Origin: Exiguobacterium sp. FSL W8-0210
GTDB taxonomy: Bacteria > Bacillota > Bacilli > Exiguobacteriales > Exiguobacteriaceae
Length of the DNA stretch: 64,000 nucleotides
Direction of reading: 5' to 3'
NCBI RefSeq assembly: GCF_038006045.1
Contig: NZ_JBBOUK010000001.1
Span: 537,001 to 601,000 of the forward strand
Part shown: positions 1-64,000 of the stretch, piece by piece
Numbering within the stretch: position 1 is the stretch's first letter
How the letters are laid out: every line of letters begins with the position of its first letter
The notes under the pieces: generated by a model
Told to the model about the DNA's origin: nothing
Database searches by the model: none
The model's input: only the letters and a program-made list of their open reading frames with translations
Program-made: the position numbers and the translations under genes

Positions 1-1
1 G

Positions 2-1558
2 AATCGTCCGGGAGAAGGACTTTTCATCGCACCAAGTTTCGTTGATGCCCACGTCCATATTGAATCATCGATGGTGCCGCCGAGTGAATATGAGCAAGCG
101 ATTCTACCGTTAGGTGTCACGACGATCATTGCCGATCCGCATGAGATCGCGAATGTCAAAGGAGCAGAAGGTTTATCCTTCATGCTAGACGATGCTGAAG
201 GTCTCGCGCTTGATGTCCGGATGATGTTACCGAGCTGCGTACCGGCGACTTCGTTTGAACACGCGGGAGCATCACTTGATGCGGCGGCACTTGCACCGTT
301 CGTCAATCATCCTAGTGTCCATGGTTTAGGAGAAGTCATGGATTATCCAGCGGTCGAACGAGCCGATCGCGATATGCTCCAAAAAATTAAACAGATCGAA
401 GACGCAGGAAAACTGGTCGATGGTCATGCTGCGGGACTTGGACCACGCGAAATTAACATTTATGGTGTCGCCGGAATTCGAACGGATCATGAATCTGTCA
501 GTAAGGAAGATGCGATCGCCCGAGCGCGTCGTGGTTTGTATGTCGAAGTGCGGGAAGGATCAGCTGCCCGAAACTTGAAGGATGTACTCGATGCTGTGAC
601 AGAGAGCAACGCGAGCCGTTTCCTCTTCTGTACGGACGATAAGCATTTGGATGACACGTTACGAGAGGGAACGATCGACTATAATATCCGCTATGCGATT
701 CGTCATGGAATTAAACGCGAAACAGCGTATGCGATGGCATCGTTGCATGCGACGAACGCGTATCGTTTAGACGATCGGGGAGCCATCGTACCAGGACGCC
801 GGGCGGACTTCGTCTTGTTATCCGATGCCGATAACGTCGTGATTGACGAGGTGTATATTCAAGGTGATTGTGTTGCGCGAGCTGGGAAAACGATTCGACC
901 TATTCGACGTGCTCATGTGCCGGAGTCATTACGTGGAACCTTGAATACAAAACCGATTACACCAGAAGTATTTGCCCTTCCACTTGAATCAGCACGGGCG
1001 CATGTCATCGGAGTCATTCCAAAAAGCATCGTCACCGAGCACTTGATTCTCGACGTTCCACTTCAAGACGGGCATTTCGTGCCCGTGCCGGAGCAGGATC
1101 TCTTAAAGATCGCTGTCATTGAACGGCATCACGGCACATCCTTCTCGGCAGTCGGGATTGTCAAAGGTTTCAAGATGAAACGCGGAGCGATTGCAGCGAC
1201 TGTTGCCCATGATTCGCACAACCTCGTCATCGTTGGCGCGTCGGATGAGGAAATGCAACTGGCTGCGGAACGTCTCGTCCAAGCGGGTGGAGGAGTCATT
1301 GCTGTCAATGGGCAAGAGGTACTTGCTGAGTTACCGCTTGAAATCGCTGGACTGATGACGAATCGTCCCTTCCAAGAAGTTGGAGATACACTCGAAGCAT
1401 TGAATGATGCCCTCGATGTGTTAGAGGCGGATCGTTCCTTTAATCCCTATTTGACGATGTCATTCCTTTGCTTACCGGTCATTCCGGAGTTGAAGCTGAC
1501 CGACAGTGGATTATTCGACGTAAAACACTTTCAGCATATTTCAGTACAAGCAGACTGA
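2..1558 (+). CDS. ade: Adenine deaminase, 5' end outside window
   Basis: Converts adenine to hypoxanthine and ammonia in purine salvage; a cytoplasmic metal-dependent amidohydrolase. The reading frame is open from base 2, so the start lies upstream of the window. Visible family signatures are the metal-binding DAHVHIESS near the start of the visible part, then GVTTIIADPHEIANV, VDGHAAGL and the CTDDKH motif, followed by the C-terminal adenine deaminase domain (GGGVIAVNGQEV). About 518 residues are visible against a usual length near 580, so only the N-terminal ~60 residues are missing. A strong terminator follows directly, so it ends a transcription unit. Confidence 0.95.
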   Translation, partial: NRPGEGLFIAPSFVDAHVHIESSMVPPSEYEQAILPLGVTTIIADPHEIANVKGAEGLSFMLDDAEGLALDVRMMLPSCVPATSFEHAGASLDAAALAPFVNHPSVHGLGEVMDYPAVERADRDMLQKIKQIEDAGKLVDGHAAGLGPREINIYGVAGIRTDHESVSKEDAIARARRGLYVEVREGSAARNLKDVLDAVTESNASRFLFCTDDKHLDDTLREGTIDYNIRYAIRHGIKRETAYAMASLHATNAYRLDDRGAIVPGRRADFVLLSDADNVVIDEVYIQGDCVARAGKTIRPIRRAHVPESLRGTLNTKPITPEVFALPLESARAHVIGVIPKSIVTEHLILDVPLQDGHFVPVPEQDLLKIAVIERHHGTSFSAVGIVKGFKMKRGAIAATVAHDSHNLVIVGASDEEMQLAAERLVQAGGGVIAVNGQEVLAELPLEIAGLMTNRPFQEVGDTLEALNDALDVLEADRSFNPYLTMSFLCLPVIPELKLTDSGLFDVKHFQHISVQAD

Positions 1559-1570
1559 TGTCCGTCGCGA

Positions 1571-1604
1571 GTCTGAGTCTCATTCCCGGACTCAGACCGT
1601 TTTT
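1571..1604 (+). terminator. Intrinsic terminator after ade
   Basis: A perfect 9-bp stem (GTCTGAGTC at 1571-1579 with GACTCAGAC at 1589-1597) is followed by CGTTTTT. It lies 12 bases after the adenine deaminase stop. Confidence 0.85.
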
Positions 1605-1688
1605 CTATCAATCGAGTTACGATAAAATCAAAAAAAGCCACTTTACAAAACGGCTAAAATTCCTTAATGAAACTTAATAGTTTGGATG

Positions 1689-1717
1689 TTGAATCATTTT
1701 GGAAAGCTTGTTATAGT
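1689..1717 (+). promoter_or_regulatory. Sigma-A-type promoter
   Basis: TTGAAT (1689-1694), a 17-base spacer and TATAGT (1712-1717). It lies about 100 bases before the small gene at 1821 and after the ade terminator, so it probably drives that gene. Confidence 0.55.
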
Positions 1718-1820
1718 AAGTTCTATATCGTTTGTGAGAAATCTCACTTTCTATGAAACTTTTATCTAAAAGGATCGTAGAAAACAGTAGGACAACAAGG
1801 TTAGAAAGGAGATCATCATT

Positions 1821-2078
1821 ATGGATAAGACCTATTTCGAAGGACATGAAGCCTTGATTGCGGATGTCTACCGTTCATTCACGCGTCAATTTCATGCCCT
1901 ACCGACACATCGACGAACGAAACGTCAGTTGCGAAATCTTGCATTCTCCGTCATTCGTCAAGCTCGACCGACATATGAGGAACGCACCGTTCTTTATGCA
2001 TACTTCGCTGAATTCTTCCGAGCAGTTGAGGAAGGACAGGATGAAGAGATTGCTTTTTACAAACAAATTGCACAGTAA
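1821..2078 (+). CDS. Small uncharacterised protein, 85 aa
   Basis: I do not recognise this protein. It is soluble, has no signal peptide or membrane segment, and is rich in Arg, Tyr and Phe (YRSFTRQFHALPTHRRTKRQ in the first half). The start is supported by AGAAAGGAG 8 bases upstream, a sigma-A-like promoter about 100 bases upstream and its own terminator, so it is expected to be a real monocistronic gene. An overlapping frame at 1858-2142 has no ribosome binding site. Confidence 0.7.
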   Translation: MDKTYFEGHEALIADVYRSFTRQFHALPTHRRTKRQLRNLAFSVIRQARPTYEERTVLYAYFAEFFRAVEEGQDEEIAFYKQIAQ

Positions 2079-2120
2079 AGACCCCCGATGGCTCCGTCAG
2101 AAGGGGTCTTTGTTGTTTTT
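2077..2120 (+). terminator. Intrinsic terminator after the 85-aa gene
   Basis: AAAGACCCC (2077-2085) pairs with GGGGTCTTT (2103-2111) and a T-rich tail follows. The stem overlaps the stop codon. Confidence 0.85.
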
Positions 2121-2137
2121 TGAGAATGTCGTCTGGA

Positions 2138-2175
2138 AATAAAAAAACAAGTAGGGAACGAGGTCCGCTACTTGT
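2138..2175 (-). terminator. Intrinsic terminator of the oppA-like gene (minus strand)
   Basis: Stem CTACTTGT/ACAAGTAG (2168-2175 with 2147-2154). On the minus strand it is followed by a run of seven T (2141-2147). Confidence 0.75.
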
Positions 2176-2194
2176 TCATCAATGTTTTAAAGGG

Positions 2195-3830
2195 TTATTT
2201 TACTTCCATCCATTTAAAGCTCATATCGGCACCGAATGGGTGACGGTACAATTTATCAATGTTTGTCCGTTGTAAGTAAGCTTCCCCTTTTTGGTAGATT
2301 GGTGCGATGGCGTAGTCTTCTGTCAACAGCATTTTTTCAGCTTCTTGCATGTCCGACCAACGTTTCGCTTCATCTGCTTGTTGTTTTGCTCCCTTAATGA
2401 GATCATCGAACTTTTTGTTCGAGTATTCCATCCGATTGAAGCTTCCATCCGTTAACCACATATCGAGGAACGTCATTGGATCCTGGTAGTCAGGTCCCCA
2501 ACCAGCCGCAGAGATATCGTAATCTCCCTTCGATTCGAGTTCGAGGAAGTTTTTGAATGGTTGTTGTTTGATTTTGATCGTCAAACCAGGCAGGTGCTTC
2601 TCAAGATCTCCTTTTAAGTACTCAGAAACCTTCTTAAAGGCATCTTCATCTCGTGAGAGCATGCTGAGTTCAACTGTTTTCACACCAAGTTCCTTCAAGC
2701 CAGCATCCCAAGCTTTTTTCGCGGCGTCAGCATCGTAGCTTTGAAGATCTGGATATTTCGCGCGGAAGTCTTCCCCATCTGGTGTAAACGTGAAGTCTTT
2801 CGCGACGATGAAGTTTGCTGGTTTTGATCCATCGTTTAGGATGACATCTGTAATCCCTTGCTTCTCAAAACCAAGCGCGAGCGCTTTTCGGATGTTCTTA
2901 TTTTTCAAAGCTTTATTCTTTTGGTTAAAGCGAAGGAAGTTGATCCGAGCATCTGGACGTGTCTTGTAATCATCTGATTTTTCATACTGCGAAACGAACT
3001 CAGACGTAATCGGTGCGAAGTCGACTTCTTTCGCTTCGAACAGGTTGACGCCAGTTGAGATTTCTTTGACGACCTTGACATCGATTTTATCCATCTTGAC
3101 ATTCGCTTTATCCCAGTAATCTGGATTTTTCTTGTATGTCCAGCCAGCATTTGCTTGCCACTTATCGAGGACGAAAGGTCCGTTGAAGACCATTGTATCA
3201 ACACTTGTCGCGAACTTATCGCCTTTATCTTCGACGAATGATTGTTTTAATGGTAAGTAAGTTGGGAAACTTGTCAAACCAAGGAAGTAAGGTGCTGGAG
3301 CTTCAAGTTGGACTTCAAGTGTCTGCTCGTCGACTTTCTTGACACCGAGCTCATCAAGTTCAGCGTCGCCAGACATGATTTTGTTGGCGTTCTTTAAATC
3401 TTGTAAAATGTACGCGTATTCTGCTGCTGTCTTCGGATCAAGTGCGCGTTTCCAAGCATAGATGAAATCATCTGCTGTGACGGCTGATCCATCTGACCAC
3501 TTCGCATCTTTACGCAGTTTGAATGTGTATGTTTTTTTTATCTTCCGACACTTCGACGCTTTCCGCGATTCCAGGTGTTGGTTTGTTATCTCCATCAAGA
3601 CGATACAGCCCTTCAAAGACGTTGTTCGTGACGATGATGGAAGTCGAGTCCGTCGTTTTCGTCGGATCTAGCTGAGGTACATCCGTCGTCGAAACGAGTG
3701 TGACTTCCTTTTTTTTGTTTTTCGAATCTGATCCGCTTGTGTTTTCGTCATTTCCTTGCCCGCATGCAGCGACAGCAAGAAGCGCGATGCTGGAAAGTCC
3801 AGCAAAAGCGATTTTCGATGGTTTATTCAT
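2195..3830 (-). pseudogene. oppA: Oligopeptide ABC transporter substrate-binding lipoprotein, frameshifted
   Basis: An extracytoplasmic peptide-binding lipoprotein (SBP_bac_5, OppA type) that would feed an oligopeptide ABC importer; no permease or ATPase genes are beside it. The N-terminal part (3510-3830) has a lipoprotein signal with LLAVAAC (Cys about residue 23). The C-terminal part (2195-about 3540) contains typical OppA segments such as WSDGSAVTADDFIYAWKRAL. The two frames join at a run of eight A on the coding strand (3532-3539); with seven A the reading would be DKKTYTFKLR and give about 540 residues, the normal family length. It may be a true pseudogene, a slippage-dependent gene or a homopolymer sequencing error. 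The second half has no start of its own with a ribosome binding site. Confidence 0.85.
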
Positions 3831-3939
3831 GGAACGATGACCCCCCGAGAGTTAGTGTTAAATATTTCAGAAAAATGTGAATATATTGTTAATTTAAGTG
3901 AAAGTGATTAAAAATGCAACATAAATTTTCAGATAATTC

Positions 3940-4632
3940 TCACTGATCAAGGTCTATATCCTCAATTCCAAGCGATTTCAAATAGTCATAAAGTAGGAAT
4001 AAGGTCAGCTTATGCGGGGAATACATTCGTAACGTCAATCGAACGGGATTACCACGTAAACGCATATTCGTAATACGGACACCTTTACGCTCAAGAGCAA
4101 GAACGATGTCCGTCGGATCAAGTCCGGAAGGAAGTAAAAGATGCGCAACGAGGACATTTGCTTCGAACCGACTATTGTTGATACGTCCCATCATCCGAGT
4201 TAAACCTTCCAGTAAGAGGAAGAGAAAGAGAACGAGAAAAATCGACTCCCAGATGAAACCTGCACCGACAGCGATTCCAATCCCGCTTGCACTCCAAATA
4301 ATAGCGGCAGTCGTTAATCCGCTGACGATATCATGCGGTCGACGTAAGATGACACCAGCGCCGATAAAACCGATTCCGGTAATGATTTGGGCGACGAGAC
4401 GCATCGGATCCATCTGAACATTCGTCGCCATGTCATGGTAGAGTAAGACCGATTTGATGGAAACAATGGTTAACAAGCAACTGATCAGGGTAATTACGAG
4501 GCTAGTGCGTATACCAACCGGTTTATTTTTGATTTCACGCTCGAATCCGATGAAAATTCCAAGCGTAGCGGCTAACAGGAGTTTTAGAAGGTCTTCGAGC
4601 TGAAATACATGAATCCAGTTCATTTGTCTCAA
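3940..4632 (-). CDS. mgtC: MgtC/SapB family membrane protein
   Basis: A 230-residue membrane protein of the MgtC family, linked in other bacteria to growth in low magnesium and to control of the F-type ATPase or of membrane potential. The N-terminal half has four or five hydrophobic segments with the family motif GFEREIKNKPVGIRTS and the GIGFIGAGVILR segment. A short soluble C-terminal domain follows. The start has AAAGGA upstream. It is divergent from the ArcD-like antiporter gene, with about 100 bases shared between them. Confidence 0.88.
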   Translation of the reverse strand: MRQMNWIHVFQLEDLLKLLLAATLGIFIGFEREIKNKPVGIRTSLVITLISCLLTIVSIKSVLLYHDMATNVQMDPMRLVAQIITGIGFIGAGVILRRPHDIVSGLTTAAIIWSASGIGIAVGAGFIWESIFLVLFLFLLLEGLTRMMGRINNSRFEANVLVAHLLLPSGLDPTDIVLALERKGVRITNMRLRGNPVRLTLRMYSPHKLTLFLLYDYLKSLGIEDIDLDQ

Positions 4633-4640
4633 ATCCTTTC

Positions 4641-4668
4641 TTTACTTTAAAAGGTGATTTGTTATAAT
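4641..4668 (+). promoter_or_regulatory. Promoter of the ArcD-like gene
   Basis: TTTACT (4641-4646), a 16-base spacer and TATAAT (4663-4668), with an extended -10 TG one base upstream. It is about 70 bases before the start at 4737. Confidence 0.55.
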
Positions 4669-4736
4669 GACTTTTGTGTCTTTCGAATGAATATACGTAA
4701 GATGTAATAGATATACGAAAAAGGAAGTGTCTCATC

Positions 4737-6131
4737 ATGAATCAACAAAAAATCGGATTCTTTGCGCTCGCTGCAATGGTCATCGGTTCCATGGTCGGTG
4801 GAGGAGCTTTTAACCTTCCTGGTGCAATGGCCCAAAGTGCAAGTGCAGGACCTATCCTCATCGGGTGGAGTATCACGGGGATTGGCATGATCATGCTCGC
4901 GCTAGTATTCCAACATCTCGCCAATAGTAAACCAGAGCTTGAAGGCGGTATCTATGCCTACGCGCGTGAAGGGTTCGGACGTTTCGTCGGTTTTAACAGC
5001 GCTTGGGGATACTGGGTATCGGCGTGGATCGGAACAGTTGCGAATATCACGCTCGTGTTCAATGCGATTAGTTATTTCTTCCCGATTTTCGCAGCGGAAA
5101 ATCGAATATTCCTTCTTTTGATGAGTATAGTCGTCATCTGGGGATTGTTCTGGCTCGTCTCGAGCGGAATCAAGGAAGCGACGCTGGTCAATTTGATTAC
5201 GACGATCGCAAAGCTCGTTCCAATCTTGATTTTCATTCTTCTAGTAGGAATTGCTTTTAATATCAAAACGTTTAATTTGGATATCTGGGAAGAGGGAACA
5301 GAACTCGGTTCGATTTTTGATCAAGTAAAAGGAACGATGCTCGTCACACTATGGGCTTTCGTCGGTATCGAAGGTGCTGTCGTCTTATCAAGCCGTGCCA
5401 AAAACCGAAGTGATGTCGGGAAGGCGACAGTAACAGGACTTGTTGGCGTGTTAGTCATCTATATCTTGATTTCCGTTTTATCACTCGGAGTGCTCAGTCA
5501 AGAACAACTAGCTGGATTAAAAGAACCGACGATGGCGTATGTATTAGAGGCAGCGATCGGACCGGTCGGTGCGACGATCATCATGATTGGTTTGATTATC
5601 TCACTATCCGGCGCACTTCTCGGATGGACGATTCTCGCATCGGAGATTTCGTATCTCGTTGCAAAAGACGGCGCATTTCCGAAAGCATTCGCAAAAACGA
5701 ACCGGAAAGGTGCTCCAGTCGGTGCGCTGTTGATTACACAAATCGCGACACAGGTCGTCGCTGGAATCGCGCTCTTCTCAGCACAAACCTATCTTGTCCT
5801 GTCGAGTATCGCTGGGATTTGTGCGTTATTACCGTATTTGTTATCAGCGTTGTATAGCATTCGGACATCGCGAGAAGAGCGCAATCAGAAAATGTTACTT
5901 TTCTCTGTCATCGCATCAGCGTATTCGATTTGGCTCGTCTATGCGTCGGGTATCTGGTACATCGTCATCGCGGCATTAGTCTATGCGCCAGGTATTCTCG
6001 CGTACGCTTTAGCAGAGCGAGAACAGCAACGGACGGGCATGTCACGTTATGAGTGGATTGCCAGTATGGTTCTTGTTGTCTTGGCAGGAGTAGCTGTTTA
6101 CGGAATGGTCGTAGGAGAGATTCAATTGTAA
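4737..6131 (+). CDS. arcD: Arginine:ornithine-type amino acid antiporter (APC family)
   Basis: A 464-residue permease of the basic amino acid/polyamine antiporter family, with about 12 hydrophobic segments. The N-terminus, with GSMVGGGAFNLPGAMAQSA, and the ELEGGIYAYAREGFG stretch are typical of ArcD/YvsH-like antiporters. It is expected to exchange arginine for ornithine (or lysine for cadaverine). No arcABC genes are nearby, but rocD (ornithine aminotransferase) lies 2.3 kb downstream. The start has AAAGGAAG 9 bases upstream. The exact substrate is an inference from the family. Confidence 0.85.
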   Translation: MNQQKIGFFALAAMVIGSMVGGGAFNLPGAMAQSASAGPILIGWSITGIGMIMLALVFQHLANSKPELEGGIYAYAREGFGRFVGFNSAWGYWVSAWIGTVANITLVFNAISYFFPIFAAENRIFLLLMSIVVIWGLFWLVSSGIKEATLVNLITTIAKLVPILIFILLVGIAFNIKTFNLDIWEEGTELGSIFDQVKGTMLVTLWAFVGIEGAVVLSSRAKNRSDVGKATVTGLVGVLVIYILISVLSLGVLSQEQLAGLKEPTMAYVLEAAIGPVGATIIMIGLIISLSGALLGWTILASEISYLVAKDGAFPKAFAKTNRKGAPVGALLITQIATQVVAGIALFSAQTYLVLSSIAGICALLPYLLSALYSIRTSREERNQKMLLFSVIASAYSIWLVYASGIWYIVIAALVYAPGILAYALAEREQQRTGMSRYEWIASMVLVVLAGVAVYGMVVGEIQL

Positions 6132-6143
6132 GAAACGCTATGC

Positions 6144-6187
6144 AAAAGAAGTCACGGTGATTTTCATCCACCGTGACTTCTTTTTTT
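6144..6187 (+). terminator. Terminator between arcD and the EAL gene
   Basis: AAAAGAAGTCACGGTG (6144-6159) pairs with CACCGTGACTTCTTTT and a T run follows. The convergent EAL gene ends at 6190, so the hairpin may serve both strands, though its minus-strand T tract is short. Confidence 0.85.
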
Positions 6188-6189
6188 GA

Positions 6190-8217
6190 TTAAGGTGTTA
6201 AGAATCTTTTTTCGACATCCTGTACAGATAGAGGTTCAGAGAAAATGAACCCTTGCATATGTTGACACGATGTCGTTTTTAGATAATCTAGCGCGTGTTC
6301 TGTCTCAACACCTTCAGCGACAAGATTCAACTCTAGATTGCGACCGAGTTGAATGATGGAATCGAGCAAGGCGTGGTCATTTGTCGCCAGACCATCAATG
6401 AATACTTTATCGATTTTTAATTCGTCGATTGGAAAAGCACTGAGATACTGCAAAGAAGAATAACCGGTACCGAAATCATCGATCGATAAACGGAAGCCGA
6501 GCGACTTGATGAGGTGCATGCGTTCGACCGTCCGTTGCGTCTGGAGAATCGCGATGTTTTCCGTCATCTCCAAAGTAATCGAAGATGGAGATACCAGTCG
6601 TTCTGTTACGATGTGTTGTAATGTACGAATGAAGGAGTCGCTTTGGAACTGATGTGGTGAGATATTGATTGCCATCGTCAGTTCAGGATCAATCGTCTGT
6701 TGCCATTTTGCGAGCTGTTCACATGCTTCGATGATGACCCAGTTGTTGATTGGTGTGATCAGTGAAGCTTCTTCAGCGAGTGGAATGAATTCATCTGGTG
6801 GAATGCTCCCGAGTGCCGTGTGATTCCAGCGTAATAACGCTTCGAAGCCTTTGACGGCTTGTGTCTGAAGTTCAATGATTGGTTGATAAGCAAGATAAAG
6901 GGATTGATCTTCGAGTGCTGTGAAAAGGGAGCGCTCGAGTTGGATTTTCCGTGTGAACTGTGTATCCATCTCGTGTGTTAAATACTGGATCGTTCCAGTA
7001 CCAATCGATTTTCCTGCGTATAGAGCTGTTTCCGACCGGCGATATAAATCTTCCAATGTTTTGGCTTCGGACGGATAGACCGTGATCCCGAACGTACAAG
7101 AAACGATCAATGAATGACCGTTGATATAATAAGGGCGCTGCAGTGCTTGTTGTAATTTTCGAGCATATTGGAAAAGCAGATTGCTCGGCGGTGCAGGTAA
7201 CAAGACACCGAATAGATCACTCGTCGGATGAAAAGCGAGTATGCCTGTCGTGTGTTGCAAAAGGCGTGTTGCCATCGCTTGAAGTAGTTGATCACCGACG
7301 TGTGTTCCAAACGAATCATTGATTACTTTAAAACGGTCGATATCGAACAAGATTAGCGCGATCGGATCATGCGACGCGGCAGAACGGAATAATGCCTCGC
7401 CTTCGCGTAAAAATCCTCGTTTATTTAATAAGTGCGTCATCTCATGATGATGCACTAAAAAATCGAGTTCTTCTTCAAGCACCGCTGTTTCCGTGATGTC
7501 GTTGCCGATGAACAGGTGCTGAAAACGAACACCGTTTGCATCATAGATCGGAATGAGCGTCGCTTGGAGATGTTTTCGTTCGCCAGTTTGCGAAGTAAGG
7601 CTAAGGCGACCAGACCATGCTTTTCGTTCACGAAGTTGATCACGAATCCCCGAAACGACGGGACTGGATGGATCTAGGATGAGTGACCAAGGCTGGTTGA
7701 GAAGCATCTCAGAGCAATATCCTGTCACATCGATGAGTTGATCATTCACGTACTTGATCGTTCCTCGTGCGTCGAAGACGGCGACAGAAGCAATCTGATC
7801 GAATGCATGACGCAAATCCATCAATCCTTGGAAGAGTGGTTTCATATTCGTTTGTTGCTCAGCTGAAGGGATACAGCAAGCAAAAGCGGCAATGACAGTT
7901 CCTGTATCATCAAGTAAAGGAGACAAAAGGAGAGTTGACGTTACAGAAGTGCCCGTCTTATGCAACAAGGAGGCATTCGGTAATTGGACGGATTGACGGC
8001 GCTCCAAGAAGGCATGCCAAATCTGCTGGCTGAATGCCATGTCTTCCCGTTCAAGAAGTGGAACAGTCTGACCCACGACTTCTTGTTGTGTCCAGCCCCA
8101 TTGCTGTGCGGCTAGCTCATTCCAAGAGCGGATGGTCAAGTCAGTATTCAATATGAAAGCGGGTAAAGGGAATTCTTGAATGACGACTTCACAGGAATCA
8201 ATGGTCGAACGGTCCAT
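6190..8217 (-). CDS. PAS-PAS-GGDEF(degenerate)-EAL cyclic-di-GMP phosphodiesterase
   Basis: A 675-residue cytoplasmic signalling protein. Two PAS domains occupy roughly residues 10-250, a GGDEF-like domain 260-420 and an EAL domain 430-670. The GGDEF signature is replaced by TSDLF, so diguanylate cyclase activity is unlikely. The EAL domain keeps FEALLRW, the Asn of INISPHQF, EMTEN, IDDFGTGYSSL, KIDKVFI and VAEGVE, so it should hydrolyse c-di-GMP. The frame is open to a TTG at 8289. I chose ATG 8217 because AAAGGAG lies 12 bases upstream of it and nothing similar precedes the TTG. It stands alone between convergent arcD and divergent rocD. Confidence 0.9.
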   Translation of the reverse strand: MDRSTIDSCEVVIQEFPLPAFILNTDLTIRSWNELAAQQWGWTQQEVVGQTVPLLEREDMAFSQQIWHAFLERRQSVQLPNASLLHKTGTSVTSTLLLSPLLDDTGTVIAAFACCIPSAEQQTNMKPLFQGLMDLRHAFDQIASVAVFDARGTIKYVNDQLIDVTGYCSEMLLNQPWSLILDPSSPVVSGIRDQLRERKAWSGRLSLTSQTGERKHLQATLIPIYDANGVRFQHLFIGNDITETAVLEEELDFLVHHHEMTHLLNKRGFLREGEALFRSAASHDPIALILFDIDRFKVINDSFGTHVGDQLLQAMATRLLQHTTGILAFHPTSDLFGVLLPAPPSNLLFQYARKLQQALQRPYYINGHSLIVSCTFGITVYPSEAKTLEDLYRRSETALYAGKSIGTGTIQYLTHEMDTQFTRKIQLERSLFTALEDQSLYLAYQPIIELQTQAVKGFEALLRWNHTALGSIPPDEFIPLAEEASLITPINNWVIIEACEQLAKWQQTIDPELTMAINISPHQFQSDSFIRTLQHIVTERLVSPSSITLEMTENIAILQTQRTVERMHLIKSLGFRLSIDDFGTGYSSLQYLSAFPIDELKIDKVFIDGLATNDHALLDSIIQLGRNLELNLVAEGVETEHALDYLKTTSCQHMQGFIFSEPLSVQDVEKRFLTP

Positions 8218-8351
8218 TACGTGCGCACGCTCCTTTATATTGAAAAGAGATGACGGTTCACTTCTCTTGTCTTTTCCCAATATATTCAATTCTTACGCAT
8301 TAGAATCCTTTCGCTCGGATACTTTTTAGATGAAGATTCTGTGAAAGAATC

Positions 8352-8360
8352 TGCTATAAT
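8352..8360 (+). promoter_or_regulatory. Extended -10 promoter of rocD
   Basis: TGCTATAAT (8352-8360) is a strong extended -10 element; no good -35 is visible. The transcription start would fall at or just before the cre-like site at 8365-8379. Confidence 0.6.
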
Positions 8361-8364
8361 AACA

Positions 8365-8379
8365 TTGAAAACGTTTTCT
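8365..8379 (+). promoter_or_regulatory. cre-like CcpA operator over the rocD start
   Basis: TTGAAAACGTTTTCT matches the Bacillus cre consensus (WTGNAANCGNWWNCW) at every defined position. It lies five bases after the -10 element, where CcpA binding would block initiation. That implies carbon catabolite repression of ornithine degradation. Confidence 0.6.
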
Positions 8380-8403
8380 AAAGAGTTATGAGGGGGAATT
8401 TCG

Positions 8404-9606
8404 ATGAATCAAACAGAGAAAATCATTCAACAGACAGAACAGTTCGGAGCACATAACTACCATCCACTCCCAATCGTCATCTCAGAGGCTGAGGGTGTCT
8501 TCGTTACGGATCCTGAAGGACGTCGCTATATGGATATGCTGAGTGCCTATTCAGCCGTTAATCAAGGACATCGTCATCCAAAGATCATCGACGCCTTAAA
8601 ACGTCAGGCAGACAAGATTACATTGACGTCACGTGCTTTCCACAATGATCAACTTGGCTTTTTCTATGAAAAAGTAGCACAATTGACGGATAAAGATATG
8701 GTGTTACCAATGAATACAGGTGCGGAAGCTGTCGAGACAGCAGTAAAAGCAGCACGACGCTGGGCATATGAAGTCAAACAAATTCCAGGTGATGCTGAAA
8801 TCATCGTTTGTGAAGGAAACTTCCATGGTCGGACGATGACAGCCGTCTCGATGTCGACGGAAGCAGAATACCAACGGGGATTTGGACCGCTTCTTCCTGG
8901 AATCAAGACGATTCCATATGGCGATCTTGAGGCATTAAAACAGGCGATCACTGAAAATACAGCGGCATTCATCTTGGAACCGATTCAAGGCGAAGCGGGC
9001 ATCTTAATTCCTTATGATGGTTTCTTAAAAGACGCACAAGAAGTTTGTCGTGCGCAGAATGTGTTGCTCGTATCGGATGAGATTCAGTCTGGACTCGGTC
9101 GTTCCGGTAAATGGTTTGCTTCTGATTGGGACGAGGTAACACCAGACATGTACATTCTTGGTAAAGCACTGGGTGGTGGTGTATTCCCAATCTCGTGTGT
9201 TGCCGCGAATAAAGATGTCCTTTCTGTCTTTAATCCAGGTTCACACGGCTCGACATTTGGTGGTAATCCACTTGCGTGTGCCGTCTCGATTGCTTCACTT
9301 GAAGTATTAGAAGACGAAAAGTTACCGGAACGTTCACTCGAACTCGGTACGTACTTCATGGAGAAACTAAAACAAATCAACAACCCGATGATCAAAGAAG
9401 TACGTGGTCGTGGATTATTCATTGGTGTTGAGTTGACAGAAGCAGCGCGACCATATTGTGAAGCGTTGAAAGAAAAAGGCTTGCTCTGTAAAGAAACACA
9501 TGAGACAGTCATTCGATTTGCACCACCGCTCGTCATTACAAAAGAAGAGTTGGATTGGGCGTTCGAACGGATTGAACAAGTATTAGGCGTTTCCGTCGCC
9601 CAATAA
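8404..9606 (+). CDS. rocD: Ornithine aminotransferase
   Basis: A class III PLP-dependent aminotransferase that moves the delta-amino group of ornithine to 2-oxoglutarate, giving glutamate semialdehyde in arginine/ornithine breakdown. The 400-residue length is normal. Visible motifs are [15 protein letters not shown] (PLP phosphate), [21 protein letters not shown] with the PLP-binding Asp, and LGKALGGG with the Schiff-base Lys. The start ATG follows GAGGGGG. A cre-like site and an extended -10 lie just upstream. It is monocistronic, with a terminator at 9625. Confidence 0.95.
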
Positions 9607-9624
9607 AAAGAATAGCTTTAGATT

Positions 9625-9660
9625 AAACAACAGCGGACAAGATGTTCACTGTTGTTTTTG
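9625..9660 (+). terminator. Intrinsic terminator after rocD
   Basis: AACAACAG (9626-9633) pairs with CTGTTGTT (9649-9656), and TTTG and more T follow. Confidence 0.75.
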
Positions 9661-9692
9661 TTTAGGAAAGTGTCGATTTTGATTAAAGAAAA

Positions 9693-9717
9693 GTTTGAAA
9701 ATCAGTGACAAGGGAAC
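9693..9717 (+). promoter_or_regulatory. Candidate sigma-B promoter of csbD
   Basis: GTTTGA (9693-9698), a 13-base spacer and GGGAAC (9712-9717) resemble the sigma-B consensus GTTTAA/GGGTAT. csbD genes are sigma-B-dependent in Bacillus, which supports the reading. The -10 is imperfect. Confidence 0.5.
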
Positions 9718-9760
9718 AGACAACTATCGCAAAAAAAACTTTTAAATGGGGGTAATGATT

Positions 9761-9958
9761 ATGTCAAACAACAGTGGTCTCAATAAAAAAGCAGATGGTC
9801 TCGTCGATAAAGTAGCAGGTAAAGCGAAAGAAGCGCTCGGGAAAGCAACAGGCGATAAATCAACAGAACGTGAAGGTAAAAAAGATCAAGTAAAAGGCGA
9901 GGCGAAGAAAACAGTCGGTAACGTCCAACAAAATTTCGAAGATACAAATCGCCGCTAA
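9761..9958 (+). CDS. csbD: CsbD family general stress protein
   Basis: A 65-residue, highly charged, Lys/Glu-rich small stress protein of the CsbD family. It shows the usual order KADGLVDKVAGKAKEALGKATGD, then KDQVKGEAKK. The function is unknown; the family is induced in the sigma-B general stress response. I chose ATG 9761 over ATG 9746 because GGGGG sits 8 bases before it. A sigma-B-like promoter lies about 45 bases upstream. Confidence 0.9.
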   Translation: MSNNSGLNKKADGLVDKVAGKAKEALGKATGDKSTEREGKKDQVKGEAKKTVGNVQQNFEDTNRR

Positions 9959-9977
9959 GACCGTTGAAATTAAATAG

Positions 9978-10015
9978 AAAAACCGGACTGAGTAATCGCT
10001 CTAGTCCGGTTTTTA
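9978..10015 (+). terminator. Intrinsic terminator after csbD
   Basis: AAAAACCGGACT (9978-9989) pairs perfectly with AGTCCGGTTTTT (10003-10014). Confidence 0.9.
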
Positions 10016-10070
10016 GTGTCTGCTATAATGAAATTTTATATCAACTAAAAAGATGAGAAATAATTTGTAT

Positions 10071-10128
10071 AAAGGTCTAGTCATTTAGTTGTTTATGTGG
10101 AATAATAAACAACGTAAAAGCGTTTACA
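10071..10128 (+). promoter_or_regulatory. Regulatory cluster upstream of nagE
   Basis: Three elements lie in 60 bases. AAAGGTCTAGTCATTT (10071-10086) resembles the GntR-type NagR/YvoA operator. GTTGTTTAT/ATAAACAAC (10088-10096 with 10105-10113) is a perfect 9-bp inverted repeat. GTAAAAGCGTTTAC (10114-10127) is a cre-like site with one mismatch to consensus. A weak -10 TATAAA overlaps the first. The set suggests induction by amino sugar plus catabolite repression. Confidence 0.4.
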
Positions 10129-10170
10129 TTGTTCTGTCATTATCGTTTTATTCAGGAAAGGGTGAAAGGT

Positions 10171-11679
10171 ATGTTGCAGTTTCTACAACGAATTGGTAAA
10201 GCCTTGATGTTACCAATCGCAGTACTACCGGCTGCGGGAATCGTGCTCCGGTTAGGTTCGGCGGATATGCTTGATATTCCGTTGATGGTAGCAGCAGGAG
10301 GGGCTATTTTTGATAACCTGCCATTGATTTTTGCCATTGGTGTCGCGATTGGTCTATCGATCGATGCGAGTGGAGCAGCGGGTCTTGCTGGGGCCATCGG
10401 GTATCTTGTCTTAAAAAATGGCGTCGACTCGATGAACAAGGATTATTCCAGCGCACAGATTCAGGCGAAGTATGATGCGATCGCGGCGATCGTCAATGAT
10501 TCCTCGACTAAGGTCGACGGAGCGACACTTGGTTCGATCGCGAATCAGGCGACACTCGGTTCGACCGTTAATATGGCGGTATTCGGTGGAATCATCGCGG
10601 GTATCGTCGCAGGACTTCTATACAATCGGTTCTATAACATTAAGTTACCGGATTGGTTGGCATTCTTCGGTGGCCGTCGTTTCGTTCCAATCATTACATC
10701 AGCGGTCATGCTCGTACTTGCTTTCGTCTTTGGTTATGTCTGGCCGTTCATCGAGCAAGGCATCAATGGTGCTGGTGAATGGATGGTTGGTCTCGGTGCA
10801 GGAGGCGCTGCTCTGTTTGGATTCTTTAACCGCCTCTTGATTCCTGTCGGCTTACACCACGTCTTAAATAATATTTTCTGGTTCGTCTTCGGTTCATATG
10901 AAAAAGCAGATGGTACGGTCGCGAACGGTGACATCGCGCGCTTCTTCGCTGGAGATCCGACAGCTGGGATTTATCAAGCAGGCTTCTTCCCAATCATGAT
11001 GTTCGCCTTACCGGCTGCAGCTTTTGCGATCGTCATGGCTGCGCGTAAGGAAAATCGAAAAGCAGTTGCTGGAGCGATGATTGGTCTTGGATTGACGTCC
11101 TTCTTGACAGGTATCACGGAACCAATCGAGTTCTCGTTTATGTTCTTATCACCTGTTTTATATGTCATTCATGCGGTTTTAACAGGTCTATCGATGGCCA
11201 TCGTTAACTTACTCGGTATTTTACATGGCTTCTCCTTCTCGGCTGGTTTTATTGATTATGCCTTGAACTTCGGGATTGCCACAAAACCATTACTTCTCAT
11301 CCCGGTTGGTCTCGCGTTCGCGGTCGTCTACTACTTCCTGTTCTACTTCATGATCACAAAATTTGATCTGAAGACACCAGGTCGCGAAGATGAATCGCTC
11401 GTCACAGACACGGGAGTCGTTTTGACAGATTCAGACGATAAATATGAGCAACAAGCAGCTCAAATTTTTGCTGGATTGAAAGGAACAGAAAATGTCACGT
11501 CGATTGACAATTGTGCGACACGTTTACGTCTTCAAGTCAAAGATCCAAACATCATTGACGAAGCAGCGATTAAAGCGGCTGGAGCAAAAGGTGTCATGAA
11601 GATGGGGGCGACTAGCGTGCAAATCATCATCGGCACGGACGTCGAGTTCGTTGCGGATGCGATGAAACGACAGAAGTAA
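10171..11679 (+). CDS. nagE: PTS N-acetylglucosamine-type transporter, EIICB
   Basis: A 502-residue sugar permease of the glucose/N-acetylglucosamine PTS family. The EIIC membrane domain spans about residues 1-400, with ALMLPIAVLPAAG at the start and the GITEPIEFSFMF substrate/active-site loop. The EIIB domain is at the C-terminus, with the phosphorylated Cys in NCATRLRLQV. No EIIA domain is fused, so EIIA must come from another protein. N-acetylglucosamine is favoured over glucose from the N-terminal sequence. ATG 10171 is preferred over an upstream TTG (10129) because AGGAAAGGG precedes it. Confidence 0.88.
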   Translation: MLQFLQRIGKALMLPIAVLPAAGIVLRLGSADMLDIPLMVAAGGAIFDNLPLIFAIGVAIGLSIDASGAAGLAGAIGYLVLKNGVDSMNKDYSSAQIQAKYDAIAAIVNDSSTKVDGATLGSIANQATLGSTVNMAVFGGIIAGIVAGLLYNRFYNIKLPDWLAFFGGRRFVPIITSAVMLVLAFVFGYVWPFIEQGINGAGEWMVGLGAGGAALFGFFNRLLIPVGLHHVLNNIFWFVFGSYEKADGTVANGDIARFFAGDPTAGIYQAGFFPIMMFALPAAAFAIVMAARKENRKAVAGAMIGLGLTSFLTGITEPIEFSFMFLSPVLYVIHAVLTGLSMAIVNLLGILHGFSFSAGFIDYALNFGIATKPLLLIPVGLAFAVVYYFLFYFMITKFDLKTPGREDESLVTDTGVVLTDSDDKYEQQAAQIFAGLKGTENVTSIDNCATRLRLQVKDPNIIDEAAIKAAGAKGVMKMGATSVQIIIGTDVEFVADAMKRQK

Positions 11680-11681
11680 AG

Positions 11682-11717
11682 AAAACGACCTTTCCTGAGC
11701 TCAGGAAAGGTCGTTTT
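11682..11717. terminator. Bidirectional terminator, perfect 36-bp palindrome
   Basis: AAAACGACCTTTCCTGAG and its exact complement form a perfect palindrome with T runs on both sides. It terminates nagE and the convergent DMT transporter gene. The last 17 bases of the transporter coding region, stop codon included, lie inside it. Confidence 0.9.
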
Positions 11718-12603
11718 GCTGTACGTTCGCAACAGGCGCTGTTTTGCTTGAGCGATAGATTGGATAAAAGATTCCGATCAAGATAATGACGATCCCAATC
11801 CATTGAGAACTCATCAGATGTTCATCCAAAATTAAAACGGAACAGATGACAGCTGTCGGTAGTTCAGCCGCTCCAAGCAGAGAGACACTTGCTGGAGAAA
11901 GATGAGGCGCACCCGCAGCAAATAAGAGTGGTGGCAAAATCAACGCGAATAGACCGAGCGGAATCGCGTATAACAGAAGTCCATTTTCGAAGTTCGCAGA
12001 CGACAAGAACGTTGTCGGTGGATACATGATCATGACAAAAGCAAGACCACCTGTCATCATATAGAAGCTTTTCTTGATGACAGGTAGATGATTGGCAACG
12101 CGTCCACTAGCGAGTAGGAAAATCGAGAAACTAACAGCAGCTCCAAGACCGAATAATGTTCCACGCAGGTCGAGTGGGCTCGAGTAAGCCGCACTCGCAA
12201 GAATGGCTCCGCCAATCAGTAGAATCGCGGACAGGAAATGCGCGCGAGTAGGTAAGCGTCTGAATGCGAGAGCATCAATGATGACACCAATCCAAGTGAA
12301 TTGGAATAAGAGAATGATCGCAACGGATGCCGATACGGTCTGAAGACTTTGGTAATAGAGATAACCGGTTGTACCGCTTGAAATACCAATCAGCATGAGA
12401 AGACCAGCTGTTTTGAGATCGAGACGAAGGTTTTTCGTAAATAAGGCAAGTCCGAAAATCATGAGCCAGCCGAAGAAAAATTGACTACCTGAAACGGCTG
12501 CTGAGTTGAATCCGGCGGCATAAGCGAGTTTGACGATCGTTGAGAGGACACCATAACTGATAGCGCCGATGAGAACGAATAAAGTGGCTTTTGAGCGATG
12601 CAT
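11701..12603 (-). CDS. EamA/DMT family transporter
   Basis: A 300-residue membrane protein with about ten hydrophobic segments and two EamA repeats, of the drug/metabolite exporter superfamily; the substrate cannot be told. I chose ATG 12603 (MHRSKATLFVLIG) because GGAGGGAAA lies just upstream. The frame continues to 12693, but that extension is Cys/Arg-rich, not family-like, and crosses the hairpin at 12644-12696. The stop codon lies inside the shared palindromic terminator. Confidence 0.85.
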   Translation of the reverse strand: MHRSKATLFVLIGAISYGVLSTIVKLAYAAGFNSAAVSGSQFFFGWLMIFGLALFTKNLRLDLKTAGLLMLIGISSGTTGYLYYQSLQTVSASVAIILLFQFTWIGVIIDALAFRRLPTRAHFLSAILLIGGAILASAAYSSPLDLRGTLFGLGAAVSFSIFLLASGRVANHLPVIKKSFYMMTGGLAFVMIMYPPTTFLSSANFENGLLLYAIPLGLFALILPPLLFAAGAPHLSPASVSLLGAAELPTAVICSVLILDEHLMSSQWIGIVIILIGIFYPIYRSSKTAPVANVQQNDLS

Positions 12604-12633
12604 GAATAATTTCCCTCCATTTTTAGTAAAAAC

Positions 12634-12701
12634 CACACAAAAAAGGTTGCAACGGGGCCTTGTCCAGGTTTTTTGGACAGGGTTTGGTTGCAACCTGTGT
12701 G
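12634..12701 (-). terminator. Two-part hairpin between ykyA and the DMT gene
   Basis: On the minus strand AGGTTGCAAC (12687-12696) pairs with GTTGCAACCT (12644-12653) and six T follow. Inside is a second stem, CCTGTCC with GGACAAGG. Flanking CACACA/TGTGTG could extend the outer stem. It terminates ykyA, or attenuates read-through into the transporter gene 40 bases downstream. Confidence 0.7.
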
Positions 12702-12703
12702 AT

Positions 12704-13345
12704 TTATTGAGTTGATGTGTCGAGCAAACGATACAGCCGGGTTTTCGTTTGATTATACTGAACGGTCAGTGCATTCCACTTCTTTAATGACGCGGTAGCT
12801 TTCCGTGTTAAACGATTTAAATCCGCTGTTGACTCATCAATCTTAACGAAATCCGGTTTTTTCGTCAAGCGTGAAAGCACTTTCTTTTCGGCGTCCATCG
12901 CTTGTCGATACGTTTTCGAGAACGTTTGAAACGTCTGCTGGCGTTCCTTGATGATTGCTACTAAGGCAGTTCCTTCTGTTTTTGCTTTACCATCAAGTTG
13001 GTTGACAGCATCCTGCAATTCTTCAAGATCAAGTGCAGCGTATGTTTCTTTACGTAACGTTTCTTCTTGTTTCAATAAAGCAAGCCGTTCGTCATTTAAG
13101 GCTTCTAATTCCTCTCGTTCATTTTGAGAGCGTTTGATTTCTTCAGCACCTGCATCAAGAACGGCTTGGTACGTATTAACTGAAATTTCGTCCTTACGAG
13201 CACGTTGATCAGCTAGCGTGAATGCTTTCTCTTCATCTTTGACTTGTTGCTCTAGCTGTTCATGAAGAGAGGTTGGTGAATCGTTGGAACAGGCAGCGAG
13301 TCCGAAGCTCGACAGGAACAGTATTGCTACGAATGTTTTTTTCAT
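12704..13345 (-). CDS. ykyA: YkyA family lipoprotein
   Basis: A 213-residue surface lipoprotein. The signal peptide ends at FGLAAC, with the lipidated Cys about residue 19. The rest is almost entirely alpha-helical and coiled-coil-like (Glu, Lys, Gln and Leu rich). The length and layout fit the Bacillus YkyA putative cell-wall-binding lipoprotein family. It follows the polysaccharide deacetylase gene by 15 bases in the same direction, so the two probably form an envelope operon. The molecular role is unknown. Confidence 0.8.
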   Translation of the reverse strand: MKKTFVAILFLSSFGLAACSNDSPTSLHEQLEQQVKDEEKAFTLADQRARKDEISVNTYQAVLDAGAEEIKRSQNEREELEALNDERLALLKQEETLRKETYAALDLEELQDAVNQLDGKAKTEGTALVAIIKERQQTFQTFSKTYRQAMDAEKKVLSRLTKKPDFVKIDESTADLNRLTRKATASLKKWNALTVQYNQTKTRLYRLLDTSTQ

Positions 13346-13360
13346 CTGGATAGTAACTCC

Positions 13361-14206
13361 TTATAAATTCGAGTGTTGCGCGAAGTTGTACGGAATATGG
13401 AAATCTTCATCATAAATCGCGAATTGATAGCCTTTTTTCTGAAGTCCGGCAACAATGGCTGGAAGTGCCTTGATGGCTTGTGGTTGTTCATGTAAGAGTA
13501 TGATTTCAAACGGACGCTCTGCTCGCCGAATAACCGTATTCGCTACTTCTTTTGCACTATCTTTGTAATACCAGTCCATTGAATCGATTGACCAGTCCCA
13601 CACACGGAAGTCTGCTGAATGAATGGCAGATGCCATTTTTTTCGTGATGCCGGGATCAGAGCCATAAGGTGGTCGTGTCAAATGTGGTGTTAGCTTCGTC
13701 AACTCATGGATTTTCTTCTGAACACTTTGCATCTCTGAGACATACTTTCCTTTTTCGTATAATGTATCGTAATCGTGTGTTTCCCCGTGTAATCCGATAT
13801 AGTGTCCAGCTTTAGCAGTAGCTTTGACTTCTTGCGGAAAAGCATCTACTTGTGAGCCGAGATAAAAGAAAGTGGCACGAGTCTGAAGTTGATCCAATGT
13901 TCGAAGTAAGTCCGGTGTTAATGCGGATGGACCATCCTCGAATGTTAAATAAGCGACTTTTTTCGTCACACCATTCCATTTTTCCACGCGTGCTTTTTCC
14001 ATATTGACGACAGGTACTTCAGTAATGGATTTACCTGTCGTAATGGATTGCTGTTCAGGAGTAAATACGTATCGATAAGCGACATATCCCCCAACTCCGA
14101 GAAAAACAAGTGTGAGAAGTAAGAAAAATCGAGGGAAAAACATTCTTTTTTTTGTACGCGGTCGTGGACCGAGTTCGCTAGCGTGGCTTGAGGTAAATGG
14201 ATCCAT
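13361..14206 (-). CDS. Membrane-anchored polysaccharide deacetylase
   Basis: A 281-residue protein with a cytoplasmic N-terminus, one membrane anchor (about residues 22-46) and an extracellular NodB-type deacetylase domain from about residue 85. The metal site is present (second Asp of TFEDGP and HGETH), as are RPPYGSDP, the DWSIDSMDW stretch and ILLHE. The usual catalytic-base Asp of TFDDGP is Glu here, which is unusual but may still work. Expected substrates are N-acetyl groups of peptidoglycan or another wall glycan. It precedes ykyA by 15 bases. Confidence 0.85.
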   Translation of the reverse strand: MDPFTSSHASELGPRPRTKKRMFFPRFFLLLTLVFLGVGGYVAYRYVFTPEQQSITTGKSITEVPVVNMEKARVEKWNGVTKKVAYLTFEDGPSALTPDLLRTLDQLQTRATFFYLGSQVDAFPQEVKATAKAGHYIGLHGETHDYDTLYEKGKYVSEMQSVQKKIHELTKLTPHLTRPPYGSDPGITKKMASAIHSADFRVWDWSIDSMDWYYKDSAKEVANTVIRRAERPFEIILLHEQPQAIKALPAIVAGLQKKGYQFAIYDEDFHIPYNFAQHSNL

Positions 14207-14354
14207 CGTTGTCTGTCGCTCCTTTTGTCAAAAAATATCATATACAGATAATGTAACATTCTGACTGTTTCTTTTGTAACAAACAGATGACAAAAAGATG
14301 ACGGAAAATCGATTTTTCTAAAAAATATCGATTTATTTAGAAAGAGTTTAAAAG

Positions 14355-14388
14355 AAATAAAAAAACAACCACTAAGTAAGTGATTGTT
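14355..14388 (-). terminator. Terminator of the YhfH-like gene
   Basis: On the minus strand AACAATCACT pairs with AGTGGTTGTT and a T run follows. It lies just after the stop at 14399. Confidence 0.8.
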
Positions 14389-14398
14389 TCATGTGTTA

Positions 14399-14545
14399 TT
14401 AGTGTTCTGTTACAGCACACTCATCGCATTCCGTTTGATAGGATTCACATTGTTCATCCATCTCTTTTCCGCAATGGGCACACGTCTTGACGGGAAGCTC
14501 ACGATAGAATGCAGCAGATGCTTCTTGATAAAGGGGTTGTTCCAT
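14399..14545 (-). CDS. YhfH family small zinc-ribbon-like protein, 48 aa
   Basis: A small protein whose C-terminal half carries two Cys pairs (CAHC and CDEC) separated by about 17 residues, as in a zinc ribbon. The FYRELPVKTCAHCGKE segment matches the layout of Bacillus YhfH, a family of unknown function. The start ATG 14545 follows AAGGAGG by 8 bases. The longer frame to 14623 has no such signal. It has its own terminator. Confidence 0.8.
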   Translation of the reverse strand: MEQPLYQEASAAFYRELPVKTCAHCGKEMDEQCESYQTECDECAVTEH

Positions 14546-14730
14546 GTGTTTTTCCTCCTTCAAAGTAAACGCAATGATCTTTTTTCTTGATTTTATTGTA
14601 TTAGTACAGAAGTTTAATGTCAACTATTGTTTTATAACAGTTAATTCATTTGAAGTACTGATAGAGGACAATGAAAAAGAGACATGCTACGATATCTAAG
14701 TAATCTGATAATGATAAGGGGGATTTACAC

Positions 14731-15357
14731 ATGACACAGGCAACACTTGATACAATCCGTGTCTTAACAGAAAGACGTTCCGTTCGTCATTACGACGAAA
14801 CGTTCAAGCTTTCAAAACAGGAAGTAGAAGAACTATTAGAATGGACGACAGCCGCGCCGAGTGCTTGGAATTTGCAACACTGGCATTTCACGGTCTTTCA
14901 TTCGGAAGAAGCGAAGCAGCAGCTTGCACCGATCGCATACAATCAGCCGGCTATCACTTCGGCTTCAGCAGTCATTGCGATCTTAGGTGATGTTCAAGCT
15001 AATCGAAACTACAATTCGGTGTACGGTCCAGCAGTAGAAGCAGGTGGCATGACAGAGGATCTGTTTGATTCGATCAAGGCACAGGTAGAAGGCGCTTATC
15101 AAAGTGAGGCGTATGGTCGCGACGCGGCTATGTCGAATGCGAGCCTTGCTGCGATGCAATTGATGCTTGCGGCAGAAGCGCGTGGATTATCAACACTCGC
15201 AATGGGGGGATTTGATCATCAACGTTTTGCAGAAACGTTCATCACCGAGTCACGGTATGTACCGGTCATGTTAATTGCTGTCGGAAAAGCGGTTGAAGAT
15301 GCGAAAAAACGTCCGGCACTACGTTTACCGATTGATCGAGTATCAACCTTCCTGTAA
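14731..15357 (+). CDS. Nitroreductase family protein (YdgI-like)
   Basis: A 208-residue FMN-dependent NAD(P)H oxidoreductase of the nitroreductase family, most like Bacillus YdgI. The N-terminal RRSVRHYD binds FMN phosphate, PSAWNLQHWHF is the usual second motif, and ASLAAMQLMLAAEARGL with MGGF make the C-terminal FMN contacts. The physiological substrate is unknown; quinones or nitroaromatics are likely. AAGGGGG precedes the ATG. It is monocistronic, with a terminator at 15366. Confidence 0.87.
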   Translation: MTQATLDTIRVLTERRSVRHYDETFKLSKQEVEELLEWTTAAPSAWNLQHWHFTVFHSEEAKQQLAPIAYNQPAITSASAVIAILGDVQANRNYNSVYGPAVEAGGMTEDLFDSIKAQVEGAYQSEAYGRDAAMSNASLAAMQLMLAAEARGLSTLAMGGFDHQRFAETFITESRYVPVMLIAVGKAVEDAKKRPALRLPIDRVSTFL

Positions 15358-15365
15358 GTCATTCA

Positions 15366-15408
15366 AAATGGGGGAAGCGGGGTTGATTTCCCCATTTAAA
15401 TTTTTTTA
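15366..15408 (+). terminator. Terminator after the nitroreductase gene
   Basis: AAATGGGG (15366-15373) pairs with CCCCATTT (15390-15397), followed by AAATTTTTTT. Confidence 0.8.
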
Positions 15409-15426
15409 TTTTTTTCGGAAAAAGAC

Positions 15427-15455
15427 TTGTCAACCTTTTAGTTTCTTGATATATT
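15427..15455 (+). promoter_or_regulatory. Promoter of the first tRNA-Val
   Basis: TTGTCA (15427-15432), a 17-base spacer and TATATT (15450-15455), ending 40 bases before the tRNA. Confidence 0.6.
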
Positions 15456-15494
15456 AATACATGTCCTAGCAAGTACATAACGTACTGCAAACAT

Positions 15495-15567
15495 GATTCT
15501 GTAGCTCAGCTGGGAGAGCGCTACCTTGACAGGGTAGAGGTCGCTGGTTCGAGCCCAGTCAGAATCA
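15495..15567 (+). tRNA. tRNA-Val (anticodon GAC)
   Basis: A 73-nt cloverleaf. The acceptor stem is GATTCTG/CAGAATC, the D arm GCTC/GAGC, the anticodon stem CTACC/GGTAG with loop TTGACAG (anticodon GAC), and the T arm GCTGG/CCAGT with TTCGAGC. The discriminator is A and CCA is not encoded. It is identical to the copy at 25989-26061. Confidence 0.97.
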
Positions 15568-15572
15568 TACCG

Positions 15573-15613
15573 AAAGCCCGCTTCTCCTTTAAAGGAAAAG
15601 CGGGCTTTTTTTT
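15573..15613 (+). terminator. Terminator after tRNA-Val
   Basis: AAGCCCGCTT pairs with AAGCGGGCTT, with an inner TCCTTTAAAGGA, and seven or more T follow. Confidence 0.9.
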
Positions 15614-15614
15614 A

Positions 15615-16169
15615 TTATTTCTTTATCTCATCCTCTGTGACCCATTTATGATTTTTCACCATCTCTCCACTGTCCGTTGGTTCATAGTTCACCATATAAA
15701 CAGTCGTTTCTTTTACTTCGTCAATCGTCGCTTTAGCTCCATCCATACCCTTCATATGATCCGCTTTGACAGTCGTTTCATCACCAACTTGTAGTGGCTT
15801 AGTTGGAACGGGATCGAGTTCTTCCTGAATGACCCATTTATGATTTTTCACCATTTTTCCACCATTGGTCGGTTTGTAACTAATCGCATAGACGACGGTA
15901 TCATAAGCTCCCGCAATCGTTGCTTTAGCTCCGTTCATTCCATCCATATGATTCGTCGTCAACGTGACGTTGCTTCCTTTCGGATAAGTCGGATCACTGG
16001 CTTCCTTTAGACCAGACGGTATCTTTCCATCACTCGAATGCATCATATCTCCATGAGACATGTCGTGTGAGTCGCTATTGCTTCCTTCGTCATTTGAAGC
16101 GGATCCGCATGCACCGAGCCAAAGCGTAGAACTAAGAGCCAGTGCGGTTAACGTCAATGATTTTTTCAT
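15615..16169 (-). CDS. DUF1541 (YdhK/CopL-like) lipoprotein
   Basis: A 184-residue surface lipoprotein. The signal peptide ends at LWLGAC (Cys about residue 21). Then comes a His/Met-rich linker (SHDMSHGDMMH) and two tandem DUF1541 repeats (about residues 50-112 and 118-182), each with a HMxGMxGAKATI core and ending in MVKNHKWV. The family includes Bacillus YdhK and the staphylococcal copper-binding lipoprotein CopL, so extracellular metal binding, probably copper, is inferred. It is divergent from a two-component system. The minus-strand -10 TATAAT lies at 16203-16208. Confidence 0.85.
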   Translation of the reverse strand: MKKSLTLTALALSSTLWLGACGSASNDEGSNSDSHDMSHGDMMHSSDGKIPSGLKEASDPTYPKGSNVTLTTNHMDGMNGAKATIAGAYDTVVYAISYKPTNGGKMVKNHKWVIQEELDPVPTKPLQVGDETTVKADHMKGMDGAKATIDEVKETTVYMVNYEPTDSGEMVKNHKWVTEDEIKK

Positions 16170-16202
16170 AATAAAACCCTCCTGAATTCACTAGTCTTTT
16201 TT

Positions 16203-16259
16203 ATTATACCCAGCGTATGTGCAAATCGTGTGCAGATGAGGTGACAGTTTCGTTTGTCA
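16203..16259. promoter_or_regulatory. Divergent control region with direct repeats
   Basis: A minus-strand TATAAT (complement of 16203-16208) serves the lipoprotein gene. Upstream of it are the direct repeats TGTGCAAAT (16218-16226) and TGTGCAGAT (16229-16237), exactly 11 bases apart, as expected for an OmpR-type regulator dimer. A TGACA-N8-TGTCA palindrome follows at 16242-16259. The adjacent response regulator is the obvious candidate ligand. Confidence 0.4.
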
Positions 16260-16315
16260 GCGTCGATCGTGTTTTTTTCGCTATACTAATAGTGAAGAGA
16301 AAGGGAGGAAATGTC

Positions 16316-17665
16316 ATGCGTCGTATTTCATACTCGGTCGGAGGAATCGTGCTTGCGGCATTTTTAATTTGTGGCAGTGTGTTGTTTGGGACGTTGTATT
16401 ATCAGTTGTCTCAAACACGAACGCAGGAAGTAGTGGACGGTTTACTGAACCGAGGAAATACCCATCGTGATGTCCTTGTCGATTCCTATGACCAAACGAC
16501 GATGCGCCATGTCAGCATGATGGAAGCAGATTCATCGTTTACTGTGGTGATCACTGATGCAGATGGAAAACGACTCGAAGCGTCACGACCTTTGTCGAAT
16601 GAGATGAAAAGTGTGCTAGAGCATACGGATTTCGATTACCGTCAACAAGGAAAAATCGTGACGATGCGTGACTTTTTAATGACGGACAGTCCCATTACCA
16701 TCGACGGGAAACATCGGGGTCATGTCTTCATGTTCGCTTCTAAAGCAATCGTGGATCACGTACTTGATCCGTTGAAACAGCAGTTTTTCCAAGTGGGTCT
16801 GCTCGCACTTTTATTAGCAGGTGCGGCAAGCATTTGGACGACCCGGCTCATCTCTCGTCCGCTGGTTCAAATGGAAAAAGCGACGGCACGTCTATTAGAT
16901 GGGGAAGATGGAGCGTTGCCGATTGATCGACAAGACGAACTGGGACAATTGGCGCGTTCGATTCAGCAATTAAAACAAGATCTCGATTTTTTGAATCGGG
17001 AACGATCCGAATTTTTAGCAAGCGTATCTCATGAACTACGAACACCATTGACATATATAAAGGGATACGCGGACATTCTCGAACGTCAAACGTTGACGCC
17101 GGATGAGCAACAACGCTACATTACGATCATTCGAGAAGAAAGTCAGCAAATGAATGAATGGATTGAGCAATTATTTTGGTTAGCACGCATTGATGCCAAT
17201 GCTTTTATGATGGAACGAAAACCTGTCGATGTCGAAGACTTGATTCATCAAGTGATACGATTGATGCGCCTGGACATCGAACAAGAAAATGTTTCGTTCG
17301 AGATAGAAGGTGAGCGAATAGAAGTGATGGGTGACGCTCAGCAGCTCCGTCAGATGATCGTGAATATCATTGAAAATGCACGGCGACATACGACGTCGGG
17401 AAAAATCACCGTTCGTTATGGTGTCAACGCAGTAGGAGTTTTCATTCAAATCGAAGATACAGGAGAAGGGATCGCTGCAGAATCTTTACCTCATGTAACG
17501 AAACGGCTCTACCGAACGGAAGCATCTCGTTCTCGAAAACATGGAGGAACTGGAATCGGACTCTCCATCGTTGAAGCAATTGCTCAGACACATGGAGCAG
17601 AATTGAACATCAAGAGTCAACTTGGACATGGAACACAAGTGACACTGCAGTGGAAGGAGAAATAA
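16316..17665 (+). CDS. Sensor histidine kinase
   Basis: A 449-residue membrane kinase: TM1 (about 8-30), an extracellular sensor (about 31-155), TM2 (about 158-177), HAMP, HisKA with SVSHELRTPLTYIKG (phospho-His), and HATPase_c with NIIENARRHT, DTGEGI and GGTGIGLSIV. It phosphorylates the response regulator encoded one base downstream. ATG 16316 follows GGGAGG; the open frame upstream to 16217 has no ribosome binding site. The ligand is unknown, but the divergent DUF1541 lipoprotein suggests envelope or metal stress. Confidence 0.92.
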   Translation: MRRISYSVGGIVLAAFLICGSVLFGTLYYQLSQTRTQEVVDGLLNRGNTHRDVLVDSYDQTTMRHVSMMEADSSFTVVITDADGKRLEASRPLSNEMKSVLEHTDFDYRQQGKIVTMRDFLMTDSPITIDGKHRGHVFMFASKAIVDHVLDPLKQQFFQVGLLALLLAGAASIWTTRLISRPLVQMEKATARLLDGEDGALPIDRQDELGQLARSIQQLKQDLDFLNRERSEFLASVSHELRTPLTYIKGYADILERQTLTPDEQQRYITIIREESQQMNEWIEQLFWLARIDANAFMMERKPVDVEDLIHQVIRLMRLDIEQENVSFEIEGERIEVMGDAQQLRQMIVNIIENARRHTTSGKITVRYGVNAVGVFIQIEDTGEGIAAESLPHVTKRLYRTEASRSRKHGGTGIGLSIVEAIAQTHGAELNIKSQLGHGTQVTLQWKEK

Positions 17666-17666
17666 A

Positions 17667-18317
17667 ATGCCGCATGTATTGATCGTAGATGATGAACCAA
17701 GAATGCTTGAACTGCTCAAACTGTATATTCAGCCGTATGGGTACACGTGTCAGCTTGTGGATTCTGCGCAACAAGCTCTTGATCTCTGCCGTCAGCGCGT
17801 ATTCGACCTGATTTTACTAGATGTCATGATGCCGGATATGGATGGCTGGACATGTTGTCGTCTCATTCGAGAACACTCTAACATCCCGATCTTAATGGTT
17901 ACGGCGCGGAATCAACGGGAAGACATCATTCGGACACGAGAAGTAGGAGCGAATGATTACATATCAAAACCGATTCAAGAAGGGGAACTGATCGGACGAA
18001 TGGAAGTTTTATTACAGCAACAGTACGATGGTCTATCCTATGACCGGGAAAGCTATCGTTGTAGTTACCTCCAACAAAAGATTTCGTTAACGAAGACGGA
18101 GTTTGAGTTGTTAGGTGTATTTTTAGATTCTCCACGACGTGTTTGGACGCGCGATCAACTAACGACGATGTTATGGGGAGCGGAAGCGGCTGTAGACGAG
18201 CGGACGATCGACTCGCATATCAGACATTTAAGAGAAAAACTACGTGTTTGCGGTTTTCCGATTGAACAGCATCTGGAAACAGTTCGCGGAATCGGATACC
18301 GCTGGACACACCAATAA
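17667..18317 (+). CDS. OmpR/PhoB family response regulator
   Basis: A 216-residue DNA-binding response regulator. The receiver domain (1-115) has the acidic pair DDEPR, the phospho-acceptor Asp in LLDVMMPDMDG, the Thr of MVTAR and the Lys of SKP. The winged-helix domain has KTEFELLGVFLDSP and VRGIGYRW. It starts one base after the kinase stop and is preceded by GGAGAAAT, so the pair is co-transcribed and probably coupled. Repeats at 16218-16237 are a plausible target. Confidence 0.92.
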   Translation: MPHVLIVDDEPRMLELLKLYIQPYGYTCQLVDSAQQALDLCRQRVFDLILLDVMMPDMDGWTCCRLIREHSNIPILMVTARNQREDIIRTREVGANDYISKPIQEGELIGRMEVLLQQQYDGLSYDRESYRCSYLQQKISLTKTEFELLGVFLDSPRRVWTRDQLTTMLWGAEAAVDERTIDSHIRHLREKLRVCGFPIEQHLETVRGIGYRWTHQ

Positions 18318-18333
18318 AGGGGAAATTCAAAAC

Positions 18334-18906
18334 ATGACGACACTCTATTTCGTACGGCACGCACATTCGACATACTCAACAGATGAGAGAGCACGTCCAC
18401 TTTCCGATACAGGACAGGCAGATGCGATACGTTTACTTGAAACCTTTCAAGAAATTCCAATCGACAGATTCTACAGCAGCCCGTATCGACGGGAAATCGA
18501 GACGATTGCACCGCTCGCGGAGGCACGTCAACAACCAATCATTGAGGTAGAGGAACTACGAGAGCGATTGTTGGCACCGGGAGAGCTTGACGATTTTCAA
18601 GGAGCGGTCACATATGTATGGCAACATCCGAATGAAAATCCGTATGGAGGCGAAACGAACAACGAAGCGTCGCAACGCATTCGAATTCGACCATTCATCG
18701 ACGAACTAGTGGAGAAGCATCCTGACGAAACAGTCGTTCTTGGAACACATGGAAATATCATGGTGCTACTCTTAGAAACATTTGATCCGACATTCGATTA
18801 CGCATTTTGGAAGTCCTTATCGATGCCAGCCGTATGTCGAATGGATGTGAAATCAGGAGAAAAGGCGGACATTCACGTCGTACCACTTTTGACGAATACA
18901 AATTAA
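18334..18906 (+). CDS. Histidine phosphatase family protein
   Basis: A 190-residue enzyme of the phosphoglycerate mutase-like histidine phosphatase superfamily. The catalytic RHA motif (FVRHAHS) is near the N-terminus, with the second Arg in SSPYRRE and the second His in LGTHGNIM. The substrate is unknown. ATG 18334 lies 16 bases after the response regulator stop and follows AAAGGGGAAA, so it is the third gene of the two-component operon. The longer frame from 18244 overlaps the regulator. Confidence 0.88.
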   Translation: MTTLYFVRHAHSTYSTDERARPLSDTGQADAIRLLETFQEIPIDRFYSSPYRREIETIAPLAEARQQPIIEVEELRERLLAPGELDDFQGAVTYVWQHPNENPYGGETNNEASQRIRIRPFIDELVEKHPDETVVLGTHGNIMVLLLETFDPTFDYAFWKSLSMPAVCRMDVKSGEKADIHVVPLLTNTN

Positions 18907-18949
18907 AAAAGAGACGGAACTGATGCGTGAATCAGTTTCCGTCTCTTTT
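18905..18949. terminator. Bidirectional terminator
   Basis: AAAAGAGACGGAAACTGAT-type arms (about 18908-18924 and 18931-18949) with T runs on both strands separate the phosphatase gene from the convergent carotenoid gene. Confidence 0.88.
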
Positions 18950-18964
18950 GTAATTGGAGAAATC

Positions 18965-20452
18965 TTAAGGTGTAGGAACAGCACCTTCATGTTTTCGGAT
19001 CAAGTCAGCCGTCAGTTGACCGGACAATGTGACCATCGGTACACCGCCGCCTGGGTGTGTCGAACCACCGACGAAATAAAGTCCTTCGTACAAGTCACTC
19101 TTCGATGGAATCTTGAATCCACCATTTTTCTTCCGATCGGCTGCGACACCATAAATCGATCCACCGTTTGGACCGTATAATTCCTTCAAATCTTCTGGGG
19201 TAAAGCGATATTCAAACTCGATCGATTCTCGAAGTCCATGAAGTCCCATCCGCTCCAGTTTATCGAGAACGACTTCACGGTACGCATCCCAGTTGACCTC
19301 ACCTTTTTGAAGTGTTAGCGGTGGAACGTGTGTCAAGACGAATAAGTTATCCTTCCCTTCAGGAGCTTGGGAGGCGTCGGATTTTGACGAGACTCCGACG
19401 TAAATCGTCGGATCCTCAGGAGGGGTACCTTCTTTGAACATTTGGGCGAATTCACGCTCTGGATTTTCCGAGAAAAAGAAATTATGATGCGCTAGCCTGC
19501 GATACTCACGATTTACACCGAGCAGTAGGACAAGACCTGAAACGGAAGGGGCAAACGACGCTTGTAATTTTTTTGCCTGTTTCCGGGCTTTTTTCTCCGG
19601 TACGATCCGTTCGTAAGTCGGGATGACCTCAAGGTTTGAAACGACGATGTCGGCTGCATGAAACGTTCCGTTTGATAAGACGCCCACCGCTTTTTTATTT
19701 TCAAGGACGATTTGTTCAACGGGTGAGTTGAGATGAACCGTGACACGGAGCTCATCAAGCAACCGTTTCATGGCACGCGCGATTTGGTACATACCACCTT
19801 TGACATAATAGATGCCGAGTCCCATTTGAACGTAAATCATCTGATTGAAGACAGCAGGTGCCTGATACGGGTTGGAACCAACATACATGACCATATAGTT
19901 GAACAGCTGTTCGAGATACGGATCATTGAGATGTTTCTTTGTTCCGGTCGCGACCGTATTCATCGGGTCCATCTTTAATAAATCAGACATCGTATGGTAT
20001 TTTTTTAAGTCCTTTAAATCTTCGAGACTGTATTTATAAAAACTGTCGAGGCACAAGTCGTACATTTGTTTGGAATACCGGAACAATTCAACGAAATCAG
20101 CCCGTGACGAGACGTGTTCGACTTCTTCAAGCATTCCAGGTAAGTCACCTTTGACATCGATTTTTGTTCCATCCTCAAAGAATGTACGCCATTGTGGTTC
20201 AATGCGCTCAATTTCTAAGTAATCATCCAAGTTACGATGAACGCTTGAGAAGAGTTGTTCGAGTACCCAAGGCATCGTTAAGATGGAAGGACCGGTATCG
20301 AAAGTAAATCCCTTTCCACTACGTTGATTCAGTTTCCCTCCGACGTTTGCATTCTTTTCAAGCATTGTGACTGCATAACCATCTCCAGCTAAACGAATGG
20401 CGGCAGACATACCAGCTAGACCTGCTCCAATGACAATTGCGCGTTTCTTCAA
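18965..20452 (-). CDS. CrtN/CrtP-family carotenoid desaturase or oxidase
   Basis: An FAD-dependent enzyme of about 495 residues in the phytoene desaturase family. The N-terminal dinucleotide site is AIVIGAGLAGMSAAIRLA with GGKLNQR after it. The C-terminal FVGGSTHPGGGVPMVTLSGQ is the family FAD/substrate motif. It should act on a C30 carotenoid (4,4'-diapophytoene-derived), either desaturating it or oxidising a terminal methyl; sequence alone does not decide. No crtM is nearby. I prefer the TTG at 20450-20452, 11 bases after AAAGGAG, over a GTG at 20459-20461 that is only 2 bases from it. An ICMT-like gene is directly upstream. Confidence 0.85.
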   Translation of the reverse strand: MKKRAIVIGAGLAGMSAAIRLAGDGYAVTMLEKNANVGGKLNQRSGKGFTFDTGPSILTMPWVLEQLFSSVHRNLDDYLEIERIEPQWRTFFEDGTKIDVKGDLPGMLEEVEHVSSRADFVELFRYSKQMYDLCLDSFYKYSLEDLKDLKKYHTMSDLLKMDPMNTVATGTKKHLNDPYLEQLFNYMVMYVGSNPYQAPAVFNQMIYVQMGLGIYYVKGGMYQIARAMKRLLDELRVTVHLNSPVEQIVLENKKAVGVLSNGTFHAADIVVSNLEVIPTYERIVPEKKARKQAKKLQASFAPSVSGLVLLLGVNREYRRLAHHNFFFSENPEREFAQMFKEGTPPEDPTIYVGVSSKSDASQAPEGKDNLFVLTHVPPLTLQKGEVNWDAYREVVLDKLERMGLHGLRESIEFEYRFTPEDLKELYGPNGGSIYGVAADRKKNGGFKIPSKSDLYEGLYFVGGSTHPGGGVPMVTLSGQLTADLIRKHEGAVPTP

Positions 20453-20468
20453 ATGAATCACTTCTCCT

Positions 20469-21014
20469 TTAGTAGATGAATGGAATCAATCGTTTGCGTT
20501 TTGCAGCCCATACTGTATAGGCAGGTCCAAAACCTTTCGTTAACATCGCTTCCTCGATTCGAATCCGGTAGAGCAAGAAAATGAACATCAGAAGTCCAGA
20601 GAGAATGAAAAGTCCGAACTGACCGGTGAACAGGGGGAAGCTCATCGTAATCAACAACAATCCACTATATAACGGGTGACGTAAAAAGCGATAGGGACCG
20701 CTACTGACGAGCTGATCACCCGACGCCACGACGACATGACGAGTGAACTGTTGCTTTAAGTGGAGAATTCCCCATAGACGTAAGGAAACACCACACCATA
20801 ATAAAATGCATGAAAAGATGCGCATGATAGAAGAAACGGTTTCATTCGCAAAGAGGAAAGCGCAGACGATCGTTCCGCTTAGGACAAGGAAAATCAAATA
20901 AAAACTCACTTGTTCTGCTGCCCCTGACTTAGACTCGGAGCGATTCCGAAAACGAACCATCTCACCAATCCAGCAGATGCTACCAATACTGAAAATCCAT
21001 TCCCAAAGTGACAC
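20469..21014 (-). CDS. ICMT-like membrane methyltransferase
   Basis: A 181-residue integral membrane protein with about four hydrophobic segments. Its C-terminal half carries the isoprenylcysteine carboxyl methyltransferase-type motif GPYRFLRHPLYSG and the RIRIEEAML segment that bind S-adenosylmethionine. The substrate is unknown. Its position directly before a carotenoid enzyme suggests methylation of a carotenoid carboxyl group or another isoprenoid, but that is inference. The start is GTG, 8 bases after AAAGGAG. Confidence 0.8.
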   Translation of the reverse strand: MSLWEWIFSIGSICWIGEMVRFRNRSESKSGAAEQVSFYLIFLVLSGTIVCAFLFANETVSSIMRIFSCILLWCGVSLRLWGILHLKQQFTRHVVVASGDQLVSSGPYRFLRHPLYSGLLLITMSFPLFTGQFGLFILSGLLMFIFLLYRIRIEEAMLTKGFGPAYTVWAAKRKRLIPFIY

Positions 21015-21231
21015 GTACGCTACTCCTTTCTACATCAGAATCATGTTTCGAAAACGCATACATCGTTATTTACCCATTGTAATTCGTCCTTAAGCTACAT
21101 TTAGAAAACTTCAGAATTACTTCATTTTCATGACAAGCATTCCGAAAGAACCCTGTTTGAAAAAAAGAATGGTATTCTAATCTAAAATATGGATGCAGAT
21201 TAGAACATGTATTAAAGGAGATATACGATTC

Positions 21232-22059
21232 ATGAAATACATCACGACACTCATCACGACGTTGACATTAACAGCGGCCTGTACATCAGTGTATATACCA
21301 ACAGTCGAAGCATCGACTTCTACTTATCGGCAAGCAAAGACATCTCTTCATTTGCGTAAAGGAGCATCGATTGATCAACCGAGTCTTGCGGTTATTCCGA
21401 CGGGGATCTATGTGACGGAACTGTCGAAAGTCGGTACATGGTCAAAAGTACAATATGGTACGAAGATTGGTTATGCGAGTACGAAGTATCTACTGACGGA
21501 TGAACAAATCGGTGGGAAACGGATCGGTAAGACCCTCATCGCGAATAAGAACTTAGCGCTCCGCGCGACGTACGCTCCTGGTGAGAATCAACAAGCAAGA
21601 GCAGCGTTTGAGAAAATGCGTATAGCGGCTAAAAAAGAGGGAATTACGCTCGTTGCGTTTAGTACATATCGCTCCTATGCCTATCAAAAAACGTTATTTG
21701 ATAAATATGTTGCGCGTGATGGATATGAGAAGGCGAGTACGTATAGTGCAGAACCTGGGAAAAGTGAACACCAAACAGGTCTTGCGTTTGATATCGGAGG
21801 CGCTGATTCAACAAAATACGCCACGTTTAGCTTTTCCAAAACAAAAGAGGCAAAATGGTTGTTTGCGAATGCTCACCGCTACGGTTTCCATCTCCGCTAT
21901 CCATCTGGTAAAGAATCTTGGACGGGGTATACGTATGAGAGCTGGCACTATCGGTATGTCGGAGCAACGCTTGCCGCTCGTCTAAAAGTCAGTGGATTAA
22001 CAATGGAGGAGTATTTCCACCTCGCACCATGGAAACCAGTAAAGGTTTCGACTCCTTAA
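21232..22059 (+). CDS. SH3b domain plus VanY-type D-alanyl-D-alanine carboxypeptidase
   Basis: A 275-residue exported peptidase. The signal peptide covers about residues 1-30; a Cys follows LTAA, but the lipobox is weak. A bacterial SH3 domain spans about 33-90 (SLHLRKGASIDQPSL). The VanY/M15B domain has SEHQTGLAFDIG (metal His and Asp) and ESWHYRYV (catalytic Glu region and second metal His). It should trim the D-Ala-D-Ala ends of peptidoglycan stems. ATG 21232 follows AAAGGAGA. It is monocistronic and divergent from the carotenoid operon. Confidence 0.9.
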   Translation: MKYITTLITTLTLTAACTSVYIPTVEASTSTYRQAKTSLHLRKGASIDQPSLAVIPTGIYVTELSKVGTWSKVQYGTKIGYASTKYLLTDEQIGGKRIGKTLIANKNLALRATYAPGENQQARAAFEKMRIAAKKEGITLVAFSTYRSYAYQKTLFDKYVARDGYEKASTYSAEPGKSEHQTGLAFDIGGADSTKYATFSFSKTKEAKWLFANAHRYGFHLRYPSGKESWTGYTYESWHYRYVGATLAARLKVSGLTMEEYFHLAPWKPVKVSTP

Positions 22060-22106
22060 AAACATGGTAAATAGAGGATGTTGGCTTAGTCGGTTATTCG
22101 TCTCAG

Positions 22107-22601
22107 GTGAAAGAGGTGGAACGAATAGCAAAAAAAGATGCGAAACATCACATTATGACGTTTACGTTCAAAGAAGAAGCGACATCCTATCAAGTGTTCA
22201 GTGAATTGAAGAAATATCATGCGCGAGGTCAAGTCGATTTCGAACAGATTGCCGTTATCAAGCGAAATGAGAATGGTGCTTTTTCGTTTGAAGATGCTGT
22301 AGACCTAAGTGGATCGAATCGCGCCGTCAAAGGGTCGTTAATTGGAATGGCGGTAGGTATTCTAGGAGGCTCATTCGGCATCTTACTTGGTTCGATGACG
22401 GGTATGCTGATTGGTGGATCGAAAGACATGAAGGAAAATCAAGAAATTCAAGAAACATTCAAACGAACACTCGGTGTCATTCCGCCTGGACAAACAGGAA
22501 TCATTGCGATCGGTGAAGAGTTTGAACCATCCGTCCTCGACGGATTAGTGGCGCAACATGATGGTACGTTGGAACGAACGGATGAACAGTTAGAGTCGTA
22601 A
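22107..22601 (+). CDS. DUF1269 family protein
   Basis: A protein of about 150-164 residues with a ferredoxin-like N-terminal part, a central Gly-rich hydrophobic hairpin (SLIGMAVGILGGSFGILLG and onward) and a C-terminal IIAIGEE segment, as in DUF1269 membrane-associated proteins of unknown function. The start is uncertain: the frame opens at GTG 22107 with no good ribosome binding site, AAAGAGGTG lies inside the frame, and ATG 22155 is a further option. Read-through from the VanY gene, 48 bases upstream, is possible. Confidence 0.75.
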   Translation: MKEVERIAKKDAKHHIMTFTFKEEATSYQVFSELKKYHARGQVDFEQIAVIKRNENGAFSFEDAVDLSGSNRAVKGSLIGMAVGILGGSFGILLGSMTGMLIGGSKDMKENQEIQETFKRTLGVIPPGQTGIIAIGEEFEPSVLDGLVAQHDGTLERTDEQLES

Positions 22602-22615
22602 GGTCTTATAGAATG

Positions 22616-22654
22616 AAAGGAGCCTATCACTTGGATCGCGATAGGCTCCTTTTC
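22616..22654. terminator. Terminator between DUF1269 and the RND pump
   Basis: AAAGGAGCCTATC (22616-22628) pairs with GATAGGCTCCTTT (22640-22653). T tracts are short on both sides; it probably works for both convergent genes. Confidence 0.8.
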
Positions 22655-22662
22655 ATGTGCAT

Positions 22663-25600
22663 TTACTTAGTCGTACGTTCTTTTTTTGCTTTTTTGAAGA
22701 AGAACAATTCATAGACGACAGGAACGATGATAAGTGTTAACAACGTAGAGGTCGTTAATCCACCGATGACCGTCAAGGCAAGACCTTTTGAGATCAATGT
22801 TCCTGAAGAAGTGGTTAATGCGAGTGGTACCAATGCCATGATTGTTGCAAATGCGGTCATCAGGATTGGGCGTAATCGCGTTTTACCAGCTTCAATCAAT
22901 GATTCGCGAATCGGCATACCACGTCCGACGTTTTGACCGATGCGGTCTACGAGAACGATTGCGTTCGTGGTGACGATTCCGATCAACATCAAGAAGCCGA
23001 TCATGACACTGACAGACAATGGTTCATTCGCAAGGAAGAGCGTGACGAGTGAACCGATCGGAACAAAGATCAGAGAGGACAAGATGATGAATGGAATCCG
23101 AGCTTTTCCGAACGTAATCAACATTGTCAGGTAAACAAGTCCGATTGCAACGACGATCGCAATTCCGAGTGATTGGAAGATTTCAACCGTATCGTCATTT
23201 CCGCCACCACTTGTCAGTGAGACACCGTCTGGTAAATCGATTTTTTCGACGTCAGCTTTTACGGCATTTGATACGTTTTGAACGTCGTCTCCTTTGACTT
23301 GTCCAGATACGCGAGCATATACTTTTCCGTCGAGTTTCTGAATCGATGTGAAGGTCTCGACTTCATTGACGTTCGCGACATCTTTCAAAGCGACAGGACC
23401 GTTTGCTGAGAAGAGTTGGACGTCTTCGAGATCTTCTTTCGAGACGAGTCCTTCTTCATAAGATAATTGTACGTCTTGATCCTTATTGTCGAGATTGAGC
23501 GTTCCGACCGTGACTGGCTTCGTTTGATCGTTAACGGTACCGAGAATCTGGAAACCAGATAGTCCGCGATCACTTGCTTTCTCAGGATCGATTTCTACGA
23601 GATACTGCTTTTGTTTTTCGCTGAAGTTGTTCGTGATATATTTCAAATCATTATTTTGCGACATGTTATCCTCGACGAGTTTTGCCGCTTCTTGAAGGGC
23701 TTCGAGGTCGTTCGAGAACAAGTCGACATCGACGTTGTTATTCGATGGAGGACCACCTGTCGATAGTTCAGCCACACTGATTTTGACATCGACGTTTTCG
23801 TCTTGAGCGATGTCTTCCATCTGTGTCTCAAGTGATTTGATCGTTTTCTCGACGTTTACGCCGTCTTTTAGATTCAAGAAGTAACTTGCTTTATTATCGA
23901 GACGTAAGCCTGTCGTAAAGTCACGCGCTCCGACAGAAGTCGTCACGTCAGCAATGGCTTGTTCTTTGTCGAACATTTTTTCCATCTCAAATGAGACGTC
24001 ACTTGTTTTTTCAAGTGATGTAGCAGCAGGAAGTTCAAGCGATGCCGTCAAGGTCTTCGATGCTTCGTTCGGAATGAACGTAAAGCCGAGACGCGGTACG
24101 ATCGCCAGGGAACCACCGAGAAGGACGAACGATACGACCAAGATGATCGCCTTGTGCGAGAGTGATTTTTCAATCAGCTTGCCGTACCACCGTTGAAGAA
24201 CTCCTTCTTTTTCTTCCGCTGGTACCTTTTTGAATGCAAACTTCGCGAGAATCGGTACGATCGTGATTGCCACAAGTAGTGAAGCAAGTAATGAGAAAAT
24301 AATCGTCAAAGCGAACGGTAAGAAGAACTTACCAGTAATACCACCGACAAATCCAATCGGCAGGAAGACGACCACGGTCGTCAGCGTCGATGACGTGATT
24401 GCTTTTAGAATCTCTTTTGTCGATTGTTCGATGATCTCATCCGTCATACCGGATTCGGATTTTCGGACGCGCCGGAAGATGTTTTCGATGACAACGATAC
24501 TATCATCGACGACACGACCGACTGCAACAGCCATCCCACCAAGTGTCATGATGTTCAGGGAGATATCTTGCCAGTTCAAGAAGATAGCAGCGATGAGTAA
24601 TGATAATGGAATTGAGACGATGGCGATGATCGTCGCGCGGAGGTTCCGTAAGAACAAGAGTACAGCGAGTGATGCGAAGAGTGCACCAAGTAATCCTTCT
24701 TTGACGAGTGTCGCAACGGACTCCTCGATATCCTTCGCTGAATCGATCCCAATCGTATAGTCGACTTGATCGTCATATTTATTGAGGATCTTTGTGACTT
24801 CATCTGCGATTTCGACTGTATTGGCATCTTGTTTTTTCGTGATTGCCATCGATAAGGAATCTTTTAAATCGTAACGCGTTTTTTCACTTTGTTGCGAGAC
24901 TGCTTCGATTTTTGCGATATCCTCTAGGCGAATCGGTTCTGCAGGTTCAGGCGCCTGATCTGCAGCTGTTCCACCTGTTGTACTTGGTGGTCCTTGCGTT
25001 GCACCTTGTGGTGGACCGCCAGCAGATGAACCACCTGTTTGACCGTTATTTGATGAACTAGCCGCACCTGCAGCAGGTGTCAATTGTAGATCTTTTAGTT
25101 TATCTAGATTTTCTAGTTTTTCCTCAACGCGAATCGGAATTTTCGAATCGTTTTCTGATAGCTGACCAGATGGGAACGAGACATACTTTCCATTGATTTG
25201 TTCCTTGATGCTTGAGAGCGAGAGACCCGCTTCCGTCGCTTTCTCCTTATCGACAGTGATTTGAACGAGATCATCCTTATAGCCACCAACCGACACGCTG
25301 TTGATGCCTGGAATCTTATTAAGTTCAGGTTCGATATCTTCCTTTAGAATTTTTTCGATGTCTTTGCCATCTTTGCTAAAGAAGGAGATATTATAGATCG
25401 GGAACGATCCAAAGGACAGACGATTTAATTTCGTCGTTGCTTCCTCCGGTATATTCGCATCTTGGATGGCAGCATCGATTTGTTGTTCGACCTTATCCAT
25501 ATCGGTATCGAACGGGAATTCGATGTTTAAGATACCGATACTTTCATAAGAAGAACTTGTTAGCTTGGTAGCCCCTTCAATTCCTTTAAGGGAAGTTTCA

Positions 25601-25803
25601 AGCTTTGAGACGACTTGTTTATCGACATCGTCAGGTGATGCACCAGGGTAAACCGCTTCGATTGAAATCTGAGGAAACTCGATTTCCGGGAACTGATCAA
25701 CTTTTAATTGTGAGAAGGAATACACGCCTCCTAAAATCAATAGGATTGCAATGATGAAGACAGCAACCGAGTTCTTCAAACTAAATCGGGTTAAAAAGTT
25801 CAT
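22663..25803 (-). CDS. swrC: RND family efflux pump, SwrC/AcrB-like
   Basis: A 1046-residue inner-membrane pump of the resistance-nodulation-division family, most like Bacillus SwrC/YerP (surfactin self-resistance and swarming). There are two repeats of one TM, a large extracellular loop and about five TM. The TM4 proton-relay region reads VGRVVDDSIVVIENIFRR. Compared with the family, a low-complexity Gly/Ser/Pro/Gln-rich insert occupies about residues 243-290 in the first porter loop. No membrane-fusion partner is beside it. The start ATG follows GAAAGGAGC. Confidence 0.9.
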   Translation of the reverse strand: MNFLTRFSLKNSVAVFIIAILLILGGVYSFSQLKVDQFPEIEFPQISIEAVYPGASPDDVDKQVVSKLETSLKGIEGATKLTSSSYESIGILNIEFPFDTDMDKVEQQIDAAIQDANIPEEATTKLNRLSFGSFPIYNISFFSKDGKDIEKILKEDIEPELNKIPGINSVSVGGYKDDLVQITVDKEKATEAGLSLSSIKEQINGKYVSFPSGQLSENDSKIPIRVEEKLENLDKLKDLQLTPAAGAASSSNNGQTGGSSAGGPPQGATQGPPSTTGGTAADQAPEPAEPIRLEDIAKIEAVSQQSEKTRYDLKDSLSMAITKKQDANTVEIADEVTKILNKYDDQVDYTIGIDSAKDIEESVATLVKEGLLGALFASLAVLLFLRNLRATIIAIVSIPLSLLIAAIFLNWQDISLNIMTLGGMAVAVGRVVDDSIVVIENIFRRVRKSESGMTDEIIEQSTKEILKAITSSTLTTVVVFLPIGFVGGITGKFFLPFALTIIFSLLASLLVAITIVPILAKFAFKKVPAEEKEGVLQRWYGKLIEKSLSHKAIILVVSFVLLGGSLAIVPRLGFTFIPNEASKTLTASLELPAATSLEKTSDVSFEMEKMFDKEQAIADVTTSVGARDFTTGLRLDNKASYFLNLKDGVNVEKTIKSLETQMEDIAQDENVDVKISVAELSTGGPPSNNNVDVDLFSNDLEALQEAAKLVEDNMSQNNDLKYITNNFSEKQKQYLVEIDPEKASDRGLSGFQILGTVNDQTKPVTVGTLNLDNKDQDVQLSYEEGLVSKEDLEDVQLFSANGPVALKDVANVNEVETFTSIQKLDGKVYARVSGQVKGDDVQNVSNAVKADVEKIDLPDGVSLTSGGGNDDTVEIFQSLGIAIVVAIGLVYLTMLITFGKARIPFIILSSLIFVPIGSLVTLFLANEPLSVSVMIGFLMLIGIVTTNAIVLVDRIGQNVGRGMPIRESLIEAGKTRLRPILMTAFATIMALVPLALTTSSGTLISKGLALTVIGGLTTSTLLTLIIVPVVYELFFFKKAKKERTTK

Positions 25804-25932
25804 ATGAACGCTCCTTTCTTTTATATGTGCTTATTTACATAGTAGAGGACACTCATAGAACCCGCAACTTTAAAACTGTTTTTATTTGAAAAGATCTTTT
25901 TGAAAAAAGATAAATTTTTTTGTTAAAAAGGC

Positions 25933-25960
25933 TTTACACTTTTCGATATGCTGCTATAAT
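25933..25960 (+). promoter_or_regulatory. Promoter of the second tRNA-Val
   Basis: TTTACA (25933-25938), a 16-base spacer and TATAAT (25955-25960) with an extended TGC, ending 28 bases before the tRNA. Confidence 0.65.
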
Positions 25961-25988
25961 AAAAACATACCCAGTAACAACACAGCAT

Positions 25989-26061
25989 GATTCTGTAGCT
26001 CAGCTGGGAGAGCGCTACCTTGACAGGGTAGAGGTCGCTGGTTCGAGCCCAGTCAGAATCA
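25989..26061 (+). tRNA. tRNA-Val (anticodon GAC), second copy
   Basis: Identical over all 73 nt to the copy at 15495-15567, with the same CAT before and TACCGAAA after it. It is oriented the same way, about 10.5 kb downstream, and an IS30-type element begins about 50 bases after it. Confidence 0.97.
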
Positions 26062-26066
26062 TACCG

Positions 26067-26100
26067 AAATCGTTCCTTTTCGAAGGAGCGATTTTTTTTT
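26067..26100 (+). terminator. Terminator after the second tRNA-Val
   Basis: AATCGTTCCTT pairs with AAGGAGCGATT (one G-U) around TTCG, and a run of nine T follows. Confidence 0.85.
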
Positions 26101-26110
26101 GCGTGACGAA

Positions 26111-27153
26111 TTGTAATATTAAGTGCAACACCTAGCTGAAAACACAAAAAAAACCCATAACGACCTCGTGTAGAATAGAGTTACCACACCAAATTCAACG
26201 GAGGATTCGTTATGAGCTATGTTCATCTTACCACATCAGAAAGAGTCAAAATAGAAACTTATCTAGAGCTTGGATTTTCAATGCGAAAGATCGCTCAGCA
26301 TCTCGGACGACAGCCGTCCACGATTTCACGTGAGCTCAAACGGAATCCTTCCTACAATGCGATCAACGCCGGACTGCGTTATGAGATGCAAAAAAAGAAT
26401 TGTGGAGCACGCACGCTGTTCAGCACTTCGCTTGGCTCATGTATCCTTTCGAAACTGCGAGAGACATGGTCTCCCGAACAGATCGCCGGACGGCTCTTTC
26501 ACGAACAGGGACCATCGTACAGTACAATCTATCGATGGATATATAAAGGATTCATCAAGAGCGATTTAGGCGTTTTACGACAAAAAGGAAAGCGCCAAAA
26601 GCCACGTGAGACAAGAGGTCGCTTCAACATCGGGCTTCCGATCAGTAAACGTCCGTCGGACGTCCGGGGTCGAGAAACGTTCGGGCATTGGGAGTTGGAT
26701 ACTGTCGTATCAGGACGAGGGCAGACAAAGGCGTGTGTTGCGACATTCATCGAACGTAAAAGTCGGTTCTATATCGTACTACCGATGGTCGACCGTTCTT
26801 CTCACTCGATGGAACATGCCATCCAAACACTTTACTCTTCTTTCCCATCGGGAACGTTTCAAACCATGACGACGGATCGCGGTAAGGAGTTCAGCTGTCA
26901 CGAACGGATACAGGACTCTCTTGGTATCCCAATGTACTTTGCGGATCCCTATTCTTCATGGCAACGTGGCAGCAATGAGAATGCAAATGGTCTTCTCCGT
27001 GAGTTCTTCCCAAAGGGAACCAACTTCGGAATGATCAACAAGACAGAATTAGATTACGCACTTTCTAGAATCAACAATCGACCAAGGAAGTGTTTGGATT
27101 GGAAAACTGCATACGAGGTCTTTTCCGAAGAAGTGTTGCGCTTAATTTGACAA
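26111..27153 (+). mobile_element. IS30-family insertion sequence
   Basis: The left end TTGTAATATTAAG (26111-26123) and the right end (complement reads TTGTCAAATTAAG, to 27153) match at 11 of 13 bases. The match continues inward as ATTAAGTGCAACAC versus ATTAAGCGCAACAC. The element is about 1.04 kb and holds one intact transposase gene. No clear target duplication is visible (flanks GAA and ACC). It lies between the tRNA-Val terminator and the terminator of the PTS gene. Confidence 0.85.
26212..27150 (+). CDS. IS30 family transposase
   Basis: A 312-residue DDE transposase. The N-terminal helix-turn-helix (MRKIAQHLGRQPSTISREL) is typical of IS30. The catalytic triad appears as HWELDTVVSG (D), TTDRGKEF (D) and NENANGLLREFFPKGT (E), so it looks intact. 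The start has CGGAGGA 7 bases upstream. The stop codon lies inside the right inverted repeat. Confidence 0.95.
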   Translation: MSYVHLTTSERVKIETYLELGFSMRKIAQHLGRQPSTISRELKRNPSYNAINAGLRYEMQKKNCGARTLFSTSLGSCILSKLRETWSPEQIAGRLFHEQGPSYSTIYRWIYKGFIKSDLGVLRQKGKRQKPRETRGRFNIGLPISKRPSDVRGRETFGHWELDTVVSGRGQTKACVATFIERKSRFYIVLPMVDRSSHSMEHAIQTLYSSFPSGTFQTMTTDRGKEFSCHERIQDSLGIPMYFADPYSSWQRGSNENANGLLREFFPKGTNFGMINKTELDYALSRINNRPRKCLDWKTAYEVFSEEVLRLI

Positions 27154-27162
27154 ACCGTCGCG

Positions 27163-27198
27163 TTAAAAAACTATTCCCGAAATCAATCAGGAATAGTT
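27163..27198 (-). terminator. Terminator of the PTS IIC_2 gene
   Basis: On the minus strand AACTATTCC pairs with GGAATAGTT and TTTTTAACG follows. It begins ten bases from the IS30 end. Confidence 0.85.
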
Positions 27199-27217
27199 GG
27201 AAGGGAGGTAAATTGTT

Positions 27218-28240
27218 TTATTGAATTTCGAGGTGAAGATCGCCACGCTTCGTCCACCCTGCGACGGTCGTCAATCGATAGAAGACGAGCGTCAAGACGC
27301 CAGGTAGAACGACACCAGTCAAGAAGAAGACGAGGAACGCCTGAGGACCTTGGTTGACGAAAATATTGAGTGGGGCAATCATCGAATTTAATCCAAGTCC
27401 TGCGAGTTCGTACGGTACTTTCAAAGAGAGAAGAAGCGTCGCGACAGGAGCTGAAATCATCGCTGCGAGAAACGGTGCAACGACAAGACGTGGATTTTTA
27501 ACGATGTTCGGGAATTGTACTTTAGGTGTTACAAAGAATGAAGCAATCAAACCACCTGGATCCGTCTGACGGTATGCCATCAACGTGAAGCCGACGAATT
27601 GAGCGGAACAGCCAATCAGTGCAGCGGCACTTGCTACAGGATCAAGTTGCAAAGCGATAGCGAGTGCAGCGGACGAAGCAGGAGACATCAATAAGACACT
27701 AAAGATGAGTGCAATGACAAGAGAAGTTGCGATTGGAGATGATTCAACGGATGCTGTGATCATGGCACTGAATTTTGTAAGGAGTGGTGTCGTGACGGCA
27801 GCAGCACCGATTCCAGTCACGCCGCCAGCAAGGACAGCGCTCATCGGGATGACCATCATGTCAAATTTCGTTTTTCCAGTCATGCGTTTTCCGACGTATA
27901 CAGCGACGGCAGCTGCGAGTAACGCACTGATCGGCTGACCGGGTACAAGAACGAGTCCAGAAGCAGTTGATTGAAGAGCGGCACCACCGATCGTTGCTGC
28001 GATCATCGCGCTGAACAGGACAAGTGTGTTTCCTCCGAGCTGAAAGGCAATACCGGCACCAAGTGCAGGGGCGAGTAGTACTTTTGCGACACCACCAATC
28101 GTCAGTAGCATTTGGATATGTAGAAGATTTCCGAGCGTCTCAATCAGGAGTCCGACACCAAGTGTTACAAGAACGGCATTTGCCATTCCAGCTGATACTT
28201 TTACCATTCGATCCATCGCATATTCTTTCAACGTTGTCAT
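27218..28240 (-). CDS. PTS sugar transporter subunit IIC (EIIC_2 family)
   Basis: A 340-residue membrane protein with about ten hydrophobic segments, of the PTS_EIIC_2 family. The family is annotated as PTS transporters, but it lacks linked EIIA/EIIB domains and its substrate is not established. Ala/Gly-rich helices and the NPRLVVAPFLAA segment are visible. The ATG follows GAGAGGATG. It stands alone on the minus strand behind a leader of about 240 nt that ends in an intrinsic terminator, so expression is probably controlled by an RNA element. Confidence 0.82.
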   Translation of the reverse strand: MTTLKEYAMDRMVKVSAGMANAVLVTLGVGLLIETLGNLLHIQMLLTIGGVAKVLLAPALGAGIAFQLGGNTLVLFSAMIAATIGGAALQSTASGLVLVPGQPISALLAAAVAVYVGKRMTGKTKFDMMVIPMSAVLAGGVTGIGAAAVTTPLLTKFSAMITASVESSPIATSLVIALIFSVLLMSPASSAALAIALQLDPVASAAALIGCSAQFVGFTLMAYRQTDPGGLIASFFVTPKVQFPNIVKNPRLVVAPFLAAMISAPVATLLLSLKVPYELAGLGLNSMIAPLNIFVNQGPQAFLVFFLTGVVLPGVLTLVFYRLTTVAGWTKRGDLHLEIQ

Positions 28241-28270
28241 CCTCTCTATCTATCTCTATTTTTTGCCATG

Positions 28271-28299
28271 AAAAAAGCCTATCCGTTTTTGGGATAGGC
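28271..28299 (-). terminator. Attenuator-type terminator before the PTS IIC_2 gene
   Basis: On the minus strand GCCTATCC (28299-28292) pairs with GGATAGGC (28284-28277) and six T follow. It lies about 30 bases before the PTS start codon and after a structured leader, so it should control read-through into that gene. Its 5' arm shares GCCT with a competing stem at 28296-28302. Confidence 0.75.
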
Positions 28300-28500
28300 G
28301 CCACTCATTCTGTGCGGGCGCCTCATTCGATGCATCGAAAGAAGGGCCCAAAAATCATTTCCGTTTCATCATCGGAAAAGTTTTCAGTCCCTCATGCATA
28401 GAATAATCAGTCGGCCGGCTTGGTTAAATGGCTGTTGCGTCGGAATCATTCGATCGTGCCCCTCTCTGTGAATTTTTCTAAGCCTAACACGCTCTTGATT
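28277..28500 (-). ncRNA. Structured leader, candidate riboswitch or attenuator
   Basis: About 220 nt with no supported gene upstream of PTS IIC_2. Visible pairings on the minus strand are GGCTT/AAGCC, a long stem with ATGCAT on both sides (about 28399 and 28335) enclosing TTTCCG/CGGAAA, and AGGCGCC (28323-28317) with GGCGCCT (28302-28296). The last pairing overlaps and would exclude the terminator at 28271-28299. I could not match it to a known riboswitch. Short similarities to S-box (GAGGGACTG) and to c-di-GMP-I (ACGCAA..GCC) do not extend. Confidence 0.5.
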
Positions 28501-28599
28501 TATAATCAATATTTTCTGACAATTTATTTTTCCTGAAATCTGACAGGAATTCACGGTATCACCGGGAAATCCTAATGTACCAACAATGGAGGCGTTTAC

Positions 28600-29334
28600 A
28601 TGAAAGTGATGCTTTTTACAGATATTCATGGCAATGCATCAGCATTACGTGCAGTATTGTCCTATCTTGATCAACAACCAGATATCGATGCCGTCTATTG
28701 TCTCGGTGATCTTGTCGGCATTGGACCAGAGCATAATGAAGTCATTGATCTATTGAAGCAACGTCCTGATATTCAAACGATTTCTGGGAATCATGATGAA
28801 TGTGTCCTTGCTTTAATTCATGGGGAGACCTATCCCGATAGTTACCGCCATGCGAAAGAGCACCATCAATGGATTGCGGATACGTTGACGCAAGAAAATC
28901 AAAAGTATTTGGAACGTTTACCGCGTGTCTTAAATATCATGCATCAGGAACAAACGATGCACCTGACGCACTATGCTTATGCCGATAAGACGAAGAAGAT
29001 TGGTGAAGAGCCGTTAAAGCAAGCGGTGGATGGAACGAAAGAAAACTTATCCGTCCTGTTTGCTGGAAGTGAGGCGCGGATCATTGGTTTCGGTCACCAT
29101 CATCCAGCGCAACAAGTCGAGACAGGACAAACACTCTTTATTAATCCAGGTGCACTTGGATGTCAGGAGACAGCCATCGCCCCAGTAGCAATCATTGATT
29201 GGGAGAAGGATCAAGTCCGTTCAGAAATCCTGAAGCTTTCATATGATGATCGACCATTTTTAGACGTCCTCAATACGACGGAGATGCCGGAACGTGAGTT
29301 GATGCGCCGTCTCTTCTTCGGTAGTAGGACATGA
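28600..29334 (+). CDS. Metallophosphoesterase family protein
   Basis: A 244-residue calcineurin-like phosphoesterase. All metal-binding motifs are visible: DIHGN, GDLVGIG, GNHDE and GFGHHHP, with INPGALG near the end, as in YfcE/ApaH-like single-domain enzymes. The substrate is unknown. The start follows GGAGG by 8 bases. It is divergent from the PTS IIC_2 gene. The 3' end meets a hairpin that serves the next, convergent gene. Confidence 0.87.
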   Translation: MKVMLFTDIHGNASALRAVLSYLDQQPDIDAVYCLGDLVGIGPEHNEVIDLLKQRPDIQTISGNHDECVLALIHGETYPDSYRHAKEHHQWIADTLTQENQKYLERLPRVLNIMHQEQTMHLTHYAYADKTKKIGEEPLKQAVDGTKENLSVLFAGSEARIIGFGHHHPAQQVETGQTLFINPGALGCQETAIAPVAIIDWEKDQVRSEILKLSYDDRPFLDVLNTTEMPERELMRRLFFGSRT

Positions 29335-29362
29335 AAAAACCTTCATGAGTAGTTCATGAAGG
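29333..29362 (-). terminator. Terminator of the 93-aa membrane gene
   Basis: On the minus strand CCTTCATGAA pairs with TCATGAAGG and six T follow. It overlaps the stop codon of the convergent phosphoesterase gene. Confidence 0.8.
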
Positions 29363-29369
29363 AAGTCGA

Positions 29370-29651
29370 TTAAGCAGATAGCTTCGTCATAATTGAGATG
29401 AGGCACACGACAATCAGTAACACGATACCGATGTTTCGTTTCAATGGATGGCGTGACCAGTAAAAGAATAGCGCAAGGACAGGGGCCACAAAAAAGGCAA
29501 CGATGAGACTGATCAATGTTGCAAGAAATAATACAAACATCCAAAGCTTGCTAGTTGTCCGATATACCTGCCACATGTCGTAGAGCGACATGAGTGTATA
29601 GGCGAGTAACACGAAGATGATTCCGGTCGATAAACTCAAAGCGATCATCAC
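29370..29651 (-). CDS. Small membrane protein, 93 aa
   Basis: I do not recognise this protein. It has three hydrophobic segments (about residues 4-24, 36-65 and 73-90) and no other domain. The frame begins GTG-ATG (29651, 29648), with GGGAATGGAG directly upstream, so either may be the start. It has its own terminator. Nothing nearby suggests a role. Confidence 0.6.
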   Translation of the reverse strand: MMIALSLSTGIIFVLLAYTLMSLYDMWQVYRTTSKLWMFVLFLATLISLIVAFFVAPVLALFFYWSRHPLKRNIGIVLLIVVCLISIMTKLSA

Positions 29652-29775
29652 TCCATTCCCTATTTAGTATAAGGGAAAGAGTGAGAATGATTACACGACT
29701 TGAAGTAAAAAAACATGACGAATCAATGAACGTATGATTAGACGCTGTAACGAAAAAAGAAAGGAGAGGGCATCT

Positions 29776-30416
29776 ATGTCAGACATCTATCGCCGTTTTT
29801 TTCTATTTCCGGATATTTTGATCATGCTCGTAATACTGATTGCGGTCAGTAGTTATGTCCTTGCTCAGCCGTTTCATTGGTCGATTTTACTGTTCTTTTG
29901 TCTTGGACTGATCGTCTTTAGTTTCAGTGAATACCTGACGCATCGTTTTTTGTTCCATTTACCACCACCTAAAAATGCGCTTGGACGAAAATTGTTGAAA
30001 CGACTTCATTACGATCATCATGCGCATCCGAATGAACTGCATCTGTTGTTTTTACCTGTCTGGTATTCCTTGCCGAACCTTGGTTTCTTTGCGGCTCTGA
30101 CCTATCTTCTGACACAATCTGTCGTCTCGACAGCTGCAGCGCGAGTGGATTGATCGTCATGTTACTTGTTTACGAGTGGAAGCATTATGTGGCGCATGTT
30201 CCGCTAAAGCCGAGAACACGCTTTGGGAAATGGATGAAAAAGACGCATCTGTTACATCACTTCAAAAATGAACATTATTGATTCGGTGTATCCAATCCGG
30301 TAGGAGATTGGTTATTTGGAACGCTGAAGGATGAAAAAACAGTCTTATCTAGCCAAACGGCACGTGATTTAGAAAAAGAATTGGATAATAAAAAACCGCC
30401 GATCCATTTGGGCTAA
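29776..30416 (+). pseudogene. Fatty-acid hydroxylase/sterol desaturase family, decayed
   Basis: An integral membrane di-iron hydroxylase gene. His boxes are visible as HRFLFH, HYDHHAHP and, in the shifted frame, HLLHHFKNEHY. ATG 29776 follows AAAGGAGAGG. The frame is lost near 30131-30146: after the TAA residues the protein continues as SGLIVMLLVYEWKHYV only in another frame. A TGA then replaces the expected Trp codon at 30279-30281 (EHY-stop-FGVSNPVGDWLFGT). Two independent lesions, one not in a homopolymer, make a true pseudogene likely. The IS3-type element begins 12 bases after its final stop. Confidence 0.85.
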
Positions 30417-30494
30417 CCTAAAATTTTGAGACAATATAAAACACCTTCGGAGTGGTACACTTTTAAAAAGTACTAACATCGGAGGTGTTTTTGC

Positions 30495-30812
30495 ATGGGC
30501 AAAAACGTATATTCAAGTGAAGTGAAATGGGCAGTAGTCAAAGATAAGCTGAGTGGTAAGTTAACGACGAGAGAAATCATGGAGAAGTACGGAATCAAAA
30601 ATGAATCTCAAATCAAAACATGGATGAGATGGTATCGCTCTAACGAACATTATCGATTTGATCAGCCAATCGGTAAACAATATACCTATGGACATGGTCC
30701 AGATTCTGCGAGTGAGGATGACAAGAGAGAACGACAAATGTCACATCTGAAGATGGAAAATGAAATCTTAAAAAAGTACATGGAAATCGAAAGAGAGTTG
30801 AGAAAGAAGTAG
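30495..30812 (+). CDS. IS3-type transposase OrfA
   Basis: A 105-residue DNA-binding protein with an N-terminal helix-turn-helix (TTREIMEKYGIKNESQIKTW) and a C-terminal leucine-zipper-like tail (HLKMENEILKKYMEIERELRKK). The heptamer A-AAA-AAG at 30770-30776 is in the right phase for -1 slippage into orfB. The start has CGGAGG upstream. Confidence 0.92.
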   Translation: MGKNVYSSEVKWAVVKDKLSGKLTTREIMEKYGIKNESQIKTWMRWYRSNEHYRFDQPIGKQYTYGHGPDSASEDDKRERQMSHLKMENEILKKYMEIERELRKK

Positions 30813-31657
30813 TCTTAAAAATTGTAGAGTTTCTTCGGAGAAAGTATACAATCACCGCCATTCTTAGCGCTTTGAATGTACCAAGAGCAAGCTATTACCG
30901 TTGGATTAAGGAATCTGTGAAAGCACCTTCGGTGCTCGAAAAAACCGTCATTGAACTAAGTAAACAGACGAAGTATCGGAATGGACATCGAAAAATAAAG
31001 GCATTATTACAGCAAATCTATCAGTTAAAAGCCAATCGGAATACCGTACAGAAAATCATGCAAAAACACCATCTCCAATGTCGGATCAAGCCGAAGCGAA
31101 GATGGAAGTCTCAAGGTGAGCGCATCATAACGGTACCGGATCTCATCAAGCGCGATTTCACAGCAAGTAAACCGAATCAAAAGTGGGTGACGGATATCAC
31201 CTATATCCAATACGGCAGCACGACGAAATATCTTTCCACCATCATGGATCTTTTTAATAACGAAATCGTCGCATACAAGTTATACGAGCATCAACAAACG
31301 TCTCTTGTGATTGATACGTTGAAGATAGCGCTTGAGAATCGAAACTATCCCGAAGGGGTCATCCTTCATTCGGACCAAGGAAGTGTCTATACGTCATACG
31401 CCTTTCAAGAATTCGTTAAAAGGAATCACCTAACAAGCAGCATGTCTCGTAGAGGAAACTGTTGGGACAACGCAGTTATCGAATCGTTCCACTCTAATTT
31501 AAAGTCCGAGGAATTCCAGTACGTCAAATTTAATTCACTAAGAGACCATGAGGTCTCTGAACGCGTTACTAATTACTTAAATTACTATAACGAAGAACGA
31601 ATCCAAGAAAAATTAGGCTACCTGACACCGAAAAAATACGGTGTACAGGCAGCCTAA
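30773..31657 (+). CDS. IS3-type transposase OrfB (made by -1 frameshift from orfA)
   Basis: The catalytic DDE domain. The frame is open from the slippery site at 30770-30776 and continues without a stop to 31657; an internal TTG at 30872 is the first possible independent start but has no ribosome binding site. Motifs are TDITYI (D), LHSDQGSVY (D) and NAVIESFHSNLKSE (E), so the enzyme appears intact. Translation as an OrfAB fusion is expected for this family. Confidence 0.9.
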   Translation, partial: KVHGNRKRVEKEVVLKIVEFLRRKYTITAILSALNVPRASYYRWIKESVKAPSVLEKTVIELSKQTKYRNGHRKIKALLQQIYQLKANRNTVQKIMQKHHLQCRIKPKRRWKSQGERIITVPDLIKRDFTASKPNQKWVTDITYIQYGSTTKYLSTIMDLFNNEIVAYKLYEHQQTSLVIDTLKIALENRNYPEGVILHSDQGSVYTSYAFQEFVKRNHLTSSMSRRGNCWDNAVIESFHSNLKSEEFQYVKFNSLRDHEVSERVTNYLNYYNEERIQEKLGYLTPKKYGVQAA

Positions 31658-31720
31658 TCAAGGTGTTTTATATGTGTCTCATATTGCTAGGTCAGTCTAA
31701 ATTGATCAGCGGTTTTTTAT

Positions 31721-32275
31721 TCACAGAACGCGCAACATGGCACGTCGAATCGTATCGAGTTCAAGTGGACGCGCAATCGATGGCCATTCGGCAATCAACG
31801 CGATATACGTTCGAAAGATCAAGAAGGCCGTGACATCGACCGGTATGTCGCGATCGTCTTGAGCAAGACGAGTCTCAAGTAATGTCTTGATATATTCGAC
31901 GACATGTCGTTCAATCCGCATCCGTAATTCCTGCATCTCTTGTAATTTTAAGTTGCGTGTTTCTTCGATGATTTGAAGAATGAATAAGTGTTGTTGCTGA
32001 TGATAGGCGATGGCGTCGATCATTGCTTGTTTATTTTCTTCTACGGTCGCCTGTTCGACGTAAGCGCGTTCTGCTTCTTCTTTCATCTCTTGCAACACAC
32101 GTGTTACGAGTGATTCAAACAGATTGAGTTTACTTTCGAACAATTGATAGACGGTTGGTTTTCCGACATGAGCGCGTCGGGCGACACGCTCGATCGTCGT
32201 TCCTTTATAACCGAGTTCTGAAAAGCAAGCCATTGCTGAGTCGAGTATCAAAGTTTCTTTATCAGACTGTGTCAT
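31721..32275 (-). CDS. yhgD: TetR family regulator (YhgD-like)
   Basis: A 184-residue repressor with the TetR helix-turn-helix (GYKGTTIERVARRAHVGKPTVYQLFESK) and an all-helical ligand domain. It follows yhgE with a 14-base overlap, as in the Bacillus yhgD/yhgE pair but with the order reversed. ATG 32275 is chosen. The frame extends to 32332, but that part overlaps yhgE further. A 12-bp-arm palindrome before yhgE is the likely operator, giving autoregulation. Confidence 0.88.
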   Translation of the reverse strand: MTQSDKETLILDSAMACFSELGYKGTTIERVARRAHVGKPTVYQLFESKLNLFESLVTRVLQEMKEEAERAYVEQATVEENKQAMIDAIAYHQQQHLFILQIIEETRNLKLQEMQELRMRIERHVVEYIKTLLETRLAQDDRDIPVDVTAFLIFRTYIALIAEWPSIARPLELDTIRRAMLRVL

Positions 32276-34580
32276 GTTGTTTTCGTCTCGCTTTCGTTGA
32301 GAGTAGAATCCGTTTGGCTCCGAGCCCTCCAACGAAGCTGATGATTAATGCGACGACTAATATGGTCGCAAGGACTTGACTATTGGATACGAGGGCATCC
32401 GTCACACCGAGTCCAAGCGCTTCGCGGAATCCACCGACCGAATATGTCATCGGTAAGAAAGCGTGAATCGCTTGGAAGAACCCTGGCGTCATTTCGACAG
32501 GGAACGTTCCACCACTACCACCGATTTGAAGAAGGAGTAGTAAGAAGGCAAGGAACTGTCCGACGCGACCGAGTAGCATCGCGAGCGTGAACAGAATGGT
32601 AATGAACGTCATACCTGTCAAGGCAGCGAATCCATAGAGCGCAGGGACACTCGCGACATCAGCATCCAGCACATAGACGATTGCTGTGGCCGCTGCGACA
32701 CCTTGTAATGCGCCAATCGGTAAGATAAGTGATAATTTACCGACGAGGAAGCGCCATGTCAGACTCTCGCCATGTTCGGGACGAATCTGATAGACCGAAG
32801 AGAACATCAAGGCACCTGCGAACAAGGCAATACTAAGGATATAAGCTGATAAACCGGAACCGTAATTATTGACCGTCGAATAGTCATGTTCTTTTAAGAC
32901 GACGGGTTCTGCTAGCATATTATCCCGCTCTTTTGTCGGTTTGACCGTCGCGTCTTTAGCTCCTTTGCTGAGCTCATCCTTCAGTGTTTTAGCTCCATCT
33001 TCAAGTTTCGTGTTGGCATCCGCGATTTTTGAAGCACCCTCTGTCGTTTTGCCGATACCATCTGTAATCGTAGAAGAACCAGATGCCAATTGTCCTAATC
33101 CGTTATTCAACGCGCTAGCCCCAGCTTGAAGTTGATGTGTACCATCGGACAGTTGGTTCGCGCCGTCAGCTAGTTGGGCACCGCCTGTTGCGGCTTTATG
33201 CACACCCGCAGTATACTGACCGAGTTTTTCATTGAACGTCTGTTGTCCACTAGCTAATTGTTGTGCGCCAGACTCGACTTGTTTCGCACCATCGACGAGC
33301 TTCAATTGTCCAGCGTTTAGTTGCGATACAGCAGACTGGACTTGCTGACCACCTGCGGCGAGTTGACCGATTTTCTTCGTTGCTTCTGTTGCTTGAGCAA
33401 GACTCTGATCAATTGCACCTTCTTGGGCAGCAAGACTTTGAATATTTTTTTCTAATGAACCAATAGAACCGAGTAATGTTTGTTTTTCTTCATCTGATAA
33501 CTGTTCAGAAGCAGAAATAACTTCTTTTAGTTGAGCGACGTTTGCCTCAAGTGCTTCGCGACGAGCCCGTAAGTCCTGTTTCGCCTGTTCAGCATCTTGA
33601 TTGAGTTGTGTTAAAAAGGCATTCGCAGCTTGTGCTTTTTCATCCAGTTGATTTAATCCGTCCGTCAACTGAGGAATTTTTTCATTAAGCTGAGCAGTAC
33701 CCGCAGCCAGTTGTTCTGCCCCTTGGCGTACCTGTGTTGAGCCACCGCTGAGTTTTGTTGCGCCTTCTTGAAGTTGCGCGGCACCTGCCTGTAACTTGCC
33801 ACCGTTTTCATCGAGTGTGTTCAATCCAGAAGATAGCTCACCCGTTTTTTGAGCGAAGAGGGTGGTCTTTTCGTCGAGTGTCGTGACACCATCACTCAGT
33901 TTTTTCGAACCTTGATTCGCTTCCCCGAGTTTTTCGGACAGTGTCAGACTGCCATCTGCGAGTTTTCCAAGATTTGTTGCTAGTGTTCTAGCGCCATCCG
34001 CTGTTTTATGGTTACCGTCCTCGAGTTTAGAGGAACCGTCCGACGCTTTTTCCATTCCGTTTGCGATTTTCTTTAACGCACCGAATATAGCACTACTATA
34101 TTGTTTCGTAACGGATTTTCGGATTTTTTCGTTTAACTGTTTTGCGGCAGTACTCGAAATTTGTGTTCCCGAGTAGTTTTTCGCTGGATTCAAGTAATAT
34201 TCTAACTCAATCTTCTTCGGGTGATCATCGAGTAGTGTCGTTGCATTTTTAGAAAAATTCTTTGGAATGACGACTGTCATGTAGACCTTTCCGTCACGCA
34301 ATTCTTTCTGTGCCTTATCCTGAGACAAGAACTGCCAATCAAAATCATCATTTTTTTTGAGTTTATCGACGAATTGATCCCCGATGTCGACTTTCTCTCC
34401 TTTAAACTTTGTCGCCTGATCTTCGTTGACGATAGCTACCTTAATATCTTCTGTACGACCGTACGGGTCCCAGAATGCAGATAAGAAGATGGAGTTGTAA
34501 AGAAACGGTACGAGAATGAGGGCGAGAATAACGACGATCATCATCGGACTCTTCAATTTCTTCCATTCTGAGCGAAACAT
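32262..34580 (-). CDS. yhgE: YhgE/Pip family membrane protein
   Basis: A 772-residue protein with one N-terminal TM (about 14-34), a large extracellular region (about 35-560) and a C-terminal ABC-2-like block of about five to six TM. The extracellular part is a long array of L-x-x-G-A/T-x-x-L-like units (LADGANQLSDGTHQLQAGASAL), typical of YhgE and phage-infection-protein (Pip) homologues. The function is not settled; the ABC-2 part suggests export or a surface receptor. The start ATG follows GAAAGGGGA. It is the first gene of an operon with tetR. Confidence 0.9.
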   Translation of the reverse strand: MFRSEWKKLKSPMMIVVILALILVPFLYNSIFLSAFWDPYGRTEDIKVAIVNEDQATKFKGEKVDIGDQFVDKLKKNDDFDWQFLSQDKAQKELRDGKVYMTVVIPKNFSKNATTLLDDHPKKIELEYYLNPAKNYSGTQISSTAAKQLNEKIRKSVTKQYSSAIFGALKKIANGMEKASDGSSKLEDGNHKTADGARTLATNLGKLADGSLTLSEKLGEANQGSKKLSDGVTTLDEKTTLFAQKTGELSSGLNTLDENGGKLQAGAAQLQEGATKLSGGSTQVRQGAEQLAAGTAQLNEKIPQLTDGLNQLDEKAQAANAFLTQLNQDAEQAKQDLRARREALEANVAQLKEVISASEQLSDEEKQTLLGSIGSLEKNIQSLAAQEGAIDQSLAQATEATKKIGQLAAGGQQVQSAVSQLNAGQLKLVDGAKQVESGAQQLASGQQTFNEKLGQYTAGVHKAATGGAQLADGANQLSDGTHQLQAGASALNNGLGQLASGSSTITDGIGKTTEGASKIADANTKLEDGAKTLKDELSKGAKDATVKPTKERDNMLAEPVVLKEHDYSTVNNYGSGLSAYILSIALFAGALMFSSVYQIRPEHGESLTWRFLVGKLSLILPIGALQGVAAATAIVYVLDADVASVPALYGFAALTGMTFITILFTLAMLLGRVGQFLAFLLLLLQIGGSGGTFPVEMTPGFFQAIHAFLPMTYSVGGFREALGLGVTDALVSNSQVLATILVVALIISFVGGLGAKRILLSTKARRKQHDTV

Positions 34581-34597
34581 AAATACAAATCCCCTTT

Positions 34598-34626
34598 CTA
34601 AAACTCAAAACTAATTTGAGTTTTAG
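34598..34626 (-). promoter_or_regulatory. TetR-type operator before yhgE
   Basis: CTAAAACTCAAA (34598-34609) and its exact complement (34615-34626) around ACTAA. It lies between the promoter and the yhgE start, the usual place for TetR-type repression. Confidence 0.65.
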
Positions 34627-34655
34627 GTTTTGATGAGATTTACTTTACTCTCTTC

Positions 34656-34683
34656 ATTATAAAAAATCAATCGATAATTCCAA
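34656..34683 (-). promoter_or_regulatory. Promoter of the yhgE-tetR operon
   Basis: On the minus strand TTGGAA (34683-34678), a 16-base spacer and TATAAT (34661-34656). Confidence 0.6.
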
Positions 34684-34690
34684 TTTCACA

Positions 34691-34716
34691 CAAAAAAACG
34701 ACTCACGGAGAGTCGT
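34691..34716 (-). terminator. Terminator of the quinone oxidoreductase gene
   Basis: On the minus strand ACGACTC pairs with GAGTCGT and a T run follows. It lies 14 bases after the stop at 34730. Confidence 0.85.
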
Positions 34717-34729
34717 CTCTAGAAAATGA

Positions 34730-35694
34730 TTAAGGAATTAACAGTAACTTTCCTGTACTACGTCGGCTTTCTAAAAAGTCATGCGCTGCTTTTCCATCAG
34801 ATAAAGCAAAAATTGTCGGAGAGGACAGGTTAAGGTGACTAGATAAAATCCAATCAAACAGCTCACCCGATCTGCGGATGCGTTCCTCAGAAGACGTTAA
34901 CACATTCCAAAGGTCGCCACCTGTTAATGTTTTGGACGTATCCATTAAAAAACGTGGATCGACAGGTGCGGGATCACCGCCTGCCATACCATAGAAGACA
35001 ACCGTTCCATGGACTTTTGTCACATGGAAACTATCCATTAAGGTAGAACCAATGGATTCGTAGACCACATCAACCCCTTTACCCGAAATTTGCGCGAGCA
35101 CGTGCTCGACCCAGTTCTCGGAATATAAATAGACAGATTCACAGCCCGCAGTTTTAGCAATCTGTGCTTTCTCAGGAGAAGACGTCAATCCAATCGGAGT
35201 TGCCCCAAGCAAACGAATGAGCTGTGTCAACAACTGACCAACGCCACCGGCGGCTGCATGCACTAAGACGACATCTCTCGGTTGGACATGGTAGCTATCA
35301 CGAGTTAAGTAATGCGCTGTTAACCCTTGTAATAAGATAGAAGCTGCTGTTTCGTATGAGATACCATCAGGAAGCGGAATCAATTTATCGACGGGTGCTG
35401 CGACGTACTCAGCGTTCGCAAGCGGAACGTCCGCAAAAGCAACTCGTTGACCTACGTGGAACGTTGAAACAGCTAAACCAACCGCTGTGATGATGCCTGA
35501 ACCTTCGTAACCTAAAATATAGGGGGCTGTCCTTCCAAATGGTAGTTTCCTTTTCGGCGATAGATGTCTGCAAAATTCAGACCGATCGCTTTCATTTCAA
35601 TCAGAACTTCCTGTTCAGTAATTGTTGGCGTTGGCACGTCTTCGAAGCGTAATACATCAGAACTCCCGAATTCGTGGAATGTTAATGCCTTCAT
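34730..35694 (-). pseudogene. NADPH:quinone oxidoreductase (zinc-less ADH type), frameshifted
   Basis: A medium-chain dehydrogenase of the Qor group that would reduce quinones or enones with NADPH. The N-terminal part (MKALTFHEFGSSDVLRFED, start 35694) and the remainder (ILGYEGSG..., HAAAGGVGQLLTQL dinucleotide motif, to 34730) are in different frames. The break is at a run of five C on the coding strand (35522-35526); six C would read GQPPYILGYEGSG. The combined length of about 322 residues is normal. This is either a recent pseudogene or a homopolymer sequencing error; everything else looks intact. Confidence 0.85.
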
Positions 35695-35798
35695 CTCAAC
35701 ACATCCTTCTTTTAAATCTGCTTTTAGTATAAGGCAGAACATCTGAAAATGATGGACAGATGCGTTACACTAGAAAAAAAGATGAAAGAAGGGACAGT

Positions 35799-36083
35799 AT
35801 GAAGCGTGTCTTAATGGGAGGAATTCGTTTTTATCAAAAAGTCATCTCTCCCATGAAACCAGCTACATGTCGATTCTATCCAACGTGCTCCCATTACGGG
35901 ATGAAGGCGATTGAACGTCATGGTGCGGTAAAAGGTAGTTATTTGACGACGCGTCGATTGTTACGTTGCCAACCGTTCCATCCAGGGGGCCTTGACTTCG
36001 TTCCAGAACCCGATCAATTTAGTTGGAAAGCACCGTTGCAACGGGAAAATCCACGGGAGAAGGCGGAAGAAACGAAGGAGTAA
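35799..36083 (+). CDS. yidD: Membrane protein insertion efficiency factor YidD
   Basis: A 94-residue YidD-family protein that assists YidC/Oxa1-dependent membrane insertion. The signature [18 protein letters not shown] with paired Cys, [11 protein letters not shown] and the [17 protein letters not shown] start are all visible. It is peripheral to the membrane through an N-terminal amphipathic helix. ATG 35799 follows GAAGGGA; the upstream extension to 35760 is unlikely. It is monocistronic, with a large terminator after it. Confidence 0.93.
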
Positions 36084-36117
36084 GTCATGTGAAGGTTCTC
36101 TCTTGTTTAATGAAGTA

Positions 36118-36180
36118 AGAACAAAAAAGGGAAGTATGTTACCGGAAATTACCGATAACATACTTCCCTTTTTGTTCTAC
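36118..36180. terminator. Large bidirectional terminator
   Basis: Nearly perfect arms of about 27 bases (36118-36144 and 36152-36178) with A6 and T5 tracts in the stem. It separates yidD from the convergent tautomerase gene. Confidence 0.85.
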
Positions 36181-36190
36181 TGACAGACGA

Positions 36191-36580
36191 TCATAGTTTA
36201 CCCGTTAAAAACTGTGCTTCGCCAAGACCGAAGCTCCAGTCGGCTGCATCATTTTCAACGATCGAAACCATCAAATCAGTCGGTGCGAGTCCACAGTTTG
36301 CTTGTAAGCGTTCGGCGAGTAATTGGTAGAGACGTTGTTTTTTCTCTTCCGTCCGCGTTTTACTCGTCACACTGATGAGGACGATATCTTTACTCCGTTC
36401 AAACCCAAGTCCTGTATCTTGAATGACCATCTCATGCGCTTTATGCGTGTGCACGATTTGATAACGATCGCGCTCCGGCACATCAAATGCTTCGACCATC
36501 GCATCGTGTGCGGTGTCGAGTAACGTTTTTAACTCTTCTTCTGAACGTCCTTCAATGACGTCGAATCGTAATAACGGCAT
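36191..36580 (-). CDS. Tautomerase family protein
   Basis: A 129-residue protein of the 4-oxalocrotonate tautomerase superfamily, in the longer YrdN/MSAD-like group. The catalytic Pro follows the initiator Met (MPLLRFDV). The natural substrate is unknown. The start has AAGGAG upstream. It follows an aldehyde dehydrogenase gene on the same strand, with a hairpin between, so co-expression for small-carbonyl detoxification is possible but not shown. Confidence 0.82.
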
Positions 36581-36609
36581 GTGAAATCACTCCTTAACAA
36601 AATTATGTA

Positions 36610-36631
36610 GAGTAGGGGGAAAACCCTACTC
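36610..36631 (-). terminator. Possible terminator between the ALDH and tautomerase genes
   Basis: GAGTAGGG pairs perfectly with CCCTACTC. The minus-strand tail (TACATAATTTT) is only weakly T-rich, so partial read-through is likely. Confidence 0.4.
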
Positions 36632-36636
36632 ATATA

Positions 36637-38121
36637 TTACTCGAAGAATGGTTTGTATTGACGACGATCGTGCATGACAGACAACCATTGGACAGTCGAG
36701 AATTCTTCAAGTACCCACTCACCGTTGAAGCGACCGAGTCCTGAATCTTTTTCACCACCAAATGGCATATGTGGCTCATCGTTGACCGATTGATCGTTGA
36801 TGTGAATCATACCTGTCTCGACTTCAAGCGCAAAGGCAGTCGCGCGTTCAATAGAAGAACCATGGACAGCGCCACTCAATCCGTATGGAAGTGAGTTCGC
36901 GATTTCGAGTGCCTCTTCATCCGTATCGAACGGGATGATGACAGCAACCGGTCCGAAGATTTCATTTTTAGCGAGTGGCATATCATTCGTAACACCAGTG
37001 ACGACAGTAGGTGCGATGACGTTATTTTTTGCTTCGCCGCCGACACGAACGGTTGCACCCGCAGCTTTTGTTTTCTCGAGATCTTCAAGAATTCGTTCAA
37101 CTTGTGATTGGTTGATGAGCGGTCCGACTTGTGTCCGATCATGTGATGGATCACCGTATTGTAGCTCTTTTACACGAGCGACGTATTTTTCGACGAATTC
37201 ATCATGAATCGAAGAAGCGACGAGAATTCGGTTCGTCGACATACAAATTTGACCTTGGTGATAGAACTTGCTGTAGACAGCAGATTCGACCGCACGATCG
37301 AGATCAGCATCATCAAGTACGACGAAGACGTTGTTTCCGCCAAGTTCAAGCGCTGTTTTCTTCAGGTGTTTACCAGCAAGTTCACCGATATGACGACCAA
37401 CTTCAGTGGATCCTGTGAATGAAATCAAGCGTGGTACAGGATGTTCGACGATAGCATCACCGATTTCTGAACCGCGACCGACGATGACATTCAAGACACC
37501 TTTTGGCAATCCAGCTTTTTCAAATAGACTAGCAAAAATCAATCCACCTGAAACAGGTGTGTCCGTAGCCGGTTTAACAACGACTGCGTTCCCGATGGCA
37601 ATGGCAGTAGCGATCGACCGTACAGCTAAGTGGAACGGGAAGTTCCATGGACTGATGACACCGATGACACCAAGTGCTTTACGGTAAATCCGGTTTTCTT
37701 TGCCTGGTACGACCGATGGACGAATTTCACCGTGCATCCGAAGTGGGAATGTCGCAGCTTCCTTGACGATCAAGACAGAAGCAAGGAATTCACCTTCCGC
37801 TTTGATGCGTGTACTTCCGGACTCTTTGATCAACCATTCGATGATCGTTTCTTTCTCTTCGTACAAGACTTTCAAGAAGTTTTCGATGAGACCTTGACGT
37901 TTTAAGGCAGGAACTTTCGCCCAGTCTTTTTGAGCGACTTGAGCCGCTTCATAAGCGTCATCTAAATCTTGCTGATTCGCTGCAGAGATCGTGAAGAGCT
38001 CTTCACCCGTGAAAGGATTCGTGTTCGTCATGTTGCTGTCACTTGCGCCTGTGCGCCACTGACCATCAATGTAAATCTTCGTGAAATCTGTATGCAATGT
38101 TGCTTCGTTTTGTTGAGCCAT
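36637..38121 (-). CDS. NAD(P)-dependent aldehyde dehydrogenase
   Basis: A 494-residue aldehyde dehydrogenase resembling the benzaldehyde/vanillin dehydrogenase group (Bacillus YfmT). The catalytic Glu is in ALELGGNN and the catalytic Cys in HQGQICMS; SPWNFPFH, FTGSTEVG and EIFGPV are also visible. It oxidises an aldehyde to the acid; the substrate is unknown. The start has GGGAGATG upstream. A nested palindrome at 38142-38176 in its promoter region suggests a dedicated repressor, perhaps MarR- or HxlR-type. Confidence 0.9.
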   Translation of the reverse strand: MAQQNEATLHTDFTKIYIDGQWRTGASDSNMTNTNPFTGEELFTISAANQQDLDDAYEAAQVAQKDWAKVPALKRQGLIENFLKVLYEEKETIIEWLIKESGSTRIKAEGEFLASVLIVKEAATFPLRMHGEIRPSVVPGKENRIYRKALGVIGVISPWNFPFHLAVRSIATAIAIGNAVVVKPATDTPVSGGLIFASLFEKAGLPKGVLNVIVGRGSEIGDAIVEHPVPRLISFTGSTEVGRHIGELAGKHLKKTALELGGNNVFVVLDDADLDRAVESAVYSKFYHQGQICMSTNRILVASSIHDEFVEKYVARVKELQYGDPSHDRTQVGPLINQSQVERILEDLEKTKAAGATVRVGGEAKNNVIAPTVVTGVTNDMPLAKNEIFGPVAVIIPFDTDEEALEIANSLPYGLSGAVHGSSIERATAFALEVETGMIHINDQSVNDEPHMPFGGEKDSGLGRFNGEWVLEEFSTVQWLSVMHDRRQYKPFFE

Positions 38122-38141
38122 ATCATTTCATCTCCCATTCG

Positions 38142-38176
38142 TTTTCATAACAATTAAGTTATTCACGTTATGAAAA
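38142..38176 (-). promoter_or_regulatory. Nested palindromes upstream of the ALDH gene
   Basis: TTTTCATAAC and GTTATGAAAA form 10-bp inverted arms (38142-38151, 38167-38176). A second repeat, ATAAC-N6-GTTAT (38147-38162), overlaps it. ATAAC/GTTAT half-sites are common for MarR-family regulators. Confidence 0.45.
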
Positions 38177-38240
38177 GAAGTAAAACACATCCGTGCACTT
38201 CGACCAAACATATTGCTCAAAGTCAGTCAGTCAGATGGGT

Positions 38241-38256
38241 TTTAAAGCGCTTTAAA
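38241..38256. promoter_or_regulatory. Perfect 16-bp palindrome, cre-like core
   Basis: TTTAAAGCGCTTTAAA has the cre core AAAGCGCTTT but lacks the TG/CA ends. It lies between the ALDH and DUF2254 genes, about 20 bases before a TATAGT (38274-38279). Confidence 0.3.
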
Positions 38257-38302
38257 TCAGGAATTCAATCAATATAGTGCTATAAAAAGGAGGAATTTTA
38301 TT

Positions 38303-39532
38303 TTGAAGAAGCTGAAAGTCCTGTCTCGAGAAATCAATTGGTGGTGGCCATTGTTATATGGTCTCATTGGGATTGGTTTGACGGGAATCGTGACGTGGTT
38401 AGATGTGTATATATCAAACTGGTTTCCAAAAGACTGGCAAACGACGCTTGGCTTAGCGCAGACAATCCATAGTTCGGTCTTTACCGGACTGCTCGCCATG
38501 ATGACGTTCACATTCTCAACCATTCTTGTCGTATTGACGACCTATTCATCACAATTCTCACCACGGACATTGCCTAACTTCATCGAGAATCGGCAAGTGC
38601 AACACATTTTCGGCATATTCATTGGAGCGGTCAGTTACTCGATGACGATGCTCTTTTTTCTTCGTCCGGCGTTGAAGACGAGCGTCGTCGCTTCGACAGT
38701 AGCCGTTCTCGTCGTATTGATATCGATCGTGGCATTCGTCGCATTCATTCATATCGTCAGTCAGTCGATTCGCGTGACGACTTTACTCGATCGATTACAC
38801 GAAGAAGGGAACGAATTATTGAAACGACAAGTCGAACACCTAGAATCAGGAGAACAAAAGATTACTGAAAGAAAGATGACGACAAATTATCCACATCTTA
38901 TTCAGGCAACTCGAACCGGATATATTCAAGCAGTCGATTATGATGTTTTTGATCAGAAAGACCGCGTGTATATTCATCGAACCGTCGGCTCATTCGTAAC
39001 AGAGGGAGAAGCCATCGGACGGGCAACTTGCCGGGATATCGATGAAAGTATCTTGATTGGACCGACGAAATCTTCAGAACAGGATTTTGCATTTGTTCTT
39101 GAAAAATTAAGTGAAGTTGCTTTACGTGCGATTTCTCCAGGAATCAATGATCCGAATACAGCGAGACATGCGGTTCGGATTATTGGTGACTTAATGCGAC
39201 AGTATGCCGTAATACCAGATGGTGTGCTAGTTGTTGGAAAGGACCAGCAACACATTGTCGTCAGGGAAACTTACCAACAATTGTTATACACGACGTTTTA
39301 TCAACTACGACATTACGGAGCAGAAGATATTTCAGTTCTCGCGACGATGCTTGAGTCGCTTGGAACGATGAAGCGGCAAGCCTTACCTGCTCACTATGAA
39401 ACCATTCAACGATTTATTCCATACATTTGTTCGGAAGTACGTTTTGAAACAATGAACGACTGGGATCGTGATTTTTTACAAAATCAAATCCATCGGGCGT
39501 TGAATGAAACTTTTGTCTCCCCTTCATCGTAA
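38303..39532 (+). CDS. DUF2254 membrane protein
   Basis: A 409-residue predicted membrane protein of the DUF2254 family, function unknown. Four hydrophobic segments lie in the first ~160 residues (with FSTILVVLTTYSSQFSPRTL), followed by a soluble domain with ISPGINDPNTA. The start is TTG, 9 bases after AAGGAGG. It is followed 37 bases later by a DUF456 gene and probably forms an operon with it. Confidence 0.83.
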   Translation: MKKLKVLSREINWWWPLLYGLIGIGLTGIVTWLDVYISNWFPKDWQTTLGLAQTIHSSVFTGLLAMMTFTFSTILVVLTTYSSQFSPRTLPNFIENRQVQHIFGIFIGAVSYSMTMLFFLRPALKTSVVASTVAVLVVLISIVAFVAFIHIVSQSIRVTTLLDRLHEEGNELLKRQVEHLESGEQKITERKMTTNYPHLIQATRTGYIQAVDYDVFDQKDRVYIHRTVGSFVTEGEAIGRATCRDIDESILIGPTKSSEQDFAFVLEKLSEVALRAISPGINDPNTARHAVRIIGDLMRQYAVIPDGVLVVGKDQQHIVVRETYQQLLYTTFYQLRHYGAEDISVLATMLESLGTMKRQALPAHYETIQRFIPYICSEVRFETMNDWDRDFLQNQIHRALNETFVSPSS

Positions 39533-39569
39533 TAAGGGCAAGAGGATCAAAAGAAGGGAGGGATAGAAA

Positions 39570-40052
39570 GTGACAATCTTGTTATGGAGTCTGATCGTCG
39601 TCTGTTTTCTAGTCGCTTTTGCAGGTCTCGTGTATCCGATCATCCCAAGTGCGCCGATTTTAGTAGTTGGTTTTTTGATTTATGGATTCGGATTCGGGTT
39701 CTCTGAACTATCGATTAGTTTTTGGGTGATTCAAGCGATTTTCATCATTCTCTTATTTACACTCGATTATCTCGTTAGCGCCTACACCGTCGATCGACGG
39801 GGAGGCTCACAAGCGGCTAAGATTGCAACGACAGTCGGATTGATTGCGGGACCATTTATTTTGCCGGGTATCGGATTATTAATTTTCCCGTTCGTCTTTG
39901 CCATCTTGACGGAAAAAATCATTAGTAAAAAGACATGGCAAATCTCGGTTTCAGTCGGGATCGGAACAGTCCTTGGTATCTTATCAAGTGCCTTGTTAAA
40001 AGGAATCGCGATGTTACTCATGATCGTAATTTTTATTCTCTATGTCGTCTGA
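39570..40052 (+). CDS. DUF456 membrane protein
   Basis: A 160-residue integral membrane protein with about four hydrophobic stretches, of the DUF456 family of unknown function (GLVYPIIPSAPILVVGFLIYG and PGIGLLIFPF). The start is GTG, preceded by GGGAGGGA. It probably follows DUF2254 in one operon; the next hairpin with a T run is at 40124. Confidence 0.8.
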   Translation: MTILLWSLIVVCFLVAFAGLVYPIIPSAPILVVGFLIYGFGFGFSELSISFWVIQAIFIILLFTLDYLVSAYTVDRRGGSQAAKIATTVGLIAGPFILPGIGLLIFPFVFAILTEKIISKKTWQISVSVGIGTVLGILSSALLKGIAMLLMIVIFILYVV

Positions 40053-40123
40053 CGGTCTGAAATGATGTCTTCAAGTACACATTTTATGAAAGTTCCGTTA
40101 TAGTATGAATATGAAAAAGTAGG

Positions 40124-40152
40124 GAAGCTTTGAAAGTCTGAAGCTTCTTTTT
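40124..40152 (+). terminator. Terminator or attenuator before the CNNM gene
   Basis: GAAGCTT (40124-40130) pairs with AAGCTTC (40141-40147) and TTTTT follows. It may end the DUF2254-DUF456 operon, or attenuate transcription if TATAGT at 40100-40105 is a promoter. A second perfect stem, CCAGATGCC/GGCATCTGG, follows at 40164-40183. Confidence 0.6.
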
Positions 40153-40195
40153 GCTGTAAACCACCAGATGCCTCGGCATCTGGCTTTATATTAAT

Positions 40196-40229
40196 GGAGG
40201 TGAATCCCCTTTCTTCGGGGAAACGATTG
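40196..40229 (+). promoter_or_regulatory. Hairpin-bridged ribosome binding site
   Basis: A full-strength GGAGGTGA (40196-40203) lies 23 bases before TTG 40227. The gap holds a TCCCC/GGGGA hairpin (40205-40221); folding it leaves about 6 bases between the Shine-Dalgarno and the TTG. This decides the proposed start. Confidence 0.45.
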
Positions 40230-41582
40230 GACAGTACACACTCAATGGAGACATTCGACACGACGACGATCATCATTCGACTACTCGTCATTGCACTACT
40301 CATCGTCTTAACAGCTTTTTTTGTAGCTGCCGAATTTTCGGTCGTCAAAATGCGAATGTCTCGAATCGATCAGTTGATTACAGAAGGAAGCAAGACTGCG
40401 AAAGTGGCGAAGAGGCTACTTGAGAATTTGGATTATTATTTATCGGCCTGTCAACTTGGAATTACCGTGACAGCGCTTGGTCTCGGATGGTTAGGAGAAT
40501 CAACGGTAGGTGCGATTCTCGGTATGTTGTTCGAAGAAATTGATATTCCGAACTCCGTCTCGACGATCATTTCGTTCGTTCTTGCATTCTCGATTGTAAC
40601 GTTTCTTCATGTCGTACTTGGAGAGCTTGCTCCAAAATCTTTGGCGATTCAAAAAACGGAAGCCATCACGATGCTACTCGCGCCACCACTTTATTGGTTC
40701 GGTAAAATCATGAAACCTTTCATCTGGACATTGAACGGTTCAGCACGAATCATCCTTCGGTTATTTGGTGTCGAGCCAGCGGGACACGAAGAAGTCCATT
40801 CTGAAGAAGAGATTAAAATCATCATGACACAGAGTTATAAGAGTGGAGAAATCAACCAGACTGAGCTTTCCTACATGCAGAACATCTTCTCGTTCGATGA
40901 GCGGATCGCGAAAGATATCATGTTACCGCGGACGGACTTAATCACGATCTCGAACGATGCATCGATGGAGGACATCATTCGTCTCGTTGAAGAGTATCAG
41001 TTCACACGTTACCCAGTAGCGGAAGAAGGAGATAAGGATAAAATCCTTGGCTTCATCAATGCAAAACAATTATTTACGGATCATATGGCGAACAAAGGAA
41101 AAGCATTAAGCTATTACATCCACAACTTGCCGATTGTATCCGAATATTCGCCGCTTCAAGATGCCATGCTGAAAATGCAGGTGGAACGAACACCGATGGC
41201 ACTCGTCATCGATGAATACGGTGGTACGGCTGGTGTCATCACGATGGAAGACATCTTGGAAGAAATCGTCGGAGAAATCCGAGATGAATTCGATAAGGAT
41301 GAGAAAGCAGATATCGAACAAATTCATGAGCGATTATACCGCATCTCAGGACGTGTCTTGATTGATGACCTAAATGAACGCTTTAACCTAGGAATCGAAG
41401 AAGAAGACATCGATACGATTGGTGGCTGGGTCATGGCACAGGATACGGAAGTGTCGAGTGGTCAAGAATTCCGCTATCAGGAATACACGATCAAAGTCAT
41501 GGAAGTCGATAATCATCAAGTGAAATCGATTTATCTTCAATTGCCTGATCAAGAAGAAACTGCAACAGAAGAGATTGGATAA
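40227..41582 (+). CDS. CNNM/CorC-type transporter (hemolysin family)
   Basis: A membrane protein of about 452 residues: a CNNM transmembrane domain (three to four helices, AFFVAAEFSVVKMR), a paired CBS domain (about 200-330) with VIDEYGGTAGVITMEDILEEIVGEI, and a C-terminal CorC_HlyC domain. The family exports Mg2+ or other divalent cations, or affects resistance to them; the hemolysin name is historical. Three starts are possible: ATG 40194 (no upstream site), TTG 40227 (hairpin-bridged site) and ATG 40245. I favour TTG 40227 with modest confidence. Confidence 0.88.
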   Translation: MDSTHSMETFDTTTIIIRLLVIALLIVLTAFFVAAEFSVVKMRMSRIDQLITEGSKTAKVAKRLLENLDYYLSACQLGITVTALGLGWLGESTVGAILGMLFEEIDIPNSVSTIISFVLAFSIVTFLHVVLGELAPKSLAIQKTEAITMLLAPPLYWFGKIMKPFIWTLNGSARIILRLFGVEPAGHEEVHSEEEIKIIMTQSYKSGEINQTELSYMQNIFSFDERIAKDIMLPRTDLITISNDASMEDIIRLVEEYQFTRYPVAEEGDKDKILGFINAKQLFTDHMANKGKALSYYIHNLPIVSEYSPLQDAMLKMQVERTPMALVIDEYGGTAGVITMEDILEEIVGEIRDEFDKDEKADIEQIHERLYRISGRVLIDDLNERFNLGIEEEDIDTIGGWVMAQDTEVSSGQEFRYQEYTIKVMEVDNHQVKSIYLQLPDQEETATEEIG

Positions 41583-41596
41583 GAAATAGAATGTGC

Positions 41597-41630
41597 AAGA
41601 CGATGGACTTCGAGTTCATCGTCTTTTTTT
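41597..41630 (+). terminator. Terminator after the CNNM gene
   Basis: AAGACGATG pairs with CATCGTCTT and seven T follow. Confidence 0.88.
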
Positions 41631-41674
41631 GTCTACTTAAAAAATGATTATCTAAGGTGATAGACACCTCTTGT

Positions 41675-41699
41675 GTTTATCTCCCTCAGTGACGGGTAT
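41675..41699 (+). promoter_or_regulatory. Candidate sigma-B promoter of ohr
   Basis: GTTTAT (41675-41680), a 13-base spacer and GGGTAT (41694-41699) fit the sigma-B consensus closely. It lies 60 bases before the ohr start. Bacillus ohrB is sigma-B-controlled. Confidence 0.65.
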
Positions 41700-41758
41700 T
41701 ACTGTCTATGTGGCAAAAAATGCATTTTTTAATTCAACAGGAAAAGGGGTTTTCTATC

Positions 41759-42193
41759 ATGTCAAACGTCATTCTTACTTCACGTGCATCTGCAGTCGGT
41801 GGTCGCGACGGGAAAGTCGCTTCAGACGATAACGTCATTAATCTCGATTTAGTCATGCCAGGAACAAAAGGCAAAGAAGACATTCCGACATCAAACCCGG
41901 AACAGTTATTCGCAGCAGGATATGCCGCTTGTTTTGATGGTGCCTATAATTTAATGGCGCGCCAAGCAAAAAAACGAGTCGAGACGCGGACGAATTCAGA
42001 AGTCAGCCTCTTACAGGATGAAGCGGATAACGGTGTGAAAATTGCAGCGAAACTCGTCGTCGAAGTCGTTGGCGTATCACAAGAGGAAGCAGAAGAGTTG
42101 CTTGAGAAAACACACAACTTTTGCCCGTACTCGAAAGCAACACGCGGAAATATCGATGTAGATCTTTCTGTTAAAGTCGTCGATTCATTATAA
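41759..42193 (+). CDS. ohr: Organic hydroperoxide resistance protein (Ohr/OsmC family)
   Basis: A 144-residue thiol peroxidase that reduces organic hydroperoxides with a lipoyl-type reductant. The two catalytic Cys are in YAACFDGAY and HNFCPYSKAT, and SNPEQLFAAGY is conserved. The length is normal. ATG 41759 follows AAAAGGGG; the frame extends to 41708 without a signal. A sigma-B-like promoter and the absence of an adjacent ohrR suggest the stress-regulated OhrB type. Confidence 0.92.
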   Translation: MSNVILTSRASAVGGRDGKVASDDNVINLDLVMPGTKGKEDIPTSNPEQLFAAGYAACFDGAYNLMARQAKKRVETRTNSEVSLLQDEADNGVKIAAKLVVEVVGVSQEEAEELLEKTHNFCPYSKATRGNIDVDLSVKVVDSL

Positions 42194-42225
42194 GTATAAG
42201 CGACGGATCATAAGGAGGGTTTTCC

Positions 42226-42399
42226 ATGGCACCGAAAGAAACCGATCGTCCAAATGAAGAGTTTGAAGATGAACGGGATCGTCTGTCGGATAAAGAACGG
42301 AAACTGACAGAGGAGCAGCAAAAGGAAATCCTAAAAGGAAAAGACGAAATGCCAGATGATACGGGTTCTCCACGAGATCGCGGAGAAGATCCAATCTAA
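42226..42399 (+). CDS. Small acidic hydrophilic protein, 57 aa
   Basis: A short open frame (MAPKETDRPNEEFEDERDRL start, RDRGEDPI end) with a strong TAAGGAGG 8 bases before the ATG. It is almost entirely charged, with no hydrophobic core, so it is probably disordered. It lies between ohr (32 bases) and the PfpI gene (26 bases) on the same strand and likely belongs to the same stress operon. I do not recognise it. Confidence 0.65.
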   Translation: MAPKETDRPNEEFEDERDRLSDKERKLTEEQQKEILKGKDEMPDDTGSPRDRGEDPI

Positions 42400-42425
42400 A
42401 TCAAACAACTTGGGGGATGAATCAC

Positions 42426-42938
42426 ATGTCTAAAAAAGTAGCCGTTGTACTCGCCGATCATTTTGAGGATGTAGAATTCACAGGACCGGTTGATGCATTA
42501 AAAGAAGCAGGGCACGAGATCACGGTCATTGGTGCCAAAAAAGGTGCAGAACTCGTTGGGAAGCAGGAAGAGGCAAAAGTAACCGTTGATCTCTCGATTG
42601 ATGAGACTTCAGCAGCAGACTACGATGCTCTCCTGATTCCAGGCGGATTTTCACCAGATTTACTTCGAGAAGATGAGCGTTTCGTCTCATTCGTCGAAGA
42701 ATTCGATATGTCGAAAAAACCGATTTTCTCGATCTGCCATGGACCACAATTGATGATTAATGCAAAAATCGTCAAAGGAAGAAAAATGACAGGTTATAAA
42801 TCAATTCGAATTGATTTAGAAAATGCTGGTGTGGACTTTGCAGATGAAGAAGTCGTCGTCGACGATAATTTCGTCTCAAGTCGTCAACCAGATGACATTC
42901 CTGCGTTCAATCGGGAAATCGTAGCTAAACTCGGCTAA
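42426..42938 (+). CDS. DJ-1/PfpI family protein
   Basis: A 170-residue protein of the DJ-1/PfpI superfamily, like Bacillus YfkM/YraA, general-stress proteins implicated in glyoxal or protein-damage protection. The nucleophile is the Cys of FSICHGPQ, with the acidic residue in GFEDVE-like form (DHFEDVEF). ATG 42426 follows GGGGG by 9 bases; ATG 42417 is nearer to the site. It is the last gene of the likely ohr operon, with a terminator following. Confidence 0.9.
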   Translation: MSKKVAVVLADHFEDVEFTGPVDALKEAGHEITVIGAKKGAELVGKQEEAKVTVDLSIDETSAADYDALLIPGGFSPDLLREDERFVSFVEEFDMSKKPIFSICHGPQLMINAKIVKGRKMTGYKSIRIDLENAGVDFADEEVVVDDNFVSSRQPDDIPAFNREIVAKLG

Positions 42939-42950
42939 TACCATGAAACG

Positions 42951-42987
42951 AAAAATCAGCACTGCGCTATCGCAGTGCTGATTTTTT
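42951..42987. terminator. Bidirectional terminator
   Basis: AAAATCAGCACTGCG pairs perfectly with CGCAGTGCTGATTTT around CTAT, with T runs on both strands. It overlaps the stop of the convergent epimerase gene. Confidence 0.9.
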
Positions 42988-43396
42988 ATAGATTTTCTGG
43001 ATAATCACAGAGTTCTGTAATGACGCCGTGTGAATGCCGGGGATTCATATAAATCAGTCGTCGCCCGAACGGCGTCGTTCGATACGTATCTTCTAAAAAT
43101 GTTAAGCCTTGTTGTTTTGCTTCTTCAATCGCTTGATCTAAATCCTCTACACGATAAGCAATGTGATGGACACCTTTCCCGCGTTGTTTTAAAAAACGTG
43201 CGATCGGACTACCCGGACTTGTTGGCGTTAACAACTCGATGTGCGCATCATCGAACTCGATGACCGCAATATTGGAAGCGACACCAGGCGCAGGATTCGA
43301 GTACTCTTTTGTTAAAGTTCCTCCAAGTACGTTTGTATAAAATGAAATGGCTTCCTGCATGTCGCGAACAGCAATTCCAGTGTGGTCTAATTTCAT
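42986..43396 (-). CDS. Methylmalonyl-CoA epimerase / VOC family protein
   Basis: A 136-residue vicinal-oxygen-chelate protein whose N-terminus (KLDHTGIAVRDMQEAISFY) and VHHIAYRVEDL and TELCDYPENL segments fit methylmalonyl-CoA epimerase, which interconverts R- and S-methylmalonyl-CoA in propionate metabolism. Metal ligands appear as His4, the His of HHIAY and the Glu of ITELC. The start has AAGGAGGAT upstream. No mutase gene is in the window, so a glyoxalase-like role remains possible. Confidence 0.82.
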   Translation of the reverse strand: MKLDHTGIAVRDMQEAISFYTNVLGGTLTKEYSNPAPGVASNIAVIEFDDAHIELLTPTSPGSPIARFLKQRGKGVHHIAYRVEDLDQAIEEAKQQGLTFLEDTYRTTPFGRRLIYMNPRHSHGVITELCDYPENL

Positions 43397-43659
43397 ATGA
43401 TATCCTCCTTCTATTCGCTTCAGTTTCCCAAAAACACTTCAAAGTTGCAACGATGAGTTACCTTCCAAATGTTTCTATTACATAGAAGAGGAAAGATTTA
43501 TTTAAAATGAAATATCACTGAAATATTATGGAAGAGGAATGAATGCTATAATCAAAAACGTTCTTATAAAAAAGAAAAACTATTACAGAATTTAAATTTA
43601 ACTTAAATACTCTACGATAAATCATAAAACATACACTACAGAAAAAGAGGGAATACTAC

Positions 43660-45105
43660 ATGAAAAAAACGTTCGCGTCGCTCATCGTTTCCGCACTGGT
43701 TCTTTCATCAGCACCTCATTTTGCAGCAGCTGACGATTTAAGTGAACAGAAAGCCAAAAACGAACAACAGCAACAAGACAATGCTAAAAAGCAAAAAAAC
43801 TTAGAGTCTTCTGTTAATCAAGAAGGTCAAAAAATCTCTAAAACACAACAAGAAGTCAATCGACTAGACGAAGCGTTGAACGAAAAAATCTTTGCTGTCG
43901 AAACAAAGGATCGTCAAATCAAAGCAACAGAACGTGAAATCGTTGAACTTGGAAAAGAAATTGAGAAATATAAAGCGAAACTAAAACGCCAAGAAAAACT
44001 ACTCGGTGATCGTCTTCGTGTCATGCAAGAGAATGATGGAAACTCAATTAAATGGGAAGAAGTCATCTTTGGTGCTAAAAACGTTGGTGATCTCGTAAGC
44101 CGTGTCATGGCAGGGAAATCCATTTCAAAACAAGATGATAAAATGATCACGGATTACCAGAATACGCAAAAGCAATTAGCGGATGCGCAGCAAGAAGTAA
44201 AAGAAAAGAAAGCGCAGTTGGTCGTTGAGAAAAAAGAATTAAAACGTCAACAAGCGGATCTTGAATCACAATTAAAAGAGCGGAACAAACGCTTAAAAGA
44301 ACTACGTAAGAAAAAAGAAAAGTTCGAAACACAATTGATGGATGCAAAAGAAGTCCAGCAAATTTTGATTGCTCAAGAAAAAGCGATTGCAGCTGAAAAA
44401 GCAGCGCGTGAACGTGAAGCGCGAATCGAAAAAGAACGTCAAGCTCAAGCTGCACGTGAAGCAAAAGCACGAGCAGAAGCTGAAGCAGCGCAAGCAGCAG
44501 CTCAAAAAGAAGCAGAAGAGCAAGCCGCTAAAGAAGCAGCAACTCAGCAAGCAGCACAAGAGAAGGCAGCGCAGTCAGCAAAACCTTCTGGTTCGACAAA
44601 ACAATCGGCACCAAAACCATCTACACCAGCACCAACTGCGCCAGCTCCAGCGCCGTCAGCTCCAGCGACACCTAAACCGTCACCATCATCAGGCGGACTC
44701 TTCATTCATCCAACTGCTGGTGCTGTGACACAAGGGTATGGTTCTGCAGGCGGAGAAAATGGTTATACGTTCCATAACGGGATTGACTTCGGTGGTCCAG
44801 TTGGCACGCCAATCGTGGCAGCTGCAACTGGTACAGTCATTACAGCATCAGGTGGCGGACCTTACGGAAATCACATCATGATCGCTCACCAATTGAACGG
44901 GAAGACATATACGACAGTCTATGCACATATGAGTTCATTGAACGCTAGTGCAGGTCAACGTGTCAGCCAAGGTCAACAAATCGGTACACGTGGTAGCACA
45001 GGAAACTCAACAGGTCCACACTTACACTTCGAAATTCACGTTGGTGGATACAGCTACAGTGCAACAGGTCCAGCTAACTCAGTCAATCCAATGTCGATGT
45101 TTTAA
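43660..45105 (+). CDS. Coiled-coil M23 peptidoglycan endopeptidase, copy 1
   Basis: A 481-residue exported protein: signal peptide (to about residue 25, FAAADD), a long PcsB/EnvC-like coiled coil (about 28-275) with a conserved WEEVIFGAKNVGDLVSRVM break, an Ala/Pro-rich linker (about 280-345) and a C-terminal M23 domain. The zinc site is complete: HNGIDF (His, Asp) and HLHFEIH, with VYAHMSSL. It should cleave peptidoglycan cross-links or activate other hydrolases. A related gene follows 200 bases later. The start has AGAGGG upstream. Confidence 0.92.
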   Translation: MKKTFASLIVSALVLSSAPHFAAADDLSEQKAKNEQQQQDNAKKQKNLESSVNQEGQKISKTQQEVNRLDEALNEKIFAVETKDRQIKATEREIVELGKEIEKYKAKLKRQEKLLGDRLRVMQENDGNSIKWEEVIFGAKNVGDLVSRVMAGKSISKQDDKMITDYQNTQKQLADAQQEVKEKKAQLVVEKKELKRQQADLESQLKERNKRLKELRKKKEKFETQLMDAKEVQQILIAQEKAIAAEKAAREREARIEKERQAQAAREAKARAEAEAAQAAAQKEAEEQAAKEAATQQAAQEKAAQSAKPSGSTKQSAPKPSTPAPTAPAPAPSAPATPKPSPSSGGLFIHPTAGAVTQGYGSAGGENGYTFHNGIDFGGPVGTPIVAAATGTVITASGGGPYGNHIMIAHQLNGKTYTTVYAHMSSLNASAGQRVSQGQQIGTRGSTGNSTGPHLHFEIHVGGYSYSATGPANSVNPMSMF

Positions 45106-45109
45106 TCGT

Positions 45110-45142
45110 AAAGAATCGTTGCATATGCAACGGTTCTTTTTT
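45110..45142 (+). terminator. Terminator after M23 copy 1
   Basis: AAGAATCGTTGCATATGCAACGGTTCTTTTTTT-type stem: AAGAATCGTTGC with GCAACGGTTCTT (one G-U), then T7. Confidence 0.85.
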
Positions 45143-45229
45143 TGTCATTTTCAAAAAACAAATCATATATTACAAAAAATCGTTTTCATTTGAAATGTAA
45201 ATGAAATTTTTTTGAAACGATTACGGTGC

Positions 45230-45235
45230 TATAAT
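45230..45235 (+). promoter_or_regulatory. -10 element of M23 copy 2
   Basis: TATAAT preceded by TGC (extended -10). A second TATAAT lies at 45266-45271. No clear -35 accompanies either, and which one is used cannot be told. Confidence 0.4.
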
Positions 45236-45307
45236 CTATTTCAGATATGAGAGAAACTTGAATACTATAATAAAATATGAAAAAAACATAAGTGAGGAAA
45301 ACGATAT

Positions 45308-46585
45308 ATGCTAAAAAAACTAATTTCTACCATTGTTTTAGGAGCATTACTTATAACAGGAACGCAACCGATCGCAGCAGCGACCATTAAAGAAAAAAAG
45401 GCTGAAAATGCCGCTGAACAACGTAAACTTGAAAAAGCGATCAAAAAACAAGAAGCTAAAATCTCAAAAGAGCAACGTCAAATCAATCAAATTGACGCAG
45501 CAATCAACGAAAAGATTTTCCAAGTCTCTGAAAAAAATAAACAAATCGAACAGTTGAACGTTCGAATCGATGAGTTAAAGGTAGACATCGTCCGTTACGA
45601 AGAAATGTTACAGAAACAGGAAGAACTACTCGGTGATCGTTTGCGTGTTTTCCAAGAGAACGATGGAAACTCGATTAAATGGGAAGAAGTCATTTTTGGA
45701 TCGAAGGATTTAGGTGATTTATTCAGCCGTGTCATGGCGGGGAAAAAAATCGCTGAGCAAGACGATAAAATGATTTCGGATTACATCGCAACGCAACAAA
45801 AATTAGCAGAAGCAAAACAAGCGCTCGTTGAGAAAAAAGCGGAGCAAATGCAAGAAAAGAAAGTATTGCTTGAACAAAAGAAAGCGTTAAAGCTTCAAAT
45901 GAAAGAACGTAGTGCCACGCTGAAGAAATTACGAAAAGGGAAGACGAAGTTCACGACAGAACTGTTAGACGCAAAAGAACTTCAAGCGACTCTCGAAGCG
46001 CAAGAACGTGCAATTGCGGCAGCGAAGGCAGCTGCTAAAGCAGCGGCTGAAAAAGCAGCAGCGGAGAAAGCGGCAGCCGAAAAAGCCGCTAAAGCGAATG
46101 CTCAAGCAGCAAAACAAGCAGGTAAGAGTTCGGAATCAACTGATTCTGTTGTCCCGCCGGTTGTTTCGAGTGGAGGGAAATTCGTTCGACCATCTTCTGG
46201 TGGAGTGTCACAAGGATTCGGACCAGCAAGCGGCGCGAACGGTTATACGTTCCACAACGGTGTTGATTTCAGTGGTTCGGTCGGATCTCCAATCGTCGCT
46301 GCAGCAGCTGGAACGGTCATTACAGCATCAGGTGGTGGACCTTACGGCAATCATGTCATGATTTCTCACTTCCTCGATGGACAAGTGTACACGACTGTCT
46401 ACGCACATATGAGTTCATTATCGGTTCGTGCAGGACAAACGGTCTCTCAAGGTCAGCAAGTCGGGACACTTGGTAGTACAGGGAATTCAACAGGACCACA
46501 CTTACATTTCGAACTACATGTCGGAGGCTATCAATACAGTGCCTCTTCTCCTCTAAATGCAGTCAATCCATTAGCATATCTGTAA
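45308..46585 (+). CDS. Coiled-coil M23 peptidoglycan endopeptidase, copy 2
   Basis: A 425-residue paralogue of the preceding gene with the same order: signal peptide (to about 26), a coiled coil with WEEVIFGSKDLGDLFSRVM, an Ala/Lys-rich linker much shorter than in copy 1 and without the Pro run, and an M23 domain with HNGVDF and HLHFELH. The active site is complete. It has its own promoter region and terminator, so the pair can be regulated separately. GAGGAAAAC precedes the ATG. Confidence 0.92.
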   Translation: MLKKLISTIVLGALLITGTQPIAAATIKEKKAENAAEQRKLEKAIKKQEAKISKEQRQINQIDAAINEKIFQVSEKNKQIEQLNVRIDELKVDIVRYEEMLQKQEELLGDRLRVFQENDGNSIKWEEVIFGSKDLGDLFSRVMAGKKIAEQDDKMISDYIATQQKLAEAKQALVEKKAEQMQEKKVLLEQKKALKLQMKERSATLKKLRKGKTKFTTELLDAKELQATLEAQERAIAAAKAAAKAAAEKAAAEKAAAEKAAKANAQAAKQAGKSSESTDSVVPPVVSSGGKFVRPSSGGVSQGFGPASGANGYTFHNGVDFSGSVGSPIVAAAAGTVITASGGGPYGNHVMISHFLDGQVYTTVYAHMSSLSVRAGQTVSQGQQVGTLGSTGNSTGPHLHFELHVGGYQYSASSPLNAVNPLAYL

Positions 46586-46587
46586 TC

Positions 46588-46617
46588 AAAACGGGCTTCG
46601 GCTCGTTTTTTTTTCTT
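46588..46617 (+). terminator. Terminator after M23 copy 2
   Basis: AAAACGGGC-TTCG-GCTCGTTTT with T8 following. Confidence 0.85.
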
Positions 46618-46653
46618 CTCTATGCTACAGTTAAGGCGAAACGAATACTTGAG

Positions 46654-46747
46654 CAACTAGGGGAGCTGGAGGAATCCGGCTGAGAGGAAAACCAATCTGT
46701 TTTCGACCCTATTACCTGAACTGGATAATACCAGCGTAGGAAAGTTG
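46654..46747 (+). promoter_or_regulatory. TPP (thiamine) riboswitch
   Basis: The THI-box core is complete: CTAGGGGAGC, then GGCTGAGAGG, ACCCTATTACCTGAA, CTGGATAATACCAGCG and TAGGAAAG. P1 is CAACT/AGTTG. It is followed by a terminator at 46790 and then thiD, so thiamine pyrophosphate should cause premature termination. Confidence 0.96.
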
Positions 46748-46789
46748 AGCCGAACGGATACCGGAATGCGTGTATAACGCTTTCGTATA

Positions 46790-46828
46790 GCGTCGACTGC
46801 TTTTTTACAGCGGTCGACGCTTTTTTTT
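46790..46828 (+). terminator. Riboswitch-controlled terminator
   Basis: GCGTCGACTGC (46790-46800) pairs with GCGGTCGACGC (46810-46820) and eight T follow, 48 bases before thiD. Confidence 0.9.
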
Positions 46829-46875
46829 GTCGGTCACGACTCCCTTACATTGCTCGATGGGAAGGTGAAAAGAAC

Positions 46876-47679
46876 ATGAAACATGTACTGACGATTGCAG
46901 GATCCGACTCCGGTGGTGGAGCTGGGATTCAAGCAGATTTAAAAACCTTTTCGGCTTTAGGGGTTTATGGAATGAGCGTCCTGACAGCCGTCACGGCGCA
47001 AAATACGTTGGGTGTTCAAGCGGTGGAAGAGTTGTCCCCAGAAATCGTAGATGCCCAGTTAACGTCGATTTTTTCAGACATTCGTGTCGATGCGATCAAA
47101 ATCGGGATGGTCTCGAATGCGCAGACGATTCGTGTCATTGCTACACATCTCCGCAAACAGACAGTTCCTATCATATTAGATCCCGTCATGGTCGCTAAAG
47201 GTGGTCATGCCCTATTGCGGACGGAAGCTGAACAAGCATTGATTTCAGAACTTCTGCCGCTTGCGACACTCGTCACACCGAATTTACCGGAAGCGGAGCG
47301 GTTAACAGGACGATCAGTGACCAATCTAGAGGAAATGCGACTGGCGATGCATCAATTGGCTACACAGACAGGGGCAGTATTACTAAAAGGTGGACATCTC
47401 TCAGGAGCTGCGACGGATTTGTTGTTTGATGGGGAAGTGGAACACCGCTTCACATCGGAACGGTTAGACAATCAACATACTCATGGAACTGGTTGTACCT
47501 TATCTGCGGCGATTGCGGCGCGGATGGCGCTTGGAGAAGATTTAACAGATAGTGTAAGACAGGCAAAGAGCTATGTCACGGAGGCAATTCGTCATGGATT
47601 TGCCCTCGGACAAGGTATTGGACCGACACATCATTTTCACTCACTTTGGAGGGATACACATGTTTACGACCATTCTTGA
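46876..47679 (+). CDS. thiD: Hydroxymethylpyrimidine (phosphate) kinase
   Basis: A 267-residue ribokinase-family enzyme that phosphorylates HMP and HMP-P in thiamine synthesis and salvage. The N-terminal TIAGSDSGGGAGIQADLKTF, DPVMVAKGG and the anion-hole/catalytic HGTGCTLSAAIAA are visible. It is the first gene of the TPP-regulated thiD-thiM-thiE operon and overlaps thiM by 20 bases. GGGAAGGTG precedes the ATG. No thiC or thiG is present, so this is a salvage set. Confidence 0.96.
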   Translation: MKHVLTIAGSDSGGGAGIQADLKTFSALGVYGMSVLTAVTAQNTLGVQAVEELSPEIVDAQLTSIFSDIRVDAIKIGMVSNAQTIRVIATHLRKQTVPIILDPVMVAKGGHALLRTEAEQALISELLPLATLVTPNLPEAERLTGRSVTNLEEMRLAMHQLATQTGAVLLKGGHLSGAATDLLFDGEVEHRFTSERLDNQHTHGTGCTLSAAIAARMALGEDLTDSVRQAKSYVTEAIRHGFALGQGIGPTHHFHSLWRDTHVYDHS

Positions 47680-48427
47680 ACACAAACCACTCATTCACCA
47701 TCTGACGAACACGGTGACGATCAACGACTGCGCAAACGTCACACTCGCTGTTGGAGCATCACCCGTCATGGCGGAAGACATTCGTGAAGTAGAAGAGATG
47801 GTTAGACTCGCACAAGCTCTTGTCTTAAACATTGGTACGATTGATGCAGACATGCAAGCAGCTCAACGACTCGCAGCACGTGAAGCGGGACGTTTGAATG
47901 TCCCAATCGTTCTTGATCCAGTTGGAGCAGGGGCAACGACATTACGTACTGCCTTTTCTAAAGAACTCATTGATCTCGGGTGTACGGTCATTAAAGGAAA
48001 TGCTTCTGAAATCAAGACGTTACTTGGGGAAGATGGGCGAACTAAGGGAGTCGATGCTGCGGGAGATGCAATGATGGATCGAGAAAGCATTCGTGCATTC
48101 GCTCGCAAACACCAATCTGTCCTCGTCGTGACAGGTCCGAACGACTACATCACGGATGGAACGCGTGAAATGGAATTACATGTAGGAACACCACGTTTGG
48201 GAGACATCACGGGTACGGGCTGCATGACGGCCTCCTTGATTGCGAGCTTCCTCGGTGCAGGATATACGGCATTTGAGGCGGCTGTCCACGGGACATTCGT
48301 CATGGGAAAAGCAGGAGAACAAGCAGCCTCCGCGCAAGGTCTTGGTGATTTTAAACGAGAGTTGTTCAATGCCATCAGCCTCATGACGGTGCAAGATCTG
48401 GTGGAGGTGACAGAACGTGTCAATTGA
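47660..48427 (+). CDS. thiM: Hydroxyethylthiazole kinase
   Basis: A 255-residue kinase that phosphorylates thiazole alcohol (THZ) for thiamine salvage. NTVTINDCANVTLAVGASPVMA, DPVGAGATTLR and DITGTGCMTASLIASF (catalytic Cys in the GTGC loop) are visible. ATG 47660 follows TGGAGGG and lies inside the end of thiD; the frame upstream to 47573 is overlap. The end overlaps thiE by 11 bases. Confidence 0.96.
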   Translation: MFTTILEHKPLIHHLTNTVTINDCANVTLAVGASPVMAEDIREVEEMVRLAQALVLNIGTIDADMQAAQRLAAREAGRLNVPIVLDPVGAGATTLRTAFSKELIDLGCTVIKGNASEIKTLLGEDGRTKGVDAAGDAMMDRESIRAFARKHQSVLVVTGPNDYITDGTREMELHVGTPRLGDITGTGCMTASLIASFLGAGYTAFEAAVHGTFVMGKAGEQAASAQGLGDFKRELFNAISLMTVQDLVEVTERVN

Positions 48428-49055
48428 TTACTCCATCTATGCAGTGACGGATCGTCGGTACCATCCTGGAGTCGCGATCGAGACGGTCGTTGAGGAAGCT
48501 GTTTTAGGTGGTGCGACGATCGTGCAATTACGGGAAAAAACAGCACAAGGAAAGGAATTCTACGATCAGGCAGTTCGGTTGAAAACACTCACGGATCGCT
48601 ACGACGTTCCTTTGATCATCAATGACCGGATCGATATCGCATTACTCGTCGGAGCTGGTTTGCATATCGGACAAGAAGACATTCCTTTAATCGCAGCACG
48701 TCGCCTTTTACCAGATGCCGTGATCGGTGTGTCAGTAGCAACCGTTGCACAAGCGATTGAAGCAGAACGGGACGGAGCATCTTATTTAGGCGTGGGGTCT
48801 CTATTTGCGACGTCATCCAAAGCGGACGCTGATTCCATGTCGCACACGATGCTTCAGGCAATTCGAGAAGCCGTACGATTACCTCTAATCGGTATTGGTG
48901 GAATCACAGCAACGAATGTCTCTTCTCTGCCTATCCCGCTAGAAGGGTATGCCGTCATCTCAGAAATTTTCGCTAAAGAAGATCGGCAACTCGCTGCGCA
49001 GCAAATGACAGATGCTGTGCGAGAATGGCATCAATCACTTCAGAACAGGGTATAA
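48417..49055 (+). CDS. thiE: Thiamine-phosphate synthase
   Basis: A 212-residue TIM-barrel enzyme joining HMP-PP and THZ-P into thiamine phosphate. Key motifs are VQLREK, INDRIDIALLVGAGLHIGQED, YLGVGSLFATSSK and IGIGGITATN. The start is GTG 48417, 5 bases after TGGAGGTGACA, inside thiM. It is the last recognised thiamine gene of the operon; the next frame begins 20 bases downstream. Confidence 0.95.
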   Translation: MSIDYSIYAVTDRRYHPGVAIETVVEEAVLGGATIVQLREKTAQGKEFYDQAVRLKTLTDRYDVPLIINDRIDIALLVGAGLHIGQEDIPLIAARRLLPDAVIGVSVATVAQAIEAERDGASYLGVGSLFATSSKADADSMSHTMLQAIREAVRLPLIGIGGITATNVSSLPIPLEGYAVISEIFAKEDRQLAAQQMTDAVREWHQSLQNRV

Positions 49056-49075
49056 TCCGTTCAGAGGTGATTGTA

Positions 49076-49510
49076 TTGAAATGGCAGACGATCCGTTTTC
49101 GCGGCTATTGGATTCGATATCGGTTAGAACCACAAATCATTCGAGTCGATAATCAGGGAATCTACCATCTAGGAAAAGTCTTATTTCCGCGTCCTAATCG
49201 TATATCTTATGAGATGGCTCTTTTATTGAAAGAAAAGTATGAAAGACGCTACAAACGTCCGTTGTATATTAAAACGAGCTCGATTGCGACGGAAATTTGG
49301 GGACATACTCATTTAGATATCTATTACCGGGCACTTCTTCATCTACCGATTCCGACGCGACTTCGTCAACGTTATACGAATCGATTAGAAAGCACGAAAG
49401 TCATTGACATCGGCGTACGCGCTGTCGATCAAAATCGAATTGTCTGGGATATCGGAGATTACGTAGGAGGATGGTTCGTGTTTTGGCTCATTCGCAGACG
49501 AATGCGCTGA
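49076..49510 (+). CDS. Uncharacterised protein, 144 aa
   Basis: I do not recognise this protein. It is basic and rich in Arg, Tyr and Ile (for example KEKYERRYKRPLYIKTSS), with one hydrophobic patch near the end (GGWFVFWLIRRR). The start is TTG 49076, 7 bases after AGAGGTG. It follows thiE by 20 bases and precedes the ArsR-type regulator by 55, so it may be read through from the thiamine operon, but nothing in it suggests a thiamine role. Confidence 0.6.
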   Translation: MKWQTIRFRGYWIRYRLEPQIIRVDNQGIYHLGKVLFPRPNRISYEMALLLKEKYERRYKRPLYIKTSSIATEIWGHTHLDIYYRALLHLPIPTRLRQRYTNRLESTKVIDIGVRAVDQNRIVWDIGDYVGGWFVFWLIRRRMR

Positions 49511-49565
49511 ACTTGCAATGTCCCGTTTCTCATGGTGCAATATAGGTAGAAACGAGGTGACGGAC

Positions 49566-49934
49566 ATGGACATTCCCCGTTGTGAAACGATTGCGATTGA
49601 TGAACAACGCGCGTCTGAAATCGGACATATCGTTGACACGATTCCGACGCTAGAAATCGGAAAGCTATTTAAGATTCTTTCGGATGCGACACGACTGCGA
49701 ATCGTTTATGCGCTGACGATCGAAGAAGAACTATGCGTTTGTGATGTCTCGGCTTCTGTCGACTGTTCGATTGCGACAGCGTCGCATCATCTTCGATCTT
49801 TGTTGAAACAAGGACTCGTCAAGTTTCGAAAAGACGGTAAAGTCGTCTATTATTCCTTGGATGACCATCATGTGTCATCGCTTGTACATATGGCGATGGA
49901 ACATGTACAAGAGGGAAAAGCAATGCCTGAATGA
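49566..49934 (+). CDS. ArsR/SmtB family metalloregulator, CadC-like
   Basis: A 122-residue winged-helix repressor. It has the CadC-type metal motif ELCVCDVSASV in helix alpha-4, an N-terminal Cys (PRCETIAID), the recognition helix SIATASHHLRSLLKQGL, and the C-terminal helix with Asp/His pairs (DDHHVSSLVHMAMEH) that forms the second, zinc-sensing site. It should dissociate from DNA on Cd, Pb or Zn. No P-type ATPase or other target is adjacent. ATG 49566 follows GAGGTGA. Its stop is directly at a 58-bp palindrome. Confidence 0.88.
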   Translation: MDIPRCETIAIDEQRASEIGHIVDTIPTLEIGKLFKILSDATRLRIVYALTIEEELCVCDVSASVDCSIATASHHLRSLLKQGLVKFRKDGKVVYYSLDDHHVSSLVHMAMEHVQEGKAMPE

Positions 49935-49992
49935 GTCTTTAGAATAAACGAAAAGCGCAGCTATAGCTGCGCTTTTCGTTTATTCTAAAGAC
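49935..49992. terminator. Perfect 58-bp palindrome, bidirectional terminator
   Basis: 29-base arms (49935-49963 and 49964-49992) are exact complements with no spacer, beginning GTCTTTAGAATAAACG. CGAAAAG/CTTTTCG give T-rich tracts on both strands. It starts one base after the CadC-type stop and contains the last 13 bases of the convergent sensor gene. Confidence 0.85.
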
Positions 49993-50618
49993 GATTGTTC
50001 TGATCCTTTTGGAGCGAAGCGGTGGAAGAAAAAGACCGTGGCACTAATCAATAAAAAGGACAGGATGGAGAGAGCGAGACACATCCATTTATATGTAGCG
50101 ATTAAAGAATCTGATTGTTGTAATTTGGCTTGAAGCGTTTTATACAAATCATCTTTCACACGGGATAAGTCTTCGAGAATCGTTTGGGTCGTCTGAGTCG
50201 ACTGTCTAGCAAGACGTTTTGCGGCTGTTGGACTTTGACGTTCATAGACAACAAACACGCGTTCAATTTCGGACTCCCAGACATTGTTGCGGCGAAGAAG
50301 ATCTTTAATCGTCCCTGGAGTAGTCGACGATTGGTTCAGACTATTACGCAAATCATGGATTTTAGACGTTGAAAAGTAATATTGTTCGATATAACGATTA
50401 TCTTCATACAATAAGAGACCACGAACCGCATTGGCACGATCTCGATTGTGTTCGACCAACTGATCTACCTGATTGATTAACGGGATATCATGATCCTTCA
50501 TTTGCTCGGTCATCGTTGCAATCGTCCGATAACCGGATAACGCATAGATGATCGGGATAGAGGCGAATAAGCTGACCAAGAAAATCAGCAGAATACGCTG
50601 ACGCCAAAGAGAGTGCAT
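49980..50618 (-). CDS. Sensor-only membrane protein (chemoreceptor-like ligand domain)
   Basis: A 212-residue protein with TM1 (about 8-28), an extracytoplasmic helical domain of about 145 residues and TM2 (about 178-198), then only about 14 residues. The helical domain resembles the four-helix or CHASE3-type input domains of chemoreceptors and histidine kinases (TEQMKDHDIPLINQVDQLVE, AVRGLLLYEDNRY). No HAMP, kinase or methyl-accepting domain follows and no frame continues it, so the output is missing or supplied by a partner. ATG 50618 follows AAAGGAAT. Confidence 0.7.
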   Translation of the reverse strand: MHSLWRQRILLIFLVSLFASIPIIYALSGYRTIATMTEQMKDHDIPLINQVDQLVEHNRDRANAVRGLLLYEDNRYIEQYYFSTSKIHDLRNSLNQSSTTPGTIKDLLRRNNVWESEIERVFVVYERQSPTAAKRLARQSTQTTQTILEDLSRVKDDLYKTLQAKLQQSDSLIATYKWMCLALSILSFLLISATVFFFHRFAPKGSEQSSLE

Positions 50619-50782
50619 GCAATCATTCCTTTAAATAAAAGACATGTCATAAGCTTAACTACTATCGTAAAAAAAGTGAAGCCTGTCTAATTTTTGAATA
50701 GGGATAATGATCGAAAAAGTGAATAATACTCATAAAAAAGCAGGAAAGATGATGAAATACGAGAAGCTGTTTTAAGAAGATG

Positions 50783-50808
50783 AAAAAAGCACAGCTAAGC
50801 TGCGCTTG
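50783..50808 (-). terminator. Terminator of the yitT-like gene
   Basis: On the minus strand AGCGCAGC pairs with GCTGTGCT (one G-U) and six T follow. Confidence 0.75.
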
Positions 50809-50811
50809 GTG

Positions 50812-51678
50812 TTAAAACGAATACGAATGTTCCTTGTAATTGCCGAAGACAGTGTGGATTTCCGAGAATGTAACGAATGCATTCGGTTCGACAGAAGAGA
50901 CGATTTCTTGCAAACGGACGATTTCATTATTTTGAACGACGACATAGACCATTTTTTTCGTTCGGTTGGAATATCCTCCACGTGCATCGAGAATCGTGAC
51001 ACCACGACCGAGTTCTTTTGTAATGACTTCATTGATTTCATCTGCTTTCTCACAAATGATGATACATTGCTTAGAAGCAGAATAGAAACTGTAAACCGTC
51101 TGAAGGGCTTTGGCACGAACAAAGCTCATGATGAGAGCATACATAACGTGTTTAAGATCAAATACCCACCATACAAGGATGTAGATGACAAGATCTTGCA
51201 TCAGAAATATACGAGGAAGTGGCCAGTTATGAAAACGAGCAAAGAAAAACTTTCCAAGAATATCAAGCCCTCCAGTTGAAGCACCACCGAAGAAGATCAA
51301 TGCCATTGCAAGACCAGAGACTAGACCAGCAAAGATGGAAGCGACGAGTGGATCATTTAGAGATTCCGGAACGATTTGAGTCGGAATCCAGTCAATTAAA
51401 AAGGAAGAAGCAATGACGATAATTCCAGATAAGAACATGAATCGTTTGCGTAGGAAACGGAAACCTAAAAGGAAGAGGGGAATGTTTAAGAGCAATTGCG
51501 TTAATCCGATTGGCGTGTGGAAAAGCTCTTGAATAATGAGTGTGATCCCCATGATACCGCCTGATCCGATATCATTTGGAGATAGTAGTAAGCTGATGTA
51601 AAGGGAATACAGCAACGTACCAATGATTAAGAAACTGATTTTTTCAACTCTCTTTTTCTGTGGGTGTGTTGTAGTCAT
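50812..51678 (-). CDS. YitT family membrane protein
   Basis: A 288-residue protein of the YitT/DUF161-DUF2179 family: six hydrophobic segments in the first ~200 residues with SGGIMGITLIIQELF and FGGASTGGLDILGKFF, then a C-terminal DUF2179 domain (GRGVTILDARGGYS). The function is unknown. ATG 51678 is the first ATG of the frame matching the family, but its only Shine-Dalgarno (AAGGAGGAG) is about 24 bases upstream and belongs to an 8-codon frame whose TGA overlaps this ATG, which suggests translational coupling. Confidence 0.86.
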   Translation of the reverse strand: MTTTHPQKKRVEKISFLIIGTLLYSLYISLLLSPNDIGSGGIMGITLIIQELFHTPIGLTQLLLNIPLFLLGFRFLRKRFMFLSGIIVIASSFLIDWIPTQIVPESLNDPLVASIFAGLVSGLAMALIFFGGASTGGLDILGKFFFARFHNWPLPRIFLMQDLVIYILVWWVFDLKHVMYALIMSFVRAKALQTVYSFYSASKQCIIICEKADEINEVITKELGRGVTILDARGGYSNRTKKMVYVVVQNNEIVRLQEIVSSVEPNAFVTFSEIHTVFGNYKEHSYSF

Positions 51679-51701
51679 GGCAATATGATGAGTGACCTCA
51701 T
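51675..51701 (-). CDS. Possible leader peptide coupled to yitT, 8 aa
   Basis: The frame reads MRSLIILP and stops at TGA, which overlaps the yitT ATG as ATGA. AAGGAGGAG sits immediately before its ATG. Its hydrophobic residues and exact overlap suggest a coupling or regulatory leader rather than a functional protein. Confidence 0.4.
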   Translation of the reverse strand: MRSLIILP

Positions 51702-51814
51702 GCTCCTCCTTCTGTGAGTATCTGCCTGCAAGAGTACGCTCATATGCATAAAATTTCAACCCTTCTTATGAAAAAAGATGAAAAAGGGTACGTTTTTTTA
51801 GGAAGGTGATGAAA

Positions 51815-52417
51815 ATGAAGAAAATGTTATGGATTCTTGGTTGTATCTGTTTAGGAGTACTGGTTGGAATTCGTATTTTCGAACAACCCAATGAAAAAAA
51901 TCAATCATCCATTTGGCATGATGGTGATCTTGTAGCGAGACAAGTAGGTGCCTCGATGATGAATACGGTAGCGGTTCGTCAATTAGCCGAACAACTTCCG
52001 TTCTCATCAGAATTAAAACAGGTAGATGTCGAAGGAGAATCGTTACGTCTTGCCTATGAAGTGACAGGAAAAGAGCGACAAGCTTGGATTGGTACCGATA
52101 CTGGGACACTACAAGTGAATCAGGATTTTTTGAAAGCTCGGTTATCTAAAGTGCTGATGCATCATACGCTTGTTTTATTTTCAACGATTCCTGATTTGAC
52201 CGATCTTGAAATTCACTATACGGATCCGTATTCAGGTGCAGATTTTACGATGGACCGGAAAACATTCGACGCCTACACTCCGACCGATATCGAACGAGCT
52301 ACTTCCTCTTCTAGACGCTTTAATCGGGTCGTCATTGATGGTTATGTGCTCGATGCATCAAGGCGAAATACTTTCTTTGAACGCTTCGCATCACGACTAC
52401 AGATCCAAACTAATTAA
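51815..52417 (+). CDS. Uncharacterised membrane-anchored protein, 200 aa
   Basis: An N-terminal hydrophobic segment (WILGCICLGVLVGIRIF, about residues 5-21) anchors a soluble extracytoplasmic part. It has a weak similarity in layout to DUF4825 proteins (YTDPYSGADFTMDRKTFDAY), but I am not certain. The frame begins GTG-ATG-AAA-ATG; ATG 51815 lies 6 bases after GGAAGGTG. It is divergent from yitT and monocistronic as far as can be seen. Confidence 0.65.
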   Translation: MKKMLWILGCICLGVLVGIRIFEQPNEKNQSSIWHDGDLVARQVGASMMNTVAVRQLAEQLPFSSELKQVDVEGESLRLAYEVTGKERQAWIGTDTGTLQVNQDFLKARLSKVLMHHTLVLFSTIPDLTDLEIHYTDPYSGADFTMDRKTFDAYTPTDIERATSSSRRFNRVVIDGYVLDASRRNTFFERFASRLQIQTN

Positions 52418-52517
52418 TTGTATAAAGCAAGAAAAGGCATTTTTCACAATCTCGACAAAATGATATCGTTTACATCTCGTTCTTTTATAAAAACGATAAA
52501 ACAGGTCTATTCAATAC

Positions 52518-52546
52518 TTGAACATCTTTTAAGATGGAAGTATGAT
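52518..52546 (+). promoter_or_regulatory. Promoter of the FNT gene with a palindrome in the spacer
   Basis: TTGAAC (52518-52523), a 17-base spacer and TATGAT (52541-52546). CATCTTTTAAGATG (52523-52536) is a perfect palindrome inside the spacer, a plausible operator. Confidence 0.55.
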
Positions 52547-52600
52547 AATAAATGAACAAACATTGTGAAGTGTTGAACAAAAGAAAGAGAGGTTTCTACG

Positions 52601-53437
52601 ATGAACGAGGTAGAAGCATTAGAAGGATTACGGAATAAAGCAATCAAGTCGACGCGCATGCTACAAATGCGTCCTCTCGAGTACTTAGTTCGTGCCATGT
52701 TAGCGGGAATTTTCATTGGATTTGCAATCATTTTTACTTTAAAAGCAATTAACGGTCTATATATGGCGGAGTCACCTGTTGCGACACTTGTCGGTGGACT
52801 GACCTTCGGAGTGGCACTCGTCCTGATCGTTTATGGTGGGGCAGAGCTATTCACAGGGAATACGATGTATTTCACGACGGCGACGATGCGCGGCTATACG
52901 ACGAAGATGGATACGATGAAGGTCTGGTTGATCTGTCTGATCGGAAATGGACTTGGCGGATTGGCGTTTGCGCTACTCTTTTCTCAAACAGGAATCATCC
53001 AAGAGCTTGGTATGAACAACTGGTTATTTTCTGTCTCAGAAACGAAGATCCACCATACGACGTGGGAAATCTTCACACGTGCTATCTTCTGTAACTGGAT
53101 GGTCTGTTTAGCGATTTTCATTCCAAAGAACATGAAGAATGAGTTGGCGCAGATCATGATGATGATGGTACTCGTCGCAGTATTCTTTGCTTCTGGATTT
53201 GATCACGTCATCGCCAATATGGCACTGTTCTCCATTGCGTTAGTCGTACCACATCCGGATACGATCACATTTGCCGGAGCGATGCATAACCTGTTGCCAG
53301 CTTTAGCCGGTAACATCATTGGTGGAGCAGTCTTCATGGGAATGATCTATACGTGGCTGAATAAAGAAAAATTAGAAGTAGATGAATCACGTCAATCCAC
53401 GACACCTGTTCATATTGCTTCGAAACAAAATGCGTAA
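52601..53437 (+). CDS. Formate/nitrite transporter family channel
   Basis: A 278-residue FNT-family pentameric channel with six hydrophobic helices. The family signature regions are GGAELFTGNTMYF, the half-helix after TM2, and FCNWMVCLAIF; HVIANMALFSIALV contains the conserved His-bearing TM5 region. It conducts formate, nitrite or another small monovalent anion; which one cannot be told. AAAGAGAGG precedes the ATG. It is monocistronic, with promoter and terminator visible. Confidence 0.9.
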   Translation: MNEVEALEGLRNKAIKSTRMLQMRPLEYLVRAMLAGIFIGFAIIFTLKAINGLYMAESPVATLVGGLTFGVALVLIVYGGAELFTGNTMYFTTATMRGYTTKMDTMKVWLICLIGNGLGGLAFALLFSQTGIIQELGMNNWLFSVSETKIHHTTWEIFTRAIFCNWMVCLAIFIPKNMKNELAQIMMMMVLVAVFFASGFDHVIANMALFSIALVVPHPDTITFAGAMHNLLPALAGNIIGGAVFMGMIYTWLNKEKLEVDESRQSTTPVHIASKQNA

Positions 53438-53440
53438 TCA

Positions 53441-53468
53441 AAAAGCAGCTGTCGCGACAGCTGCTTTT
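53441..53468. terminator. Bidirectional terminator, perfect 28-bp palindrome
   Basis: AAAAGCAGCTGTCG joined directly to its complement, with T6 on the plus strand. It separates the FNT gene from the convergent YkvA gene. Confidence 0.88.
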
Positions 53469-53473
53469 TTCAT

Positions 53474-53893
53474 TCATTCCATATGTTGAAAGCGATCGAC
53501 GTCTGCAGCCAGTTCTTCATAAATCGTTTCGACGATTTGTGCATCATCGAAGAGCCCGAGGACGTTATCGTCCGGTAAGGCGTCAACAGGAGACGTGAAG
53601 TACAGAACGGCCGTCAATAACAATTGTTCCTGCTCCGCATGCATTTCGAATTTTTTCTGATAGAGAGCACGAAGCATTTCAAGCAGTTGTTTTAATTGAA
53701 AATAAAGGACGAGTTCTGCCTCGCGTTCGATGTCCGAGCTTTCTGTAGACGCGATATCTTGCGTCAAGTGCGCAAGTCCGATTTCTGCTCGAACTAACAA
53801 TTCTTGCTGTGCTTTTTCATCACCAACGAGGTCGAGTGCCTGTCGGTGAAAATACGTATAGGCCGATTTAAAATCGCCGGGTGTGAATTCCAT
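53474..53893 (-). CDS. DUF1232/YkvA family protein
   Basis: A 139-residue, mostly helical acidic protein with the YkvA-family signature YFTSPVDALPDDNVLGLFDD in the C-terminal half. The family has no assigned function. The ATG follows AAGGAGGCAT. It is divergent from the aminopeptidase gene. Confidence 0.8.
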   Translation of the reverse strand: MEFTPGDFKSAYTYFHRQALDLVGDEKAQQELLVRAEIGLAHLTQDIASTESSDIEREAELVLYFQLKQLLEMLRALYQKKFEMHAEQEQLLLTAVLYFTSPVDALPDDNVLGLFDDAQIVETIYEELAADVDRFQHME

Positions 53894-53991
53894 GGTGATG
53901 CCTCCTTCTCTTCTCTTTCTAGTTTCGCCTTATTTCTTGCAAAATTGCAACTATTTCGTGAAAATAAAGATACAAGAAAGGGGATTACATA

Positions 53992-55215
53992 ATGCCGACA
54001 CAAGCAGAATTACAACAATACGCGTCTTTAGCCGTGCGTACGGGAATTAATCTACAACCAGGACAACAACTCGAGGTGCGTGCAGGAATCGAAAATTTGC
54101 CGCTCGTTCGTGAAATCACGCGTGTCGCCTACGAAGTAGGAGCTACGCAAGTATATGTACAATGGTCAGATGATGAGATGACGAAAATCCGTTATTTCGA
54201 TGCACCGGAAGAGTCGTTTGATACGTTCCCGGATTGGTTAAAAGCACGTTACGACCAACTGGCAGAAGAAAAGACTGCGTTCTTATCAGTCGTCAGTGAA
54301 GATCCAGATTTATTGAATGGCGTGGACTCGAGCCGAATCGCACGTGCGAATAAAGCAGCCGGTGTCGCTCTTGCTAATTGGCGGAAGTTCGTCATGAGTG
54401 ACAATGTCAGCTGGTGTGTCGTAGCAGCACCTTCTGAAAGCTGGGCGAAGAAAGTATTCCCTGATTCAGAGAATGCTGTTGAAGAGCTCTGGTCAGCTAT
54501 TTTAAAGGCTACACGTGCCGATCAAGCGGATCCGGTCGCTGCATGGGCGGATCATGATCATAATCTGCGTTCAAAAGCAAAATTCCTGACAGAGAAGAAA
54601 TACAAAACATTGCACTACACAGCTCCAGGAACAGAATTATCAATCGAATTACCAGAACGTCATGTTTGGTTAGGTGGCGGTGGTCCGAATGCAGATGGTG
54701 TTGATTTCATCGCGAATCTGCCGACAGAAGAAGTGTTCACGTTACCAAAAAAGACAGGTGTCAACGGACACGTCTCGAGCACAAAACCGCTTAGCTATAG
54801 TGGGAACTTGATTGATGAGTTCACACTCTGGTTCGAGAACGGAAAAATCGTTAAAGCGGAAGCGAAACAGGGTCAAGAAGCATTAGATGACTTGATTTCA
54901 CTTGATGAAGGTGCACGTTATCTCGGAGAAGTTGCGCTCGTGCCGCACCGTTCGCCGATTTCTGACTCGGGTATCCTATTCTATAATACATTGTTTGATG
55001 AAAATGCTTCGTGCCACTTAGCGATTGGTCGTGCGTACTCGACGTGTCTCGAAAATGGTCCAAGCCTTTCAGCAGAAGAATTAGAAGCACAAGGCGCGAA
55101 CGACTCGATGACGCATGTCGACTTCATGATTGGATCAGCGGATCTATCGATTGAAGGAGAACTTGCAGACGGAACGCGTGAATCAGTCATGCGTGACGGA
55201 AACTGGTCAATCTAA
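53992..55215 (+). CDS. ampS: M29 family aminopeptidase
   Basis: A 407-residue cytoplasmic metallo-aminopeptidase of the thermophilic (M29) family, AmpS/PepS type, removing N-terminal residues from peptides. Two-metal-site residues are visible in NLPTEEVF (Glu), LGEVALV (Glu), HLAIGRAY (His) and HVDFMIGS (His, Asp), with SGILFYNTLFDENA between. The length is normal. GAAAGGGG precedes the ATG. It is monocistronic. Confidence 0.93.
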   Translation: MPTQAELQQYASLAVRTGINLQPGQQLEVRAGIENLPLVREITRVAYEVGATQVYVQWSDDEMTKIRYFDAPEESFDTFPDWLKARYDQLAEEKTAFLSVVSEDPDLLNGVDSSRIARANKAAGVALANWRKFVMSDNVSWCVVAAPSESWAKKVFPDSENAVEELWSAILKATRADQADPVAAWADHDHNLRSKAKFLTEKKYKTLHYTAPGTELSIELPERHVWLGGGGPNADGVDFIANLPTEEVFTLPKKTGVNGHVSSTKPLSYSGNLIDEFTLWFENGKIVKAEAKQGQEALDDLISLDEGARYLGEVALVPHRSPISDSGILFYNTLFDENASCHLAIGRAYSTCLENGPSLSAEELEAQGANDSMTHVDFMIGSADLSIEGELADGTRESVMRDGNWSI

Positions 55216-55221
55216 ATGAAC

Positions 55222-55255
55222 AAAAAGGTGAGTCCGAAACGGAGCTCACCTTTTT
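55222..55255. terminator. Terminator between ampS and murB
   Basis: AAAAAGGTGAG pairs with CTCACCTTTTT, with an inner TCCG/CGGA. Both strands have T runs. Confidence 0.88.
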
Positions 55256-55269
55256 AATAAAATGATGGA

Positions 55270-56181
55270 TTATGCTTCTTCACCGATGATTTTCACTTCT
55301 GTCTCAAGTAAGATACCGAATTTTTCTTGAACGGTTTCTTGGACATGACGAATGAGCGCGATATAGTCGGATGCTGACGCATTCTCGACGTTGACGATGA
55401 AACCAGCGTGTTTCTTGGACACTTCAGCACCACCGATGCGTGTTCCCTGTAAGTTGCTATCTTGAATCAGCTTCCCTGCAAAATAGCCTTCTGGACGTTT
55501 AAAGACGCTACCACAAGAAGGGTACTCGAGTGGTTGTTTCGTTTCTCGCTTATGCGTCAAATCATCCATGACTTCCTTGATTAGTGCTGGGTCACCCTCT
55601 GTTAAGGCAAATCGACCTTCGAGGATGATGTATTCTTTCTTCGAGAAGCAACTTGTCCGGTATCCCAGTTCGAGTTCATCATGCGAAATGTTCAACAGTT
55701 CTCCTTGCCGTGTCAATACAGTAGCGCTATGGAGGCAATCCTTGACTTCACCACCGTATGCTCCCGCATTCATGATCAATGCGCCACCAATCGTTCCTGG
55801 AATCCCACAAGCGAATTCAAGACCGCTGAGCTGATGCGCGTAAGCTACACGAGACGCTTCGATGATTGCTGCGCCACTTTGAGCGACGAGCTCATGTCCT
55901 TCGACCGAGATATCGGTTAACTTCTCAAAGGAGAGGACAATGCCGCGAATGCCGCCATCACGTACGACAAGATTCGATCCGTTTCCAAGCAACGTCAAGG
56001 GAATACCTTGTTCGTAAGCGTATCGGACGACAAAAGCTGTTTCTTCATAAGAAGTTGGGATGATGAATAAATCCGCGATTCCTCCCATTTTTGTATACGT
56101 ATGATATTTTAAAGGTTCATTGATTAGTACGGACTCTTTTGAAATGCCTTCATACAGTCCCGTCATTACTTGTTCAGTCAT
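55270..56181 (-). CDS. murB: UDP-N-acetylenolpyruvoylglucosamine reductase
   Basis: A 303-residue FAD/NADPH enzyme that reduces UDP-GlcNAc-enolpyruvate to UDP-MurNAc in peptidoglycan synthesis. The FAD-binding LTLLGNGSNLVVRDGG, GLEFACGIPGTIGGALIMNAGAYGG split motifs, the catalytic Ser of SCGSVFKRP and the C-terminal Glu region are visible. It belongs to the shorter type II MurB group. AGGACTGAG precedes the ATG. It stands alone, apart from other mur genes. Confidence 0.95.
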   Translation of the reverse strand: MTEQVMTGLYEGISKESVLINEPLKYHTYTKMGGIADLFIIPTSYEETAFVVRYAYEQGIPLTLLGNGSNLVVRDGGIRGIVLSFEKLTDISVEGHELVAQSGAAIIEASRVAYAHQLSGLEFACGIPGTIGGALIMNAGAYGGEVKDCLHSATVLTRQGELLNISHDELELGYRTSCFSKKEYIILEGRFALTEGDPALIKEVMDDLTHKRETKQPLEYPSCGSVFKRPEGYFAGKLIQDSNLQGTRIGGAEVSKKHAGFIVNVENASASDYIALIRHVQETVQEKFGILLETEVKIIGEEA

Positions 56182-56429
56182 TATGGTCTCAGTCCTTTTC
56201 GTGAATTCCTACCCAGCGCTCATGCGCTCAAAATATATTTTAACATTAATCGTACGGTCATTGTTCAACATACTGTTCCCAAAATACCGACTTATGCCGG
56301 GAATTGCAAGCACTAGGGAGTGAATGTCATCGATTAGTAATGAAAAATGTCACAGGGAAAGCAGGATCAGGAAGAGGAATGAAGCGAAAAGAACTCGGGA
56401 AAAGAGAAGTATAGAAGGAGGCGATGACG

Positions 56430-56945
56430 ATGGAAAGTGAACGTTTATGGATGCGACCGTTCGAAGAAGAGGATTTTAGTTTTTATAAGTCACTTGTCCA
56501 AAATGAGCAAGTCATGCGTTATATCAATGGAGGCACTGCCTTAAGTGAAGATGAGGCACGAGAGTGGTTCGAACGGCAATTGGAGCGATATTCGGATGAG
56601 CGACAAACTGGTTTTTTACTGTTGTTCATAAAAGAAACGAATGAACCGATTGGCTTTGCCGGATTATTGATGCAGGAAGTGGATGGGAAAGAAGAGTTAG
56701 AAGTCGGTTATTGGCTCGAACCAAAGCACTGGAAAGTCGGTTATGGTCGTGAAGCAGCAAAACGATTAATGATGGAGGCGTTCAATCGAGGGCATGATCG
56801 AATCATCTCGATCATTCATCCCGATAATCGTGCTTCGCAAAATGTCGCTCGTGCCAACGGGCTGAACTGGGAAAAAGATACGGTGTTTAGAGATGTTCCC
56901 GTCACGATTTATGTTGGACAACTATCACGACTTTGTCGTAACTAA
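56430..56945 (+). CDS. GNAT family N-acetyltransferase (RimJ-like)
   Basis: A 171-residue acetyltransferase with the N-terminal ESERLWMRPFEEEDF typical of the RimJ/RimL group, and motif A around GYWLEPKHWKVGYGREAAKRL, where acetyl-CoA binds. The acceptor is unknown. GGAGGCG lies 8 bases before ATG 56430 and only 2 before ATG 56424. It is followed by a second GNAT gene 14 bases downstream, so the two are co-transcribed. Confidence 0.85.
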   Translation: MESERLWMRPFEEEDFSFYKSLVQNEQVMRYINGGTALSEDEAREWFERQLERYSDERQTGFLLLFIKETNEPIGFAGLLMQEVDGKEELEVGYWLEPKHWKVGYGREAAKRLMMEAFNRGHDRIISIIHPDNRASQNVARANGLNWEKDTVFRDVPVTIYVGQLSRLCRN

Positions 56946-56959
56946 AGAGGAGAGTTTTT

Positions 56960-57445
56960 ATGTACGAATTTAACTTCGCGTCTTTTCATTCCATGACACC
57001 TGATACCTTATATGCACTTTTGAAATTACGAACGGATATCTTCGTCGTCGAGCAGGAGTGCGCGTATCCGGAGCTAGATGATCAAGATCAACAAGCGACA
57101 CACCTAATCGTACGGAGTGAGAGCGGTCAAATCGTCGGATGCCTTCGGATGTATAATCATCCTACAAAAGGAGTAGCGATTGGACGGGTAGCTGTTCATC
57201 GTGATCACCGATCGGTTGGGTTAGCGAGACAAATGATGGAGAGAGCGATGGTACATTTGCAGAAAGAAGCTGCGATCTACTTACAGGCACAAGCACACCT
57301 AGAAGGGTTTTACGGATCGTTTGGTTTCGAAACCGTATCCGACCCTTATTTAGAAGATGATATTCCACATGTGGACATGCAGTTTCACGTAAAGGATTCG
57401 AAAAAAGACTTCACGTCAACGATGGATGAACCGATGAATAAGTAG
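56960..57445 (+). CDS. GNAT family N-acetyltransferase (ElaA-like)
   Basis: A 161-residue acetyltransferase. LLKLRTDIFVVEQECAYPELDDQD is the ElaA signature, and IGRVAVHRDHRSVGLARQMM is the acetyl-CoA-binding motif. The substrate is unknown. AGAGGAG precedes the ATG. It is the second gene of a likely three-gene unit with the upstream GNAT and the small exported protein. Confidence 0.88.
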   Translation: MYEFNFASFHSMTPDTLYALLKLRTDIFVVEQECAYPELDDQDQQATHLIVRSESGQIVGCLRMYNHPTKGVAIGRVAVHRDHRSVGLARQMMERAMVHLQKEAAIYLQAQAHLEGFYGSFGFETVSDPYLEDDIPHVDMQFHVKDSKKDFTSTMDEPMNK

Positions 57446-57474
57446 AATGAACTTTTTTCGGAGGTGGATCAGTC

Positions 57475-57834
57475 ATGAAGAAAGTGCTGGTCATTTTCGC
57501 TCTTAGTCTAATTGGCATCCTATCTTTAGGAGTCGGTATTTCGTATGCTCAATTGCAGGGGAACTATCGTGACTCGGAAAAAGAGTTGATGACGATCTTA
57601 GAGCGGCAACATGATTTATCAGCTTCCTCCTTTCTTGAAGTGCGCGCATCATTCTCTTTACGACATCGACAAATCATACACGTTCGACTTCGGGGCGAAC
57701 CTGCCATCACATACGAGTTCATTCAACCAAAGGATGAACTCGAATACCTGGGGTCTGTCGGAACAAGTGTTGAAAAGACAGGAAAACAAGATGCTGTCTT
57801 TCGAAACGCTCATTTAAAAGTCGGTAAAAAATAA
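57475..57834 (+). CDS. Small exported protein, 119 aa
   Basis: A signal peptide or anchor (about residues 4-26, ending GISYAQ) precedes a soluble domain of about 90 residues (HRQIIHVRLRGEPAITYEF). It loosely resembles DUF3139 proteins in size and layout, which I cannot confirm. CGGAGGTGG precedes the ATG. It follows the ElaA-like gene by 29 bases and ends at a terminator. Confidence 0.65.
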   Translation: MKKVLVIFALSLIGILSLGVGISYAQLQGNYRDSEKELMTILERQHDLSASSFLEVRASFSLRHRQIIHVRLRGEPAITYEFIQPKDELEYLGSVGTSVEKTGKQDAVFRNAHLKVGKK

Positions 57835-57837
57835 AAA

Positions 57838-57879
57838 GTGGAGGATCTTCCTGAAACGACGGAAGATTCTCCATTTTTT
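57838..57879 (+). terminator. Terminator after the small exported protein
   Basis: GTGGAGGATCTTCC pairs with GGAAGATTCTCCAT (one mismatch-type wobble) and six T follow. Confidence 0.8.
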
Positions 57880-57946
57880 GCTTTCAAGACGATAGGATAT
57901 TGCGTACACTACGAAGAGATACTGGAATGAGGAGGTCGAGGGAATC

Positions 57947-58882
57947 ATGTGGAAACCCTTTGTAAAAAATCAATCAATTGCACCGGCGTTACAAGCCTTT
58001 CGGGAACTTGACATCGAAATGTTTCGGACACATGTCGCCCAACTGAACGATGCGGAACAACAGGCCTTACAATTCATTAAGCGTGCGCTAGAGCAGGATT
58101 CACCTGCTCATTTGAAAATAGCGCTTGAAATGAAACAACCACTCGTCGAGGTTGATCGTCTGTTTCAAACACTCGTCACGTGTCAAAATCGTCAGCAGTT
58201 ACTCGAAATGCTGCTAGCAGACGGTCTGGACGTCAATCAAGTCTATACACTTGAAGGGCATCGCTCGATCGTCCGCCAACCCCTTCACTTTCCGGTAGGT
58301 CTATATGCGGCGCGCCATTCCGAGTTGTGGGCACTTGTTGCTGAAAAGCTGGACTTTACTTATACGATGCATCTTCAACGCAGTGATCAATTCATGGAGA
58401 CGCATGAATTGAATCTGCTGGATCTCGTCTTATTGCTCGATATCGAAGAAGAGTTGACGATTCGAGTGCTTGATCAGCTGTGCGAATGCAAGGCGACCGT
58501 TGGACTTGCAGAACGATTACAACGTCCCGCTTCACCATTGTTGTTAAAGACGATTGAGGCGGATGCCTATTTGCCGACGTTTGTTTATGCTAAACATTAT
58601 TTCCCGTTTTATGCGCTGATCGGACGACAAACCGTACTGTTCCAATCTTTATTGAACCGTGTGATGCAAGCATCCATTGCTTCTGAAATTATTGAAGATG
58701 CCTTGCTTGCTTTTCATAATCACCAACCGGGACTTGCCTTGACATGGGGAGATGCCTATATCGAACAGTTATACGAGATGGGGCTAGTGCTTCGTAAAAC
58801 GGGTCATGTTGATTTTCGGGAAATGGATGCGGAGTATGTGTTGCCTGAATACAAGGGAATCGTCAATCGCCTAAATGATTAA
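57947..58882 (+). CDS. Uncharacterised helical protein, 311 aa
   Basis: I do not recognise it. It is soluble, Leu- and Gln-rich and probably all-helical; the middle (LLEMLLADGLDVNQVYTLEGHRSI, then LHFPVGLYAARHSELWALV) has a spacing like degenerate ankyrin repeats, so a protein-binding role is possible. GGAGG precedes the ATG. It is monocistronic, and its last 12 bases overlap the end of the convergent GNAT gene. Confidence 0.65.
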   Translation: MWKPFVKNQSIAPALQAFRELDIEMFRTHVAQLNDAEQQALQFIKRALEQDSPAHLKIALEMKQPLVEVDRLFQTLVTCQNRQQLLEMLLADGLDVNQVYTLEGHRSIVRQPLHFPVGLYAARHSELWALVAEKLDFTYTMHLQRSDQFMETHELNLLDLVLLLDIEEELTIRVLDQLCECKATVGLAERLQRPASPLLLKTIEADAYLPTFVYAKHYFPFYALIGRQTVLFQSLLNRVMQASIASEIIEDALLAFHNHQPGLALTWGDAYIEQLYEMGLVLRKTGHVDFREMDAEYVLPEYKGIVNRLND

Positions 58883-59710
58883 CGGAGGTTGATCCGTACT
58901 GAACGTATGCCAATGAGAGGTTAACTGGATATCGCAAAACATCGAGGGATGATACAGGCGTAATACATCTTGTTGTGTTGAGAGAAAAAAGACTTCAAAC
59001 GTTTGGATGTTTGCACGTCGTAACTTTTCTTGAAATGCATGGAGGATGCGGCTACCGTATCCTTGACGTCTCAGCTCTGGTAAGCACGTGATTTCAAGAA
59101 GACGGATATTCTGTCCCTGCTTTTGAAATAATAGTGTACCGACGATCAGTTGCTTATCATAGACTAAGTAAGGAATCGCTTTTCGTTGAATCAACTTGTC
59201 TAAATCAGATACCTGATAAGGAAAAAAGTGATGTGTTCCTTGAAGGGCATCGTTACGAAGTGCGAGATAAGTATCTTGATTCTGTGCATGAACAGCTTTC
59301 AAACGTAGCGTAGCAGGCTGTCCTTCTGAGAGTCCAATTAAACGAAACTGTTCGGCATATAAACTATAACCAAGCTCTTTCCAAATCGAAGTTAAAGAAA
59401 GATCATGCGGCGGAGAGACTTGTACATGTATCTGCCGGCATCCTTGTCGAACGGCATGTAAGTGTAGCAAAATAGCCAGATGACGAAAGGCTTTGATGTC
59501 ATGAAAGGCGCTGTTCATAAAGTGAACGACGTCATGCACGACATGATATCCGAGCGTCGCTTTCACCTGACCGGATTCGAGGTAGACCCATTGACAATCT
59601 TCAAGCGGCTGAAAATATGAAAAATCATATGCCTTTTGATGGTACTGAAGAAGTTGATGGACGTGTCGCCTTTGAACATGAGACAATTGATTGTAATACA
59701 CAATAGGCAA
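58871..59710 (-). CDS. GNAT family N-acetyltransferase
   Basis: A 279-residue protein whose C-terminal half is a GNAT domain (LLEITCLPELRRQGYGSRILHAF is the acetyl-CoA motif). The N-terminal half may be a second, degenerate GNAT fold. I chose TTG 59710, because AAAGGAGG lies 8 bases before it. The frame extends to TTG 59743, but the Shine-Dalgarno is then inside the coding region. The acceptor is unknown. Confidence 0.75.
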   Translation of the reverse strand: MPIVYYNQLSHVQRRHVHQLLQYHQKAYDFSYFQPLEDCQWVYLESGQVKATLGYHVVHDVVHFMNSAFHDIKAFRHLAILLHLHAVRQGCRQIHVQVSPPHDLSLTSIWKELGYSLYAEQFRLIGLSEGQPATLRLKAVHAQNQDTYLALRNDALQGTHHFFPYQVSDLDKLIQRKAIPYLVYDKQLIVGTLLFQKQGQNIRLLEITCLPELRRQGYGSRILHAFQEKLRRANIQTFEVFFLSTQQDVLRLYHPSMFCDIQLTSHWHTFSTDQPPLII

Positions 59711-59850
59711 ATTAAGTTCCTCCTTTAGCAAAGTGAAGTTCAAAATATCTTACTTTTATATTACAGGAAATAAAAGGTATTTATATCTTCTGTTTCAAAC
59801 AAAAAGTAGATGGATTCCTGAAGATAAGAAAGAATCGAGGCAAAATTATC

Positions 59851-60114
59851 ATGAAGTATCTCTGGATCGTCATCGGTTTATCGGGCTGGTTATTCAGCGC
59901 GGATACATTGGTAGCCGAAGCGCGTGATTACGATGAACCGGGTGTAAGCAGTTCGACGACATATGGGAATTATGGCGCGGAGGATCATATCATCGTTGAT
60001 CGGAAGGAACCGATCTATGAAGGCTTCGATTCACCGAACGACATGGCATTCCTATTCGCTTGTATTGCATTACTCGCAACAGTCGGACTTGGCATCGTCA
60101 ATGCCTCCGATTGA
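59851..60114 (+). CDS. Small exported membrane protein, 87 aa
   Basis: A signal peptide (about residues 1-24, ending VAEA) is followed by an acidic segment of about 40 residues and a C-terminal TM (about 65-83). I do not recognise it. GAGGC lies 9 bases before the ATG and a strong terminator follows, which supports a real monocistronic gene. An overlapping frame at 59963-60364 looks spurious. Confidence 0.6.
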   Translation: MKYLWIVIGLSGWLFSADTLVAEARDYDEPGVSSSTTYGNYGAEDHIIVDRKEPIYEGFDSPNDMAFLFACIALLATVGLGIVNASD

Positions 60115-60130
60115 AATGAATCTGACTAAT

Positions 60131-60170
60131 AAAAGGCAAGTGACGAATCCATCGTCACTTGCCTTTTATT
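60131..60170. terminator. Bidirectional terminator
   Basis: AAAAGGCAAGTGACGA pairs perfectly with TCGTCACTTGCCTTTT. The next gene is convergent and ends at 60203. Confidence 0.88.
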
Positions 60171-60202
60171 GTCTACTACGTGTGAACAAGAAGAATCTAC
60201 TC

Positions 60203-61114
60203 TTAGAAATGAATTCGTTTTTTTCGACCAACGCGTGCCATTCTTTCGTGTTCTTGTTCGAGTCCGGCTCGTTCGAGGAGATCGAGATAATAACGAAACG
60301 GAGTCGAGCGATGCGAAAAATATGGGATGTATTCAGTGAACAGCATCGTCTCCGCTCGTTCTAACGCGCGTAAGGAAATGAGAGCATGTAGCTCTGCGAA
60401 ACGAATTTCTTGATAGGTGGATAAAGCGTCTGCATCAATCCGAACATGCGACTGTAATTTTTTAGCATGCGCATTCAAGTAATGGATGTATGCTTCTTGA
60501 TGTTCGGGTTTCTCGCAATGGGCAAGTACGGCAAGCAAAAGATCACTGCGCTCAGTATCGACGTCCATCGGAACCTTCAACGCTGTATAGAGGGCGCGTT
60601 CCATCCATTCGACACCATGACTATCATTTTTATAATAGCCGACTAATTCTTGAAAAAAATCGACTTGCGAGACTTTCAATAATCGAAACGGATCATTACT
60701 TAAAAATAAAGGTTCTTCCCCGGCAGCCGACGAAAGAAGAAAGAAAAATTCCTCAAAGGCAATACGGGTTCCGTTTTTACGATGAGCATAGTGGCGTAAA
60801 TGCTTAAGCAGGCGTTTGGCGGTGATATACCAATTCTTTTGTTCGCGAAGCGGTACGATCGGATTCGGCTCAAGGTACTGGAGATCGTATGCTAATTGAA
60901 TAAACCGTTCCGTCTGAGCAATCGTCTGTTCGACGGTCGGTTGTTCCTGTTCTTTTTGCAAATCCTTATACTTCATGAACTGTGTCAACATGGCGTCAAA
61001 CTCTTTCTCTTCGATGACTTGTCTCGGGAGTTGACGATAGATTTCGACGATGATATCGCGAAGGGTCGTATCGCCATATTGTTCTAGTAAGAGTCGCAGT
61101 TTCCGTATTCTCAT
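60203..61114 (-). CDS. Uncharacterised protein, 303 aa
   Basis: I do not recognise it. It is soluble, basic and predicted all-helical (LLEQYGDTTLRDIIVEIYRQ at the start, RKKRIHF at the end), without a signal peptide. ATG 61114 follows GGAGGGCGA, and the frame to 61141 is a short extension without a signal. It is monocistronic and divergent from the NfrA-like gene. Together with the 311-aa gene at 57947 it may belong to lineage-specific content. Confidence 0.65.
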   Translation of the reverse strand: MRIRKLRLLLEQYGDTTLRDIIVEIYRQLPRQVIEEKEFDAMLTQFMKYKDLQKEQEQPTVEQTIAQTERFIQLAYDLQYLEPNPIVPLREQKNWYITAKRLLKHLRHYAHRKNGTRIAFEEFFFLLSSAAGEEPLFLSNDPFRLLKVSQVDFFQELVGYYKNDSHGVEWMERALYTALKVPMDVDTERSDLLLAVLAHCEKPEHQEAYIHYLNAHAKKLQSHVRIDADALSTYQEIRFAELHALISLRALERAETMLFTEYIPYFSHRSTPFRYYLDLLERAGLEQEHERMARVGRKKRIHF

Positions 61115-61258
61115 GATCGCCCTCCTTCGCAAGAAAAGCACAGTACAACACTATTCAATTCCCGCTTTTTTCATAAACCGAACCTCTTCATTTGCGCTTT
61201 TTAGTCAGAGACGACTATCTTAAATAAGAAGACTCATTACAGAAGGGGACGATTACAC

Positions 61259-62005
61259 ATGAATGAAACCATTCAACATTTACTCAACCACCGGTCCATC
61301 CGGAAATTCAAACAACATCAATTAGACGAAGAGACGATTGAAACACTCATAAAAGCCGCACAGGCTGCCTCGACATCCTCTTATCAGCAAGCTTATGCAA
61401 TCATCGGTGTCGAAGATGAAGGATTGAAACGACAATTAGCCGACGTTGCAAGTGGTCAACAATATGTGGCAGAAAACAGTTACTTCTTCGTCTTTTGTAT
61501 GGATTACCACAAACATACGTTAGCGGCAGAACTAGCAGGAGGCGACGTGAGCCGGACGATCGAGACGACGGAAGCGCTTGTCGTAGGGGCTGTCGATGCG
61601 GGACTTGCCGCTCAAAATTTAGTCGTAGCTGCCGAGTCGCTCGGCTACGGAACGGTCTACATCGGTTCACTACGAAATGATGCTCGTCGTGTCAGCGAAC
61701 TCTTACAACTTCCAGATCACGTCGTACCATTATTTGGAGTCGCGATCGGTCTTCCAGATCAACAACCGGGTAAAAAACCCCGCCTTCCGATGGATGCGGT
61801 CTTCCACCGAAATACGTATACTGATGACGATACGATGCGTGAGTTACTGACAGGATACGAAGAGTCAACGTCATCGTATTACGGAGAACGGACCGGTGGT
61901 CAACGGACAGAAGGGTGGGTCAAACAGATGGCTGCCTCGATGCACGAACCGAAACGGACGTATCTCCGCGAGTTCTTGAAAGAGAAACAGATCGCAAAAG
62001 ATTGA
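61259..62005 (+). CDS. NADPH-dependent oxidoreductase, NfrA/flavin reductase type
   Basis: A 248-residue FMN-dependent nitroreductase-superfamily enzyme of the NfrA group (NRSIRKFKQ-like LNHRSIRKF, AAQAASTSSYQQAYAI, GLAAQNLVVAAESLGYGTVYIGSLRND, PLFGVAIGLP). These enzymes reduce flavins, nitroaromatics or disulfides with NADPH. AGAAGGGG precedes the ATG. The LCP gene follows 15 bases later on the same strand, so the two are probably co-transcribed. Confidence 0.88.
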   Translation: MNETIQHLLNHRSIRKFKQHQLDEETIETLIKAAQAASTSSYQQAYAIIGVEDEGLKRQLADVASGQQYVAENSYFFVFCMDYHKHTLAAELAGGDVSRTIETTEALVVGAVDAGLAAQNLVVAAESLGYGTVYIGSLRNDARRVSELLQLPDHVVPLFGVAIGLPDQQPGKKPRLPMDAVFHRNTYTDDDTMRELLTGYEESTSSYYGERTGGQRTEGWVKQMAASMHEPKRTYLREFLKEKQIAKD

Positions 62006-62020
62006 TACGGAGGTATCTGA

Positions 62021-63259
62021 ATGGCAGAACATCAACCACACCGCTCTCGCTTAGAGCGACGACGTATGCAGTTAGAAGAGCAAGCTAGACAAGAAGAGCA
62101 GGCTAGGCAAGAAGAAGTTTTTTCGAAAGCGTACGCGCCGGACGAATCATTTTATCAAGACTCCTTTGAGAAACAGCAAGAACCGGCTACGTATCATCGA
62201 TATGTCGAAGAGCAACCGCGAGATAGAAAAAGTACATCGCGTCGTTCCGGGAGCGGCATGCTTAAACAGGTCGCACAGATGATCGGGAATGCCGGATCAC
62301 GGTTGTTTGCTAATCGGGAACGCTCGAGACGCTCGAGGAAGGCGGGGCGATCAGAGCAATCGGTACAGCAGAATCCTGACGTCTCTTCAAGAGAAACTCA
62401 TCCTAAAAAAATCAAGAAAAAACGTCGTTTTAAACGAAAGCTTCTTGGACTATTTTTATTGTTGCTCATCGCATTCGTTCTTTTTGCTTCACAACCATTC
62501 ACGTTCCTATTGATTGGTAGTGATGCACGACCTGGAGAGTCGTTGCGTGGATCACGTTCGGATTCCCTGTCGGTCATGCAATTCATTCCACTTTCTCGAA
62601 CGATTCAACTGACGTCGATTCCTCGAGATACGTATACACCGATTTCCTGTGAGAATGGAAAGAAGGATAAAATCACACATGCCTTTGCCTTCGGTGGAGA
62701 AGAATGTACGCAAGATGCTGTTTCGGGTCTACTCGATGAAGAGATCGATGGAAAGATCGTCATCTCCTTCGATAGTTTCATCGGATTAGTGGATCAAATC
62801 GGCGGAATCGACCTTGTCTCGACAGGAACGTTCTCCGAGCAGGATGCGAGTGGGAAAGCAAATCAGTATTCATTCCAAAAAGGGAAGGAATATCATATGG
62901 ATGGTGCGATGGCACTTGCCTATTCGAGACATCGAAAAACGGATAATGACGGAGCGCGCGCGAATCGTCAGTCGGAAGTCATCCAAGCCGTCGCGACACA
63001 CTTGATGAAGCCGACTGGATGGTCGAAAATTCCAGCAGCGCACACGTATATGAAAGAAGAGATGAACCTTGATTTAAGTGTCCGCGAGATGGCAACGGCA
63101 GGGTTATCGATTGCCTTGATGTCAGAACGAAAACATTATGAAATCGAAGCCGTCAGCCAACGACTGAACGGGATTTTCTATGACTTACCGAATGAGAAGG
63201 CACTGCAAGAACTACGTGATCAGCTCGATACGACGTTTTATGGCACATTGAAGAACTAA
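62021..63259 (+). CDS. LCP (LytR-CpsA-Psr) family cell-wall polymer transferase
   Basis: A 412-residue membrane protein that should attach teichoic acid-like polymers from undecaprenyl carriers to peptidoglycan. The cytoplasmic N-terminal region is unusually long (about 140 residues), charged, with an EEQARQEEQARQEE repeat. One TM (about 142-162) precedes the LCP domain with LLIGSDARPGESLRGSRSDS, LTSIPRDTYTPI, the Arg/Asp sites of AYSRHRKTDNDGARANRQ and GGIDLV. GGAGGTAT precedes the ATG. Confidence 0.9.
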   Translation: MAEHQPHRSRLERRRMQLEEQARQEEQARQEEVFSKAYAPDESFYQDSFEKQQEPATYHRYVEEQPRDRKSTSRRSGSGMLKQVAQMIGNAGSRLFANRERSRRSRKAGRSEQSVQQNPDVSSRETHPKKIKKKRRFKRKLLGLFLLLLIAFVLFASQPFTFLLIGSDARPGESLRGSRSDSLSVMQFIPLSRTIQLTSIPRDTYTPISCENGKKDKITHAFAFGGEECTQDAVSGLLDEEIDGKIVISFDSFIGLVDQIGGIDLVSTGTFSEQDASGKANQYSFQKGKEYHMDGAMALAYSRHRKTDNDGARANRQSEVIQAVATHLMKPTGWSKIPAAHTYMKEEMNLDLSVREMATAGLSIALMSERKHYEIEAVSQRLNGIFYDLPNEKALQELRDQLDTTFYGTLKN

Positions 63260-63268
63260 TGGGGAGGG

Positions 63269-63293
63269 GTTTCCTTCCGGTCATTGCGGGTAT
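63269..63293 (+). promoter_or_regulatory. Candidate sigma-B promoter
   Basis: GTTTCC (63269-63274), a 13-base spacer and GGGTAT (63288-63293). It lies about 120 bases before the NAD(P)-binding protein gene, in the gap after the LCP gene. Confidence 0.5.
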
Positions 63294-63414
63294 AAATTGA
63301 TGTACGTTGCTCCTTTGGTGGATTGTTTTAGGTTATCTCTGAAATCGACGATTTTTGGACATGACATCATGACATTCCACGAAGGTGACTAACTTATCGA
63401 GGAGGGACCCCCAT

Positions 63415-64000
63415 ATGAAAGTACTAGTCGTAGGTGCATCCGGTACGATTGGAGCGCGCGTCGTCAAATCGCTTGCCAAGGGTCATCAGGTCACGGTCAT
63501 CGTTCGTCATGAACATCTGGTGGAACGATTCGAAAAACTCGGTGTCAAGGCGCATTACGTCGATATCGAAACAGAACTCGAAAAAGTCATTGAGCACGGA
63601 GTCGCAGGGCAGGATGCAGTCATTTGTGCGGCGACCGCAGGAGTAGACGGCGAAGCAACTGAAATAGAACTGCTGGACCGAACAGTCGCTTTGAAAACAA
63701 TTGATGCAGCTAAAAAAGCGCGAGTACGTCATTTCGTGCTACTGAGCGCTTATGGTGCAGATCGACCTGAGCAATTCAAGAAAGATGTCTATCCGTTCTA
63801 CGCTGCTAAGAATGCAGCAGAGGAACAGATTGAACATAGTGGTTTGACGTATACGATCATTTGTCCGGTTGCCATCACAACAGGTGAAGGGCGTGGCTTG
63901 ATTGAAGCCGATGAAGATTTGAAGGACACGAAGGACGCGACGATTTCGGAAACGGATGTCGCATCGATCCTCGTTGCTTCTGTCGATAATCGATCGGTAT
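63415..64000 (+). CDS. NAD(P)-binding oxidoreductase (atypical SDR), 3' end outside window
   Basis: About 195 residues are visible of a Rossmann-fold protein of the atypical short-chain dehydrogenase / NmrA-like group. VLVVGASGTIGARVV is the dinucleotide-binding motif, AVICAATAG and FVLLSAYGAD are typical of the YwnB/YhfK-like set, and YAAKNAAEEQIEHSGLTYTI is the usual helix and strand. GGAGGGACC precedes the ATG. The role is unknown. A sigma-B-like promoter suggests stress induction. Confidence 0.88.
   Translation, partial: MKVLVVGASGTIGARVVKSLAKGHQVTVIVRHEHLVERFEKLGVKAHYVDIETELEKVIEHGVAGQDAVICAATAGVDGEATEIELLDRTVALKTIDAAKKARVRHFVLLSAYGADRPEQFKKDVYPFYAAKNAAEEQIEHSGLTYTIICPVAITTGEGRGLIEADEDLKDTKDATISETDVASILVASVDNRSV

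Follow-up and report, generated by a model that had tools for sequence, protein, structure and literature searches.

A probable CodY-repressed, ribosome-mediated transcription attenuator precedes a PTS_EIIC_2 gene in Exiguobacterium

The window, a 64,000-nucleotide stretch of the genome of Exiguobacterium sp. FSL W8-0210, carries on its minus strand a gene for a stand-alone EIIC-fold membrane protein, PTS_EIIC_2 (positions 27218 to 28240). The original prediction of a PTS IIC_2 gene agrees with the match of the encoded protein to PF13303 (E 3.4e-88), and no other domain, such as an EIIA or EIIB phosphotransfer domain, was found in the protein. Translation probably starts at TTG 28231 rather than at ATG 28240, because the sole Shine-Dalgarno (SD)-like sequence, GAGAGG, abuts ATG 28240 and relatives keep GTG or TTG at the later position. 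Upstream of the gene, on the same strand, an intrinsic terminator (GCCTATCC-(7 nt)-GGATAGGC-T6) occupies 28271 to 28299, exactly as predicted; it is conserved with compensatory changes and is the sole terminator-like site within 28200 to 28700 (0.4 expected in shuffles). The predicted alternative pairing of AGGCGCC (28323-28317) with GGCGCCT (28302-28296) was likewise found in its place; this antiterminator (28296 to 28323, minus strand) overlaps the 5' arm of the terminator and covaries. Two further minus-strand hairpins lie upstream. Hairpin P1 (28343 to 28392; 5' arm AGGGACTGAAAA, 28392-28381; 3' arm TTTTTGGGCCCT, 28354-28343) is supported by covariation. Hairpin P2 (28316 to 28349), an anti-antiterminator in which GGGCCCTT (28349-28342) pairs with GAGG-C-GCCC (28324-28316), is supported by RNAalifold and covariation and is mutually exclusive with both P1 and the antiterminator. 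A long stem bounded by two copies of ATGCAT, also proposed originally, was not upheld: the 5' copy lies within leader codons and is lost in most relatives, and the 3' copy makes up the loop of another hairpin. The whole leader folds only slightly more stably than shuffles (z of -1.74), and with so mild a score it is conservation and covariation, rather than energy, that support the leader.

The leader had been described as carrying no supported gene, but it contains a conserved open reading frame (ORF) of 21 codons, MIPTQQPFNQAGRLIILCMRD*, at 28384 to 28449 on the minus strand (ATG 28449, TGA 28384), with an SD sequence, GAGAGGGG, at 28459 to 28466 (minus strand), 9 nt 5' of the ATG. Putative control codons CTG ATT ATT CTA (Leu Ile Ile Leu) span 28399 to 28410 (minus strand) and begin 20 nt 5' of the P1 arm, and the 5' arm of P1 holds the last leader codons and the stop. 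The functional unit reaches past the region originally delimited (28241-28500) to include a promoter and a CodY-like box at 28524-28481. The proposed promoter (28481 to 28509, minus strand), read from the sequence and conserved in nearly all leaders, comprises a -35 TTGATT (28509-28504), a 17-nt spacer, and an extended -10 TGTTAGGCT (28489-28481); a consensus promoter scan did not report it. Adjoining the -35 is the candidate CodY box, AATTGTCAGAAAATA (28510 to 28524, minus strand), which agrees with AATTTTCWGAAAATT at 13 of 15 positions. The consensus of the CodY box and the role of CodY are well established; CodY is a repressor that acts with branched-chain amino acids and GTP. Two CodY-like boxes were found in the window versus 0.7 expected by chance, and a single box by itself is near chance; the position of the box and the block that contains it are strictly conserved.

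Next, conservation of the leader within Exiguobacteriaceae was examined. A DNA search found it in 31 of 61 genomes, and covariance model R1 matched 34 of 37 Exiguobacteriaceae genomes and none of 24 others. Every one of the 30 distinct leaders 5' of the PTS gene in the Exiguobacteriaceae alignment has an ATG ORF with an SD sequence and a Leu/Ile run 20 to 23 nt 5' of the first stem; an ORF with an SD sequence and a Leu/Ile run occurs at the same place in three Exiguobacteriaceae brnQ leaders. In the 30 PTS leaders the run and the end of the peptide read (R/Q)LIIL..RD*, LLIIL..RD*, or LLIII..RD*, and the N-termini differ in sequence and by whole codons, giving peptides of 17 to 21 codons. The block TTNTCAGAAAATATTGATTATT barely varies across 30 leaders from two genera, in contrast to its diverging flanks, and the promoter pattern (TTGATT, 17 nt, extended -10 TGTTA(GG/CT)CT) recurs in nearly all leaders. 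Three Exiguobacteriaceae genomes (G023, G030, and G031) lack the leader, and G023 seems also to lack the orthologous PTS gene. A third R1 match in G015 (E 0.009) falls inside a coding region and was rejected as spurious.

The alternative folds were assessed by comparison. RNAalifold returned the OFF fold (GGGCCCTT with GAGGcGCCC, plus the terminator) unprompted from the Exiguobacterium alignment. In the wide set of 25 leaders aligned for covariation, the ON fold (P1 plus antiterminator) had 92.3% of cells paired and a covariation score of 0.190 (at most 0.088 in slid controls), and the OFF fold (P2 plus terminator) had 89.7% of cells paired and a score of 0.296 (at most 0.118 in slid controls); since the fold was derived partly from the same sequences, the paired percentages are biased toward it, and the double changes are less so. 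The number of pairs with double changes was not above shuffles (162/500 and 102/500), but the number of cells carrying double changes was, as was the covariation score (0/500 each). Column 91 covaries with two alternative partners, pairing with column 52 when P2 forms and with column 110 when the antiterminator does. In P2 the changes were A-U/G-C at 52:91, U-A/C-G at 50:93, and G-C/A-U at 51:92; in the antiterminator they were U-A/C-G at 91:110, and the brnQ copy has U-A at 90:111. The apical stem of P1 differs in sequence between lineages. The check put forward with the original prediction, conservation and covariation of the leader, supports its alternative folds: the leader is kept in relatives and both folds covary.

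To model the nascent transcript, RNA was folded up to the 5' arm of the terminator. With the P1 arm free, the probability of the antiterminator was 0.90 to 1.00 in 13 of 13 leaders; with the P1 arm masked, it dropped in all 13, to 0.00 to 0.05 in six, to 0.28 to 0.59 in six (0.47 in the window), and to 0.91 in L019. At full length, equilibrium favors the terminator in most leaders (probability of the antiterminator of 0.06 in the stalled state of the window), and the ON state consequently needs kinetic trapping, which is a general need of attenuators.

From this comparison of sequences (a conserved leader ORF with Leu/Ile codons, a conserved distance from codons to stem, two conserved exclusive folds, and a terminator), the element is very likely a ribosome-mediated transcription attenuator, probably repressed by CodY, whose signal is the supply of charged tRNA-Ile and tRNA-Leu. 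With plentiful Ile and Leu, the ribosome would get to the stop codon and cover the 5' arm of P1; GGGCCCTT would then pair with GAGGcGCCC (P2), AGGCGCC would be hidden, and the terminator would form (OFF). With scarce Ile and Leu, the ribosome would stall at CTG ATT ATT CTA, P1 would form and take up GGGCCCT, and AGGCGCC would pair with GGCGCCT, so that the 5' arm of the terminator would be occupied and PTS_EIIC_2 transcribed (ON). In rich medium, the promoter would probably be blocked by CodY. From the combined scheme of attenuator and CodY, the PTS gene would be induced, along with brnQ, under branched-chain amino acid starvation. The regulating codons lie in a leader ORF whose translation is putative, and the exclusive folds are attested by covariation; that a stalled ribosome frees the deciding arm and a terminating one masks it is seen computationally, from spacing and masked folding, and weakly in L019. 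The earlier expectation that identifying the signal would shed light on the gene held, with the predicted signal being branched-chain amino acid starvation and not a sugar or nucleotide.

The element was not confined to Exiguobacteriaceae. It was found 5' of orthologous PTS_EIIC_2 genes in Sporolactobacillus, Oceanobacillus, Bacillus, Heyndrickxia, Weizmannia, and Terrilactibacillus. One scan of genome contigs gave 57 orthologous PTS loci outside Exiguobacterium, and 24 of these had an ORF with a run of Ile, Leu, or Val (ILV) codons and an SD sequence within 400 nt, versus 23 of 213 upstream regions taken as controls and 3.5 of 57 after shuffling (Fisher p of 3e-7, without correction for relatedness). 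Covariance model R2, built from PTS and brnQ leaders only, placed the element directly 5' of the gene in 24 of the 57 loci, nine of them outside its training set; the 24 R2-positive and the 24 ILV ORF-positive loci are partly different sets. No other same-strand R2 match was found below E 0.6 in 0.4 Mb. By R2, the element is absent from the other 33 orthologs, which indicates that control of the PTS gene varies. In nearly all leaders the ILV run begins 20 to 26 nt before the P1 arm, irrespective of the frame of the stop codon, whose position ranges from -7 to +12. In two Convivina loci (L201 and L202), an Ile/Val-rich leader, MKTISTSQLNQIIVISQIVIII*, lies ∼253 nt 5' of the PTS gene and has no R2 match; it may belong to another attenuator, one acting on a more distant PTS homolog.

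The ends of these peptides bear on whether the nascent peptide itself could arrest the ribosome in response to a drug or metabolite, in place of starvation at Leu/Ile codons. The well-conserved end of the Exiguobacterium peptide, (R/L)LII(L/I)xxRD*, would suit such an arrest, but the P1 arm AGGGACTGA accounts for its RD*. Beyond Exiguobacteriaceae, the ends differ: ...GLIRIILRLRT* in Sporolactobacillus, ...SSIIIIINLLC* and ...NNNILIINLIS* in Oceanobacillus, ...ADIILIINT* in Bacillus, ...DILLIILLC* in Heyndrickxia, and MNLIQIIEVNYLGIINDRSII* for the whole Terrilactibacillus peptide. What is kept is the richness in Ile and Leu and the spacing. Peptide arrest is therefore judged highly improbable, and stalling by starvation is retained as the sensing step.

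The element also precedes other genes. In the genome of the window, a diverged second copy (G000:C1:2074199-2074334), encoding the peptide MTHATLIQERLIVIKSRD* and with a CodY-like box of its own, lies immediately 5' of brnQ, whose product matched PF05525 at 437.6 bits and TIGR00796 (livcs) above its cut-off. Closer brnQ copies were found, and read over their full length, in two relatives (L031 and L032), and the diverged copy was found in further relatives. Over 398 Bacilli genomes, R2 also matched the ilvD leader of three Staphylococcus-like genomes (34 to 37 bits), the genus being inferred from gene content and the published leader; in one of the three the leader peptide is MTQFNTQPHTVIHNLIILLYSQGLEL*. 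The genome of the window has two BrnQ genes, and a PF00920 search found no IlvD in it, while the same search was positive in 14 of 14 control genomes. The organism is probably unable to synthesize branched-chain amino acids through the standard pathway.

These genes also weigh on the original reading of the leader as riboswitch-like. That reading stands insofar as the alternative stems and the terminator are real, conserved, and covarying, and the call of no known class was sound: an Rfam search to E 10 gave only chance snoRNA and DicF matches far below gathering. An undescribed class of metabolite-binding riboswitch would fit these facts. The sensor, however, is very probably the ribosome on a Leu/Ile-rich peptide. 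The region 5' of the terminator is mostly ORF, with an N-terminus free in sequence and length (17 to 21 codons); conservation is concentrated in the two folds and the Leu/Ile codons; the hairpin within P1 varies freely in sequence, as an aptamer would not; and the other genes under the same element (brnQ and ilvD) are branched-chain amino acid genes. A new riboswitch class thus retains a very small likelihood, only slightly above that given to peptide arrest, and the ribosome-mediated attenuator remains the preferred reading.

Comparable leaders are known. The ilvD (ilv-leu) attenuator of Staphylococcus aureus combines CodY control with a 26-codon Ile/Leu-rich leader peptide and a terminator (PMC5794164). 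The Exiguobacterium leader is alike in its Ile/Leu-rich peptide, its terminator, and its probable CodY control, and the Staphylococcus-like ilvD leaders matched by R2 correspond to this published leucine-rich attenuator; the S. aureus leader differs in that it controls biosynthesis and not a PTS_EIIC_2 gene. The antiterminator described for S. aureus involves the poly-U tail as pairing partner (PMC5794164), and that of Exiguobacterium takes the 5' arm of the terminator. Listeria Rli60 was tested by mutation and likewise joins CodY, a 13-codon leader peptide, and a terminator/antiterminator (PMC5864092), a combination that the element described here probably shares. The Rfam model of rli60 (RF02414) matched two Staphylococcus-like ilvD leaders (110 and 93 bits; gathering score of 60). 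It had no match in the leader of the window (E up to 10), in the rest of its genome, or in the PTS leaders of other Exiguobacterium, Oceanobacillus, Sporolactobacillus, and Bacillus. In its mode of action the element resembles rli60, to which it is probably related, but by RF02414 it is not a member. In Corynebacterium, the ilvB leader is described (PMC10272879, PMC11857589) as an ORF with alternative hairpins controlling branched-chain amino acid genes; this likeness is by description, and the phylum and the gene differ.

T-boxes (RF00230) also sense tRNA charging, and one precedes the orthologous gene in Virgibacillus; in the Exiguobacterium leader, by contrast, sensing would go through translation. 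A T-box in the leader of the window was considered and rejected, as there was no RF00230 match and no specifier loop or UGGNACC motif. The genome holds 21 T-box copies, and none was seen adjoining ilvE, brnQ, ilvD, or ilvB. A literature search for attenuation in Exiguobacterium found none. The regulator is a textbook one in kind; what is new is this member and the gene under its control. The element is conserved in several Bacilli genera and missing from Rfam, and T-boxes are the more familiar solution in this group.

For this orphan transporter family, the leader is the first regulatory hint at a physiological role to come out of the analysis; a literature search found no paper for COG3641 or PTS_EIIC_2. 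An AlphaFold2 model of the PTS protein (pLDDT of 76.7) has the EIIC fold expected of the PTS glucose superfamily. Its best solved matches were bcMalT (Z 18.8, rmsd 3.6, 313 residues aligned) and glucose IIC (Z 18.4), and no solved structure was matched by sequence. The GITE motif, which marks sugar-binding glucose-type IIC proteins, is not in the protein. In Virgibacillus sp. MSJ-26 (L192, 4091-5176), a T-box, PTS_EIIC_2, and ilvE lie in a row. The T-box, at 61 bits, fell short of its gathering score (93), and ilvE, ∼77 nt after the PTS gene, scored 420.8 bits against TIGR01123 (cut-off of 250). A CUC (Leu) specifier fits the fold of this T-box with one base from codon to helix, while the model alignment reads UUC. 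Apart from Virgibacillus, no ilvE, brnQ, or ilvD was found within 3 kb of PTS orthologs, and this T-box was the only one 5' of a PTS gene among 40 orthologous loci searched with Rfam and 57 scanned for motifs. A Clostridium T-box 1.8 kb upstream was rejected, since it belongs to an aspartate--tRNA(Asn) ligase gene.

Predicted co-regulation with brnQ, the missing ilvD, and the Virgibacillus ilvE linkage suggest a branched-chain amino acid role, and the PTS_EIIC_2 gene probably serves branched-chain amino acid supply. If the protein indeed takes up branched-chain amino acids, a fold known from sugar transport, EIIC, would have been turned to amino acids. The attenuator could also operate as described while PTS_EIIC_2 moves some other compound useful in starvation, or acts as an exporter or sensor. 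The EIIC fold, with bcMalT and glucose IIC as its best solved matches, speaks for this alternative, and regulation does not define a substrate; the co-regulation with brnQ, the operon-like order with ilvE in Virgibacillus, and the lack of a GITE motif speak against it. We give this alternative somewhat less than an even chance. The genome encodes two more PTS_EIIC_2 paralogs (G000:C1:856922-857896 and 2301616-2302569), neither with an R2 match. In other Exiguobacteriaceae genomes, three PF13303 matches at another locus (L107, L112, and L116) have CodY-like boxes agreeing at 13 of 15 positions.

Elsewhere in the window, a TPP riboswitch lies at 46649 to 46759 (plus strand; 70.4 bits). Two tRNA-Val(GAC) genes with equal scores lie ∼10.5 kb apart on the plus strand (15494 to 15568 and 25988 to 26062), the second near an IS30-like transposase ORF (26212 to 27150) that adjoins the PTS gene; the pair is possibly a duplication or an island boundary. 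An IS3-type transposase pair, two ORFs recognized by eye, occupies 30495 to 31657 (plus strand).
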